The notes beneath the pieces are model-generated. The model did not search any database, was not told the origin of the DNA, and saw only the letters and a program-made list of their open reading frames with translations. Below, in pieces: positions 1 to 64,000 of a stretch of 64,000 nucleotides of DNA; position 1 is the first letter of the stretch; each line of letters opens with the position of its first letter. A program made the position numbers and the translations under genes. The stretch comes from Isoetes taiwanensis (taxonomy: Eukaryota; Streptophyta; Lycopodiopsida; Isoetales; Isoetaceae), in NCBI GenBank assembly GCA_021234155.1, contig JAJEKV010000320.1, positions 62,001-126,000 of the forward strand. Reading direction: 5' to 3'.

Positions 1-95
1 CTCCTGCTACTACTCCGAGAACTTGATCTTGATAACCTGTCCTTTCTTTGCAGGAAATCAGACAACCTTTGCAATTTAGATCTCAAAGGAGCCAT
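1..95 (-). CDS. SAUR auxin-responsive protein, 5' end only (cut by window edge)
   Basis: This is the N-terminal coding part of a small auxin-up RNA protein read on the minus strand; the rest lies outside the window. The start codon is the complement of 93-95. The encoded N-terminus (MAPLRSKLQRLSDFLQRK, then a Ser/Arg-rich stretch) is almost the same as the intact minus-strand SAUR at 61408-61833, so the start is set by paralogy. A minus-strand TATA-like box (TATAAAT, 175-181) lies about 80 bases upstream. It is divergent from the SAUR at 1328. SAUR proteins are early auxin-response proteins that promote cell expansion by restraining PP2C.D phosphatases (family knowledge). Whether the missing part is intact cannot be seen. 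Confidence 0.85.
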   Translation of the reverse strand, partial: MAPLRSKLQRLSDFLQRKDRLSRSSSRSSSR

Positions 96-174
96 GGCAA
101 GCAATAGAAAGTAAGAAGTTGTGAATAAGAATATGAGAAGGAAGAAGTGTTGGAAAAGAGAAAGATGAGGCTGG

Positions 175-181
175 ATTTATA
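175..181 (-). promoter_or_regulatory. TATA box of the minus-strand SAUR at the window start
   Basis: TATAAAT on the minus strand about 80 bases upstream of the ATG at 95. Equivalent TATA-like sites occur in the paralogous promoters near 61874-61882 and 63643-63649, which supports the assignment. Confidence 0.55.
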
Positions 182-1241
182 ACCAAGATGGGTAGGACAT
201 TTGAGTACACAATAAATGGGCGGACCTACTTCTTCTTTTCAGCACATGCATTTGTCTACACAAGTTGTATTACTTGCTTCTCTTACCACATGCATATTGG
301 CACAAAGTAATGTCTCAACTGTAAGGCAGTTGTGGCGTGGGCCAGATAGTGTCAGGATAAATTCTGGACAATGCAGCACCGTATATTGTTGACAAGGTGA
401 ACCTGTTTCTTAGATATTCTAATGCTGTGACTTGAATCCAGAATACAGTAAAATAAGAAAACTGTTGTTAATTGTGTTTTAAAAGAGACCAGTAAAATAT
501 CTATCTAGATATTATGTATCTAGGGATCATGTTTCTGGATGCCATACTTAAAAAAGCTATGGCGAGCAAGAACTTGTGAGGAGGGATGTGTTGGAAATAT
601 GAAGGCTTGGTTGGTTTTATCACCAATATGGATTGCTGCAAGGAGGACGATTGCAAGTACAGATTAAATGCCTGGACCCATTTTCACAGGCATTTGTCTA
701 CATATTCAGACAAATCATATTATTTGGATGTCTTACTTTAGCTTGTGACATGCAACAGACTATTTCTTGCTGGTACGAGGCATTGTCCAACCTTAAAGCA
801 CTTGTAGAGTGGACCAAAAAATGTGTCAGACATACCATGTGGTGGATCCTTGTAGAACAACATGAGAGGAGTAGAGGTTCCTTACTCCATTACTTGGCAT
901 CAAATATCTTTGGTGTTATAAACTTGAATTCTTCTGAGCAACATGATATTGCTCACAGCATACCACAGTGGAATTTGTCAAAATTTGGCAGTATTATAAT
1001 GGTTGAGTACACAAAAATACGACAGCTGCCGAAACTTTTCCGGCTATGCTTGTCCTCAACTGTGCGCTTTTGTCCACCAATGTCATATTCCTTTCCTACT
1101 TGTTCATGTTTGCCAAGTAATGCCAAGACCAACCTCAATATTGGCCATGCCATGCCTGTTGTATTTGCAGACAGCTTGAATCCCATGAAGGAGACTATTT
1201 ACTTATTGTTCTTGCTACTTGCCCTTACCCTTGGTATTGAC

Positions 1242-1248
1242 TATAAAA
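1242..1248 (+). promoter_or_regulatory. TATA box of the plus-strand SAUR
   Basis: TATAAAA, 80 bases upstream of the ATG at 1328, in the right place for a core promoter of this intronless gene. No AuxRE (TGTCTC) assignment was made because isolated hexamers carry little weight. Confidence 0.55.
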
Positions 1249-1327
1249 TGAAGCATTCCTTCAGTTATGATGCAATATGTTCTTTCTACAGATTTCCTAG
1301 TTTATTCCCTTTTTCTAGCACCAGGAA

Positions 1328-1747
1328 ATGGCTTCCCTGAAGGCTAAGTTCTGCAGGTTTTATGAGTTCCTTGGGAACAGAAATATGCTATCAAGGTCAA
1401 ATTCTTGGGCCACGAGTAGCAACTGTAGTTCTTCAGACTTGGACAGCAACTGCGAGGGAGAAGCATGCTGCTCTGGGTTTTGTGAAGTGCCTGAAGGTTG
1501 TATAGCAATGTATGTGGGAGGGCAAAGGCAAAGATTTGTCGTGGACACTGAGATTTTGAGATGCCCATTTATGAGAAGGCTGCTTGATAGATCTGCCCAA
1601 GAGTATGGATTTGAATATAATGGAGGCCTTACAATCCCTTGTGAGCCAGTATTGTTTGAACACTTGCTATGGCTTTTGCGCAAGGACAAAAAGCAGACAG
1701 CTAAACTCCAGATTGATGAGCTGCTGGATTTCTATCACGATTGTTAG
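1328..1747 (+). CDS. SAUR family auxin-responsive protein, intact, 139 aa
   Basis: Single-exon SAUR gene. The N-terminal third is variable and Ser/Cys-rich (LSRSNSWATSS). The conserved SAUR domain starts at about residue 54 (VPEGCIAMYVG), continues through QRFVVDTEIL, FMRRLLDRSAQEYGF and the LTIPCEPVLFEHLLWLL block, and ends at DELLDFYHDC. Length and absence of introns are usual for the family. The start is set by the ATG that follows a TATA box at 1242 and matches the paralogous pseudogene start at 62454. Likely role: early auxin-induced growth control through PP2C.D phosphatase inhibition (known for the family, not shown here). It is divergent from the minus-strand SAUR at 95. It differs from the minus-strand copies by VGGQRQRFVVD against VGEKRQRFVVP, so plus and minus genes are two subgroups. 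Confidence 0.93.
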   Translation: MASLKAKFCRFYEFLGNRNMLSRSNSWATSSNCSSSDLDSNCEGEACCSGFCEVPEGCIAMYVGGQRQRFVVDTEILRCPFMRRLLDRSAQEYGFEYNGGLTIPCEPVLFEHLLWLLRKDKKQTAKLQIDELLDFYHDC

Positions 1748-4700
1748 ATTGACTCCCACTATGGGTTGAATGTACAGATACGTCTCAGATGAGCAAATGA
1801 AAAGAAGTAACAATTATCCTCCAAGATCACATGTTTTTTTCTGCTGAATGTTTCTTGTGCTCTTTGCTATACGTTCTTAGTTCTTATCTTCTAAAAAGAT
1901 GGATACTGTATCTAGAGTTTTGCGTTTACAAACAACTCAATGAAAATTTACATTTGAGCAAGCTTTGTCTGATAAACAAACAATACATAGGATCACAAAA
2001 TAAGAATAAGGCTCCTGGCTTTGGACATCTAGCATACAGATAATACACAAATAATGAAGTATTGAAGATGAAATTTAAAGAGGAACATAATAATATGACA
2101 TTGTTATCTGAGTTATTTTCTTTCTATTCCATATCAAAATTGAACTTTTTTATATTGTTTTACATGATGGAACTCCTCCTTAAGAGCTCTGTCGTCTGCA
2201 GCAAGCGATAACTCATAACGCAAATTCCTGCTAAAAGCCATCTGGAACATTAAAACAAAATCAATCTTCCTTATGACGAATGTTCAGGTTATTCATTCTC
2301 TCACTGTGAATAGAAAATGCGTGGTCTTGTAGAACATGCACTTGTTTGCACATCGAAAAAGCTTAGAGTTGTTTGACACTGCAGATTTGAATGTGGATTA
2401 ACTTGTTTCCTGCTAATGGATCTTCGACAATGCATGCCCTTGGTTGAGGTCCGTTTTTGGTAAGCCCAATTTCCATTCCCTTCATCTGCATTTCCTCCAA
2501 TTTCCATTGTCCATTGTCTGACGAAAATGTCTGACGAAAATTCCGGAAACATGTCTTTTAAGATAATCTAACGTCTTAAAAGATAAGCTCAATATCTTTT
2601 TAAGTTGCTTGCTTACTTTTGTATAATCCTCGAGGTCCTATCGGTTTAGGTGGTCTGATGGATTTATTTAAATAATGTGGGTTGGCTATAAAATTGTGTG
2701 CCAACCATTGTCCCATTGTGGCATTAATTGTGGCATTCATAGAGCCTTGTATGAGGGGAAGTGTGTTCTTGCATATCACCACAATCAACTGGAATATTAT
2801 GTTTGGAATGTATATACATTATGGCAGTATCCAATGTGGAAGGACTTTATCTGATGGAATGCCTGAACGAAATGTAATCACTTAGAATATTATGATTTCA
2901 TCCATGTCTCGATAGTGGGAACCTTGAGGATGTTGTAAATATGTTTCTAAGAATGCCAGAGCAGTGTGTATTCTCATGTCTGCTACAGGATCGAGGAGAA
3001 GTGGAGTTGTATAATTGCTCTCCTTGAGAACCAGGTAGGCTTTGCAATCATGCTGCTTTGTGACGAGCCTGCCGAGTTGACCCTCCTGGCAACTCGGGAT
3101 CTTGTCAAAACTTCCACTAATTCTAGGTTAGTATTATGGTGAAGAATTGAATCTTCCCTTTGCACAGTTGAAATTACATACTCCAAACTCAATGGGAAAA
3201 TACTTATGAATTCAATGTAATTATATAATGTTAACATCCAAAGAGTTCACTATTCTCAACAAATATAACATCTAACTGTGAACAATTCAACCCAGAAGCT
3301 TCGCTCAACCACGATCCTCAGTTGCACTGCTGCCATCCCTTGCTTATTCACTGCACATGCACTCACTGGGGTTAGTCCTCGTGACTAAGTGGGGATCTCC
3401 TGGCTGCCACTATATGCGTGGAAATACTTTGGAAATCTTGGATAAGCACAAACACAGACGGAAAATCCTACGTGAGTACAGTGCTAAGACAATGACAACA
3501 TAATTCAAGGAAATATCAAACTCTGACCAACAAAAGCAAAGAACATAGCCAGAACAACAAAGCATCAGAAACATAGCTCCGGGACAATGGGAAGTTCGGC
3601 CCGACCTACATGCAGAGGCCACGTTAGCGAGAGAAATGCCTAGCCACTCACATTAGAGCCCCGTTCATATGAGTTGGTGGGGTGAACCTCGCGGTGTGCG
3701 ATACCCTTCCTTCCCCCCGTCGCCCATTTGGAGGACCGCTTACCATGGAATCACAGAGGTGACGTAGCATCCCTGCCAGGAGAATTACGCCAGGTGTCAC
3801 AGAGCATAAGAATAACACAAAGAAACAAAGATGAATATGAGCATGCCATAGCAACCTAGGCCACCGAACCTAGAAGCCCGACCCCAGAGGATCCAAGAGA
3901 TAACAAAATACCAAGACAACAGTGGAACAATGCAAAGACCAAGACATGTGAAGTTCATTAGATATTTAGTATACATGTTCCTACATTTTACCCTTGCAGA
4001 GGTTGCCCATACAACCTACTCATGTTGAAGCGAGCTCAGCGATGAAAACTAGAATAACAATTCAAAGATGAAGAAATATCAAATCATTTATCACATTGAT
4101 GTAAATCCAATGTCGTGCACTTTGCTGAATAAAATAGAGATATAAGCATTCTCCAATGTGCAAAGCTTACCTTCGAATCATTTCCCCTATAAGGACTGCA
4201 AATATACTCATGTCAATGTCACTCACTAGTTATATTAACAAGTGTTTCTTATTGCCAACGTAGGATTCCTTGCCATAACCACATTGTAAAAGCCCCATAA
4301 GCTTCATATTCAGATACTCTCTTCAACCTAGTAATGTGAATCTCACCCAAATTCCCCACATTCTGTCGAGTCCCCATATTGACCTTTCTTGCTCTGCAAT
4401 CCATATCTATTCGCTTTTCTTCCTTTCTGGCTAACTCCATAGCCATGGCGATCAATGTTGTTTTCTATTTTACCAGATCAAGGCTAAATATTTCCTCCCA
4501 GTTCTCTGAAAAACATACAATGTGGCTATTCCGACTCTGCATGGCAGAAAATGTCTCCCTTCTTGCAACAAAGCTTGCAACAACATGTTTTTAGAAGAAG
4601 GAATAAATCTAAGGGAATTGGGTACAAATTCTTTATTTTGGCTAAGAATCCAAGGTCAGATCTTCTGGATGACTCAAACTGTAGGAACTTGTGGCTGAAC

Positions 4701-4930
4701 AGGTATAGGGGCATCCCTGTGGATCTGCCATAGCCAGGAGGTCCGAGCATTTCGATTTCCACTACAGCTGGCGGATTTTGCTGGCTAGACCGGCTTGCCA
4801 CAGTTCCAACTCCATTTCATTCATGCAGATGGGATTGGAAATCCATGCACCCAGAGAAAGATAACCATAAGAAAGAAGCGACATAGAGATAGAATTAAGC
4901 TATACAATTCTGGGCTGTGAGAACTACAAA
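1748..4930. other. Non-coding; first 500 bases are the duplicated SAUR 3' flank
   Basis: 1748-2260 aligns by eye with 62808-63290 downstream of the SAUR pseudogene (shared words around GAAGATGAAATTTAA and CTTAAGAGCTC), so it belongs to the segmental duplication. 2260-4930 has no ORF with a recognisable domain. The stretch 3600-3860 is GC-richer than its surroundings and may be an old repeat, but I cannot name it. Short minus-strand frames here (for example 4526-4801) have no family features. Confidence 0.4.
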
Positions 4931-5541
4931 GGTGCTTTGTGTATGGTCACTTATTGTATTTCTTTCTGTTATTGCAGGGTTGGACAAGTTGCCTCTGCCA
5001 GTTGAAAGTAATAGAGATTATCCTGTCACCATCTTGATTCCAGGTTTAAAACCATGAGTCTTGCACTAAACTTATGGGCAATCTTTTGCAAACAAGCTAT
5101 AGGACGTTGTGCCTTTAAAAGTTATAGATACTTAGTTATGATTCTGTTCTATGGCATTTTAATTCTGTGCTATGGACCGATAGGTAGAGAAATAAGCACA
5201 GGGAGGAAGCAATGGACATGGTTATTATTCTATCCTGTGGATCTCAATTATATGAGTTGGTTATGAATGCTCTATGGCATTTTAGTTGTGTCTGTCAGTG
5301 ATGCAAGCAAGATAGGAAATTAATGCTGAGAACATGTGCACAGATAATTAGTTGTAAAATAAAGGTTTGCCAGCCAAGGAAAACCATCCATCCAGACAGA
5401 AATAGGCACGGAGATGAGGCAACAAAAATAGTGTGCCTTAGGGATCTTAGTTATATGTGTCAGCCATGCATGGCAATGGGCAAAATAAGAAATTAATGTC
5501 GATTGGCCACCAGAAACCCATCTACCCAGAGTGCCTAATCA
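4930..5541. repeat. Dispersed repeat, copy 1 (partner at 8340-8700)
   Basis: 5270-5405 and 8530-8665 share a long, gently diverged stretch: GCAAGATAGRAAATTAATGC, AACATGTRCACAGAT, then CAGCCARGGAAAACCA followed by CATCCAGA. Both contain a repeated word TTMTGTGCTATRG. No coding capacity is seen. The fold-back element at 5542 sits at the right edge of this copy. Element class is unknown; both copies have the same orientation. Confidence 0.55.
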
Positions 5542-5942
5542 TGACATTAATAAATATAACCATTGGATCCAACACATTTAAATTAAAATCCCCCTTAAAC
5601 CCCCTTTGGTTTGGGTGCATATTCACACGGGGGGTGACTCAGGGCATCGAGGGTCGGATTGGCATATTAAGCCCCTTATTCCTTAATCTACACCGTACGT
5701 AAAGTTCCTCATTTGTGGGGTATGCAAGTACAAGATTTGCTATACTGTATAATAAGATTCGCAAAATACTATAAGATTTCAACCGGAATACTATATGGTG
5801 TTGATTTCGTACGTGCAAAATACAATTATGAGGGCTCACGCCCCTCGTCACCCCGCGGTGAATATGCACCCAAACCAAAAGGGGTTTAAGGGGGATTTTA
5901 ATTTAAATGTGTTGGATCCAATGGTTATATTTATTAATGTCA
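5542..5942. mobile_element. Fold-back MITE with ~85-base terminal inverted repeats
   Basis: The first ~85 bases (from TGACATTAATAAATATAACC) and the last ~85 bases are reverse complements with only a few mismatches; they run inward to GGTGCATATTCAC on the left and GTGAATATGCACC on the right. The centre (about 230 bases) codes for nothing. Non-autonomous DNA transposon; superfamily not assignable because a clear target-site duplication was not found. Related copies occur at 19256-19640 and as a remnant at 41283-41345. Confidence 0.8.
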
Positions 5943-5982
5943 ATGGTAGTTATGTGTTGGTTATTATACTAAAAAAATTTTT

Positions 5983-5997
5983 TGGCCCTTCGGGCCA
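5983..5997. repeat. GC hairpin between T and A runs
   Basis: TGGCCC-TTC-GGGCCA, a perfect 6-bp stem, preceded by a T run and followed by an A run. The loop recalls the cTTCGg hairpins at 19136-19173, so it may be a worn LINE or SINE end; it would also fold as a stable RNA hairpin. Confidence 0.4.
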
Positions 5998-6893
5998 TTA
6001 AAAAAAAACAGACGTGAGAATATAAAAGACATTTAAAACATAAAGATAGTGTAGGGTTGCATCTTGAACCTTGGAATCCAAATATGCACTAAGGATTTAA
6101 TATTTGAAGTATACTAGATAACCATCGTTTAAATATTTAGAACTTGAACAATTATATTGAACTTGAGAATTCACATGTGATTGTGTCGAATGGAATGGAA
6201 TGTGTGATGTTAACGTTAATAAAGCAATCGTCTAATAAAGCAATTGTGCGTACAATAGCCTCTCCAACTTGTTTCCTCATCAAAAAGGAAAAAAATGTGC
6301 CAATGGCGCTTGTTCCCATCGATCAAATGCACATTCAACTTGATAATTAACTAATACTCAAGTCCAATGTGACAAAAATTTGCAAAACATTTCGCCTAAC
6401 CTTAAATGGGGATCTCCAGAAACTCCTGCCAATGCCCTGGATTCAACCCTATAATTATGGAGCACGAAAACAGACACCATAAACAAATACCCAATTACAA
6501 AACCCACATGCCCAAATGACAAATACACATTTGGAAGCCGAAGAAATCTTTGAGATAATGATTAGAAAGGTGCAAAGCAGAGCGAATCCGGTTGGGTCCA
6601 GGAAAGAAGCGGTTGGGTATGCCAAGAACATCTCGCAAGAAGGATTCAAGCATAGGACAATATCTACTCATTTTCCACCATACTTTCCACTTCTCACTCC
6701 ACGACTTAGATACATCCAGGAAAGGAAGAATTTATTGTTGAAATGGCCCTTTGATAAAATATGCTATTTATTGGACAAGAAAATCCCGATGTATACGGTG
6801 GAAGTGTAAAAACGTTTGCTTCAACCGAATAAATCAATTCAATGAGATTAAATCAATGATTTTGTTTTCATTACCGGTAAAAGTGGACCTTAC

Positions 6894-7660
6894 CTTGATT
6901 TCCTCTTCGAGTAATATGAAGATATAGGCGTGCAAACTTCTTGTGTCTTTGAGATCACAAAGTCCCGCTTAATACTGTAATTTGGATTTGTCTCATATAG
7001 AGTCTTCATTTGCCTTGTAGATTTAGCATCTTCTTTTTCTTGAAGCCAACACGAAAAAAGGCATCAAGCCATATTACACCAACTGGTTTCCCAAGAATCG
7101 GAGGTCCATTTGATATTATTGGACCCGGCAAGTAAGCTGAACCGATAGGTGATTCAAGAACTGGCTCAATTTCTAGAAAAGGCAAAGCGGTATGATGTCG
7201 TCCGATGCAAACTCACAAAAAGGAGAGTGTGACCCATCCTAGTAAGTCGATTGCCCAATAATTACTCATTCCTTGTATAACTCCCCAAGAAATCAAATAT
7301 CCTACCACAATTCCGACAAATGACCTAAAAAGCAGGCTGGGGAACAATTATAGATGTGAAAATCAGAGATTCAAATGGGGCAAAGCCGATAGGCAAAGAA
7401 AGAACCCCAAAGCAGTTCATTTTTGAAGAAGGTCGCTTTCTTTCGCAAGTATGGTCATCCATCCAAAACCACACTAATAATAACCAACAGCCGCGAGACT
7501 CTTTCGAAAACTCCAACTTAAATCTGTGAATGAGCACATGATAAATCCCCAACGGGAGCCCGTAAACAACAATTAGAGTAACGATCTTCGCAAATATCAT
7601 CGCACCCCAAGACTGCGTCTTTCGACTTTTCAAGAATCCCAAGGCTCCTCAGCTCCATAT
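6894..7660 (-). pseudogene. Rhomboid-like intramembrane protease pseudogene (minus strand)
   Basis: Reading the minus strand, a frame encodes SLPIGFAPFESLIFTSIIVP (near 7330-7400), then after frame changes CFLGHLS (7314-7334) and then GIVVGYLISWGV. Together this reproduces the C-terminal active-site block of plant rhomboid-like proteins, in which the His of FLGHLSG is catalytic and the next segment is a membrane helix ending G-Y-L-x-x-W-G. At least two single-base frame changes are needed around 7313-7340, so the copy is broken (or the sequence has errors). Downstream on the same strand, 6894-7210 contains another open stretch (IGSAYLPGPIISNG, KPVGVIWLDAFF, then YETNPNYSIKRDFV) ending at a good GTAAGG donor; it may be a further exon, but I do not recognise it. 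7667-7954 minus may be a degraded upstream exon. Confidence 0.5.
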
Positions 7661-7960
7661 TAAAGATTAGATGCAAGAAACTAATATGGGAAAATGAAGA
7701 AGTGATAAGACGCCCGGTTGCCTGCTGGAAACTACGGTTTCATAGCTCAATCCCACATCCAGTAACCTATGTTCTTGTTTTGAATGTAAAACCGGATAAG
7801 CGGAACAAATGGCGATTAAACAACCGCTACAGGTTTCTCGAGTATGTCGTAGATGAGAAGGCGACCCACTTGTGTATTTTGTTACATGGGGCACCGGAAT
7901 TGCTCCAACGAAGATCCGATCTATGATGGGTACCTTAAAAAAAAAAAAAGGCATTGAAGA

Positions 7961-8339
7961 TCACGACTGTCAAACCCGAATTCTCTGTTTCGCGGATCGC
8001 AGGAATGCAGAGATGATCAATTTAATCGCCCACAAATGATTCTTCCCTAAAATCTTCATTTTCATTTCCCAACACATAACCCTAAAATGGGTTATCTCGA
8101 GCCTTGCATGTCGGCGGGATATTTGATACAATCTGAAAATACAATATAAAAATAAATATATGATATATGGGTCTAAACCATTGGATATAGGCATCAAAAT
8201 TAGTTCAACCGTACGCGCACTCTAGATATACTAATCAGTATGCCTCATCAAATACATCCATGAAATCATATAAAAACCTTAGGGAAAAAAGTACAAAAAT
8301 ACAAAAGAAACCCCCTGTTATTATGCTACATATGGTACT
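7961..8339. other. Non-coding, nothing recognised
   Basis: No gene, repeat or element was recognised. A 13-base A run at 7937-7949 marks its left edge. Confidence 0.4.
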
Positions 8340-8700
8340 TTAATTATATGTGTTGGCTAGGTTGTACCAATGTGCACTGCACTTATACACTAATTGTATA
8401 AGAATTATGACACCTGATTAAGGGCTTGATCGGTCAGCAGAAATCGATCCGCTCAAAAGAATATAGGCACAGAGGAAGAAGTAATATAAGGATAGAATTA
8501 GACTGGTGGTGTAATATGGTGTTATGATTCTGTGCTATAGCATTTTGATTGTGTGTGTTGGTGTTACAAGCAAGATAGAAAATTAATGCTAAGAACATGT
8601 ACACAGATGGTTAGTTGTAGAATAGGGGGTCTGTCAGCCAGGGAAAACCACCCATCCAGATAGTTACGATTCTGGTTTGTAGAGACTGATTATATGTGGT
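8340..8700. repeat. Dispersed repeat, copy 2 (partner at 4930-5541)
   Basis: Aligns with 5130-5405 in the same orientation (see that entry). No coding capacity and no terminal repeats seen. Confidence 0.5.
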
Positions 8701-9040
8701 GGCAATGCAGGCGTGAGTGAAATCCTTCCATTGATTCCGGTCTTGGCCCTTCTGCCTTTCTTAAAAACCCCTTGGATTTCTGAGCTCTTGCTATAGCAGC
8801 TGCTATGGCGGCCTGCTATCTATCGGCTACAGAGCTTACCCCTTCTTAGACACAACCAAAATAGCAGGGGCCGAAGCTTCTGCTCCATCCTGGGCGTTGC
8901 ATTACCTGATGATGCCCAGTTACTCATGGGCAGCGGCAGCACCTGCTGAAGAAGCCCTCCCATTTCTTGGTAACCTTCAGAACTGATACTGGTCGCCATG
9001 AGTCTGGCTTTCCCTTGCTAGATCAGGACTGCTTTTGCAG

Positions 9041-9752
9041 AGACAGACCACAACTTCTTTTAGTTTCTGGAGTTGGCAAGTTCCAATGTTTGAAAGATTT
9101 ATGTCGGGCAAGAGATTTGGAGCATTAGCATCAACTACGGCAGGCAAATCTTCGATTGATCTTAGGCATGGCCTATACAAAACCTGGTATGTGCTATTGT
9201 GCAAACCCTTTTCCCTTTAAAAAAATAGATTAATTGTCTTTGGGTATGATATGGAACATGGTGGAACGAACCACTTTGTTTCAGAGTTAAACTTGTTGTT
9301 GAAGCAATGGTGCAAGGTAAGATTTAGGGGCGAACAATAGTTTGTAGCCTTTCTCTATCTCGTTAGCGTTTGATAGAACCCTAATAGTTTTTATTCAAGA
9401 ACATGGTTTTAGTTGAATAAGCTGGTTTGGTATGCAGTTAAACTTTAAGCATTTTCTCACATCTACATGAAGCAAGATTCATCAATCTCTGAAGCTCTCA
9501 GCTACTACCAGAGCGTACATACATGGACGGATAAGGTAAGTTACTAAATTCCAATTACTGCTACATTGAACTCCTGACATTAAACTGATAACTGCTATTA
9601 TTATATGGAAAGGATAAAAGATAGCTCCGAATTCTAAGAAATGATTCAAAAGCGAATTCTTGATCATACTTTTGCTGAATCTTGCTATTTCTTTGCAGGC
9701 TAGAGGAGCAGGCCAGACGAAGGGTTATCATTTATGAATGGCTGGATGTACC
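9041..9752 (+). other. Possible exons of an unrecognised plus-strand gene
   Basis: Three splice-bounded stretches deserve mention. 9041-9186 is open between a CAG acceptor and a G|GTATGT donor and encodes RFGALASTTAGKSSIDLRHG. A stretch ending at 9534 encodes EALSYYQSVHTWTDK before a GTAAGT donor. A segment starting after TTTGCAG at 9700 encodes ARGAGQTKGYHL and a stop. The last two join in frame. No family is recognised, and the pieces may be relics. Confidence 0.2.
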
Positions 9753-10379
9753 CGACCTTTATTATTATAGTTTTATTTTCGACTATTAATTGCAAACACA
9801 ATAGGAGGACAGGATGGATCATTTGCTAGAGGAGACTACGAGTTTGTGCACAAGTGTTACTGTAATTAATAATTTGGCCAAATCCTTATCTTATCTGGCC
9901 AAATCCTTGGTTCCTTAAATATGTAAATGTAAATTGCAACGGTATCCATCTGTCTCTAGTTTCTTTATTCTTATCGTACAGGTGATATTTTCTCACCAAT
10001 GTTTTCTCACCATTCTGCTTGCATACATAACTTTTTCAACTTTAGACATTTGAAACATCTACAGTACTTTAATTTTAGCATATCATGGTAGTAAAGGTAT
10101 TACAGAAGTTTATATGAAATGGTGTTCACAATGTTCCAAAGTTCATACAGCTTCAAAGAAAAGGTGAATGCTCCAAAATTTATTGCTATGAGAATGACAA
10201 ACATCATCATTTGGATCATTATATATCCATGCTTGCTCCTTGTTTTGTCATAGAAGGAGGCATACCTTCTCCTTAATACTTCAGTAGCTTGTATTCATGC
10301 CAAGAAAGAAATATGAAATGCTATCTATCTATTTTATCGATAATCTTACCTAGCCAAATACTCAAAAGAATATTTTTAA

Positions 10380-10500
10380 ACATCCACGAAGACCAAGAGA
10401 TCGTGGGACCTATACAATGGGGCTAGTACAATCATTACTACTAGGATTAAAAAACCCTGCGTCGAAAGGTTTTCAAGGGAAAAACCTTGGTAGTAATGGT
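10380..10500 (-). repeat. SINE-like fragment
   Basis: Shares the word CATTACTACTARGATTAAAAA and a following GTTTTCAAG block with the SINE-like copy at 38225-38445, at similar spacing. Only this part of the element is present. Confidence 0.45.
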
Positions 10501-10722
10501 GATACTAGCCAATCAAGAATAAGTAAGAAAGTAAATCATGGCGACAATTAAGGACTCATCAATTGGTGATTAAGTATCTTACAGATTTATCGTTTTATTT
10601 GGTGGAGCAATGAAGATAAATAGACAGACAGAGGTCAAGAAATGTAGGTCAAGAGATGCAGTAGGTCAAGAGATGCAAAACACTTTTACTAGATCAAACA
10701 TTGTACCAATTCATAATCACAA

Positions 10723-10857
10723 CTTGGTAATGTAAAATATTTGTCTAAAGCATATAAGCTCAAATCTTCACCAAGATATTATAGACTCTCGGAGAAATGA
10801 ACTCCACTTTAAACCTTGGCAAATATGATGTCATCTAACAAATTGAACTTTAGAGAT

Positions 10858-10895
<38 letters not shown>

Positions 10896-11985
10896 TTGTT
10901 GAAGGACGTCAGACTTTACTGAATCAAAGAGTCAAATGCAAGTATAAATGCAAAGACAACAATAAAATCTAAGCGGATAAGCAGAGACCCACCAAGCGAA
11001 GCGATCTGCTTAAGCATAAGAGCGTACATCCAAATACTCCTTAAAGATCAGTCGCCTCTTACGAGGAACAAGTGAAGAACAACTGTGGCTCCTCCTCAAT
11101 AAATATTAATCAGGAAAATAGCAAAATGTTCCTCAATAAATTTTTTTGGCACTTGGCGTTCATGCACTGGAGCATCCAAGAATCTCAAGAAATAGAATCA
11201 GTGTATGAATTACATATGAGTTGATAATGTTATTGATGATACCAGCAATATGAGTTGGAAGTTAAATAGACGTTTATATGCATTGGGCTAGTGACAATAC
11301 CTCCATCTAGTGCAACTGTAATGTAAAATATAATGTAATGCAACTCCAACTGTAACTGTAACTTGGTAATGTAAAACATTTGTCCAAAGCATATAAGCTC
11401 AAATCTTCACCAAGATATTCTAGACTCTCAGAGAAATTGAACTTCACTTCAAACCTCGGCAAATATGATGTCATCTAATAAATTGAACTTTAGAAATGGT
11501 TTTTTTTTCTCTTTTTTTCTTTTTTGTTTTCTTTTTTTTCTTTTTTTTTTTGAAGGATGTCAGACTTTATTGAATCAAAGAGTCAAATACAAGTATAAAT
11601 GCAAAGAGAGGAATAAAATCTAAGCGGATAAGCAGAGACCCACCAAGTGAAGTGACCTGCCTAAATATAAGAACGCACATCCAAATACTCCTCAAAGAAC
11701 AATCGCCTCTTATGAGGAACAAGTGAAGAACAACTGTGGCTCTCCTCAATAAATATTAATTAGGAAAATAGCAAAATGTTGCTCAATAAAATTTTTGACA
11801 CTTGGCGTTCATGCACTAGAGCATCAAAGAATCTCAGGGAATGGAATCAGTCTATGAATTACATATGAGTTGATAACGTTATTGACGATACCAGCAATAT
11901 GAGTTGGAAGTTAAATAGAGGTTTATATGCATTGGGCTAGTGATAATATCTCCATCTAGTGCAACTGTCATTGCATGTTGGAAGT
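10723..11985. repeat. Two-copy tandem duplication (~639-base period) carrying a poly(A) retroposon end
   Basis: Copy A starts at about 10723 and copy B at about 11362. They share CTTGGTAATGTAAAAYATTTG, CATATAAGCTCAAATCTTC, a long T run (10861-10894 in A; a broken T/C run 11501-11551 in B), GTCAGACTTTAYTGAATC and GCATTGGGCTAGTGA. The T run followed by the complement of an AATAAAG signal reads as the 3' end of a minus-strand poly(A) retroposon that was present before the duplication. No coding sequence. Confidence 0.75.
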
Positions 11986-12870
11986 CCAATTATAACAAAA
12001 CCTTTTGGTCTCCAATTTTAGCATGCTTCATTTAGCCGCCTCCCATCGTATCTTCCAACATGTGTTGGAAGTTCAATAGTGTTAGTAGCTACTAAGACAT
12101 TGGCTAGAAACTCCCGTGATGTGTTATCCAACATGTACCATATAATAGGACCTATCGACCGCCTTTATCAAATTCTTATTCTAAGTAACCTCTGGTTTTC
12201 TAGATTCGCCCATGCCAACAAATGTTGGAAGTCAAACTTCTTATTTTTAGCGCTAGTAGCTCTCATGAGTGTCATGCTTCACTTCAATTGACCTAAAAAT
12301 TCTAACACGTGTTCGAAGTCAAATTTTGTGTACTTTAATAATGAAAATGTTATGCTTCACTCGTTATGCCTATCTAGAAGTTCCTTCTTAACACCAGATT
12401 CATTCGTCACTTCTAGAACTTTCTAGCAGGTTCATTCGAGCACACATGTCATGCTCCCATTATCGAACCAAAACAGGAAGAAGGGGTTTTAGGAACCTAT
12501 TGCTTCAGATAATTAAAAATCCACAATCTGAAAAACAAACCAAACAAAAAGGGGCCATATTACACCTTGGAATGAATCTCTGGAGCGCCATAGCTTAAGA
12601 TGCTGGAGGAGCAAAGCACGAGTCATTATCAATGCTCGCCAGATTGGGCATAAGATAATCTTACCCTCGCCAGATTGTACCTCTGCTTCATAATTTCTCT
12701 TTTAACATAAAAAACTAACTATGACAAAAGTAGTACACAAACCTTCCCACTTTCATTCTCAATCCTCATCCATGACAGTCTCGTGAATCGAATAAAATCT
12801 TGGTCCTTCTATTTCAATCCTCATGGCGTGACGATCTCTTCAGTTATCTTCAGTCATCAATCAGACTCTT
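11986..12870. repeat. Non-coding with a recurring TTGGAAGTC motif
   Basis: The word TTGGAAGTYMAA, often preceded by CAACATGTG, appears near 11976, 12065, 12229 and (diverged, TTCGAAGTC) 12307, at spacings of about 80-165 bases. No gene recognised. Confidence 0.35.
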
Positions 12871-12878
12871 TCAAGCAT

Positions 12879-12886
12879 TATAAATA
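12879..12886 (+). promoter_or_regulatory. TATA box upstream of a small ORF
   Basis: TATAAATA followed by a C-rich, CT-rich leader (CCAATCTCCACCATC), which is a typical plant core promoter look. It lies about 150 bases before the ORF at 13033, with a possible leader intron between. Confidence 0.45.
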
Positions 12887-13032
12887 GGAGCCAATCTCCA
12901 CCATCTTTAACACATTCACCAAAGCCTGTTTTCACCTTCAGCATCTTCGGTTTGGCTTTCTCTTCTCTGCATGTTTCATTTGATTTTCAATTTTAAACTT
13001 TATTTATCTCTTTTATTTTTGCAGGTTAAAAA

Positions 13033-13212
13033 ATGCCTCCCAGGCATGCATGGCCAAGTCCTGCTAGTCGATGGCCTTGGTGGATTCAAAATCTCATGGA
13101 GCTTCCACAAAGTAATGTTGAAGGATTATTTTGCACCGAGTGTAAAGTCTTTATAGACCACCTTCATATTCCTCATGCTATCGATGGTGGGATTGGGGTA
13201 GTCAATCTTTAA
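13033..13212 (+). CDS. Possible small protein gene, 59 aa, with a leader intron
   Basis: An ATG eight bases after a strong acceptor (T-rich tract then TTTTTGCAG, ending at 13024) opens a 59-codon frame ending TAA at 13212. The product starts MPPRHAWPSPASRWPWW and later has FCTECKVFIDHLHIPHA, with a Cys-x2-Cys pair. A TATA box lies at 12879 and the leader would contain a pyrimidine-rich intron (donor uncertain, near 12950). I do not recognise a family. Alternatively it may be the second exon of a longer gene or part of a transposon. The TATA, leader intron and small ORF in order are the only reason to list it. Confidence 0.35.
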   Translation: MPPRHAWPSPASRWPWWIQNLMELPQSNVEGLFCTECKVFIDHLHIPHAIDGGIGVVNL

Positions 13213-13940
13213 TGTCATGGTGAGAATGTGAACATTCAATAGATATGGGAAGACACAATGAGATTATATTTGCTACTTGCATCATTATTTTAATTGTAGA
13301 CAAAAGACACAATGTTGTATATACACACACCATGGCATATAGTAGTCATATAAACCTATTTTCTACCGAATAAGGTAATGTATGTGTCTTTTAAAAAAAT
13401 TTATATGCACAATACAAAAGATATAACAGATGGGAAAATTATATATCGTGCAATGGAAAGGCAAATGGATGATAATGTGTGCATATAATACTCCCTTTTT
13501 TTTTCCTTCTCCCCTCCCCCCCTCCCCCCAAAAAAAAGGAATCTTTTTCTTAATATAATTAAAGTAGTATTTAAATTGTGGTAAGCACAGATACATTAAA
13601 TAGATTTGGCTATTATAGGGGAGCACTATCTTCATATTCACACTTACTCATGAGCTTTTAATTCTTTTTCGTATTGTTTAAATGTTGTACTTTAGCTGGG
13701 TTGTATTCGTTCGAGTGAACATTTTCTCCACTGAGTTCTTACTCTCCTGTGTAGTTTGTTTGTAGTTTTCTTTATTTATAAAGGCTTGTACGTAATGGTC
13801 AAATAATGGTTGCTTGTAACAGCCACTTACAACCCCCTTTTTTGTTTTTTTTATCACAATAGGGTGTGCATTATGGCTGCTTTAAGAAAGGACAGATTTG
13901 GTTAAAGAAGTGTCACCTCAATTAGGCCTTATATGTTATA
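13213..13940. other. Non-coding, AT-rich
   Basis: Contains a T run followed by a C run (about 13493-13528) and A/T-rich filler; no gene or element recognised. Confidence 0.4.
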
Positions 13941-13944
13941 TATG

Positions 13945-14530
13945 CCATAAGTACAAGATGGCTTATGACACATTCCACACAGCATAATACATATGTCACA
14001 TATGACATTTAAATTATAATTATAAATGACCTATATGACATATGAAATATAGCATACGAAACATGCCACATAGCATAACTATAATTATAAATGACCTATA
14101 TGACATATGAAATATAGCATACGAAACATGCCACATAGCATAACACATATGTGTACATATGTCATTTAAATCATATAATTTATATATGACATATGTCACA
14201 TATGATATTCAAATCATATGAATTATAAATGACATATGTCACATATGACATTCAAATTATATGAATTATAAATGACCTATATGACATATGAAATATAGCA
14301 TACGAAACATGCCACATAGCATAACACATATGTACATATGTCATTTAAATCATATAATTTATATATGACATATGTCACATATGACATTCAAATCATATGA
14401 ATTATAAATGACATATATGACATATGAAATATAGCATACGAAACATGCCACATAGCATAACATATATATATGTACATATGTCATTTAAATCATATAATTT
14501 ATATATGACATATATATATGACGTACGAGA
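13945..14530. repeat. AT-rich tandem repeat built on CATATGACATATG-type words
   Basis: At least four copies of a block containing CATATGAAATATAGCATACG followed by AAACATGCCACATAGCATAAC, near 14028, 14093, 14274 and 14410. They are separated by variable runs of the word ACATATGTCATTTAAATC and its near inverse. The pattern is a higher-order mix of direct repeats and short palindromes, so it is a minisatellite rather than a CRISPR array: no uniform spacers, and the repeat units vary. Confidence 0.8.
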
Positions 14531-14718
14531 CATGTGATGGCCTATGACACGACACATAGCATAATGCATATTTGACATGTGCGAATCTAGTAGGGGTATC
14601 CACTTAAGCCAGAGAGGGTTGAAATTGTTTTGGTAGAAATAGAAATAAATCATGTATCATTAATGTTCGATAGGCTCGCTTGTACTAGTAATATGTACTA
14701 CTCGATGTCATATACGTA

Positions 14719-14746
14719 CTAGCAATAGTGCCCAGCTTTGCTGGGC
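14719..14746 (-). mobile_element. Helitron-like 3' terminus (minus strand)
   Basis: On the minus strand: a perfect 7-bp hairpin (GCCCAGC-AAA-GCTGGGC, complement of 14730-14746), then seven bases, then CTAG at 14719-14722, then T. A GC hairpin just before a CTRR end with a following host T is the diagnostic 3' structure of Helitrons. The matching 5' TC end (at higher coordinates) was not located, and the seven-base spacing is shorter than the usual 10-12. Confidence 0.45.
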
Positions 14747-14867
14747 ATAAGTTGGCAATGTGTAAATGAAAACCTATTTAGCTCTGACTCCTTTTTATAA
14801 ATCTAATATAATAGAAACCAAGCTTAACATTACTGGGCTATAAGAGGTTTTTGTGTATTAGACATCG

Positions 14868-15770
14868 TTTCCCCTTCCCTTTGCCTTTTGCTCTGTTCCA
14901 CGTTTCTCTTTTTCTTTTCTTTTTCTAATTTTCCTACACACTTCTCTTTTCTCATTTTCCCTACACGTTTTCTTCTTTCCTTTTTACCCTTTTTTTTGTA
15001 TTAACCCCCTTTCCCCTCCCCTTCCTTTCCCTGTCCCCTTCCCCTTTTTTTTCTCATGAAACTTTTCCCTTCCCTTTTCATCTTTTCCCTGCCCTTTCTC
15101 TTTTCCCATGCCCTTTTGTTGTTCCCTTTTACGCACCCTTTTCATGTGCCTCTTTTAATTTCTTCCTTTTCCCACCCACTTCCTCTTTTCTTTTTCCTGC
15201 CTCTTTTCCCTTTTTCCATGCTCTTCCCTTTCTTTTTCCCCTTTCATCACTCTTGACCTCTTCTGCTTTTTACCATGCCCTTTTTCCCTTATCTTTTCCT
15301 ATTTCCCTCTCTCTTTTTCCTCATGCTCTTTTCACTTCCCTTTTCCCATTTTCACCTCCCTTTTTCTTTTTCTTTTTCCTTCCATTTTTCATCAGCTTCC
15401 CGCTCTTTCCCTTTTCCCCATATCTTTTCCTCTCTTTTCTGCTTCCTCTTTCTCTTTTCATTTTTCCATGGCTTTTTTCCGTTCCTTTTTTCCCACCTTT
15501 TTCATGTGCCATTTTTCCTCCTTTCACCACCCCTTTTCCCTGTGTCCATTCCCCCTCCATTTTTTTTCTTTTTTCTTTTCTCTTTTTCCATGCTTTTTTT
15601 TCCTTCCTTTTTCCTTTTTCCTCTTTCCTCGCCCTTTCCCTCTTCCCCTTTTTCTCTATCCCTTTTTCCATTTCCCTCCTCCCTTTTCCTTGTGCCTTTT
15701 TCCCTTCCCTTCCCCCCTCCTCTTTTTTTTTTCTTTCCCTTTCTCTTTTCCCATGCCCTTTTTCGCCTTT
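14868..15770 (+). repeat. ~0.9 kb near-pure polypyrimidine tract
   Basis: The plus strand is almost entirely C and T, built from recurring TTTTCCC, CCATGCCCTTTT and TTCCTTTTTCCC words. The long open frames in it (Ser/Phe/Pro-rich on plus, Lys/Arg/Glu-rich on minus) are a by-product of base composition and are not called as genes. It ends at a LINE-like 3' stem-loop (15833-15846). Confidence 0.85.
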
Positions 15771-15890
15771 CGGGGCGGGGGTTTTTTTAACCCGAACAGT
15801 AATAAGTTTGTTGCGCTCCTTCTGGGTCCCATAGGCCGATTGGTCTCAGTAAACGATAAAAATCATTCATTCTTTCTTTCTCTCCAACAT
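15771..15890 (+). mobile_element. LINE-type 3' end: stem-loop plus simple repeat tail
   Basis: GGGTCCCAT is followed by the stem-loop AGGCC-GATT-GGTCT (15833-15846, one G-T pair), CAGTAAACG, then an ATTC/TTTC-type simple repeat. The same arrangement closes the LINE relatives at 19195, 28238 and 51549. Confidence 0.6.
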
Positions 15891-18535
15891 TTTCCTCTTT
15901 CCCTTTTTCCCTTCCCTTTCCCCAGAATCCCCACCCTTTCCCTCTTCACATTTTCCCGTCATCACGCCTTCTAACGGATTTGAAGAACTTATTCTCATTA
16001 TTATCTGAGAAAAGCTCCATTAAATTAGTGTGATTTTGATAAGACAAGTCCCAATTGGATCATCCAGAACTTGAAAGAAAATAAAAATAAAAAATCCAAT
16101 GAACTACCAGCCTTTGTTAAATATTCTGAACCAAACAGTGAAAACTTGTAAATACAAAGCTTAAGATATTAATAAGATTTGAATCTGCTGCAAAATCCTA
16201 TACACTTAAAAACATTTAACCTTTCATCTTAATAGGGGTTTAGAATCCTAGACTTTCACACTTTCAAGGCATTTTTGCATGTTCATAAGAGGAAATTCTA
16301 GAATGCTCTTGCCCATCTGTAGGGCTATCTAATAAGCATAAAAATTGATAGCACCTCATGGATGCGAGTAACCTTCCTACTCGTTATAATAATTATTCAA
16401 AACAAAGTACATAACTCCCAATTAGCATTCCAACAAAATCAACCTTGAGGAATTGTGCAATAATAGTTTCTTTAGCATGGAAATGGTAGTGGCAAGAACA
16501 TATTTTTAAAGTCCAATATCGGTGTTGTTTATTAAATGAAACCCGATTTTTTCTTGACCTGATTATATTATGCAGAACAATACAACACAAAAACGATCAA
16601 GAAGGAAAATATTACTTACAATTGAACAGGATGCCAGTGTTGTCGAAATCATCAAAAAAATATTTAGCAAGGCTTCTTGAGGCAGGCTGCTGAGACTGGC
16701 AAAAAAGGGTTCCGACATTGCTTTGAGAATTCCAAGAATCATGATGACGGTTTTGTCATAGGCTTTGGACCATTTGTGCTAGAGAATTCCAAGAATGCAG
16801 TTCTAGACTAGCATGAAAACTGCTATATATGAAGTTTAGACAATCGTCACAACATATACGTGAATCCTTTGGTTATGAACTTCTTAGAGATCATAAAGAA
16901 TCAAGTAAAGATTTAAAAAATGGAAATAGATTGAAAAATGGAGATTTTTCTCTCTACATCCTCCTTCATCCTAAAATCTTACTTTATCCCTTAATCTTGA
17001 CTTGGAAATATGCCAGATAGGATGGAATATCATCCTTCGATGTGGTTGCCCTAAGAATGGAATATGTTCTGTATAAAATACATCACAAGGTTTAGGATGT
17101 ACGTACATAATACACAGTGGTTGCATAAATCAAGAGGATACTTCTATATATCCAGCAGAAAGAAATGTTAAACATAGAAAATTTTTGCTCTTTGGAAATT
17201 GAACTCAATTATATCCACCAAGCTGGAATATCAAATCATACCTGCGGAGTTCATTGCCGATAAGCATTGCATCTTGCTCCATGCATCATGCTCCTCCAAG
17301 CTGCAAGAATAGCATGAAATCTACTGACTTGTCACATATGCTAAAACACAATATTCCAAATCATATCAATTTAATACATCCAATGCCTCGTGTTCAATAA
17401 TGTCCAATCTATCATATCTTAAAAGACCACAAGTTCTCCATCTCATCATCAAACAAAACAAAACTATAATGGCGCCATCATCTTGCCATCACAAGTTTAA
17501 AACAGAAACAGAAACAGAAACATAAACATAAACACAAACATAAAAACGTATAGGAGTTTATATGTCTCTCGATCAGCGATTTAGATTACATTCGTCCTAG
17601 TATGCCAAAAAAAAACAATCTATGAACTTTTATATTTCATAGGTTTAGCCAACCTCAATTTGAATAGAAAAATATTTAAGGCCCTTAAAATTTAACCTAG
17701 TTGCAATGTGAAACCATAATCGGAATTGCATCATCAGGTTTATTTTTATTGTGCGTAGAATATATGTTTAAAAGGACGTCAAAATATGTGCACCACAAAA
17801 GTATATACTTATCCAACGATGTGATTCCACCATCATTATTCTAAAGAGAGCTTCATCTTTTTTGCTCCAAGTTGGACATTTAATATCCACATCCCAGATG
17901 GCATTGTTGATTTGCTGTTGCCTATAAATTTGTTCTTCCAACAGGTATAATGCTAGAGAATTTTATATTTATTTATTTATGATCATGTTAAAGGAAAGCA
18001 ATCACAAGGATAGGAGCTTAAATAATCATGGATATTGCTATCCTCACTGTTCATCTACTTGATTCTGTCATTGCTCTTTTGGATTCAATGACATATGCAA
18101 TGTGTACAATTGAGCAGAGAACTGAGTGACGTCTAAGTTTTTCACCATGAAGCTTGGATATAATGGATCTTAATGTCTAGCAATGCTGCTAAAAGGTCAT
18201 ACATGCACTCTGCAAGGCCAATCTTGCCATGGTCTTATGGATTAGTGAAAAGCATATAGAAAAGTTGACTGCAATCCTCTTGGACTAGGTTGGAAGCTTT
18301 ATAAGTGCTCTAGTCAAGCTGCAATGTATTGGTCTATGGTCATTACTTGTTATATCTTAAACAGTGACATTGTTAGACACCTCTTTGTTTCCTATTATTA
18401 TTCTAGATATGAATATGTCTATAATATCAATACAAACTTTCTCTATTTTGTTCGTCAATCCCTCAATTTCCAAGACCCCAAAGGAGCCAATAAAAATTTC
18501 AAATGATATAAATCATTACATCCGACATTTTAAAG
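15891..18535. other. Non-coding, AT-rich, nothing recognised
   Basis: About 2.6 kb without a supportable gene. A short A/C-rich repeat (AAACAGAAACAGAAACA...) sits near 17500-17545. All open frames are short and composition-driven. Confidence 0.4.
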
Positions 18536-18539
18536 TAAA

Positions 18540-19255
18540 ATCCCTCGACTGGGCTGCTGGCTGGCGCTGGCTGTTAGGCGTCGGCGCAGTTGAAGGGTGG
18601 CGCCGGGAGGTGCTGCTTGATGGGTGGCGCTTGGGAGTTTGTGAGGCACCTCCGGACCGACTTCCCGACCGCTTTTCTGCGGCCTTCCTTCCTGGCGCTT
18701 GGGTTATTGGTGTTGGGGCCTATTGGGAGGCTTGTTTTGCCGCTTCGCCCGGTGCCCTCGTGGTCACCGCCTTCTGGTAGTAGCCGCTCTGTGGGTTTAG
18801 GGAATTGGCGCTGTCCTGGTGGCGCTCTTATGGTCTAGTGGTTTGATCGAGCTCCTTGATTGGGTCAAACACGGATCTTTGCACCAACATCTATTTGCCC
18901 CGGTTTTAGTGAGAAGATGGAGACTTAGCGTCGCGTAGGTTCGGGCGATCCCTCAAAGACCCACCGTGAAGAGGTTACGGTTCGGAGGCGTTTGGTGAAG
19001 TTTTGTTTGTTGGAGGTATGCTTGTTGCTTTTTGGCAACAGCATGGATTTTTGGATATGTAGTCATCCTGGCAACAGTTTTTCCCGTGTGGTTTTAATCC
19101 GGGTAGGGGGTGATTATGTTTTATTGTGTTTGTAAGGGCTTCGGCCCATGTTCTGGTAAGGGACTTCGGTCCCGTCTTGTACTTGTGGTCCCATAGCCCG
19201 ATTGGGCTCCGTGGACGTTAAAAGTTTCTTCCTTCCTTCCTTCCTTCCTTCCTTT
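18540..19255 (+). mobile_element. GC-rich 3' part of a LINE relative with three stem-loops and (TTCC)n tail
   Basis: An abrupt change to GC-rich sequence starts near 18540 and ends with GGACGTTAAAAG and a (TTCC)n tail at about 19222-19255. Just before the tail are three consecutive hairpins: GGGC-TTCG-GCCC (19136-19147), GGGAC-TTCG-GTCCC (19160-19173) and AGCCC-GATT-GGGCT (19195-19208). The last is the shared 3' stem-loop of the LINE group in this window. No intact reverse transcriptase is visible, so this is a non-autonomous or heavily decayed copy. It seems to have landed in or next to the left arm of the MITE that follows. Confidence 0.6.
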
Positions 19256-19640
19256 GGTTTGAATGCATATTCACACGGGGGTGGGGGGGAGGGGGGGAAG
19301 GGGGATCTGGGCATCGTCGAATGGGCATATTATCAAGTTATTCCTCGATCTGGACATTAGATAGCAATCCTCATTTGTGGGTTACACTTAGTACATTGCC
19401 TCAAACCTTATATTTTTTGCAACCCTCATTGTACAGTATACTCAAACTTGTACAAGCATACTCCACAAATGAGGATTGCTATCTACGGTTAAAATCGAGG
19501 AATAACTTGATAATATGCCTATCCAATAGCTCTCGATGCCCAGAGCCACCTTCGGTGTGAATATGCACCGAAACCAAAGGGAATTTCAGAGGAAATTTAA
19601 TTTAAAATATTGGACGCAATGGTTTATGTAATAAGCTATA
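19256..19640. mobile_element. Second copy of the fold-back MITE family
   Basis: Arms match the element at 5542-5942: GGTTTGAATGCATATTCACA on the left and GTGTGAATATGCACCGAAAC on the right, then TTTAATTTAAAATATTGGA. An inner inverted pair (GCAATCCTCATTTGTGG and its complement, about 19370 and 19470) is present. The outer left arm is missing, replaced by the LINE tail. Confidence 0.65.
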
Positions 19641-19886
19641 TTTTAACATTATTTTAAATGCCAAAATTGATGTATTGGTCGCTCGACTAGGCACTAACTA
19701 GGTTTTTCAAACCCCAGGTAAGGTTTTTCTGGCAGATCAACTGTCTGTCACTTCTCATCCCATCCTAATTGCGGATCGCATCCTTCTACTATCCTCGATC
19801 TTCCCAACAGTCACATCTACATTTGTCCGTCCCATTTCCCCACAAAATTTTGTGTCTCTTTCGCAGCTCCCCGTAATTTTCTGGTC

Positions 19887-22172
19887 ATGGTCGTACCCAA
19901 TGTACCCTTCATTCCTAAAGCTTCCCCGGCTGCTGCAAGAGCTACGATCCCATCTCCAAATTCGAAGGACTTCATATAGTTTGGGAGCTTCGATATGGCG
20001 GCTTTCACTACATGGATGTTACAAAATCAGGGGATCCCAGAATGGGATAATATCCTTTGAGAAGAGGAGCAGGAACTACCTAGACCCGCAGCTCCTATCT
20101 TTTCAAACTCGGAGTGGATGAACATCCTTCGGCAACAGAAGTTTCTGCATGCCCCCAACGATGACTTCACCAAAGGTATTAAACTGGATTTCCAATCCGT
20201 CCGAGACAAATTCTGTACTCTAAAGAAAAATGCAGTTATAGGATGGGTGGAAAAGGAAGGATTCAACCTTAATGAAATTGCCAAACAAATATACCTGCTG
20301 AATAAAAATGTTTAAATTGCTTCCATGCATTGGCTACATTTTCCATTTTCCATGGTTGAACTAACATCCTAGGAAGCTGCTCTTGATCTGCTGCGGAAAA
20401 GTCGAATCATACACAAAGGGTACCAGATAAAATTTTAAAAATGGGATTATCATTTTGATCCTTCTTCCCCTAAGTCTCTTCCGGTCACGGTCTTCCTGCA
20501 ACCCCATGGCCTTAACCCTGTCTACTGGAATGAAGAATGTTTTAAGGCAATCTTCAACTCCATTGGCCAATTTATCTCTGTGACATTCCGACCAGATAGA
20601 CCCCCTGTTGTTTACGTCCAACTCGATCTTCTTAAGCCCATTCCCCGAGAAGTGACTTTCGTTGATCTGTTTGGAACTAACCGAGTTTTGCAGCTGAATT
20701 GGAGCGGCCTCCCACCGGATTGTGGTATCTGTGGAAAGAAATTTCATGGAGGTGGAAGATGCATTCCGAGGAGCAACTGTGAAGATTCGATAGTAGACCA
20801 AAGGCTGAACCACCGGGCCGTAAGGCGTCCATAGGAGATGTGCCCCATTCACATCCTCGTTCATCAGAAAGAGCCGCTAAAATGTCGATCGAGCAGTGCG
20901 GGTAGCTCGATCGGCATCATTAGCGATTGAAACCAGGAAGCGACCATCTTATCCGCTAAAACGAGTCGAGAACTGGTATAAGTATGGCCTAAAAAAAGGG
21001 AAAATGGCCTATGACATAGACGGAATAAATCAACATGCAGAATACAGAGGAAACTATAAAAAAATACAACGAAAAAGACAAGATAGAGAACGGATCAAAC
21101 AGGCCAATTGGGACCTATATCAAAGGATTCTACAGGCTTTTGAAGACAAAAGAAGGGAAAAAAGTCAATGCCACAGACTATCAATACACACAGCAAAGAG
21201 GTATCTTTCGCGAAACAGGAGCAGTTTGCTAATCTCAACAAAGACAGTCCCACCAATAGGATTTATATCCAGAAAACTCAAGAGTTAGACACTCTGGAAA
21301 CAGGGCATAATCCTCAAGGTAGGGGAACATTCAATGCAACCAGTGAAGCGGTTACTGATGATCAAAACTTGGATAAGGCTACAGATAGGGAAATGACAAA
21401 AATAGAAACAGAGCAAATAGTAAAAACTGTCAATTGGGAGGATATATGATACAGGGAACAGATGCAGTCCTCTTAACTTAGAGGAAGTTCAAGAAGATAC
21501 AGAGGCACAGGAGAGTCCAAAAACAGTCCAAATAGGGGATTCAAGTTCCCCTAACAAGTATGTGATGGCAACAAAATTCACAGAAGATCCTCAGGGAATA
21601 TCAGAGTTCGTTTTAGGCCAATCTTCTGAAATTGTATCTCGGTCTATAGCCACTATGTCCATTGAGCCAATTCAAACCACTAGTTGTAACAACACCCAAA
21701 ATACTATAGCCTCTGGCCCAAAATCTCCCTTGTAGCAGAATCAAGAGCATGCTGAGGATAATATCTCTTTTCTTCAGGCTTTTATAGAATGTAAAGATGA
21801 TGGTAGATATGCTGCTTGTGTTGAACGTTTTGTTGCAGAGGCCTTAGAGGAGTATTTGCATGCACCTGTATCAGGAAACAATGGAGCTCAATGCATGACA
21901 AAGATGCTTCTCTCCAGGTAAGTAACCACCCTTCTTGTGAATTGAATACTACAGTACCTGGTTCCTATGTTTCCAATGAGGTAGGAGAGCTTTGTACTCC
22001 TATCCTGTCAAAATTTTGGGCAACTTTAGATCATGAGATTGGAATGTCTGATAATGCGGGTTTTGACAATATCCCGAGTGATTTGGATAAGCTTGGAGAT
22101 TATCTATGTGAGAACATGGTAGGTTTCACCCCCAATAAGAAATCCAAAAAGCAAAGAGGAAGGTATAGCTGA
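19887..22172 (+). pseudogene. Plant L1-type LINE ORF1 (DUF4283 and zinc knuckle), broken
   Basis: Start of a plant L1 LINE. The frame from the ATG at 19887 (MVVPNVPFIPKASPAAARA) is interrupted by a stop after about 30 codons and by frame changes, but the order of parts is clear. An RNA-binding DUF4283-like segment spans about 20118-20640 (IYWNEECFKAIFNSIG-like block). It is followed by LNWSGLPPDCGICGKKFHGG, a C-x2-C-x4-H-x4-C knuckle at about 20700-20765. A long hydrophilic linker then reaches 22172. The product would bind element RNA. Multiple stops make it non-functional. Confidence 0.75.
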
Positions 22173-22265
22173 AAGATCCCAACTTCAATGGGCCTGCTTC
22201 CAATACCAAGAAGACAAAATCCTGCTAAATCCTCCCCCTTGGCCTTCTTCTCCTCAACCCTTAAG

Positions 22266-23180
22266 ATGAGGATCATTACTTGAAATGTTAGGGGAATCAA
22301 GGGCCCCATAAAAAGAAGGAGATTTATTGCCTTGGCTAGGGCTTATAAAGCAGATCTCTTTATGATTCAAGAGCACCATCTTCCCCATTTTGAAGCTTCC
22401 AATTTGGGGGGATGGATAAATAAAGGAGTTGGCTCAGTCTACATTGTTGCTGATGGTTCCAAAGGTGGCTTAGCTACGATTTGGACCACCCTCAAGGTGG
22501 TTTCTTCCTATATAGCCCTTCTAATAGATGGCATTGTATATCTATTGATATGCAAGGACAGCTGTTGGGGGTAAACAATGTATATGCCCCCACTGAGCCC
22601 AATGAGAGAGCCCCAATTTGGAAAGAAATCAAGAATTGGATTATTGATCAGGTTTCTATTAAAGATTGGATCTTGGGAGGTGATCTCAATAACACCCCTC
22701 AATGGGATTTGAAACTGGGCAATAGGATAAACATCTCTAAGAATGAGAGATTGGAATGGGATAGCCTATTGCAAGCCACAGGGCTAGTTTACATCCCCTC
22801 AGCCAATGCCAAATACACTTGGTCCAACAAAAGAGAAGGAGCTGGAAGAACCTATTGCACTCTAGATAGATTCTATATTACCAATCCCAGTTAGCATTGA
22901 TAACTGTATTGTCACTGGGGATGAAGGTAATATCCTCTCGGATCATTTTTCCCAAATTTTAGAAACTACTGAGCTTCAGTTCAAATCCAAGCCTACCAAT
23001 TCCCCCTTTAAGCTCAATTGCTCTCTTCTTAGTAATGCCAGTTTCTGTTCTGATTTCAGACAATTTTACCTCACTCAAACTTGCAGTTGGGAGTCATCCC
23101 AATCCTTATTGACTCGACTAATCCCTGAAAAATAAGCCTGCAAGTTTCAAAGGGTTTCTAGAGTGACGGGGTCAAGGCGC
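22266..23180 (+). pseudogene. Plant L1-type LINE ORF2, endonuclease part only
   Basis: Apurinic-like endonuclease domain of the same L1 element. The expected W of the TWNVRG motif is a TGA stop; the next blocks are NVRGIKGP, FMIQEHHLPHFEASNLGGW, NNVYAPTEPNERAPIW, LGGDLNNTPQWD (catalytic Asp/Asn) and AKYTWSNKREGAGRTYCTLDR. It needs one frame change near 22490 and has a stop after ITNPS. Homology continues as SDHF (catalytic His region) and then stops near 23180 at an A run; the reverse transcriptase is missing. Dead, 3'-truncated copy. Confidence 0.8.
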
Positions 23181-23189
23181 CACTATAAA

Positions 23190-24010
23190 AAAAAAAAAAA
23201 ACCATGGAGAAATAGGAAACAATGCAATAATTGGCAAACATGAGATAATTAACCGAATGAGTCATGTTGTAAATGGAGATGGTGCAAGCATAAGGACTAC
23301 CAAAAGGAATACCAACATACAAGAACGAGAAGAACCAAGAAAAAAGGAATACAAGCAAACAAGAAACCTTATTTATTAAATTACGCACCAAGGGCCCTTC
23401 GTTATAATGTTTATAACACGAGGTTTAATGTTCGTAACATAAGGGGGGCGCAAAGGACCTACGCATGGCATCAAACAACAAGTGAAAGGTGAGGCAAGGA
23501 CTAGACTGACCAAACTCAACAAAAACATAACCATGCCCAAAGGCCGACCTATGCATAAGGAACTTTTGTGATTAATGTTTAATAAATTATGCACAAGGAA
23601 CCTTTGCACACTGACCAAACTCAACATATAAATTATTCTAACCATCCAAATAAGACCCCGGAGAGAACCAAACCAAGCCCTAGGTACAACCTATAAGGAC
23701 CACCATAATACGACTTAGAATAGCACAAACATAAAGCACACCACAAAACCCACTACAAGCCCCCAAACCGACTGGCACACGAAACAGAAACCAAATGATA
23801 AACAAAAATGAATCCAGGCAAAGCACACCACAGACCTCCAAACTGACCGACAAATGAAAAACGAGACTAAGCAGGATGGCAATATCAAAGGGCAAAAGCA
23901 GCGGAGACGATCTCTACAGACCACAAGATGTGTAAGAGCAAGTTACACCACCTAAACCCCCAAAAAACACCTTAGCACATCGAAAACAAGCAAAGAAAAA
24001 GGGGGGGGGG
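23190..24010. other. Non-coding, low complexity, unassigned repeat
   Basis: Starts at an A run and ends with a run of G (about 24001-24010). ACTGACCAAACTCAACA occurs twice (near 23505 and 23612), showing internal duplication. No gene seen on either strand. Confidence 0.4.
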
Positions 24011-27000
24011 GACTACCCCACTTACAAAGAAGAGATGCGAGGACCTCGAATGGAGGTGCAACGAGTCCGAGTGCACCACGGCCGTCGCACCAAAGACCCC
24101 CATATCAGAGGCCGAGGTGGCTCAGTGGAATCAGCGGTACTTCCGTGAGGAGCAAGACATCCGTGCACGCCGCTCAACCTTATTAAAGCGGGATTGCCGG
24201 AGGAGCAAGGCGAGGATTTGCTGTAAGCTTACCACCCCGGTACTTGCAAAGCTCCAATTCATGATTTGGTTATCAAGAGTCCAATCGTGGCCTGAGGACC
24301 CAGAGCATGAGACCTCGCCTAGTTAAGTTTGCGCCTTGGATTGGGAGGCAAAATCTTTGTTGTTGCAACGCGACCGCCGCTTTTGAAAGGTACGCCCATA
24401 TACCCGATCCGATCTCACGCCACCGCAACAACTGGAAAGAAGCCAAGAGTTGGTCAAGATAAGAGAGATTCGGCTGTCGGAGAGGGCCGGGTTTGGTTAA
24501 TGGCAAGATGAAGGTATATGTGCCTCCTCGCCGCATTTAGCCATGAGGCAAAGACTTAACCAACAAACACCGGCCGCAGGGCGTCCGGTCCGTGGGCATC
24601 GTGCCGCAGGCCGTGAGAGGGCTGGATTGAGGCCTTCCACAACCGCAACACATCCATCGTGGTCCCGTGAGCGGCTGCCTGAAGTTATTCCAACCACGCC
24701 AGGCCCCTCGTGCACTGGGGATGGGTCCACGTACCGCACAAAGATAGGGAAAGTGTCTTCGCATTGTTTCCTCGAATTGTAGGGGCTTCCCGCGGGCGTA
24801 TGGGCGCTGGCTTGAATGGGATCGCTACGTGACATAGACATCGCCTTCCCCGGGGCAGAGACATGGGAGTATGAAGGGCATCGGTGCCGACATTCGAGGG
24901 TATCAAGATTTCTCACTTGCTAATGAGCCATGGCGTGACGCGGTACGGTGGAGTGGCTTGCTACTTTAGGGACGCTTCTTTAGCATGCAAGATCACACCG
25001 AGGGTCCGATGCATTTAACCGCTACATGTGGGTAATGGTATTAGAGCCTTGTCATGTCCCATTGTTTCTTGCTAGCCGCTACATTCCCCATGCGAGCTCT
25101 AAGTTCTACCAGTACATGATGCGCATTAATGTATGTCGTGATGCCGATAGGAAATCAGATGATGACATAGACCGCTATGACCGAGCAGGATGTGTGTTTT
25201 GCTTGGAGATTTCAATGCTCGACGGCTAGCTGCAAATTGCAGTCGGTGACCTTCCAAGGTGACGATAATGCTGATCCGCTTTGGTTTGAGACAACCGCTA
25301 TTCAAAGATACACGGCACTCCGTGATATGGTGGCTAGACCATTTGGCGTGCAACCGGGTCCAGCTCGCCGTGTTTTGACATGGTAATTTGTAATAGTATG
25401 CAACATGGCCACACTCGGGGGTGTTACTTGCGGGAGTGATAGGCGTGATGGGGAGCTAGTGTGTTGGATTACCTTCTCGCCCCGTGAAAGACTTGACATG
25501 GTTACACACTTCTCCATTGGCACAAGCAATGTGGGATGAGGAGGCTTTTCACGATCACTACCCGCTTTATGTCAATATTTGAATTGGGAGCACTCAATAG
25601 TGGAGACACATAAAGGGGCGTGGAGGGTTACCATACATCCCACGCTTATCGGCTGTGGGGCGATGAATCGTGTTGGTGCGGGAGTTCTGTGGGTTTGATA
25701 GCTTCTACACACCGCAAGACAGGTGTGCATGGTCGGTAAGGGCGCCGCTGTACCGCCGAGGCTTCCTTTGCAAATGAAGGGCCCTCCAACGAGGGACACC
25801 GCGCATTTTCCCCGGGAACCCCGTGGTTTGATGCTGATTGCAAGGCTCTAAAGAGCCAGCGCGCTTGGTCATAGATCCACGATTGCGCCCTCAGCCCCTC
25901 GCAGAAGACTATAAGCTCTTCCTAAAAGCCAAGAAGGGGAGATACATGGCGTAAAACCAAGGAGCGCTTGTTTGACATGCTCGATGGCGTAGCCAAAAGC
26001 TTTTGGCGAAGGTGTTATACAAGAAGCGCCAGGTGGCTGGTAATGTAAGTGTGGAGCAATGGATGCACCGCCGGGGAGTTATATGACCCCCGTGAGCTAA
26101 TGCCGTGGTCGGGACGTAGGAGAGGTGCCGCTCCACGCGTGAGGATGTCCGCCAGGTCTCGTGCATCCGGGCGAATGGCAAGGCAAAGGATTTGGCTGAG
26201 AGGGTGCGGCCGAAAGCTGTTGAAATGGGGTGGCCCATCTGTGGTAGGGGCCCCTAATCGGCGATCATTAACCGTGCTCACGGCGAGGGGCCCCCGTGAG
26301 TGGATGGTTAGTAAGGTTGTTCCCTGCTCATAAAGCGGGTAATACCGACCGGATGATTATGGTAAGCTCGGGCCGCTTGCAAAGCTCCCTGTGGGTGGTG
26401 GAGAAGAAACTTACTAAGTGGGCCGAGGAGGCAGGGGGTGCGGGCACTGGTCAGCAAGCTTTCGCCACCACCCACCTAATCGACCATATCTTCACTTTGA
26501 GAGTGTTGATGGAAGGAAGGAAGGTACTTTTTATCGTCCACCTGAGACCAATCTGGTCTATGGGATGGAGGCAAGCCTAATGCGCGACAGACTTGTATTG
26601 TCGCTTTGTAGATTTTAAGACCGTGATATGATACCGCCCCCGAGACATGTCGCGGGCAGAGGTTGCAAGAATTCGCGAGTTCCACAGAGTTGCGTAACGG
26701 GGTGCACCAGCTTTATGATGGGATTTATGCCGCACCGCCTTTATGAAGATCGGCGGTAGCTAGCACTATGGGAGTTAATGGCTGCCCGCTGTCTCCAATG
26801 CTTTTGGGTTGTACATTGATAGCTTGGAGATCGTGGATGCAAAGACCATGGGGAGAGGGGTGCAATTATCCGATGCGACCTCGTGAGCCGGTTATTATAT
26901 GGGATGATGTAGCTTTGCTAGCCCACACGGCCAATAAAGATGAGGTAAAGAAGATTTGGATGCCCCTGGGTTCCGTGGGGCAACGGAATGACAAATGAAC

Positions 27001-28292
27001 TTGCACAAAACTAAGCTTCAGCGATCCTCGTCTTCGCAACACCCTATCCCCGAAAGTTATATTACGGGGACGTGAAGTGGAGATGGTGCGAGCTTCAAGT
27101 ATCCGGGAATTGATTTCACTACTAACATGCCGTGGGATGAGTGTGTGGAGAGGAGAGCCGCAAGCAGCCGGAAGGCTTTATATGCAAAGGCAAAACGCGT
27201 GGTTTGGGATAGATCTCGCGGATCGGGCGAGGAGAGCACACTGTTTAGGGCTTTGGTCCATCTTTGCGCTATATGGGGTGGAGGTTTGGGGCCCCCGCGG
27301 TTAGCAAAAATACATGGGATAGGTTGGAAAGGGTGCGTAAAAGCTTTCTTAACATATAGCTTGGGAGTGAAGGACACCGCATCGCATCGATTTTGTTGTA
27401 TGAGACGGGGTTCGCCCTTATAAAGATTCGCTATCGCGGGCATCTTACTTGCTTCCATAAGGTGGATGGTATGGATGACCATCGCTGCCCCCACAGCCGC
27501 GGTTGTTAACGCAGGGCCCCCTACCGGGCGGAAGAGGGTATGGCACGAAAGTAATCGTGAAGGGATGGTTTAGGAGGTGGTCTATGGATTACCAAGATGG
27601 TAACATTTGGCAGTCTCGGCGCATGTAATGGGCAATTGGATGCGGGCTATGCTGCCACCCCGTGGGATGCCTCTACTCTTGCAAAGCCCAAGACAGAGCA
27701 CTATCACGCCGATTAATCCCGCCTTGAGCATGGACCCCATGGCATTCTTGAAAGCACACATCTCCTCGTGGAAGAAACGGAGAACTATTGGCGCCATAAG
27801 GACGGTTCCCATTACCTCGTAATTGAAACAGTCGGCTGGGGGGTGAATGGCGGGCACGGATCCCTGTGGAGGAGAGGATATGTCGGTGTTGTGAGATGCA
27901 CGGATAGAGGATGAGCACCATGCCCTCCAAATGGGTGCTCCAAAGATATGCCCATGTCCGAAAGCAAAGGCACACCGATCTTAGATGCTCGACACACCGC
28001 TACATCGATTTCGCATCACCTATGGTAACGCCGACCGGGAGCTTACATCCCGCAGATTTTGGCCGGCCGACTTGCTCTTCGGGGCATGGTATTTGAGAGC
28101 CTCTCGTTAGGGTTTTTCCTCCCAAGTGGGGTTTTTTCATCCCAAAGTAGTAGGGTTCTACCGCATGAGTTACATTGTTTGTTTTTTGTGTTGGGATTTT
28201 TGGCTTTTTTGCCTGTTCTCTGCATGTACCGTCTCATAGGCCTCTGGCCTCCGTGGACGTTGAAATAAACTTCCTTCCTTCCTTCCTTCCTT
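24011..28292 (+). mobile_element. Heavily decayed GC-rich LINE, same group as the 46-51 kb element
   Basis: Fragments in all frames follow LINE order. CVLLGDFNARR (endonuclease, 25205-25222) comes first, then WFDADCKAL (near 25830) and FLKAKK (near 25920). The reverse transcriptase signature GCPLSP lies at 26780-26797, DDVALLA at 26903-26923 and a CAIWGVEVWGP-like block near 27265. It ends with the stem-loop AGGCC-TCT-GGCCT (28238-28250), CCGTGGACGTTG and (TTCC)n. The WFDxxCK block, the VWGP block and the stem-loop match the element at 46-51 kb, so both belong to one group. Dozens of stops and shifts; a fossil. It is markedly GC-richer than its flanks. Confidence 0.7.
28238..28292 (+). repeat. 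LINE 3' stem-loop and (TTCC)n tail
   Basis: Stem AGGCC/GGCCT with loop TCT at 28238-28250, a 14-base linker, then TTCC repeats to 28291. See the stem-loop finding for comparison with 15833, 19195 and 51549. Confidence 0.7.
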
Positions 28293-28305
28293 TCAAAATA
28301 AAAAC

Positions 28306-29060
28306 CTAGGTAAAGAAATTAAAGAAAAAAGGGCGACCGGGACCCAGGAACCCTAGACCACCCGACTTCGTCGGGATACCCAGACCCGGTATCTCTAGCA
28401 AAAAAGCACAGGCCAAGCCTGCGCAAATCCGGCAGCCGAACTGAGGTCGGACCACCCAAACGATGAATTCTTGCTGTGAGATGCTTCGAATAGAGCTGCA
28501 GAGAGATAGGAAACAAAAGTAAGATGCGATCTGCAGGCCAAGAAGGTGATCAGAGAAATCAAAACGCAACAGGTTCGGGAGCAACCCAAGATGACGAATC
28601 AGAAGAATCAGAGCAGATGAAGAACAGAATAATCAGAGCAGAAGGGGCTTGAAACAAAAAAAACAAACAAGAATAGCACGAAAATGGATAGAGAGAACCA
28701 GCCAAGGGAAGAATCAGCGAATTCCAGTTGGTTTATAGGATCGGGACTGCAAGAGTGGCGTGATCCAGAATAACTGGTAACTCTGAGCCCAATCCATCTG
28801 AAGAAACTAGAGAACAGTACTTGAATGGAAGAATAAGCAGTAGAAAACTCTAGAACCAATAGAATTCAGCTCAAAGGAAACGATGATGAGGAATGCTAGC
28901 AGGCAACATGGATATATAATAGACAGAGCCAAAGAAAGCCTGCGCAAGAAAAGGCTCGGGCCATAGATAGATCTGACGCCCAAAATGGCCTGACGCCAAA
29001 ACAGGCATCCCTTTCCCCAGAATGATGGTTCTCTTTTATATAAGAAGAGAACCATGGCAT
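28306..29060 (-). repeat. Reverse copy of the LINE upstream (5' leader) repeat
   Basis: 28845-29060 is the reverse complement of 45170-45385, which lies upstream of the LINE ORF1 at 46.2 kb. Shared words, read on this strand, include AGAGAACCAT, GGATGCCTGTTTTGGCGTCA, GGGCGTCAGATCTATCTATG and ATATATCCATGTTGCCTG. No ORF of interest. Likely a 5'-leader fragment of a minus-strand copy. Confidence 0.6.
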
Positions 29061-29312
29061 TTCCATCTCAGGCTTCCTACCACGAATCACCTGAATCCCT
29101 TCCAGAACAACAGAACAAGAAAGCCCAATCCCTTGTAAGAGAAAAGAAAGCTCAGAAAGCAACAACGCAACCTGCTTTCTGCACAAAGGAAATCATCTTC
29201 TACTCAGCTCCACCTGTCCTGCTGCCAAAATCGGGCTGCTTTTAGCAACCCCCATGAAGGCATAACCTGCCTTCTGTGACCATGCACAACAGCCACAAAA
29301 TTCCCCGCCCTC

Positions 29313-29692
29313 GCAAATGTTGTACCGTACATATACCGTACCGTACGTCCGAAACGTATTTTTTGAAAAAATACATATTTTTTGTCATACATGCTTAAAG
29401 TGCTTAAAATACGTTTTTTTTTTAAATTAAGAAAAAGCTTAAATATTACTAAAAATGGAATTAAACTACAAATAGATTGTTGGAATGTTGGTTAGCATGC
29501 TAATTTGCTATGTAGGAGATCCGGGTTCAATCCCTGGTGAGTACAAAGTAAACGTATTTTGAAAAACTAGTGTCTGTTCTTTTAAAAAAAGCTGCAGACA
29601 TATTTTTTAAAAAATACGTGTACCGTACGGTACGGGAGGATACGTATGCATTTTTAAAAAATACGCGTATTTGAACAACATTGTCGCAAACC
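29313..29692. repeat. Fold-back of CCGTAC palindromes around a tRNA-like core
   Basis: Both ends start with an ATGTTGT word in opposite orientation and contain GTACCGTAC-type palindromes and TATTTTTTnAAAAAATA blocks in mirror arrangement. The centre (about 29476-29545) reads like a tRNA: TGGTTAGCATGC (A-box region) and GGGTTCAATCCC (B-box, T arm). It does not fold as a canonical tRNA gene that I can complete, so it is probably a tRNA-derived SINE head captured in a fold-back element. Confidence 0.4.
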
Positions 29693-29827
29693 CTTTGGGG
29701 AAAAAAACAACGGTCTTCCCCTTTTTTCGCCCAACCTATGACAAAATCTAAGAAAGGAGACATTTTGGGGACGTAATCACGTATCTTAAAAATTGTCAAG
29801 GACTTATCCTAAACAATTAAATCTTGG

Positions 29828-29970
29828 TGTAACGGACCCATGGGAGACGCTCGAGTGGATCTTGGTGTCGCGTTCCCAAGACACCGCATAAATGGGTAGA
29901 AGCGACTACTCATAAACGTCTAGACAGTTTTGCCCAGTTGGCTAAGGGCATGTCGGTTAGGAACGTTACA
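29828..29970 (+). repeat. TRIM 5' LTR
   Basis: 143 bases, TG...CA ends. Differs from the 3' LTR by a few substitutions and two single-base indels. Confidence 0.9.
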
Positions 29971-29972
29971 TT

Positions 29973-29986
29973 TGGTATTAGAGCAG
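29973..29986 (+). promoter_or_regulatory. TRIM primer-binding site
   Basis: TGGTATTAGAGCAG two bases after the 5' LTR; plant elements usually carry TGGTATCAGAGC, complementary to initiator tRNA-Met. Confidence 0.85.
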
Positions 29987-30091
29987 GGCTCGAGTTCGAG
30001 TCTCCATGGGGGCAAGTATGACCCGGTTGGACGGTAGGTCATGACTTGGTCTGTGATGCTCGAGGACGAGCATGGTTCTAGTGGGGGAGAT

Positions 30092-30236
30092 TGTAACGGA
30101 CCCATGGAAGACCGCTCGAGTGGATCTTGGTGTCGCGTTCTTAAGACACCAGCATAAATGGGTAGAAGTGACTACTCATAAACGTCTAGACGGTTTTGCC
30201 CAGTTGGCTAAGGGCATGTCGATTAGGAACGTTACA
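30092..30236 (+). repeat. TRIM 3' LTR
   Basis: 145 bases, preceded by the polypurine tract at 30080-30091 and followed by the CTTGG duplication. Confidence 0.9.
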
Positions 30237-30241
30237 CTTGG

Positions 30242-31511
30242 TCTATGAAAATTAGATCTTCTATCTAGAATGTAGCCTTACTTTTTTCAGTAGGACGCGC
30301 ATTAGCATGGAGGCGTGGCCGACACGCCGGAATGTCCTGTAAAAGGACATTGTTAAAACGTAAAGTTTAGGATTTATTCTGGCGGCTCCGGCTGTGGCGA
30401 TGGCACCCTGCTCGGTTGTGGCGCCCCAACCCCAATTTGCAGCCCTGCTCCGGCTATGGCACCGTAACTCAGTTGTAACGGTTTCTTCTGGTTGTAAATT
30501 TCTGTTATATTTGTGCTTACGTTTGTGTTTCTTGTGCATCTCAGATCTTGTTCTTGATCGATTTCTAGGAGCAAGAAATAAAGCCTTTAAGGCTACAGAT
30601 TCCTGTTTACCTATCAGCATGGTGTCTGTCATGTTAATTGCCTGTAGCTGTGCCCTATTGGCATAAGCCCAACAAATCGATTTTTGATCCGTTTTTTCCA
30701 CATCCATCAATGCTTCCATACTTTTGCCTGTTTCTAGGGTTTTTACTTCATCTATTCCCATTTTGCCGAAAGCAGGGGCTCGATTTTGGATGACAATACT
30801 TCTTGTATCACAATTTTTGGATCGGCTTCCCAAGCTCGTTGCAAGTCTTCATATAGGTGCTCTCAAGCTTTTTTTTAAGGAATCTGTTGCTGGAGCTTTG
30901 GACCGGGGTTCAATTCCCTGGGCAGCAAATGTAATGTTCTGTAAAACTAAATAAGAAAGCAGAATGCGAGTCAAAATGCAGGCAGAAATCTTAGAATGCA
31001 AGTAAGAATCCCCGAATACAAGTAAACTTCAAAATATAGGTAAGAAATTCAGTATGTCGGGTAAAACCTTAGAATGCAAGCGAAGAGGACATTCCATGAA
31101 AGAAAACATGGCACGTGGCGGCAGCTCATTGGCGGAGTAGCCCCTAACCAAACTTTACGTTCACGTAAACAACACTTACGTGTCATCCTGCCCTAGCTTC
31201 CATTGTGGTGCTGACACGTGGCAGTTTCAATTCCAATAATGTGAGGTAAATTTAGTTGCATTCTGTTTTTACTTGCATTCTGATTTTTTTGCAGAAATTC
31301 CGATTTTCTACTTACATTCCTGATTCACACTTACATTCTGAATCACATTCAAAGCTTGAAACACATTCAAAGCATAATCAAAGCTTGAAATACATTCAAA
31401 TTGGATCATTCAATGCTGGAAACAAAATCAGATATTGATTATCTCAGTTATACAGTTATATGCTCATCTTCAGCATATGAAATTCACTGAATCATATCAA
31501 TAAAACACATA
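30242..31511. other. Non-coding stretch with inverted words and G-box-like sites
   Basis: A hairpin AATGTCC-TGTAAAA-GGACATT lies near 30331-30351. ACGTAAAGTTT recurs in inverse orientation near 31150, and GGAATGTCCT (30328) in inverse near 31087. A tRNA T-arm-like piece (GGGGTTCAATTCCC) is near 30905. Degenerate GAATGCAAGTAAG words at 30960-31090 face TTACTTGCATTC-like words at 31260-31345. Two CACGTGGC boxes lie near 31112 and 31215. The open frames (for example 30261-30833 minus) have no recognisable domain. Probably overlapping old elements; it forms the 3' flank of the recombinase gene. Confidence 0.4.
31163..31190. repeat. Left arm of an inverted repeat flanking the recombinase gene
   Basis: The reverse complement of this 28-base stretch matches 34842-34869 at 24 positions (core CAGGATGACACGT). 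Orientation is inner to outer on both sides. Confidence 0.4.
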
Positions 31512-33876
31512 TCACTTGAAATTGAAGACACAGTTATGAAATGTTTTCCCTACAACACCACTAAACCGACGTGCTGCGACCACCTTCTCCAGATCATCCC
31601 AATGATCATTTAAGAATGTATCATCTTCAACTTCTTTTCGCAGATCTGCATGTGACATTAAAGGCCCTGGAACATCGATACTAGGTACCTGAACTTGCTT
31701 GACAGCATCTATGATTGATGTAGAACCTGATACTGGAGCAGAAATTATTGAAGCAGATGTAGAAGATACAGGATTACCATGTGGAGCTTCAACATTTTTG
31801 CCAAACTGCCCTTTATCGTACGCATTAAGCTCATTCTTATAAACCGCTTCAAACATCCTTCTAGATCCAGTTTCATCGAACGACTTGCCAGCTATCTCCA
31901 TTGCAGCCTTCACTTGCAAATCTGCAGTTTTATCATAGCTGAATATAGCAGAACATGCAACTAATTAGGAAAACTACACAAATAAAGAAACATGCCAAAA
32001 AAATTGTACAATAATTACCTTTGAAAAGCCTCTACAGTGCGATGTCCAGTAACTTTCATACCAATATTAATTGGTACACCAGCTCGTGACAACCTGGAAA
32101 CTAGTGTCGTCTGTCCACTCTTTCCACTGAAAGAGCCATCAACTCCTATAAGCTTCATCATGTACTTCAACCATTGTGACATCTTTCGACCATTAACCTT
32201 ATGCTTTACATTATACCATGCCTGCAAGATTTAAAGAGTTTAAGTTTTAAAAATTAAAGCTATTATGAAATATAAAAAACAGTTATTTATCGTTTTACAT
32301 GGTGAAATAATTGCCTGCTTGAATAACCAGTCATCATCAGGAGTTGAGTAAGGGTAATGGCGGAAAAATTGTTTGAAGGTCACAATTACATCTTCTTCAT
32401 AAACACGAAGCGGCATCCGAAAGGATTCTTCTTGGTACCTGTCCATGCTTACGTCATACTGCTTTGACAGCCTCTCATTATATTCTACGTACTCCTTCCC
32501 ATTTTCCGTTCTTATCTCAAAATCTGCCACCTTCAGACCTTCTAACTCGTCTTGACCCCGAATACCAAATCTGGAAACACAGTAAAATAATAGCATCTTT
32601 TGCAGACCAACGGAATGTTGAATTCCATGGTCAACATCAAATAGAAGGGCCTGTTCGTTGGCGAATGAAATTTCATCCACTTTCTTCCTTTTTTTACACA
32701 CCCCTGGTGTCATCCTCGATCTCCTCATAGAGGCAACACATGCAAGCCTTGCCGTGAAAACAACATAATACTTAATATTGAAAGGAAATTCCTCTATACC
32801 ACTTTCTGCAATCTTCCGCTCCTGCTCACGTCGAATCATGCATTCAAATCTTCTAAACAAGTCTTGAAGCCTGCAAGAAAGAATGTAAGAGGTAATAAAA
32901 GAATGTCAAATAAATAAAAGAATGTAAACTAAAAGAATGTCAACTAAAAGAATGTAAACTAAAATAATGTAAACTAAAAGAATGTCAACTTACGTTTCGG
33001 GGGGTACATTGATCCATCTAGCTTCACAACTTGAAGCATAAATAGCTCCAACATGCTGGAAAACTCCTTCAAATCAAGCTCCTCAATTTTCTTATCAACA
33101 TGAATTTTCATATGAACCCTCCAACAGTCAAACCGCCTCCTCGCCCACTGCATTTTTGCCTCAGACTTGCTAATGCCGCCGCTACAAACTTCTTGCAGCA
33201 AATCTTTATCGATTTCCAAAAAGGGAACTGTTGGTTGTTTCTCAAAATTCTCTTTCTCGCTTTCACATGGAACTACCACGCTTAGATGCCCATTAGATTC
33301 TGCTTCTTCAAGGTATTTTGTAATTGCGTCATCAGAAAACTCAGTTTCAAAGCTAACATCTTCATCCTGCGGGTTAGTTACATCACTTAAAACAGAAACT
33401 TCAGAACTGCCGGCAGCTTGAGAGATGTGCAGATCAAAGCTTGGAGTCGAATCCATGCCTGCAAGCCTCCAGGCAACATTCTCAGCATCTCCAATCATAT
33501 AACATAATGCATTGACAAGAAAAATTAGAGGGAATCCCATGATCCAACCTCTACAATGTCTAAGCACTAGTTTCTTCACCCTGTGTAACAAAAAAGACGA
33601 GCAAGAAACTATACAAACATATAATGAATAAAAGAACAGAATATTAAGAAACTAGTAAAGACAAAATATCAGAATATCGGACCTAAGAACTTGTAAAGAC
33701 AGAATATCGGACCTAAAAACCCTAAGATCATATACAAGCAGGAACATAAGAAACCTAACATCTAAAATAAACCAAACTTTTTACCTTCTAAAGCCTGATG
33801 TGCCCTTAGATTTGTCTTCCCACCAATATTTGGCAAAAAATACAACTCGCGGGATCTTCCAACACCTGAAACGCAT
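31512..33876 (-). CDS. Crypton/DUF3504-type tyrosine recombinase gene, five exons
   Basis: Inferred minus-strand exons: 33876-33785, 33580-32994, 32870-32315, 32221-32019 and 31938-31512, about 620 codons. Exon 2 ends in a SAM-like core-binding domain (SEAKMQWARRRFDCWRVHM, then MLQVVKLDGSMYPP). Exon 3 carries the start of the catalytic domain: LLFYCVSRFGIRGQDELEGL (first catalytic Arg in FGIRG) and the strand pair YVEYNERLSKQYD. Exon 4 has SGKSGQTTLVSRLSRAGVP and TGHRTVEAFQ. The nucleophile Tyr follows at the start of exon 5 (SYDKTADLQ), restored only by splicing. The usual H-x-x-R is K-x-x-Q, so strand cleavage may be lost. Exon 3 to 4 needs a GC-AG intron. Exon 2 to 3 is one base out of frame unless an acceptor 8 bases further on is used. 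Start: the ATG at 33876 follows an in-frame stop. No reverse transcriptase nearby, which argues against DIRS elements. Confidence 0.78.
32915..32992. repeat. 15-base tandem repeat in recombinase intron 2
   Basis: Five near-identical units of AAAAGAATGTMAACT fill most of the 123-base intron between exons 2 and 3, stopping at the splice donor. Related GAATGT/ACATTC words occur 3' of the gene (31300-31400). Confidence 0.75.
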
Positions 33877-33971
33877 TTGATTTGCAAGAATCACAAACAA
33901 GTGAGTTAATAGCAAAATTTAGGGGCCAGAATAGAATAAAAGCAAGCAAGAGTCCAAGCAGTTGAACCTAA

Positions 33972-34628
33972 GGGTGAAATCACACTTGTGCCGGCCCAGG
34001 ATATAAAATTTTCATTCGCCAATAAAATTCTTGCGTTTCAAATTCCTGGGCGCCCCCTCTATCACACTCAGAGTGCCCGAGACGCAAGATTTCCTGGGCA
34101 GGGTGTGTATTCTTGGGCGGGGGTTATCCCTGACCAAGATCTTGGGCACCGCCACGTCGAAGCCACGTTTGCAAAGAAATATCGAAGAAGAAAGATTAGA
34201 GTTCTTACTGCTTCAACAGGTACTCGGTTTAGAAAGATTCATCAGTAGATTCTCGCAGAATGAAGCCGAATTTGTGAAAAACACTGGCAATGATGCATCG
34301 TAAAAATTCGAACTATCAGAACCTAAAAGACCGAAGCTAACGCTAAGACCCAAAATCAAGAGAAAGCTTTAATTTGTAGAAAGCTAATCCGTGTAAGTGA
34401 TTTTCGTAAATTTGGGCAATACTAGAACGCGTCTGAGTCATGCAAGATGTCGATTTAGGGTTCTTCGATTTTAGGGTTCTTCAAGCTCCGACTGTTTTCA
34501 TTTATAAAAAATTTGACATGGCATGTCATTTTTGGGCGCAAGTCTGATACCGCTATCTTGGGCATCTTCATCCCCTGTCCAAGACATAAAAAACTCAATC
34601 CTGGGCGGGCTATAGTGTGATTTCACCC
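33972..34628. mobile_element. PIF/Harbinger-like MITE, 657 bp, TAA target duplication
   Basis: Terminal inverted repeats start GGGTGAAATCACAC and stay recognisable for about 32 bases, ending CGGCCCAGGAT on the left and with its counterpart on the right. The element is flanked by TAA on both sides (33969-33971 and 34629-34631), the 3-base target typical of PIF/Harbinger. No transposase. It lies in the ~800 bases between the divergent recombinase and roadblock gene models, so it has replaced or split their shared promoter region. Confidence 0.8.
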
Positions 34629-34689
34629 TAAGCAAAAAAAACTCCAAGATTTTCGAAAAATCTCCACAAAAGGTTCGGAATGCTACAAA

Positions 34690-34794
34690 ATGATGGCGCC
34701 AGCAAAAAAAAATGCAAGCAAGATGCTTGCAGACCTCGAGCGCAGCGCGCCACGAAAAGGTCCGGCAACAGCTCGCCTTCGCAACCAAAAGGAG
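34690..34794 (+). CDS. Possible first exon of the roadblock gene
   Basis: Open frame from ATG (MMAPAKKNASKMLADLERSA, basic and Ala-rich) to GAG|GTAAGG, a good donor in phase 0. The next candidate exon at 35314 starts in phase 0, so the two join in frame. There is no homology evidence for this extension, and roadblock proteins are usually short, so it remains a guess. Confidence 0.25.
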
Positions 34795-34841
34795 GTAAGG
34801 AAAAAAAATTTGCGAGAAGGAAATTTTTTTGGACTGCCACG

Positions 34842-34869
34842 CAGGATGACACGTCAGTGTCGTCCACGT
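34842..34869. repeat. Right arm of an inverted repeat flanking the recombinase gene
   Basis: Partner of 31163-31190. ACTGCCACG words also occur beside both arms. Confidence 0.4.
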
Positions 34870-35313
34870 TACAGGAATGTTTTTTTAGTAGACAGGGCTC
34901 CGCGCGTTCCTGTAGTGGTGGGAAAATTACTTTTTCCGTTGCTATTATGGAACCCGTTACCAGAAGGTTTAAACCAATGACAAAATCCGTCGCCTCACAG
35001 CCCTAAAACGCAGCCACTGAATCCCTTGGTACTTGCATTCTCCAGCACCTGCGCTTCAGCCTCTTCAATAATAAGGTAATAAAATGTTTGCTTTGCTACT
35101 GTAGATCGATGTATTTTTCAAGCGGAATGATTTGCAGGAAGTATATATAGAGCTTAATTTCCTTTCTAATTAAATTTTTTCCATTTTCCAACAAAAACGC
35201 CACTATCTGTACTTGTTTACGCAGATTATGGCATACATACTAGTGTTCCCGTTGCACCATAAATTATTGGTGGTCTTCCTTAGTTTATCTCAGTTGGAGT
35301 TGGTTTTTTGCAG

Positions 35314-35690
35314 AACTTGATCTTGCAGCGACCTGATATTGCTGAAAGCTTACCAAAATTCAAGAGTATGAGGTAAGAAACCATCCTTGCAGCCTGTTAT
35401 CTTAGTAAAGAGCATGTTTTTCAAATGCTCTTTAACCGCTGGCTTTTGATATGCAAACCTCTTCTTTTATGCATTCTCGAACCTCTTCTTTTGCAGATCT
35501 TGAACCTGCAGCGACCTGCTATTGCTGAAAGCTTACAAAAACTTAAGAGTAAGACATAAGAAGTAATTCTTTTCAGCCTGTTATAATAATGAAATAGATT
35601 TTTTTCAATTTCTTTGTAACCACCGGCTTCAAAGACGCAAACCTCTTCTCTTGTGCATGAATTCCATTGTGCCACAATTGCTAAATCTGC
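35314..35690 (+). repeat. Tandem duplication of the roadblock first-helix exon and intron flank
   Basis: The exon at 35314-35372 has a second copy starting after TTTTGCAG at 35496 (QRPAIAESLQKLKS), with its intron flank also duplicated. The second copy has lost the donor (GTAAGACATAAG). Further diverged copies of the flank word TCTTGTGCATGAA occur near 35650, 35820 and 37370, so the unit spread several times inside the intron. Confidence 0.65.
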
Positions 35691-38600
35691 AGTTGAAATT
35701 CATATATCTGCCTTATCTTTTTGTTCAAAACGTCTCGAGTAAAATGATGCTCAATGTGCCCTGCAGAACTGGACTGCCATAGACATTTTTCAAACCACTG
35801 CCTTTAAAGACGCAAACATCTTCTCTTGTGCATGAACCCCGTTGTGCTACAAAAGCTGCAATTCAATTGACTTATGTGCCTTATCCATTTCTTCAAAGCA
35901 TTTCCGTTTTTCTTGAGCAGAATCTTGCTCAACGTGCACTGCAAAATTGAGCTGCCTTTTCCATACATATTAATTGAACTGCTGCAGATACTCTTTTTCT
36001 TTGATCTCGGCATTTGCCTCTTTGCAATGACAATGAGATATGAAGAATAAGCAATGTTTTACACCTTCTTTATATTATCAACACGACCAAGGTCAGTTAT
36101 CATGTAAATTGTTTTGAAGGGGTAAAATATATCTGTATGCACTTCACATATCTGTATGCACCTAGATAAGCTGCTGACCTCCACATTTTGAAAATGTGCA
36201 GGCCCATTTACTGTGAAAACCATTTAGCTTATAGGATAAATTAGATATTCGTGCAATGTCTTTGCACATGAATAAATGTTCGATAGCTACCAGGTATAGG
36301 CAAACAGACTAGATATATCTATAAGCGGTTCTCATGAATCTAAACATCCATCTTCCTTTGTATACTCAAGGATTTTCTAGCAGTCTGCTAAGAAAATGAA
36401 TAAATGTGACAAATGGCTATCACTGGTATGAAATAAGAGGGGTTTTAAGATATCCGCATAAATTTACAGTTCGCATAATAGCGCAAATATCTTCTCAAAT
36501 ATGATAGGTTATCTTATTGCTCCAGCATATAGTTGCTCTCCTTGTATTCCTGGTGCTTATCATATACAGGTTCGTAGCCCCTGCACCTGGTAATACTAAT
36601 ATAGCATGTAACAGATAAAGCAATAGCTAATATAGCATGTAATAAATAAGTTCATATTTTTGTTTTGCAGTCTGCTACATGTCATGCTAGATACATACGG
36701 AAGGGCATGAATTGCTAAATTTACACACGGAAGGGCATGAATTGGCATTCTTTTCTACTCCACTTATTGGTATTCACACCTTTCTCCATCCTATAGAACC
36801 GTATAAGGGACATGATTGGAATGCTTAATATCACAGCTTTTTGCATCCAACGTATTTTCTCGAAGTTATTTGACACAACAAAATATATCTACTCAAAAAA
36901 AGCAATGAAGGTGAGTTCATCTTGTAAATAAGGAGGATGACTTAAGCAAGCTGCCTGTTTCCTAGCTTCAATGCAAAGCTTTAGTAGAACAAACAACATA
37001 AGATCCACAAGAACAAGGCATCTTACCGTGATTCCATCTCTTAGAACTATCAAAGTCCATTTTCATTACACTTTAGTCTTATAAATCTTTTACATGATTC
37101 TGAAAATACCAAACCAAATAGATAGTCAAATAACTTGGTTTGAAGGTATCATTCATTCTTACTAGCTTAAGGTAAGCCTTTGTTGCTATCTATGTTCTTC
37201 ACATTTGACTTATCACGTTTATTTGATGTAGGTTTATCCGATGTACATATACTAATAATATGGTACAGAGTTAACTATGAAAACAATTTAGCTTATATGC
37301 AGTTACAATCTTCTTTTTGATATAAGTAGTTGACATTATCTTGGGACACTGCACTTGCTCTGCACGCCTCTTCGTTTGTGCATGAATCCCTAGTGGCATA
37401 CTTGTCTGCAGCTTTTAGACTCTTCCTAATTTTTATCTTTTGTGGAGCAGTATCAAACTCAAGTACCAAACTAGTATCAAACTCAAGTACCAAACTTGTG
37501 CATTAACTTCCATTCCATTTATCTTAGGAGGCGCTTCAATGGTTAATCTCATGGTATCTTAATATTTATCCATGCAATCTCTATTTCAAAGTAGACATAT
37601 GTGGTAAATCCTTCTAGGATGGACCATCTTCCATTTTTTGAGAATTTGTTGGCCTTGATACGTCATAATATTGGCCCTTGAAGGTCCCACACCCACAACA
37701 TACACCTCCACAAAGCTTAAATGTGTTAGAACAATCAATAAGTTGTAGCACATATATTGCTATAAAACAAAAGTTGCAATTGCAGAGGTCGGAATGTATA
37801 AAATTTCTAGTTATTGATCTTAGAAGATTTGAACATTAAATCGTCCATTGGCACCACATGAAAGATTATCCAATGACTTTAAGCTAAAGCATTAAAGTTG
37901 ATTATTGTACAAGTGAATTTGGGACTTCTAACTTGTAATTTTGCATATCTCACACATAACTTAAGTTCGTATGCATAAGTATTTTGTCAATATTATCATA
38001 GTATTATTCCATTATTAAAGTATCAAGAGAGGATGAAAATTGTGGCCAAAAAAATTGTAATTCATAGGTTAGTTTCATTTTAGCTATGTAAATTACTATC
38101 CAAATGCCCCATTGTAATATATTCTTTCAACTTATGCATCTAGAACTTTAACCATGACATGTAACGCATTTGTTTATTTCTAGCAGTCTATAGAAGATAA
38201 TAGAATAGAATTTTTTCTAAAGTCTCCAGAGACAATAGGCCATGGAACCCATATAATGGAACCAATGTACCATTACTACTAAGATTAAAAACCCCTTCTC
38301 CAAAATGTTTTCAAGATAGATAAATAGATAGATAGTATTTTTACATCATGCCACATTAGCAGCGTCCATGAGGACATATGACGAAGCCCCCAGAGACTTG
38401 AACACAAGATCTCTTAGTTGCTAACCCAATGGACTAGAAGGGAAAGCATTTTTTTTTTTTTTTTTTTGGGATGTTGCCAATATGGCATGATGTAACCACC
38501 ACCACCAGCACCACCACCTCCTCCTCCTAACTGATTTGTAGAAGTAATCCTCCTCCTCCAAACTGATTTGTAGAAGTAATCTTCTTGCTGCTGCTTGTTA

Positions 38601-41111
38601 AACAATTAGAGAGAGATGAATATTCAATATCTCAAGACTATGTAAAGTAAATCATACAGAGAATTTAAGAATCTGTTGTATAATATTTAGAAGAAACAAT
38701 CTTATAATCTCTTTTGGAATGTAAGGAACTTTAGTTTATGCCTAATGTAAAATGTAAAATGTAAAATAGATATCAAGCCATTTAGACCCCCAAGCCTCTA
38801 TAGCAAACGTATACAAGATTAATAAGCGCTCATTCTAGCACATTATATATTCGAGATGTGTCAAAGTTAGACATAAGATCAAACAAACATATAATATCTT
38901 TTCTTTATGCAAAAACATCCTTCAAGTAGGAACTCAAAGTATGACATGCATACTTAATAGTTGTCATAAATTAGAGGCATGTATCCCATATTTAGCTTGA
39001 GTGTGCTCATATAAAGAGCAATCCAAGAAGGTATGTTTTTCGGTTTCTATTTCCGGTTCCAGGCATCCAGGACAATATCTCTCTGGTGGGGGGCATCACT
39101 CCATCGGCCTGCCTCTAATGAAGGACATGAGAAGATTATCGCAACTGAGAAATTATTTTCCGATTTATGCCTACTAATGTGGGACAGAAGATAGAGTTGT
39201 TCCTTGTACTCTTGCAAATCATTAATCTCTTCCAAATAGAACCTCTTCTTAATATCTCCATCGACATTAAGGTCCCACATTTTCTCACCACCATTATACT
39301 TACATATGCATGGACCTCCTTAAACTTGGGAGTGGATGGCCAAGACTGCCCCAACCATTTTGCTGCCGATTTTTTTTTTTTTTGTTTAATGTCTGAATAC
39401 TGCCCCCCTTTTCCGTCGACTGTTCCAATGCAATACAAGGAAATCTATCTTCATCCAAAGATAAGACTCTGTTCACATAAGTTATAGTCCTGCACAATGC
39501 TTCTGCTTTAAGTGATAAGAGCCCTGCCTCTGCTAGGAGCATGTAGTATGGGGTTTGCGACTTTGCTCCAAATTCTTCAAGCAAGAACTATTTTTAAACA
39601 TTTTCAATTGTATCCTAACATTTTTGGATAGTCTTGGACACCAAATAGGGCTGCCCTACAACAGAACTGATCTTTCTTGTATTGCAAAGAGTAGACATCT
39701 CAATTTCCAATATTCAAAGTTATTTGCCCTACACTGATTATCCTGTTCATAGCCACGTGTATGATCTTTAGTTACTATTTTCCTTCAATTGAATGGCTAT
39801 ATGCAACTTTGTTTCAATGTGGAGTTGGATTGAGTTTATTTATTTTTAAGTGATGGAACTATTGGAAAAGTAGTAATTATGGGTGGCTTTACAAAGTTTT
39901 GACACGATTTTTGTAGGGGCAATGACAACTAAAACACAACATTTCTTGCTTGTAAAGACAATCAATGGAACTTGCCACCTCGTTTTCTAGAGTTTGAAGA
40001 CTTTAGGGCATTTGCAACATCATGGGTGTAATGAATCTTATCCATGATAATGTTTGCACGTTATACTTTTATGTGAATGCTAGGCCAATAATTTAAGAGT
40101 TGGATTGATTAAGTGCGAGTGGTTGCGTATTCAAGTCCTTAAAGTAGATATGTTGCTCTACACATACATCTTGCTCTACGCATATGCAATATGGAAATAG
40201 AGTTGCATAACACGAGGATGGTACTTGAAAATAATATTTGATCAAATATTGTTTTTATATATATTATAATTATGAGGATGCCATAATGTATTGTGCATCT
40301 ATGATGGCTAACTTATAATATTTTTTATTTTATCATGAGCATGTCATAATGTATTTCTTGGGTAATTTATAATTTCTAACCTGGTCCACATGGTTTAGAG
40401 GTTTCCGTGACCTTTGCACCATTTCACAATTATCTATAGATTATGGTATCTCCAAACTTTTCCATAAGATATTGTTTTACTTCTTATATGATATTTGCAA
40501 TTTACAATGTAGTTTATGAGTCCTACATATTGTAATTTAATCGGTAGTAATATATGTGTATACAGGTCTCCTTGACTGATAAAATAGGTTCCTATATATT
40601 GTAATTTAAATAAATAAAGCGAATATGTAACTTTGAAGTATGACTATCCATTATGAACAAAAATATATGTTAATATGCAATGATCACTGACAGTTTGTTT
40701 CATAAAATTGCAGGATGTCATAGGCATATTGATAGTTGGAAATGATTGTAATATATTACATACAACACTTCCGGAGGTATTATGCTATGAACATTGTGAA
40801 ATTACTGAAATAATTTTTAAAATTTGTGTGTATACACTTGATTGTAGGGAGTGCTTGAGATGTATGTGCAGGATCTAGCATCTAAATATGCTTCTTACGT
40901 GCCCAGCTTATCAAAAATGGCACGGAGTGCTATACGTGAGCTGGAGTCCCAAAATGACCTTCAAATGCTTAGGATCAAAACATTATCCAAAGAGCTTATA
41001 GTATTTGCAGAAGAACAGTTCACGTTACTTCTTGTTCAAAACTTGAAGGTAGAGCAGATTAAAGAGGAAGAACAACCAAAGGAGGATGATTCAAGTGACA
41101 TCTCATATTGA
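35314..41111 (+). CDS. Dynein light chain, roadblock/LC7 type (split gene, long intron)
   Basis: Exons seen: 35314-35372 (DIAESLPKFKSM, the first helix), 40714-40776 (DVIGILIVGNDC then NILHTTLPE) and 40848-41111 (GVLEMYVQDLASKYASY, LSKMARSAIRELESQNDL, QMLRIKTLSKELIVF, LLLVQN). These blocks follow the roadblock/LC7 fold in order: helix, G-V-x-G-x-x-V strand, long helix with ARSxxRxLxxxNDL, LRI strand and the final V-x-QN strand. The C-terminus has an acidic tail, KEEEQPKEDDSSDI. Roadblock chains dimerise and link dynein intermediate chains; in plants dynein is expected only with motile sperm. The 59-base exon ends in phase 2 while the exon at 40714 needs phase 0, so a small exon is missing from my model or the first exon is not the one used. 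The ~5.3 kb intron holds SINE and LINE pieces. Confidence 0.8.
35700..38220. other. Intron of the roadblock gene, no further features
   Basis: AT-rich intron sequence. Apart from the degenerate exon-flank copies near 35800 and 37370, nothing is recognised. A short direct repeat, ATCAAACTCAAGTACCAAACT, sits at about 37450-37495. Confidence 0.4.
38225..38468 (-). mobile_element. tRNA-derived SINE-like copy
   Basis: On the minus strand, GGGTTAGCAACTAAGAGATC (A-box like) is followed about 10 bases later by GTGTTCAAGTCTC (B-box like), as in the head of a tRNA-derived SINE. The body continues to the block shared with 10380-10500. A T run (38451-38468, plus strand) lies on the head side, so it is not this SINE's own tail; a second poly(A) element may adjoin. 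It sits in the roadblock intron. Confidence 0.5.
38965..39600 (-). mobile_element. 3' fragment of a LINE ORF2 in the roadblock intron
   Basis: Minus-strand frames give AKSQTPYYMLLAEAGLLSLK and AEALCRTITYV, matching the C-terminal part of the 46-51 kb LINE (TKAQTPYVV, AECGMIPLEAEALCKTLTYL). They are followed by a C-x2-C-x9-H-x4-C motif (CPGC to HTFLDC, 39018-39074), the same spacing as CMLC to HALIRC near 51240-51295. A 13-base T run (39370-39382) interrupts the frame. A truncated relative, antisense to the host gene. Confidence 0.75.
39610..40713. other. Roadblock intron, AT-rich, nothing recognised
   Basis: No element or gene detected between the LINE fragment and the roadblock exon at 40714. 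Confidence 0.4.
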
Positions 41112-41282
41112 CATTCAAAGCCAATCTACTAAGGATGCATTTTTAGGGCAGTTACATCTTCTGAGAACTTGCTAGATATTTTTAGTTTCAACTTTGATTG
41201 TTAACAATGACCAATAATCACTAATATATTACAACCATTGACATGAATTAACACACACAACTGACCATTGGAATTAATAAAT

Positions 41283-41345
41283 GCCCCATGAACCCCCTTG
41301 ATGTTTTGGTGCATATTCATGCGAGGCATCGAACCAGTTGGCTCA
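41283..41345. mobile_element. Remnant arm of the fold-back MITE family
   Basis: AACCCCCTTGATGTTTTGGTGCATATTCATGCG matches the arm junction of the elements at 5542 and 19256 with small changes. Only one arm is left. Confidence 0.5.
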
Positions 41346-41380
41346 GACCATTGGTTGGAAATTTAGAGCAACCCGGAGAG

Positions 41381-42935
41381 TTTTTTTTTTTTTTGAAGAA
41401 CTATGTCATCAATATATTAAAAGAATGGTAATGTTACAAAGCAAGTGAGGAGGAAGGAGAACTGCCCCAAAGAGACAGCGATACCTCGACACTCCACAAC
41501 AAACTCACAGAAAAACTGCAACTCTACTGCTGTACAAACCGACCATCACCATCTACAACACCCAAGAAGTCTCGCCAAATGGCAAACTTCCGCTCTATTA
41601 CTCCCGAGAACACCAGAAAGCTTTGAAATAGCTTGTACCTGAGTCGAGGAATCGAGAGGCCGCAGTTTCTTGAATCCCCCGAAAAGATCCACAACCGCCC
41701 GCCCAAATCAGCCACACCAACAAGCCACGACGGATGCAAGGCTTCTTCGCCGCAAGAGGTGCCAAGCACCGAGATACACATGAAGCAAAAGAATCTGGCG
41801 GCTAGTCAATCTCACTAAAAGCAGGCCCTAACCCAATCCTGGCTGCAGTAAGTGAGGGCATAAAACTGCACAATGCTCCACGGGGTCTCACGATGAAGGC
41901 CACAACAAGGGCAAGAGAGGGCTCACACCGACCTAAACCGACTCACAAGGGCATTCACGACACGGGCGGTGCACCACGCCACGAAGCACCCTAACCTTGA
42001 TTGGGGGAAGTGAGCTCCATGTCCAAGTCCAAACCGATGCCATCGAGGAGCAGGAAGGCTGCAGAGACCACTTGTCTCAAGGGGGCGGTGTGTCATGAAT
42101 AGCCAAAGACCCTGTGAAGAAGACCGCACAAAGCAAGAAGACACAACATCGGGATGAACCTTCCAAACCCGCACCACAACATCATCCCGAGGGACTATAG
42201 GTATGTGTAGCGGAATACTCCCCCCGCCGTGTTCCCGGATAGCGGTCACTTTGCCCGTGTGAAAGCGATCTCGAAGAACTCCCACGAAGCTAGCCCGGCC
42301 ACCCCAATACCAAGCCTCCAAGGTGAGTACAGCAGCTCGCCTCCAACGCCTAAGGTCGAGAGCATGCACGATGGCGATAAAAGGGCAAGTGCGTGGGGTA
42401 AAGGAACCCACAAGAAAGGAGAAGAGTGGTGATACATCGAGGCATAATCCCGTGACGGAAGAGCACACGCACATGATCCCAAACCCTTAACCTCCGTGGA
42501 GAAAAGGGATGCATGTGGGAAAGGTAGGAGAGCATACAACGGTGCCGTGGCAACTCCACATGCAATGAGCGGCTTTCCAAACGCCACACAATGGCCCGAA
42601 GAGGCGCAACAACAAAGACAAGACGGGAGAAGATGCACTATCCTGGAGAATGCTCCAAACAAACTTGGAGACCAACACCTTACTATGCAACGCCAAATCC
42701 AGAATGGCCAAGCCCCCATCCTCCCGGGGGCGGAGACACTTCCACCAAGCCACTTTAACAACCGCCCCTTCATCATCCCCGCCCCATACAAAATTTCGAA
42801 CAATCTTATCCAAAGCCTGTATCTTACCCTCAGGAGCTAGCATCGCAGATGCTGTATACACATGAGTGCTACAAAGTACTGACTTGGCAATAGTGATCCT
42901 ACCTGCCATGGACAACTTGCTGACACACATGGTAT
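41381..42935 (-). mobile_element. 5'-truncated plant L1-type LINE (RT C-terminus and zinc-finger region)
   Basis: The minus strand begins abruptly with KLSMAGRITIAKSVLCSTH (about 42925-42870), continues IDK-like VRNFVWGGDDEGA, AWWKCLRPREDGGLAI, and further to a DUF-like zf-RVT region, and ends with poly(A) (the T run 41381-41394). AGR-x4-KSV, FxWGG and PxxxGGL are the typical connection region after the reverse transcriptase in plant L1 elements. It lacks endonuclease and RT core and needs several frame changes, so it is dead. It lies 270 bases downstream of the roadblock gene. Confidence 0.8.
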
Positions 42936-43440
42936 ATGTTGCTGACACATATGGTTTATTTGTAATTACTGGTTGGATTAGGATTTTAACGTATTTACGT
43001 ACGTATTTTAATCGTCGCCTACCAATAAGATGCACCAAAATAACAAGGAGGTTCAAGGAGAAATTCAGTAAATCCAACATTTTGTGTGTGTATTAATTAA
43101 TGTCTACAGTTGTATCATAGCATTTGTGCATGAGCTGATCATGTTGATCTTCTTCCGACATGATCATCATAAACAAAAATATAATAGTGGAGCAAATTAA
43201 CTAAAGGACAATAATGAGAAAGGAAGGCAGGGTGTTGATTATTATTATTATTATTGTTAAGAAAAAAAAATTGGGCCCTGTTAGGCCCCTTTAAAGATGG
43301 CGGCTCTAAGGGACAAGTGTTGATATAGAGCAAAATTGTGTTCTAATTTCTTTTTCCCGTAACAATACCCCAAACAAGAGGAGGATAAGGGAGGATTTAG
43401 ACACGAAAATAAAGGCAACAAGAGATTGTAATGAAGTGTA
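42936..43440. other. Non-coding, nothing recognised
   Basis: AT-rich; contains a short (ATT)n run near 43239-43254 and several ACGTA words near 42990-43010. Confidence 0.4.
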
Positions 43441-43455
43441 TTCTTTTTGTTTTTC

Positions 43456-45110
43456 TAGTTTGTTGGTACATTGATTCTTATGTTTTATTCATGTGCTCTT
43501 TCTGGTGGTCGTAGTTTGTTGTGTGTTCGATGTTCATGCCTGTTTGTCTTTTATGCATTTCAATTTTACTCCTTAGTCTCGGCTTTCTTATTTGTTAAAT
43601 CATGGTTGGTTCACATCGTCTTTAATCTGGTGTCTTCATGCCTCCATCTCCCCTCCCACTATTCCTTGCTAGGTTTTGCATTCGATGACTAGTTTTTCAT
43701 CTTCTTAGCTATTGTCTTGCCTCGGCACCTGTGGGTTCACCAATCTCATTCAGCTGTTGTTTCACCTTTGGTGCACCCTGGGTATTGGTTGCTCCTCATA
43801 TGTTTTTGACATCCAAGTCAGTCCTTCATCACCCAATTTTCATAAGTTTTATAGTTGTTTCCCCTGATGGCTCTTTCTGCATTTATGCAACTAAGAAGTC
43901 GCCTGCCCTCTCAGTGATCTGTCTTGCTTTTGTCCCCTTTTAGTGCTATTGCTCTAGTCATTTCTCTCAGTTAGTGTTGTTCATCATATTGTTCACTTGA
44001 GGCTGCTAGCCCCTTCGTGTCTATTTCCGACTGGACCATATTGTTTTAATTTCTCTCCTATCCCTGCGTTCTGCTTTCTTTTCTGCCCAAATCATCTCAG
44101 TTGCCCGCTATCGCTTATTACACCATTTTGCTCATCTGGATTGCTCCATTGATCTACTTGCTTCTTGGCATTTTTTCCTTTATAGGATTATTAGTTTGGT
44201 CATTTGTCCAATTGTGAGCTTGTTTCTCTTACCCTTCCATATTCGGTAGCAGGTTTCTATGCCTCACCCCCCTCCCTCCCCAAAAAAAAACCAAGTTTTT
44301 CGTTTCTAGTATTTTTCTATCTAGTATTGTCTAGTCTTCACTTAGTTTGGGGTTGTTCATCTAGTTGCTCTGTTGTATATATGGTCCCTTAATGTCTTCT
44401 TCCGACTGTGCCAGATAATTCCATTCTTTTCCGGATTCATTATTCTGCTTCATTAGCCTCAAGGTCCCCGATGTGAGTTGTCTTTATTCTTGAAAGTTCG
44501 TTTAGGTCCATTATGCATGGGTGATATAGGTTGGAATTTAGTCTTTGATTTTCACGGTGTTTGTCATATGGTTTTTTCGTTGTCATTGTTGGTGCATTGA
44601 TTCTCCAATTTGTTTTTGTGTGCTCGTTGTTGTGGTCATAGTTTGTGGTTTGTGTTCGGTTTTTTGTGCCTTATTTATTTATGCATTCCATTTGCCCCGT
44701 ACTTTTGGCTTTCTTATTTGTTAATCGTGGTTGGCTCGCATCATCTTTATGAAGTTTGTATCATTTGTCTCCGTCTTCCACCATTTCTTGTTAGGTTTTG
44801 CATTCGATGACTAGTTTTTTCACCTTCAATATTCTCACCTTTTGTCTCACCTCAGCTCCCTTTGGGTTCACCAACCTCATTCGGCAGTTGTTTTTCTTTG
44901 GCATGCCCATGGTATCGGTTGCTCCTCGTACATTATTCTTTGTCGTTCTCTACCAGATCACTCCAGTTCCAAGTCAGTTCTTCATCACACAAAGGTCTTA
45001 GTTTCCTAGTTGTTTCCCGTGATGTCTCTTTTTTGCATCTCTGCCACTAAGAAATCGCATGCTCTCTCAGTGATCTTACTTGTTTTTTCTCACAGTCTCT
45101 GTCCATGATT
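43456..45110 (+). repeat. Tandem upstream repeats (~1.13 kb period), probable LINE 5' leader monomers
   Basis: 43460-43960 and 44590-45080 align in the same orientation: TTCGATGACTAGTTTTT, GGGTTCACCAAYCTCATTC, GGTTGCTCCTC, TAGTTGTTTCCCSTGATG and CTCTCAGTGATCT recur in order. The block lies upstream of the LINE ORF1 with no other gene between. Tandem 5' monomers acting as promoters are known from mouse L1; that role here is inference. Confidence 0.6.
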
Positions 45111-45169
45111 GGAGGAGATAGGTTCCTCTTTGTGTCGGATGTTGTTGCTTTGCAAAGGACCTTTCCCTA

Positions 45170-45385
45170 GAATGCCATAGTTCTCTTTTTATATAGAAGA
45201 GAACCATCATTTCGGGGAAAGGGATGCCTGTTTTGGCGTCATGCCATTTTGGGCGTCAGATCTATCTATGGCCTGAGCCTTCTATGGCACAGGCTTTCTT
45301 TGGCTCTGTCTACTATATATCCATGTTGCCTGCCAGCATTCCTCATTCCTCTGAGCTAAATTCTGTTGGTTCTAGAGTTTCCCTC
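45170..45385 (+). repeat. LINE upstream repeat, inverse partner of 28845-29060
   Basis: See the entry at 28306. Its presence both here and, inverted, 16 kb away shows that it belongs to a dispersed element, most simply the leader of this LINE family. Confidence 0.6.
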
Positions 45386-45579
45386 CCTCCCTGTCTCCTC
45401 TGAGTCTAGTCACCTGGTGTTGGCTCATCTTAACATCTGTTGGTTTCTTCTCGTTCCACCTAGTGAGGGCTGGATCGACTCTTCTCTTCTATATCTTTGT
45501 GGCTGGTGGCCTCTGCAATTTTTTAGCGTAGCAGTTGTTGCTTCTGGAGGTCACTAGGGGCAGACCTTCATGGTCGGGC

Positions 45580-45712
<133 letters not shown>

Positions 45713-45859
45713 GCGCTATATCTTGGGCTCCAGGTGACAGTTTGTTCAACCTTGTTTTCTCGCCGAGGCAGGTTCATTTGCTTGGCCGAGATAGACCCAT
45801 TTGTTTTGATTTGACAAGGAATCCATCCACTTCAGCTTTGTGATGTCTTGATCGAAAAC

Positions 45860-46145
45860 CAGAAGAAAACTTGTGCAGATTCGTCCACTTGTGCAGAAAG
45901 CTTGTGCAGCCGGAAAACCAGAAGAAAGTTTGTGCAGATTCGTCCACTTGTGCAAAAAAACTTGTGCAGATTCGTAGACATTTGCGTGGCAGACATTTGC
46001 TTCGAATTGATAGGGAACCCAATCCACTTGACCCTCCTGATGCCTTGACCGGAAACAGGGGATTTTGTGCAGATTCGAAACCAAAACAGGGGATTTTGTG
46101 CAGATTCGAAACCAAAACAGGGGATTTTGTGCAGATTCGTCCGGA
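45860..46145 (+). repeat. Repeats of the word TTGTGCAGATTCG before the LINE ORF1
   Basis: The word TTGTGCAGATTCG occurs seven times. The last three lie in a perfect 31-base tandem unit (GATTTTGTGC starts at 46061, 46092 and 46123). The frame stays open through the repeat and into ORF1, but the likely ORF1 start is the ATG at 46234. Confidence 0.85.
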
Positions 46146-46233
46146 AAACAGGGTATTAGAACAGGGTTTAACAGCAAGAAAAGGGGCAAACAGGGCAGAC
46201 CACTCAGGGGAGGGAAACAAAAACAAGCAAAAC

Positions 46234-47068
46234 ATGGCACAGAAGCCTAAGAAAAAACCTACTGCTGGTGAGAGCCCTGTTGCGGTGGCTGCTCCTGCTG
46301 TGGTAGCTGAAGAGGGCGATTCTACAGGAGCTGGAGTCACAAAAAAAGATCTGATGGAAGCAGTGTTGCAGATGAGGACAGCTATGGAGGTATCTACGAT
46401 CTCAATGAAAGCATCAATGGAGGGCTCCGTCCAAAATATGGTTAGTGATCTGAAGAATTTTCTGCTTGCTCATGTACAAACAGAAATAGAGAAATGCCAA
46501 AGCAAGATGTTCGCAGAACTTGAGCAATTTAAGCAAGGGCTTACATCTGAATTTGAAAAATTCAAACAAGAGCTCATGAACAAGTGACAGTGATAGCGAA
46601 ACTGATGACACAGAAACAGGACCCATGAATACGGATGTGGCCATAATTCAAAATCAATTGGCATCCTTTATGGAAGAACAAGAAAAGAAAGAGAAAGCAC
46701 TGAACATTCGCTTGATTGGCATACCCGAAGAAACAAGAGAGAAAACCAGAGACATTGTCCAGGCTTTTTGTGCGAGCGAGCTTCAGCTGATAGACACTAA
46801 TATTGTAGATGCATTTCGGATTGGAAAGCAAGGTGAGAGAGACCGGCACATCATTGTTAAATTGGGCTCCAGAGAGGACAAGATCAGCATATTAAAAAAG
46901 AAAACCATGCTCAAGGGGAAAAAAATTTGGATCAATGACGACCTTACTAAAAAACAACTTCAGGAACACAAGGAACAATTGCAGATCTTCAAGGAAGCAA
47001 AGCAAGCAGGGAAGAAGACATTTTGGAGACGCGGTAGGGTGGTAGTAGAGAATCAAGATGAAACATAG
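46234..47068 (+). pseudogene. LINE ORF1 of vertebrate-L1-like type (coiled coil plus RRM), one frameshift
   Basis: First ORF of the 46-51 kb LINE. From the ATG at 46234: a basic, Lys/Ala-rich head (MAQKPKKKPT), a predicted coiled coil (VSDLKNFLLAHVQTEIEKC to FEKFKQEL, about residues 65-115), then a +1 shift near 46577-46587. After the shift: TSDSDSETDD, ALNIRLIGIPEE, DAFRIGKQGERDRHIIVKL, KGKKIWINDDLTKKQLQEH and TFWRRGRVVVENQ. The N-[IL]-R-[IL]-x-G-[IV]-P-E start, the R-HIIVK strand and the G-x-x-I-x-x-x-x-D-L-T/S-x-x-T/Q-L block are those of the L1 ORF1p RNA-binding domain (Transposase_22), not the DUF4283/knuckle type usual in plants. The product would be an RNA chaperone binding element RNA. 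Confidence 0.78.
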
Positions 47069-47089
47069 GTAAGCGAGACCACCAGTATA

Positions 47090-50000
47090 ATGTGCTGGAA
47101 TATTAACTCTATTAGTCAGTATAAAATAGAAGTAGTAGGTGATTTATTTACAAATGTAGACATCTTGTTTTTTCTGGAAACATGCGAGAATGAAGAAAAA
47201 AGTTTTTTTTTTTTTTTGGATGCAAGATGTTTTGATTTTATTAAACATAAAAAAAGAGGTACACGACCTTATTGGAGTGGCTTCACAATAGGCCAGATAT
47301 TCAAATACAAGCACAATGGTCTACCCAATAGTCCGAGACAGAGGATCCAAGAGCGGTACCATTCCTTTCAAAATTTTGGAGGGAAGGTGGAGATTACTCG
47401 ATGGTCCAAAGTTAAAGCCATCTGAAGCTCATACCCGCAAGATCCAGACAGCTGAAGAGCACAAGGAGCAAATATCATCCTACGCGTTAACTTGGCATGG
47501 ACTATCTTGCTACCAGCTATACTACAAGTGACTCTCCCTTCCATTACTGTACTATGGGATGTATGCACCTTCTTCAAGCAAAGTAGCAGATTACACAAAC
47601 CTGCCCCAGGGGGGTGTCCACTCGCTCTCAAATGCTGCTTCACCTGCCTGCATAGACTTCAACTTCAGGACAACTCACTTAAGGCTCCAGGTTCAGGTTC
47701 CCTTGGAACGCAAGGAACATGGCTCCATGAGTGAGCAACTGTTAAAGAAATCTGGTCTCCCGCCCAAGACTTCCTCCTTTAATCTCCTCCATCGCCCATC
47801 TGGCCCAGGCCATGAGTTATCCTTCAATCCTAATCTCCCCCTAGCTGGGAAAGGGAAGGACTTAATTTTTCTGCCCCAATGGCAATCATGTCAAGTAGCA
47901 CAGCAGGCTGATATGCAAAGAACGGGCTCAGCCCAAAGGACCCAACTGCCTACCATACTGCAAGGAGTGCAGCATTTACCCTGGCTTCCCATTTAACCTT
48001 TGCAAAGGCCTAAAAAACAAGACAAGATTACCTCCAGGACGACCCACAGCTAGGCCTCAAGAACTTCCAGAGATAGGCGGGCCTCAGGTGATGTCTGGGA
48101 TCTCAGAGAAGATGGGCAAAGTTTAAATGCACCAGATCAAAGGTGCCTTGACCACCGAGCTTTTGCTACAACCTAAACCTGGAAAACAAATCAAGAGGAT
48201 GGCTAGCGCCCGGGCACGGCGCCTGAGGCCCTTTCCAGCCATGATTACGAAGAGGTCCGCAGGGTGGCGGCTGCGCCGCTGCCATAGGCGGCTGCCCTAA
48301 GCCGCTCGAACCCTAAACGCCATCGTCTATAAGAGAAAAAAAGTTTACCCGACATACAGGGATTCATTTTGTTACAATCAGTTTGGTATAATAAAGGTTG
48401 GCGCCTAAAGGGTCATGGCGGGATAGCATGCTATGTAAGATCTCACTTGAGAAAAATGGTCAAAATAGTTGAAGGAATGGGTTCAAAGCAACATATCTGG
48501 GTTGAAATACCTGGCCAAAAAGGTAAGATTTTTGTGGCAGGATGTTACTTTCCTCCAAGAGAATCACCAATGTATAACACAGATCTCTTAGACAGAGATG
48601 ACCCCTTCTTTAGTTTGGAACAGGATGCTCTTTCTTTGATGTCGCTAGGTGATGTTCTCATACTAGGTGACTTTAATGGGCGTATTGCTAATAAGCAAGC
48701 AGCTTTAGCCAGCTTGGAAGGGGAACCCATGTGGGTTGAAATGCTTGATGACACAGAGATGTACCAACAGGGTTGGAATAGAACTACTGCAGACAGAATC
48801 AGATGGCCTACGCCTCAAGGCAAGCATGTACTCAATATGTGTAGCGGGCTAGACTTATTGATATATAATGGTACACGGATATTTCCTGGCACAGATAAAT
48901 GCACATGCAGAAATGCTAGTGTTGTTGACCTTGTTCTTGCTAAAGCTCAGTTTGTGGATCAGGTGAGGCATATATCTATAGGGGAAGAGATGGAGAAGAT
49001 CTCAGATCATGTTCCACTTGCAATTGTGTTAAACACAAAGAAATTTGAATACAGTCAAGACCGCAATGTTTTCAAGCCCAGAATACGCATGAATTATCAT
49101 AAGGCGGAAAAATACATGGAGAAATGTGAAGCAAAAGTATCTGAGATAAGCTGGCCCACGGGTATTGAGGCACTAAGTGAGAAACTGGCAGATATGGTAT
49201 TGGGTGTGGCTAGTGACCATTTTGTCTCACATAGAAAACTAAAAGGGCTACCATGCAACAGTTGGTTTGATGCATCATGCAAAGAAAAAAGGGAAGCATA
49301 CAAAAAAGCAAGAGGGGCAGTTAGACAGAGACTCAAAAAGGAATACATAGCATGGACCAAGTCGAAAAAGAAGAAGTATATTTACCAAAGACAACAGGAT
49401 TTGATCAAGGACACCATAGCAAACCCCAAATGGTTCTGGAATGAGCTTAAACCTAAAATGCAACAAGAGGCACATTTGGACCCAGAGACATTGATCGACC
49501 AAGTACGCAAACTCTACCATATGTCGGATGTTAATGAAAACAGTAATATTGATCATTTGCAAAACACGACATGGGGCTTCACATTGGAAGATTTAGAAGA
49601 GGGGCTGAGTAATCTTGCCAATGGGAAAGCGGCTGATGCAATAGGGCTGGTTGCAGAAATGTTTAAATGGGCAGGCAAATCAGTGCACTTAGTGTTATTG
49701 TCTCTGTTTAACTCTGTCTTGAATGGAGGATTCCCACGAACATGCAATTAAATAGAGTCATTCCTCTTTACAAAAACGGGGATGAGGGCGACCCAGGAAA
49801 TTATAGAATGATTCTGGTGAGCAGCCTATATGCCAAATTGTTTGCTACTATGTTAAACAATAAGCTGAGCACTTGGTCAGAAGCACATAATGTTAGAGCC
49901 ATTGGGCAAGCTGGCTTTAGGCCTAAAAATCCACAAATGGATCATTTGGTCACTCAAGGCGCTATGATTGATTCAGTTAAAGGGAAGAGAAAACCACTCT

Positions 50001-51444
50001 ATGCCCTTTTTGTGGACTATGCCAAGGCATTCGACACAGTATCCCGTGCTCATCTATGGAAGAGGATGGACAACTTGGGGGTACCGATTGAGCTCAGGCA
50101 GGCAGTAAAGCTACTCTATGAGAAAGTTTTAGTGCAATTATCATCCCCTTACATTGAAAAGTGCACGGAATTAGTAGAAAGCAATATCGGGGTGAAGCAA
50201 GGCTGCCCCTTGTCGCCGGTTCTGTTTGGTTTATTCATAGACCAACTGGAGGCTTGGATAATGGAGTATGGCGGGGACGGGACTCCATTGTCAAACTATG
50301 TGATCTTGTTGCTCTTATACGCGGATGATGTGGTTCTTCTCTCTCGCACAGTTGCAGAAACATCTAGACGCATTGGCTCACTTTTGTGACCAGAAAAATA
50401 TGAAGGTGAATATGACGAAGACTAAGATGATGGTTTTTGGAACCAATAAAGTGGATCATTTGAATTTCTATTACCAAGGGGAGAAGGTGGAAATAGTATC
50501 CTCATATAAATACTTAGGGATACATGTAGACAAAGGGCATAGTTGGAACCTTGCTGTTGAGCACAGGGTGAACGGAGGCTTGAAAGCCCTATATAGCATG
50601 CAAAGTAAAAGTGGAAAAGCGGAGATATGGGATTTTGGCTTGAAACGCACCTTATTTCGGGTGCTTGTGCAGACAGTTCTGTTATATGGATGTGAAGTAT
50701 GGGGCCCAGGCCTATCAGCAGACTCTTGGAAGAACATTGAGAAAGTGCAAAAAAAATTCTTGAGAACGGAACTAGGCACTAAGGCTCAGACTCCATATGT
50801 TGTTGGCGGAGTGTGGTATGATACCACTAGAGGCTGAGGCATTGTGCAAAACTCTTACATACCTTTGTAAGATATGTTTTGATATGACGGAAGAGACCTT
50901 GCCACGACTACCCTTGGAAGAGACAAGAAATAAGGGATGGTATGCGGATCTTGTGGAATGGATGAGGAAGTGGGGGTTAGACATTCTACTCCTACAAGAG
51001 AATCGATCGAACATTAGAGGATGGGTGTGTGGCCATCTCATTAGAAGGAATTGGAGGGTCCCGGAAACGAAAGAAGAGTTTTACAGAAAATACATAAACC
51101 CTACACTCCAAGAAGCCAAACACCTTCAGGAGAATCTATCTCGAAGCACGAGACACAGGATAAGCAGGATGAGGCTTAGTTCTCATAGACTTGGGGTGGA
51201 AGTAGGACGTTGGAGTAACATCCCCCATGAATTGAGGTTTTGCATGTTATGCAATATGCAAGAAGTTGAGGATGAGTTACATGCCCTCATAAGATGCCCT
51301 TCATATGAGGGGATCCGACATAAATATAGCATACATTCAAACTCATTACAGGAATTCTTTGAATTGCCTGGGCATCAAATTGGAAAGTATCTAAAGGAGT
51401 TGATGACCCATAGAGAACACCTGTTAAACAACCAAGGGCAATAA
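47090..51444 (+). pseudogene. LINE ORF2 (endonuclease, reverse transcriptase, zinc motif), interrupted
   Basis: Second ORF of the LINE, starting MCWNINSIS 22 bases after ORF1. Endonuclease blocks: CWNIN, DILFFLETCENEE, then (after a nested insertion at about 47203-48340) GFILLQSVWYNKGW, LILGDFNGRIA and SDHVPLAIVL. Linker: NSWFDASCKEKREAYKKARG. Reverse transcriptase: LYALFVDYAKAFDTVSR, IGVKQGCPLSPVLFGLFID and the catalytic YADD at 50318-50329. Tail: LLYGCEVWGPGLS, AECGMIPLEAEALCK and a C-x2-C-x9-H-x4-C motif (CMLC to HALIRC). Frame changes near 49745, 50375 and 50820, plus the insertion, make it inactive, yet the codons are well kept, so decay is recent. It is not a plant L1 in tail structure; the exact clade is open. 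Confidence 0.88.
47203..48340 (-). mobile_element. Poly(A) retroposon nested in the LINE endonuclease
   Basis: Starts on the plus strand with a T run (47203-47217) followed by the complement of an AATAAA-type end, so it is inserted in reverse. The target word GAAAAAAGTTT is found on both sides (47195-47205 and 48335-48346, with one extra A). Joining the LINE across it restores an open frame (NEEKSLPDIQGFILLQS), which proves the boundaries. The ~1.1 kb insert has no recognisable domain; its 5' end, GC-rich with GCCGCC words, is at the high-coordinate side. Confidence 0.75.
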
Positions 51445-51548
51445 TGATAGAACGGAGGAGAGTTGGGAGGAGTCTAATGCATTTATGTCAGAGGATGCAT
51501 TAGAGGATATCTTTTACAATGTTGAAGTGTATATATTGATCGTCTCAT

Positions 51549-51640
51549 AGACCTGGTGGTCTGCAGACGTAATAAATACAACATTTCATTTCATTTCTCT
51601 CTCCCCCTCCCTCCCTCCCCTCCCTCCCTCCTCCCTCTCT
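51549..51640 (+). repeat. LINE 3' stem-loop and simple tail
   Basis: AGACC-TGGT-GGTCT (51549-51562), then GCAGACG, a short linker with AATAAAT, then ATTTC repeats passing into CCTC/CT-rich sequence. It closes the LINE that begins at 46.2 kb or earlier. Confidence 0.75.
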
Positions 51641-51929
51641 CTCTCTCTCGGTAGCTCTGTGGCTTCAGTACTCTCATTTGTTGTGTTATTATCTCTGGAA
51701 TCCTTTTTCGGTCCCGCTTCGTGTATTTTCTCGATTACATTTGCCGCTCGATGCTTGGCCCGTGAGGGGCTTTAACTCCTTGTCTTAAACTTCCATGGTA
51801 CATTTGTTTTGGTGGGGGCGATGGATCGTCTTTTCAATTTTTGATATTGTGCTATTGTGCCTGGTTGCTTGTGTTGACTATTAACAATTTGTTTCCTATC
51901 GGGTTGATTCTCAATAGGCCATTGGTCGT

Positions 51930-52064
<135 letters not shown>

Positions 52065-52221
52065 CGTAGCACTTGTAAAGCTTCGGGTAGGCTCCAAAGG
52101 GTTCTTCTATTGGATGTGCCTATTTTCTCTTCCTGGCATAGCTTTGTGGCTTCCAGAGGGGCACGATAATGGGGGGAGTTTTTGTACAGATTAATATGCT
52201 GGGAGGCAAAACTTCTCCCTC

Positions 52222-52290
52222 CTAAGAGTCATAGAAATTTAAGAGCTCGTCAGTAGCAAGTTGAGTTGCCTGTTTCTGGTTCTTCAGGAA
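52222..52290 (-). pseudogene. SAUR C-terminal fragment
   Basis: Minus strand encodes NQKQATQLATDELLNFYDS and a stop, the end of a SAUR. Just upstream (higher coordinates) the sequence jumps to the SAUR 3'-flank repeat (AAATTCTTAACCTCGGCC), so a deletion fused the two. Confidence 0.8.
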
Positions 52291-52924
52291 ATTCTTAACC
52301 TCGGCCAAAAAGGTCACTTCTAAGAGCATGACGTGTTTTTCTAGGGAATCTTTGAAACGGGAATTTCGCAACAGTCCCGTTTCAAATGCAACCTTGTTAT
52401 CCATGAAGAAAAATGATTCAACCAAAATTTATGGCAGAGTGTAAGTAAGGACATATAGTGCACGACAACGGATAGAAGTAAAACAACGAGAATGCATAAA
52501 CAAAAAAATAGAGGCCTTGAAATTCCGGCCCCAAATGCCTTGTTTCTTCAGATCGAAGTAGTCGATCGCTGTCGATCTGCCCTGCGGTTGGAGCTACCTC
52601 ACCTTCCCCTCAGAAGCGGCGCCATCGAAGAAAAACCGCGAGAAGACGCCGGAAAAACATTATCAGGGGGCAAATTTCAAGCCCCCTGTTTCTTCGTCAG
52701 GTAATTTTCACGGACGAAAAAGTTTGCCATGAAATTTCCTTGTGACCGCCAGGCTCGCGGCTCTGCAGCTCCCCGCCCACCCGTCGCCTGGAGGCTGCTA
52801 GGAAATTTCACGGTGAAATTTTTCGTCAGTGAAAAAAAAATTGGGAGTGTATTTATTCATTACCCCAAAATAATGGGGGAGTTTCTGTACAGATTAGTAT
52901 AATGGGCGGTGAAATTTCTGCCTC
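52291..52924. repeat. SAUR-cluster flank repeat and GC-rich filler
   Basis: 52291-52505 is one copy of the flank repeat (TTATGGCAGAGTGTAAGTAAG, GTAAAACAACGAGAATGCAT) found also at 55700-55910, 56840-56960, 60700-60930 and 61230-61320. 52510-52830 is GC-rich without a recognised gene; GTGAAATTT and AAATTTCAC words suggest a small inverted arrangement. 52831-52924 is the SAUR 3' untranslated copy. Confidence 0.5.
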
Positions 52925-53278
52925 CTAAGAATCATAGAAATCTAAGAGCTCGTCAATAGCAAGTTGAGCTGCCTGTTTTTGGTTCTTTTCCAAGAGCCAC
53001 AAAAAGTGCTCAAATAGAACAGGGTCGCATGGTATTATGAGGCCACCACTATAAGCAAATCCATATTCTTCAGCAGATCTGTCTAGCAATTTTCTCATCA
53101 AGTTGTCGCTCAAAACAGCGGTTGGGACAACAAATCTCTGCCTTTTCTCTCCTACATACATTGCCACACAACCTTCTGGCATATCCGATGAAACCTAAAC
53201 ACAGAATGCATCTTCTTCATAATCACTGCCTAAGTCACATTTGCCCAAGAGAGCTGCTCCTGCTGCTACCCCAAGAAC
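52925..53278 (-). pseudogene. SAUR pseudogene, 5'-truncated
   Basis: The SAUR domain from MPEGCVAMYVGEKRQRF to DELLDFYDS is intact (86 codons), but upstream the frame has a stop (TAG) just before the domain and a two-base deletion in the word matching GGCAAATGAGTGAC. Homology ends at about 53278, where the N-terminal 25 or so codons are replaced by the inverted-repeat element starting at 53293. It could at best make a truncated protein. Confidence 0.85.
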
Positions 53279-53292
53279 GTGGACATTGATGT

Positions 53293-54335
53293 AACGTGAA
53301 AATACGGGTGGGCCACTTTCTGTAATTGTTCATTCATTCTCTCTCTCTTCCGGCGGAGCTTCAGCTATGGCATCGCCTTGACACCAAGGAGCTTGGCTAG
53401 GGCGATCGGCCTATTTCTTATGTCCTCTGGAGCGGCTTGGTTGTGGCAGTCTGGCGATTCAGTTTTCAAGTGGAGCGCCACTCTTTTTCGTGCTTTTTTG
53501 AGCATTCTAAGTTGATAACTACTGTTCTTGAGTTTCTTGGAGCTTTCTAGGTGCAACGCCTCTAATTTTTTATGTTTTTATGGTAAGTACTTGATTTTTT
53601 ATGCTTGCTTTCTATTCTTGCCTCTATTATTTCGATTTTGAAATATCAGGGTTTCTAGAGTGCTAGGACGACTTTCTTGGTGCTGTGGATGAGTTCTTAG
53701 AGTTGGCTTATGGGTATGGACGAGTTTCTTGGAGCAAAGCAAGCTTATGATATGGCAGCTATGTCTCTTGAACACAAGCTTATGACTTATGGCACATGCG
53801 GCAGCCGCAGTTCTTTCTGATATCTCAACTTCGAGCTCTGTTTCTTATTCAACGTTCTCTTTTTAGGATATCTCAACTTCGACCTCTGTTTCTTATTCAA
53901 CATTCTCTTTTTCCTAAATGGCTGCATATGTTTTGTGTACATCTGTCAACTCTACTCCGATAATGAGAGGGCTTTTGGACTATGAAGCTCATATATGAAA
54001 AATATGAGGGATTTTTGGACTTCCGAAGCTCGGATAAGAAAGCAGAAAGGATCTCTCTTGTGATTCTATGTAATTTTCTAATAGTTTATGAATGAAAAGT
54101 GTTATGATTTTATCAATCTCTCTGTGTGAATCTATCCATGAATTTATAAGTTTGATAAATATCTGTTGATGGAAAAATTTTAACAGCAGAAATATATGCT
54201 TAAAGAAATGCTTCAGAATGAGTGATTCCTGAATATTTGAGTTTAACAATCAGTGATTCTTGGAAAGAATGTCTGCCACGTGGCAGACATACATAGTCGG
54301 ATAGGGCAGAAAGTGGCCCACCCTATTTTTACGTA
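53293..54335. mobile_element. 1.04 kb DNA element with 30-base terminal inverted repeats, lodged between SAUR pieces
   Basis: Left end AACGTGAAAATACGGGTGGG..CACTTTCTG (53293-53322); right end is its complement with one indel and two changes (54307-54335). One side abuts the 5'-cut SAUR pseudogene and the other abuts the 3' untranslated end of another SAUR copy. Inside is a 48-base tandem pair (GATATCTCAACTTCG, starting 53819 and 53867) and a 22-base palindrome. No transposase seen and no clear target duplication, so either a rearrangement followed insertion or the element sits at a junction of SAUR duplications. Confidence 0.6.
54269..54290. promoter_or_regulatory. Perfect 22-base palindrome centred on a G-box
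   Basis: The half-site ATGTCTGCCAC is followed directly by its exact reverse complement, giving a central GCCACGTGGC. That is the ideal bZIP/bHLH G-box, here 20 bases inside the right end of the element at 53293-54335. Confidence 0.6.
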
Positions 54336-54336
54336 C

Positions 54337-54416
54337 AGACTAATATGCTGGGAGGCAAAACTTCTCCCTCCTAGGAGTCGTAGAAATCTAAGAGCTCGTC
54401 AACAACAAGTTGAGCT
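54337..54416 (-). pseudogene. SAUR 3'-end fragment
   Basis: Matches the SAUR 3' untranslated region and the last codons (DELLDFYDS-like, then stop) at 61370-61445 with small changes, then breaks off at a duplicated GAGCTGAGCTGC. Confidence 0.75.
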
Positions 54417-54418
54417 GA

Positions 54419-54781
54419 GCTGCTTGTGCACTTAAGAAGGGCCGCAATTGTGTGGCAGTAGATATAGACAAGGAGGTTGTAAACTTCATTAAGATGAGAT
54501 TGGCAGCATTGCCTAGTCTACCAGACGAAAATCAAGAGATAGGCACCAAAACATCATCTGATTTTGCCAAAATGACGTCATCAGAGATACAACCGCCTTT
54601 TACAAGCTCCACAGAGGATGAGGTCACTTTTGCAGAGCTGAATGAAGTGGCTCTAGTAGTCGAAACTGAAGACACTACTGCTAAGGCGCATGTTAAGTCA
54701 CCTGAAAGGGAGAAGATGGTTGAGGAGAACACTGCAACTACAAGCACACAAAATGAGGAAGATTATGATCTTGGCCATTGA
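54419..54781 (+). CDS. C-terminal exon or fragment of a methyltransferase-like protein
   Basis: Open frame of 120 codons without a good start: CALKKGRNCVAVDIDKEVV, NFIKMRLAALPSLPDENQEIG, then an acidic, Ser/Thr-rich tail ending EEDYDLGH. The first 25 residues look like the SAM-binding strand of N4/N6 DNA methylase-type proteins (A-x-x-x-G-R-x-C-[VI]-A-[VI]-[DE]-x-D followed by a helix KxRL), where the second acidic residue contacts SAM. The tail is unlike SAUR. It starts right where the SAUR fragment ends, so it is a broken gene piece or a last exon whose upstream exons are not visible. Codon pattern and absence of stops suggest it was coding recently. Confidence 0.4.
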   Translation, partial: AACALKKGRNCVAVDIDKEVVNFIKMRLAALPSLPDENQEIGTKTSSDFAKMTSSEIQPPFTSSTEDEVTFAELNEVALVVETEDTTAKAHVKSPEREKMVEENTATTSTQNEEDYDLGH

Positions 54782-54992
54782 CTCATTGTGTGCAACATTT
54801 TTAATGTTAACATTAACTTATCTTCCAAAACTGATATTGAAAATTCAATTTAATACTATTATTATTTATTCTTATTATAATTTGTTATTTTTTGGGTCTT
54901 GCTTTCATAGATTACATAGTTAGCTGTTAATTTTTCCCTTTTCAGCTAACTAATGACACAAAAAGAAACAATCAGGAATATTATGATTTCGA

Positions 54993-55447
54993 TTTTTTTT
55001 TTTTTTTTGAAGTCAAGGATTTGTATTATATTCAAAGAATAAAACATTTACATACATACAATTGAGTCCAGAGTTGCTACCACTTCTCATATCCGTGAAT
55101 AGCAGTCCAGACTCTGGGCCTAGTACTCTTCGAGCCTCTCTCAACTTCGTCTCCGTAGCATACTACAGAAGAGAAGGACTAATTTCCTAGACCCTAATGA
55201 TACAACTAGGGCCAGTTACTGAACAAGAACTACCCGGCCTCTTCCCCAAACAGATACTATGGGAGCAAAGTTCTTGTCTTTCCACATGCCCCAACTGCAT
55301 CATTGCTTCAAAAATAGGCCCTCAGATATAGCAAAGAAACTAGACCTGAGATTACCAACAGCAAGAAAGGGAGTAGCCAATCACACTGGTTAGCTGCCAA
55401 ACTAGAGACAGGGTCCTCTTTACCCTCCCCGCCGAAGATAGTACTTG
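54993..55447 (-). mobile_element. 455-bp poly(A) retroposon with target duplication TTTCGA
   Basis: Starts on the plus strand with a T run and is bounded by TTTCGA on both sides (54987-54992 and 55448-55453). The paralogous flank repeats at 57055-57065 and 60957-60970 show the same surroundings (TTATGATTTCGAAGTTTCAC) without the insert, so the boundaries are given by empty sites. No domain recognised; a truncated LINE or SINE 3' part. Confidence 0.8.
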
Positions 55448-55457
55448 TTTCGAAGTT

Positions 55458-55960
55458 TCACTTGTTGTGTGAAACATTATAATGTTAACATTAACTTTTC
55501 CTTCAAAACTGATCTAAATTAATGCTATTATTATTAATTCTTTTAAACTAAGATGTTTCTGAGGTCTTCATTCCATGGATTGCATAATCAACTGTAAATT
55601 TTGCTCTTTTCAGCTTTGTTGTTATACAAAAGGAAAGTGTGTACACCTGCTGAGAAGGCAAAACGTATGAAAAAAAAATTAACCTCAGGAAATTCTTAAC
55701 CTCAGCCAGAAAGGTCACTTCTAAGAGCATGGCATGTTTTTTAGGGAATCTTTGAAACTGGAGTTATGCAATGCTTCCGTTCTAGATGCAACCTTGTTAT
55801 CCATGAAAAAAAATGCTTCAACTAAAATTTATGGCAGAGTGTAAGTAAGGACTTATAGTGCACGACCACTCTAAAACAACGGAAAGAAGTAAAACAACAA
55901 GAATGCATAAATGAAAATTGGGAGTGTAGTGTATTCATTACCCCAAAATAATGGGGGCAG
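55458..55960. repeat. SAUR-cluster flank repeat
   Basis: Copy of a unit also at 57055-57150 (part) and 60520-61370 (two copies). It begins GTTTCAC-TTGTTGT-GTGAAAC (a 7-bp hairpin), the palindrome AATGTTAACATT, then GATGTTTCTGAGGTCTTCAT, ACAAAAGGAAAGTGT and the TTATGGCAGAGTGTAAGTAAG block. Non-coding 3' flank of minus-strand SAUR genes. Confidence 0.7.
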
Positions 55961-56003
55961 TTTCTGTACAGATTAATATGCTGGGAGGCAAAACTTCTCC
56001 CTC

Positions 56004-56304
56004 CTAAGAGTCGTCGAAATCTAAGAGCTCGTCAATAGCAAGTTAAGCTGCCTGTTTCTGGTTCTTTTCCAAGAGCCACAAAAAGTGCTCAAATAGAACA
56101 GGGTCGCATGGTATTGTGAGGCCGCCACTATAATCAAATCCATATTCTTCAGCAGATCTGTCGAGCAATTTTCTCATCAAATTGTGGCTCAAAACAGCAG
56201 TTGGGACAACAAATCTCTGCCTTTTCTCTCCTACATACATTGCCACACAACCTTCTGGCATATCTGAAACCTCAATACAGGATGCATCTTCTTCATACCA
56301 TAAA
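56004..56304 (-). pseudogene. SAUR pseudogene, 5'-truncated with a nonsense mutation
   Basis: Keeps DASCIEVSDMPEGCVAMYVG to LLEKNQKQAA, then TAA replaces the CAA of the intact gene, nine codons before the normal end. The 5' end is lost: upstream of EEDAS the sequence (YDLWY...) is unrelated to SAUR. The rest of the domain (FDYSGGLTIPCDPVLFEHFLWLL) is identical to the intact gene at 61408. Confidence 0.88.
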
Positions 56305-56321
56305 TCATACCAGAGCTTCAA

Positions 56322-57000
56322 GGTAAAGATATAGCATCGGAATTAGTCCCGACAGATTGGGGATTTAGACAAGGAGCTAATCGATCTGGGAATGGCGACA
56401 TTATTGAATCGATCGATAGATGGGTTCTGCTATAGAAGAAGCCCCAATTTTGTCCGCTAGATTGCAGAGTACCCAAATGCTGCCAGTCTTTTCTGATATG
56501 CCAGACTGCCAGAGTAGAATATTCGTTAAGAAAGAATATTCGAGAGGTTATTTTAATAATCACCAGGACATTCTATTAAAAAGAATATTCAAGTGGTTCT
56601 GTGTTATAACCACTCTTCGATCTAATGGCAGACAACGGTCAGATCATGATAACCTGCAAGGATCTGGGTTTAGGAAAATTGCTCTATTACAGTTGCCTGT
56701 AATTTTTAAGAATGCCCTTACCTCTTGACAAGTAGATAACTAGTTTAGAACTTTGACTTCTTCTTTGTTCCCCACTGATTTACCTATAGAAACAGTTAAG
56801 TTTATGTTCTAAGCAGAGATGCCTTTAAAAACAAAGAGTCCATGAAAAAAAATGCTTCAACCAAAATTTATGGCAGAGTGTAAGTAAGGGCTTATATTGC
56901 ACGACCACTCTAAAACAACGGATAGAAGTAAAACAACGAGAATGCATAAACGAAAATTGGGAGTGTAGTGTATTCATTACCCCAAAATAATGGGGTAATT
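56322..57000. other. Unassigned sequence, then SAUR flank repeat
   Basis: 56322-56800 is not recognised; GAATATTC words and small inverted runs occur near 56518-56590. 56840-57000 is another copy of the SAUR 3' flank repeat. Confidence 0.4.
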
Positions 57001-57380
57001 TTGCCCTTTTGAGCTAACTAGTGACACAAAAGAAAACAATCAAGAACATTATGATTTCGAAGTTTCACTTGTTATGTGAAACATTCTAATGTTAACATTA
57101 ACTTTTCCTTCAAAATTGATCTATTCAGAATTCAAATTAATGCTATTGTTATCATGACATATATAAAGCATGTTCCTTTTCTGTTTTTTTCTATTTTCTT
57201 TGATGAAAAAAAAAACCTAGGCTTGACACCTAGAACAAACGCTGATGTTGGCATGTGACGTCATGGTTCCCCCTTTCTTGCTCTGCAAGCAATCAATCCC
57301 TGGGTCTATGATTCCTTGCTCTGGTCTGGCTATGGCAGATCCATCTTCTGGCGCCTCTTAGCTCTCCAGCTTCTGTTTCG

Positions 57381-57547
57381 ATGGCCGTCAACGAGATCTT
57401 CCCTGCCAGATTGCAAAAAGCAAAACGAAGGCGGATTGATGCCCTAAGTAGCTCGACTTCTGAGGATTATGCAGCAAGCTGGGCCGCAAAGACTATAGTA
57501 GAAATTAGAATGGCACCTACTCGGGAACAAGAATTGAAGATCGGGTA
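57381..57547 (+). other. Possible first exon, unrecognised
   Basis: ATG opens MAVNEIFPARLQKAKRRR, then IDALSSSTSEDYAASW and IRMAPTREQELKIG to a GG|GTAATG donor. There is no in-frame stop and the leader is CT-rich, so it looks like a genuine first exon, but no following exon or family was identified. Confidence 0.25.
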
Positions 57548-57722
57548 ATGTTTTTTCTGTGTATTCATCATTTATTGCATTGAAGTTCCCTGCTCCATTC
57601 TTTTAGCCTATATTTCCATCGAAGTTTTGAAGTCTGGAAGCATCCGGATTTTTAGATGCAAAACAGCTGCATTTTCTGGATTTGGATTTGCTGATTTTGA
57701 TGCACCACCTGCTTGCATTCGA

Positions 57723-58260
57723 TCATTTTGTTGGAAGCATGACTGACCAAAACAAACACAAATATTGTGATGAATAGCCTATGTTGCAGCAAGCGGGCAG
57801 CACAACATCCATGGGGCCTATTGTACTCAAATCCTCAGCCAGATCTTCAAGACCCGATCTCCCAAGAAGGTCAGTAAAACAATGATAGTGATCCAGCATT
57901 GGTGTGAGTCCATAACATGTAGATATAGAAAGAAAATAATAGCACCCAGCATCCAGAAGCCCTGCATCACTACATGCACAAATGCACAAATGATAGCTAC
58001 AAATGTGAACTCATTTGGATTCATGCCTTCGGTGATAGTGGCTCGATTCAGCAACTGTCATCGAAATGCAAGAGCACCAACCCCCATACTAACTTATTTG
58101 GTAATCATGGGTATAGATGCTGGAAGCCCCCTTAGGGCTTTGATTCTTTCCAGAAGCTTCTCCCAAGCTTTCAAAAATCTGAGCATGGGTTCTGGATCTT
58201 GTGGCTCCCATTTATTCATAGCAACTGCTCCAACAATTGGAAAACTACCTCCATGATCAA
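57723..58260 (-). pseudogene. PPR protein (PLS class) fragment
   Basis: Minus strand encodes LNRATITEGMNPNEFTFVAI, a small shift, then ACSDAGLLDAGCYYFLSIST, YGLTPMLDHYHCFTDLLGRS and GLEDLAEDL. This is the late PPR region of plant PLS proteins (ACSHAGLLDEG, YGIxPxxEHYxCMVDLLGRAG, LxEAxxLI), which bind organelle RNA for editing or processing. The frame is broken and neither a start nor a C-terminal E/DYW domain is seen. More decayed pieces may reach 58820. Confidence 0.6.
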
Positions 58261-58419
58261 TTGCGTATATGGGCTCGCTTCTGAGAAAATAGCTTCATTG
58301 TGCAGCAGTCCTTGCCAATACATTGCTCCTTCTATATCGCTTGAAGTATCCTCCACAATAACATTCCTGGTGCAAGCATTTTTGAAGGATTATTGGCTAC
58401 AGAAATGCATGTAATGGTA

Positions 58420-60470
58420 TCAGGAATATGCAGGAGATTAGTGCAGATTAGTGCAGGGGCCAGTTTCTAAGTCCATGGATACCATCTTGAAGCCACTGCT
58501 TGCACACATGCAACAACAGTTCTGCAGCCGATAGGAGATGGGTTCAATGCGGAATACTCTTCGCGAAGTATTGGCGAGAATATGGTGCGAAGTTCAGATT
58601 GAAATCCCTCAGTATCATCATTATCGCTGAGATAGATATTTGTCTGATAGGTTTAGTTGCAGACTTTTGTGAAACCTATCTAACAAATAGTTCTCGTTCA
58701 CTTGGTTTGATGTTGTTCCTACATGCAGCTTCATGTAAAAAATCATCACCCCAGCTTTACAGGCATTTCTAACAAAGCATTTGCTCGAGAAGTTTTCAAA
58801 GCCAGTATTTCTCAAGTATTGCTATCAACTTTCTAAATTATTAAAGGACTATATATTGAGGAACTTCCAGTGCACTGAGAACTATCAGTGGCCCATTCAG
58901 AATATGCAATCCTTTTAAGTAGCTGGGGCACTTCAAATGCACACAAGAAGTATTTGCAAATGGATTAAGTCTGTGGAAGAACACAGGCTTTGGAAATTCT
59001 CATTTTGAAACTCCTTTGTTCCAAATGAAAATGGTCTTTGCTGAAGAACATCAGTAAGAGCACGAAGATTTTAAAATTTGAAATTTTTTGAAATGCTATC
59101 TTTCCTTGAAGAAAGAAACATCAGTTAGCAGCTATTTCTTATCTTTACAAAGCAAATAAATGCAGAATAGAAGTTGATAAAACGAGAAATGCATTAAATA
59201 TTGCAATCTCTAGCTCATGGTGTGGAGTTTTGAACGTATCGAGTCATTTGAAATTGTTTTATAAAGACACTTTTTAAAGAGCAACTTAAACATGACATGT
59301 TCAATTGCAACCATCATATGTTCAATTTTCTTTCACCAAGTTATATGGAACCAGATGTCTAAACTTTTAGTGTTCTCAATCAATTGCATTAACATTCCTA
59401 GAATGAAGTACTGCGGTGGGTCTATTTGACATGTAAATGATTACAATGGAGCATTTGATGCGAGATAGGTCTTTATCTACATGCTTCATATCTTTCCAAT
59501 CAACATTTTTACCATCCATGTGCTTTAATGCTCTGGAAAGTAACCACAAAACCGGTTTTGCAATTGAAATGGGCGCAGAGAAATTCCAACCCACTACGGT
59601 TTAATGCATCAGGGAGTAAGGCAGGTGCCGGAATGCCGGTAAGATGCTGCACCATAGCTCAAAAACTTCTATAATCAGCTTCTAAAACTAGCTAAAAAAG
59701 CCAGAGCAAGCGACGAAGAGCTTCAAATATGACTTTATCGATTTCTCCAACACTCTGTAAATAGTTGACAGTTTTTCTGGCTTGCTGGATTTGTACACAC
59801 ACAGCGCCCAATCTTCTGTCACAAAAGCTCCAATCGACACACCGATCATCCTGCACACTACATAAGCGGATTTTCCTAGTCCCTTCCTGAAATTGAATCC
59901 CGACCTCCTTCTGATTCAACCTTGCTCTAAAATGAACGTTCTAGAAAACCAGGCTTCAGAACATCCTTCTCCTATCCTCCCGATTCAAGCTTGATTCAAG
60001 CTTACTTCAGACGAATTTGTTCCAAGAAAGCAGGCTTCCACTATCCTTCTGATAACTCCTGCTAGCTCCAAATCCTCCTGATTCGATCCAACCTACTACC
60101 CGATGAATCTGTGCACCTGGACTGTACATTTTTCCCTTTTTTTTCTTTTGCTAACCTACTTCTTGCCGCGTGATCGACACTTTTAACATAAATCCACAAT
60201 CAAATGATACAAATGCTGGATAGCCAATGCCATAGATGACTATATTCTTAAGAGTTTCTTCTACTTGCAAGACTTGTTGGAAGCCGATCTCTCTGCTTCA
60301 AGTAAGGTAAGCTACTAGTTTTTTGCATATCAGAACATGGCAAACCATTAGATAATTGATCCATCAAACAATAAACCTATGTATTGAATCATAAGCAAAA
60401 ATTGATAGCACAGAATTGTGAGCCTTTTCGCCTACTTTAAAATTTTTGAGCCTATACAAAAAGGTTGGGA
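58420..60470. other. Non-coding, nothing recognised
   Basis: AT-rich sequence with short frames only (for example 59692-59919 minus) and no recognisable motif. Near 59905-60080 the words GATTCAAGCTT and CTCCTGATTCGAT recur, suggesting a small degenerate repeat. Confidence 0.4.
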
Positions 60471-60481
60471 AAGAGAAACGT

Positions 60482-60505
60482 TCGCGGCGGCCTTGGCCGC
60501 CGCGA
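60482..60505. repeat. Perfect GC hairpin in AT-rich DNA
   Basis: Arms TCGCGGCGGCC and GGCCGCCGCGA with a TT loop, 11 perfect pairs, with GAAAC / GTTTC extending outside after a short mismatch. It lies exactly where unrelated sequence changes to the SAUR flank repeat, so it may be an element end or a recombination scar. Confidence 0.7.
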
Positions 60506-60509
60506 TAAG

Positions 60510-61400
60510 TTTCTTGTTGTTATTAATTCTTTTAAACTAAGGTGTTTCTGAGGTCTTCATTTCATGGATTGCATAATCAACTGTACATTTTGCTCTTTTC
60601 AGCTATGTTGTTATACAAAAGGAAAGTGTACACCTGCTGAGAAGGCAAAACATAAGGAAAAAAATGAACCTTATGAAATTCTTAACATCGGCCAAAAAGG
60701 TCACTTCTAAGAGCATGACGTATTTTTTTGAGGGAATCTTTGAAACGGAAGTTGTGTAGCACTCCCGTTTCAAATACAACCTTGTTATCCATGAAAAAAA
60801 AATGCTTCAACCAAAATTTATGGCAGGAGTGTAAGTAAGGACTTATAGTGCACGACCACTCTAAAACAATGAATAGACAAAACAACGAGAATGCATAAAT
60901 GAAAATTGGGAGTGTAGTGTATTCATTATCAATCAAGAAAACAATCAAGAACATTATGATTTCGAAGTTTCACTTGTTGTGTGAAACATTATAATGTTAA
61001 CATTAACTTTTCCTTCAAAACCGATCTATTCAAAATTCAAATTAATGCTATTGTTATTAATTCTTTTAAACTAAGATGTTTCTGAGGTCTTCATCTCATG
61101 GATTGCATAATCAATTGTAAATTTTGTTCTTTTCAGCTATGTTGTTATACAAAAGGAAAGTGTACACCTGCTGAGAAGGCAAAACGTATGAAAAAAAAAA
61201 TTAACCTCAGAAAATTCTTAACCTCGGCCAGAAAGGTCACTTCTAAGTAAATACTTATAGTGCACGACCACTCTAAAACATCGGATAGAAGTAAAACAAC
61301 GAGAATGCATAAACTAAAATTGGGAGTGTAGTGTATTCGTTACCCCAAAAAAATAATGGGGGCAGTTTCTGTACAGATTAATATGCTGGGAGGCAAAACT
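60510..61400. repeat. Two tandem copies of the SAUR flank repeat
   Basis: 60520-60950 and 61040-61370 share GTTTCTGAGGTCTTCAT, CATGGATTGCATAATCAA, ACAAAAGGAAAGTGTACACC and the TTGGGAGTGTAGTGTATTC end. The second copy has lost the middle (CTTTGAAACGG...TTATCC) part. It runs into the 3' untranslated region of the intact SAUR. Confidence 0.75.
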
Positions 61401-61407
61401 TCTCCCT

Positions 61408-61833
61408 CTAAGAGTCGTAAAAATCTAAGAGCTCGTCAATAGCAAGTTGAGCTGCCTGTTTCTGGTTCTTTTCCAAGAGCCACAAAAAGTGCTCAAATAG
61501 AACAGGGTCGCATGGTATTGTGAGGCCGCCACTATAATCAAATCCATATTCTTCAGAAGATCTGTCGAGCAATTTTCTCATCAAATTGTGGCTCAAAACA
61601 GCAGTTGGGACAACAAATCTCTGCCTTTTCTCTCCTACATACATTGCCACACAACCTTCTGGCATATCTGAAACTTCAACACAGGATGCATCTTCTTCAT
61701 AATCACTGCCTAAGTCACTCATTTGCCCAAGAGAGCTGCCCCTGCTGCTACCCCAAGAACTTGATCTTGATAACCTGTCTTTTCTTTGCAGGAAATCAGA
61801 CAACCTTTGCAATGTAGATCTCAAAGGAGCCAT
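61408..61833 (-). CDS. SAUR family auxin-responsive protein, intact, 141 aa
   Basis: Single-exon gene. The start is taken at the complement of 61831-61833 (MAPLRSTLQRLSDFLQRK), as in the partial gene at the window start; a longer frame to 61923 exists but runs through the TATA region (about 61874-61882) and is rejected. After a Ser-rich stretch (SRSSSWGSSRGSSLG) and an acidic patch (DYEEDASC), the SAUR domain runs from MPEGCVAMYVGEKRQRFVV to LAIDELLDFYDS. All conserved positions are kept. It is the only full-length minus-strand copy in view and the likely source of the truncated copies at 52-56 kb. Divergent partner: the decayed SAUR at 62454. Confidence 0.93.
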   Translation of the reverse strand: MAPLRSTLQRLSDFLQRKDRLSRSSSWGSSRGSSLGQMSDLGSDYEEDASCVEVSDMPEGCVAMYVGEKRQRFVVPTAVLSHNLMRKLLDRSSEEYGFDYSGGLTIPCDPVLFEHFLWLLEKNQKQAAQLAIDELLDFYDS

Positions 61834-62453
61834 GGCAAGCAATAGAAATGGAAGAGTTTGAAGTGAGGGCTTGGTTATATAACCAGATGGGTGGCCCCAA
61901 GCAAGAATGACGATTGAGTACATACTAAATGCTTGGGCCCATTTCTTCTTTACTCTACATGCATTTGTCTACTAGATGTCTTACTAATACCGGCATAGCT
62001 TGTCAACTGCAACCAACTGTTTCCTGCTGGTACAAAGAGATTGTCCAACGTTAAAGCACTTGTAGAGCGGGCCAAATGGTGTCAGGCAACCATGTGGTGT
62101 ATAGGGTGCTCCATTACTGGGCAGTTGGCATCAAATATCATTGGTGCTAAGATAAACTTGAATTCTTCTCTTTCTGACGTGATGGCCAGCCCCATACTTA
62201 GATTGAAAGGCATCAAGCACATGTTATCGCTGACAGCATACCAGACCACAATTTGGCCACCAAGTAGAGACCATTGCAAATGCAATGGCAGCCGCCGAAA
62301 CTTTCCATGCTACTAGCTTGTCCAAGCCATGCTAGACCTGTTGTGTTTGCAGACAACTCCGACAATGGACAACATTTCATTATTATTCATGCATTCCTCT
62401 TTCAATATGCTGCACATTTAAGCTAGTTTATTCCCTTCATCTAGCAGAACGAA
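61834..62453. promoter_or_regulatory. Divergent SAUR promoter region, duplicate of 96-1327
   Basis: A minus-strand TATA-like TTATATAA is at about 61874-61882. Matches to the first unit include GCATTTGTCTAC, TTGTCCAACSTTAAAGCACT, CATCAAATATC and AACTTGAATTCTTCT. It is shorter than the first unit because the second module is missing. Confidence 0.65.
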
Positions 62454-62807
62454 ATGGCTTCCGTGAAGGCTAAGTTCCAGGCTTTCTGAGTTTCTTGGCA
62501 AGAAAAATATACTATCAAAATCAAATTCTTGGGCCAGTAATAGTAGCTGTTAGTTCTTCAGACTTGGACAGCCACAATGAAGTACCTGAAGGTTGTAATG
62601 TTAAAGGCAAAGATTGCCACTGACATTTTGAAATGCCCACTTATGAGAGGGCTTCTTGACAGATGAAATGAATACAATGGATGCCTTACAATCCCCCTCG
62701 TGAGCCAGTACTATTTGAACGCTTGCGATGGCATTTGTGCAAGGACAAAGAGCAGGCAGCTAAAATTCCAGATTGATGAGCTCTTAGATTTTTATCATCA
62801 TTGTTAG
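62454..62807 (+). pseudogene. Decayed plus-strand SAUR, partner of the gene at 1328
   Basis: Starts ATGGCTTCCGTGAAGGCTAA like the intact gene at 1328, and ends GATTTTTATCATCATTGTTAG in the same register as DFYHDC-stop. Between them are several small deletions (including the VPEGCIAMYVG region) and in-frame stops, so no protein can be made. Confidence 0.9.
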
Positions 62808-63584
62808 ATTGACACCCACTAATGTAATTGTACAGATAGAATTAACAATACATTTTCCAAAATCAATTGTTTTCTTCTGCAGAATGTTCTTGTGTTCTTT
62901 CTTATACATTCTTTCATTCTTATCTTTTAGAAAGGAAGGATAAGTAGTAAAGTATCAACTCAATTTACAATTGAGCAACATCTGTCTCATAGAGAATATG
63001 AGCTATTACCGTAGGATCACAAATATAATCTGGAGCCCCTGACTCTGGACCTCTAGCATACAAATAATACACAAAGATGAAAGTACTGAAGATGAAATTT
63101 AAGAAGGAACATAAGATGGACATTGTAATGTAGTGTCTTCTTTCTGTTGCATACTAAAATTGAACATTTGTTCTGTCCTACATCATGGAAATGAACTTGA
63201 ACTCTTCCTTAAGAGCTCATCAAAGAAAAACTCATGCCTCAAGTTCCTGCTACATTAAAACGAAATTGCTCTCCTTCATAAGTTTTTCATTTGTCCCTTT
63301 TGAATAAAATGCATGCTCGTCATTTTTATATGTAGAACCTATGCCAGCTTGAGTGGCTTATTTCCGATAAGTGTCTTCGTCCAAAAGTTAGGCCACCTCT
63401 TGTCTGCACTATGTTCATGAAGGAAAGATGAACGTGCATGAAAATATAGCGGAGTAAATTGAATATGTTGGCTCTTCTTAACTGGAACAAAGAATGCGAT
63501 ATATTATGTATATCCAGTTAGAATGCGATTGCCAGTTTGGTGCAACCATATAAAGAAGTTGTGGCATGCAACAGATAGTAGGAA
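62808..63584. other. SAUR 3' flank (duplicate of 1748-2260) and unassigned sequence
   Basis: 62808-63290 matches 1748-2260. 63290-63584 has no gene; its end (GTTGTGGCATGCAACAG) resembles promoter-module words. Confidence 0.5.
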
Positions 63585-64000
63585 TTTATCCAGGGGGAGT
63601 GTTAGAACATCGATGTTGGAAGAGCATGCAGTGCAGGGCTGGTTTTATAACGAAGATGGGTCCCTGCAACAATGATGCATATTAAATGCTTGGACCCACT
63701 TCGTCTTTGCAGTATATGCAATTGTCTATATATTCAGACAAATCATATTCTTTGGACCCGACATAGCTTGTCAACTGCAACCAACCATTTCTTGCTGGTA
63801 CAAGGAAGTTGTCCAACCTTAAAGCACTTGTAAAGTGGGCCAAATGGTATCAGACAAGAGATAAAGACCAACTTCAATATGGCCATGCTTGGAGACAACT
63901 GCGGTCCCACATAGAAGAACCTTCACTTATTGTTCTTACTACTTTCTCTTACCTTTGGTATTGGCTTCTTTATCTTACCAAGAGCTTTGTGATAGAATAT
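63585..64000. promoter_or_regulatory. Another SAUR promoter module, continuing past the window
   Basis: GATGTTGGAAGAGCATG, a minus-strand TATAAAA (63643-63649), ATTCAGACAAATCATATT and TTGTCCAACCTTAAAGCACT match 590-830. ATAAAGACCAACTTCAATAT and CTTATTGTTCTTACTAC match 1130-1220. No minus-strand SAUR precedes it, so it is an orphan promoter on that side. A further plus-strand SAUR is expected about 100 bases beyond the window. Confidence 0.6.

Follow-up and report, generated by a model that had tools for sequence, protein, structure and literature searches.

The gene read on the minus strand at positions 31512-33876 of the Isoetes taiwanensis window (the whole stretch of DNA that was analysed, 64,000 nucleotides long) very probably sits in a broken copy of a Crypton/DUF3504-type DNA transposon with several families, which would be moved by its own tyrosine recombinase (YR) by way of an end-joined circle, with a terminal hairpin as the likely recognition structure. 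The feature reaches past the gene, to about 31165-34914, as an element whose ends are common to other copies. Its parts are listed below, with exon boundaries taken from splice-like sites read in the sequence.

31165..34914, minus strand: whole element, a degenerate copy, with ends common to other copies; right end uncertain by about 3 bases
31165..31192, plus strand: terminal inverted repeat at the 3' end, with GTAAAC outermost (..GTTTAC on the gene strand)
31512..31938, minus strand: exon 5, catalytic Tyr (SYDK) and C-terminal tail
32019..32221, minus strand: exon 4, box II (KSGQ in the window, KSGR in 20/24) and TGHRT
32315..32870, minus strand: exon 3, remaining core-binding domain and first half of the catalytic domain (Arg I, Lys)
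32994..33580, minus strand: exon 2, N-terminal region and core-binding domain ending LDGSMYPP
33785..33876, minus strand: possible first exon, uncertain, from a reading of splice sites
33972..34628, plus strand: nested MITE-like insertion, separate from the system, with TAA on either side and inverted repeats GGGTGAAATCACAC..
34841..34872, plus strand: inner copy of the inverted repeat, 5' of the gene, from an ungapped pair (77% over 48 nt) and other copies
34873..34914, minus strand: remaining part of the 5' terminal hairpin, most of which is deleted in the window copy, from weak folding and copy alignment

The initial annotation had described a spliced plant gene for a recombinase of this type, and re-reading the sequence confirmed the order of its landmarks on the minus strand of 31512-33876: LDGSMYPP, FGIRGQDELEGL, TGHRT and then, past an intron, AFQSYDK. 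The proposed splicing into five exons held up in part: splice-like sites do bound the blocks, but the frame is broken at the border of exons 2 and 3, and the first exon is uncertain. That border is open in the copies L010 and L011, and the third intron requires a GC donor (CAG|GCAATT). The strand pair named in that annotation is visible solely in the predicted model of a related copy. Absent from that annotation were the broken state of the copy, the KxxR in place of the catalytic HxxR, and the unusual ends with their inverted repeats, hairpin and target choice. Judged from its sequence, the window copy is broken: besides the frame break, the box-II Arg is replaced by Gln (KSGQ), one of two such cases among 24 sequences, the hairpin is mostly deleted, and a MITE lies inside. 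This insertion at 33972-34628, which is presumably PIF/Harbinger-like, is missing from L010, L011, L015 and L018 and is thus a later arrival.

As judged from profile comparisons and a predicted structure, the gene is a tyrosine recombinase of the Crypton/DUF3504 kind. A family HMM was built from 24 exon-joined sequences, namely those among 28 (27 loci and the window) in which all four blocks were present; this excluded L013, L016, L017 and L033. This HMM matched locus L036 over model positions 28-332 of 370, from the core-binding domain to the Tyr, with an E value of 3.2e-40 (one target sequence) and 99.7% in a local hhalign comparison. The L036 protein, joined from exon-like pieces, matches DUF3504 at 1.1e-7 (32.5 bits against a cut-off of 29.7) and Phage_integrase at 2.9e-4. 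A genome search with PF12012 (DUF3504) gave 2 loci over the cut-off in the own genome and 0 in 14 control genomes. L036 (G000:C606:41500-44400) and L037 (G000:C31:89200-92200) form a second YR lineage in the same genome, and L036 carries a KxxR box II and TGHKRVETLRNYD. Through L036 these profiles support the initial annotation; the window family alone stays under the Pfam cut-offs. Its best members reach 12.7-14.4 bits of the 29.7 that form the DUF3504 gathering score, and the others have no match. Among ten family ORF pieces sent against DUF3504, two matched over nearly the whole model, L028 and L027 at 0.039 and 0.048, and the other eight had no match; among the joined family proteins the match was found in 2/5, with E values of 0.039-0.13 over the two sets. 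The scores of single members were weak (Phage_integrase E 0.017, PHROG integrase 0.0013), an NCBIfam search of the window family returned nothing, PDB sequence searches gave chance matches only, and Pfam found neither Rep nor helicase in the YR ORFs.

Modelling by AF2 points to the same fold. A first model, made from L021 including an in-frame intron, was of too low a quality (pLDDT 55, pTM 0.25), and a second, of an L021 stretch ending before the Tyr, was modest (pLDDT 63, pTM 0.53). Foldseek gave Cre as the best PDB match of the second model (E 6.0e-5), with large rmsd and TM-scores of about 0.3-0.5; the first 42 rows are all YR entries apart from one chain of a QRICH1-containing Zincore entry at rank 24, and the IntI structure 2a3v was listed at E 0.22. 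Together with the HMM match to L036, this Cre-like model supports the claim that a Crypton/DUF3504-type YR occurs in a land plant. The catalytic residues are retained, with the recombinase itself, across diverged families: among the 24 sequences Arg I and Tyr are present in all, Lys in 22 (the other two have gaps) and the box-II Arg in 20, and R, K, R and Y occur together in 18. The position of the box-II His is occupied by Lys in 24/24, giving KxxR for HxxR, while the third position is His in 18, Gln in five and Arg in one.

The gene belongs to a family of many copies. The own assembly that was searched contains 1,658,258,908 bases in 1110 contigs; the published genome is given as 1658.30 Mb, in 204 scaffolds and 909 further contigs, and was assembled with Nanopore reads (PMC8566536), which bears on whether the frame break in the window copy is real. 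Exon 3 has at least 160 matches, the best non-self one at 93% over the full length, and this count is a lower bound (150 of 1597 candidates were scored). A sister family, represented by L029, has one exon with 40 genome matches, including itself and three others at 97-99%. The family copies are spread over many large scaffolds. In gene orientation, they consist of a 5' GTATA, a hairpin of about 110 nt, an inner inverted repeat, the YR gene, and an outer inverted repeat closing with TTTAC at the 3' end. The same layout is found in the window family and in the diverged L021, L025, L024 and L027, with inverted-repeat sequences that differ. Eight copies measure 3070-3652 bp between ends, with the size of L011 counted from a duplicated 5' end, and within the elements L021 and L027 the sole ORFs of at least 150 aa are pieces of the YR gene. 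At the 5' end of L011, at about 6793-7000, the flank and part of the hairpin are duplicated, as if replication had slipped on the palindrome. The C-terminal ORF ends of L021, L028, L030, L033 and L034 have a common tail, G.F..C.(I/F), after a long variable stretch, in families that are otherwise diverged.

The ends of the window copy were placed by comparison with its relatives. Nine of ten copies compared have the same left start, L023 being the exception; the left end sequence recurs at 41 genome ends with at most two mismatches and at none in the reversed control, and in an alignment of 20 copies to the window the left boundary falls sharply near 31165, with the right end past 34894. When the two window ends were aligned with gaps, the score was 62, under the shuffles (mean 75, maximum 95), and the inverted repeat of this copy therefore rests on the ungapped match and on the other copies. 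Just outside the left end, window positions 31143-31164 (..CCTAACCAAACTTTACG followed by TTCAC) have 18 exact bases in common with the 3' end of the L028 element, and from this sequence two elements seem to abut there, 3' end to 3' end. A 91-bp direct duplication (96%) lies at 29886-29976 and 30152-30242. Farther away, outside the YR element, are a LINE-like endonuclease (PF14529, under cut-off) and reverse transcriptase fragments at 48333-50386 on the plus strand, with an RVT_1 match at 49712-50386 (E 1.7e-20, LINE-like), and, at 61411-61968, an ORF carrying the auxin-responsive domain PF02519 (E 1.3e-25).

Four pairs of joined flanks were searched against the genome for empty sites, giving one exact site (L011), one approximate (L015) and none for L024 and L010. 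The joined flanks of L011 (70+70) were recovered at 96%, ungapped, at C1076:1834254-1834393 and C1076:1815981-1816120, with the junction TCTTTT|GTTCTAG; the two C1076 stretches are alike over 180 bases and were therefore counted as one empty site. No target duplication is present there. For L015, paralogs spanned the joined flanks at 87% and 83% with gaps of 2-3 nt at the junction, one of them reading GTTTTTTAC|GGAAAAG, and a third paralog (76%) was more gapped. The joined flanks of L024 and L010 had no empty site in the own genome and run into the ends of other repeats. The left flank of L010 was considered as a circle junction and rejected, the 3' flank being the start of a sequence repeated elsewhere; a better reading of L010 is that it inserted next to another repeat.

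The flanks themselves resemble the opposite end of the element. A set of 38 flanks of 3' ends, all of the window type, was reduced to 30 by dropping three near-duplicates by hand and five identical ones by script. When these were compared with the element's own opposite end, 169/330 positions matched, against a mean of 87.7 and a maximum of 107 at 43 other offsets. Reading outward, the flanks begin with G (26/30) and T (22/30), and A stands at positions 10 and 11 in 23 and 20. The other half-site, seen in the 5' flanks of eight copies only, is TTTAC-like and looser. The junction motif TTTACGTATANNNGAATG occurs 135 times, against five in the reversed control, and such a motif can mark either the junction of an array or one insertion into a TTTAC target. 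Loci L073-L077, picked for a motif spacing under 320 bases, contain short hairpin-ended non-autonomous relatives arranged head to tail at 199-310 bases, most clearly in L073 and L075. Strong hairpin folding was found at both motifs in L073 and L075 and at one of two in L074 and L077; in L076 the hairpins are rearranged. Another stretch, G000:C985:2253944-2272435, has five junction motifs spaced about 1.5 and 7-8 kb.

The ends, flanks, arrays and empty site fit site-specific recombination by the YR through a circle that we infer. The YR would join the two element ends into a circle with the junction TTTAC|GTATA.., and this junction would recombine with chromosomal sites resembling TTTAC|GTNNNNNGGAA. 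Resident element ends would be among such targets, and head-to-tail arrays would result. The hairpin may be recognized in this process by the YR or by an accessory factor.

The 5' hairpin folds strongly wherever the end is reached in a set of copies that was not picked by folding: six of six copies whose end was reached by BLAST gave fold z values of -7.6 to -16.7 (100 shuffles each), compared with -3.0 for the window remnant and -1.3 for a longer stretch of it. Its pairing was followed in an alignment of 16 hairpins from 13 loci, which were picked by folding energy and are partly close relatives (L010/L011, L021/L025, L017/L024). The source was 20 motif matches with an RNA folding energy below -35; left out of these were a duplicate from L011 that overlapped another match and three matches, in L017, L020 and L023, where the motif had no hairpin. 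Double changes were found at 27/31 consensus pairs, and because the rows are related to each other these represent fewer events than cells. Pairing holds in 90.3% of 485 cells, against 66.5% when shuffled and at most 43.3% when slid, and covariation is 0.636, against 0.217 and at most 0.146, respectively; the observed level of further pair types was reached by 8/500 shuffles. Changes were one-sided in 13 cells and double in 119, and this scarcity of one-sided changes speaks for either constraint or copying between the arms at the DNA level.

It is accordingly a serious, if lesser, possibility that pairing is kept only by copying between the palindrome arms during replication or repair, and not by selection for structure. 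The excess of double over one-sided cells would be expected from such copying, as would the L018 hairpin near 3374 (window orientation), whose apex is inverted compared with that of the other copies (gene strand, CTCCGCGC..GCGCGTCG). However, arm copying should erase mismatches, yet GA/GA internal loops are kept near nt 39 in 10/16 hairpins and near nt 49 in 11/16, and the length is 111-114 nt in 10/16; the independent cases of both features are fewer, since several rows are close relatives. Most likely, the terminal hairpin is a structure conserved for recognition by the YR or by an accessory factor, and it could be used either as a double-stranded palindrome or as a folded single strand. In integrons, a YR (IntI) is paired with a hairpin, attC, that varies in sequence while keeping its structure. 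The Isoetes element is alike in having a YR and a sequence-variable, structure-kept hairpin; what is shown for this hairpin is the conservation of its structure. By analogy, the hairpin with its two GA/GA loops might be a folded single-stranded recombination site for a eukaryotic YR, used in an attC-like single-strand step of transposon movement, but this is regarded as rather doubtful; we know of no such recombination mode in eukaryotes.

Among known systems, the closest comparison is with the Cryptons, which likewise have a YR as their recombinase gene and no reverse transcriptase, and for which a circle has been proposed as an intermediate (PMC3212892). The Isoetes element has a YR with core-binding and catalytic domains (from the HMM, Pfam via L036, and the AF2 model), no reverse transcriptase within its 3.07-3.65 kb (YR-only ORFs of at least 150 aa in L021 and L027), and no target site duplication at its one exact and one approximate empty sites. 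Cryptons of the F, S, A and I groups are described as lacking both long direct repeats and inverted repeats at their termini (Kojima and Jurka 2011, PMC3212892), whereas inverted repeats are present in the window family, L021, L025, L024 and L027. The same source reports terminal direct repeats of 4-6 bp in fungal and stramenopile Cryptons and none found in animals (PMC3212892); in the Isoetes element there is only the partial likeness of flank to end. Further differences from Cryptons are the terminal hairpin of about 110 nt, the KxxR, the lycophyte host and the 160 or more exon matches. CryptonV, a cnidarian lineage with some families that insert specifically in microsatellites (PMC8869645) and a name that also stands in a Repbase table (PMC4455052), was compared by description only: it is likewise a YR transposon with a target preference, but the Isoetes target resembles the element's own junction and not a microsatellite. 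The host genes with DUF3504 (ZMYM2-4, QRICH1, KIAA1958, KCTD1, WOC) belong to the same domain family through L036, and a QRICH1 entry is among the fold matches; they are described as conserved and without most catalytic residues, whereas the Isoetes family is multi-copy and mobile, with R, K, R and Y all present in 18/24. The DIRS, Ngaro and PAT retrotransposons also have a YR, but no reverse transcriptase was found in the Isoetes element; DIRS/Ngaro is disfavoured for the window gene, as the reverse transcriptase at 49712-50386 lies outside the element. Helitron2 elements have asymmetric inverted repeats, terminal hairpins and compensatory changes (PMC3627910) and in some cases target duplications of about 7-19 bp (PMC3627910), but the Isoetes element has a YR in place of RepHel and one long hairpin outside the inverted repeat; no second ORF of at least 150 aa that could be a Rep/helicase protein is present in L021 or L027.

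The likeness to Helitron2 bears on an alternative, considered improbable, in which the YR gene is cargo captured by a transposon with terminal inverted repeats (MULE, hAT and the like) or by a Helitron2-type mover. Inverted repeats do lie on either side of the gene, and Helitron2 elements likewise have hairpins at their ends and inverted repeats that are asymmetric, two related ones also showing compensatory changes (PMC3627910). A captured gene would, however, account poorly for an exact empty site devoid of target duplication, for flanks that resemble the element's own opposite end, for the conservation of the YR and its catalytic residues in diverged families, and for L021 and L027 holding only YR pieces among their ORFs of at least 150 aa. 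The initial annotation had left open whether the gene represents a plant Crypton lineage or a domesticated host gene, and of these the transposon lineage is favoured here. A Crypton-derived domesticated gene, of the sort represented by ZMYM and QRICH1, would agree with the spliced appearance and with the loss of the box-II Arg in the window copy, but is very unlikely in view of the 160 or more genomic matches, the ends common to copies, and the sister family copies that are 97-99% alike. Least credible of all is contaminating fungal or microbial DNA: although the Crypton hosts given in 2011 were fungi, animals and stramenopiles (PMC3212892), the copies lie on many large scaffolds, an auxin-responsive gene is in the window, a MITE-like insertion is in the copy, and searches of viral and prokaryote collections (GTDB genomes, viral contigs) with the patterns used gave no relatives. 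The observations that the initial annotation had named as speaking against its reading did not materialize, as the window reverse transcriptase is a LINE-like fragment outside the element and no sign of contamination was seen; its reading of the gene as a Crypton/DUF3504 YR is, overall, partly supported. The preferred explanation is a YR-moved transposon of which the window contains a broken copy.

Eukaryotic YR genes were called rare in 2011 (PMC3212892). For land plants, a 2022 review of transposable elements omits DIRS and does not contain the word Crypton in its main text (PMC9033089), Cryptons are touched on in general terms by a 2024 plant review (PMC11630846), and a 2015 survey lists Crypton among the superfamilies found in all its taxonomic groups (PMC4438587). 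Repeat tables carry a Crypton or Crypton-V label for Dracaena (24 hits, 1,719 bp; PMC6294377) and Metrosideros (66 bp; PMC13084152), amounts that look like masking noise. In the titles and abstract openings of the top results from the open literature, no paper describing a Crypton in a lycophyte was found, and the word Crypton is not in the main texts of the I. taiwanensis (PMC8566536) and I. sinensis genome papers. Nor did this open literature give a recombinase transposon of this kind described in detail from a land plant, such elements being known in oomycetes, fungi and animals. Because the search covered open journal literature, outside Repbase, subscription journals and preprints, any novelty in print is provisional.

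A vascular-plant YR lineage of many copies, some of them 97-99% alike, would widen the range of this group and give a possible plant source of domesticated genes. It would also provide a recombinase whose ends are defined and whose target rule can be read, and its hairpin makes the use of DNA secondary structure by YR elements a testable question.
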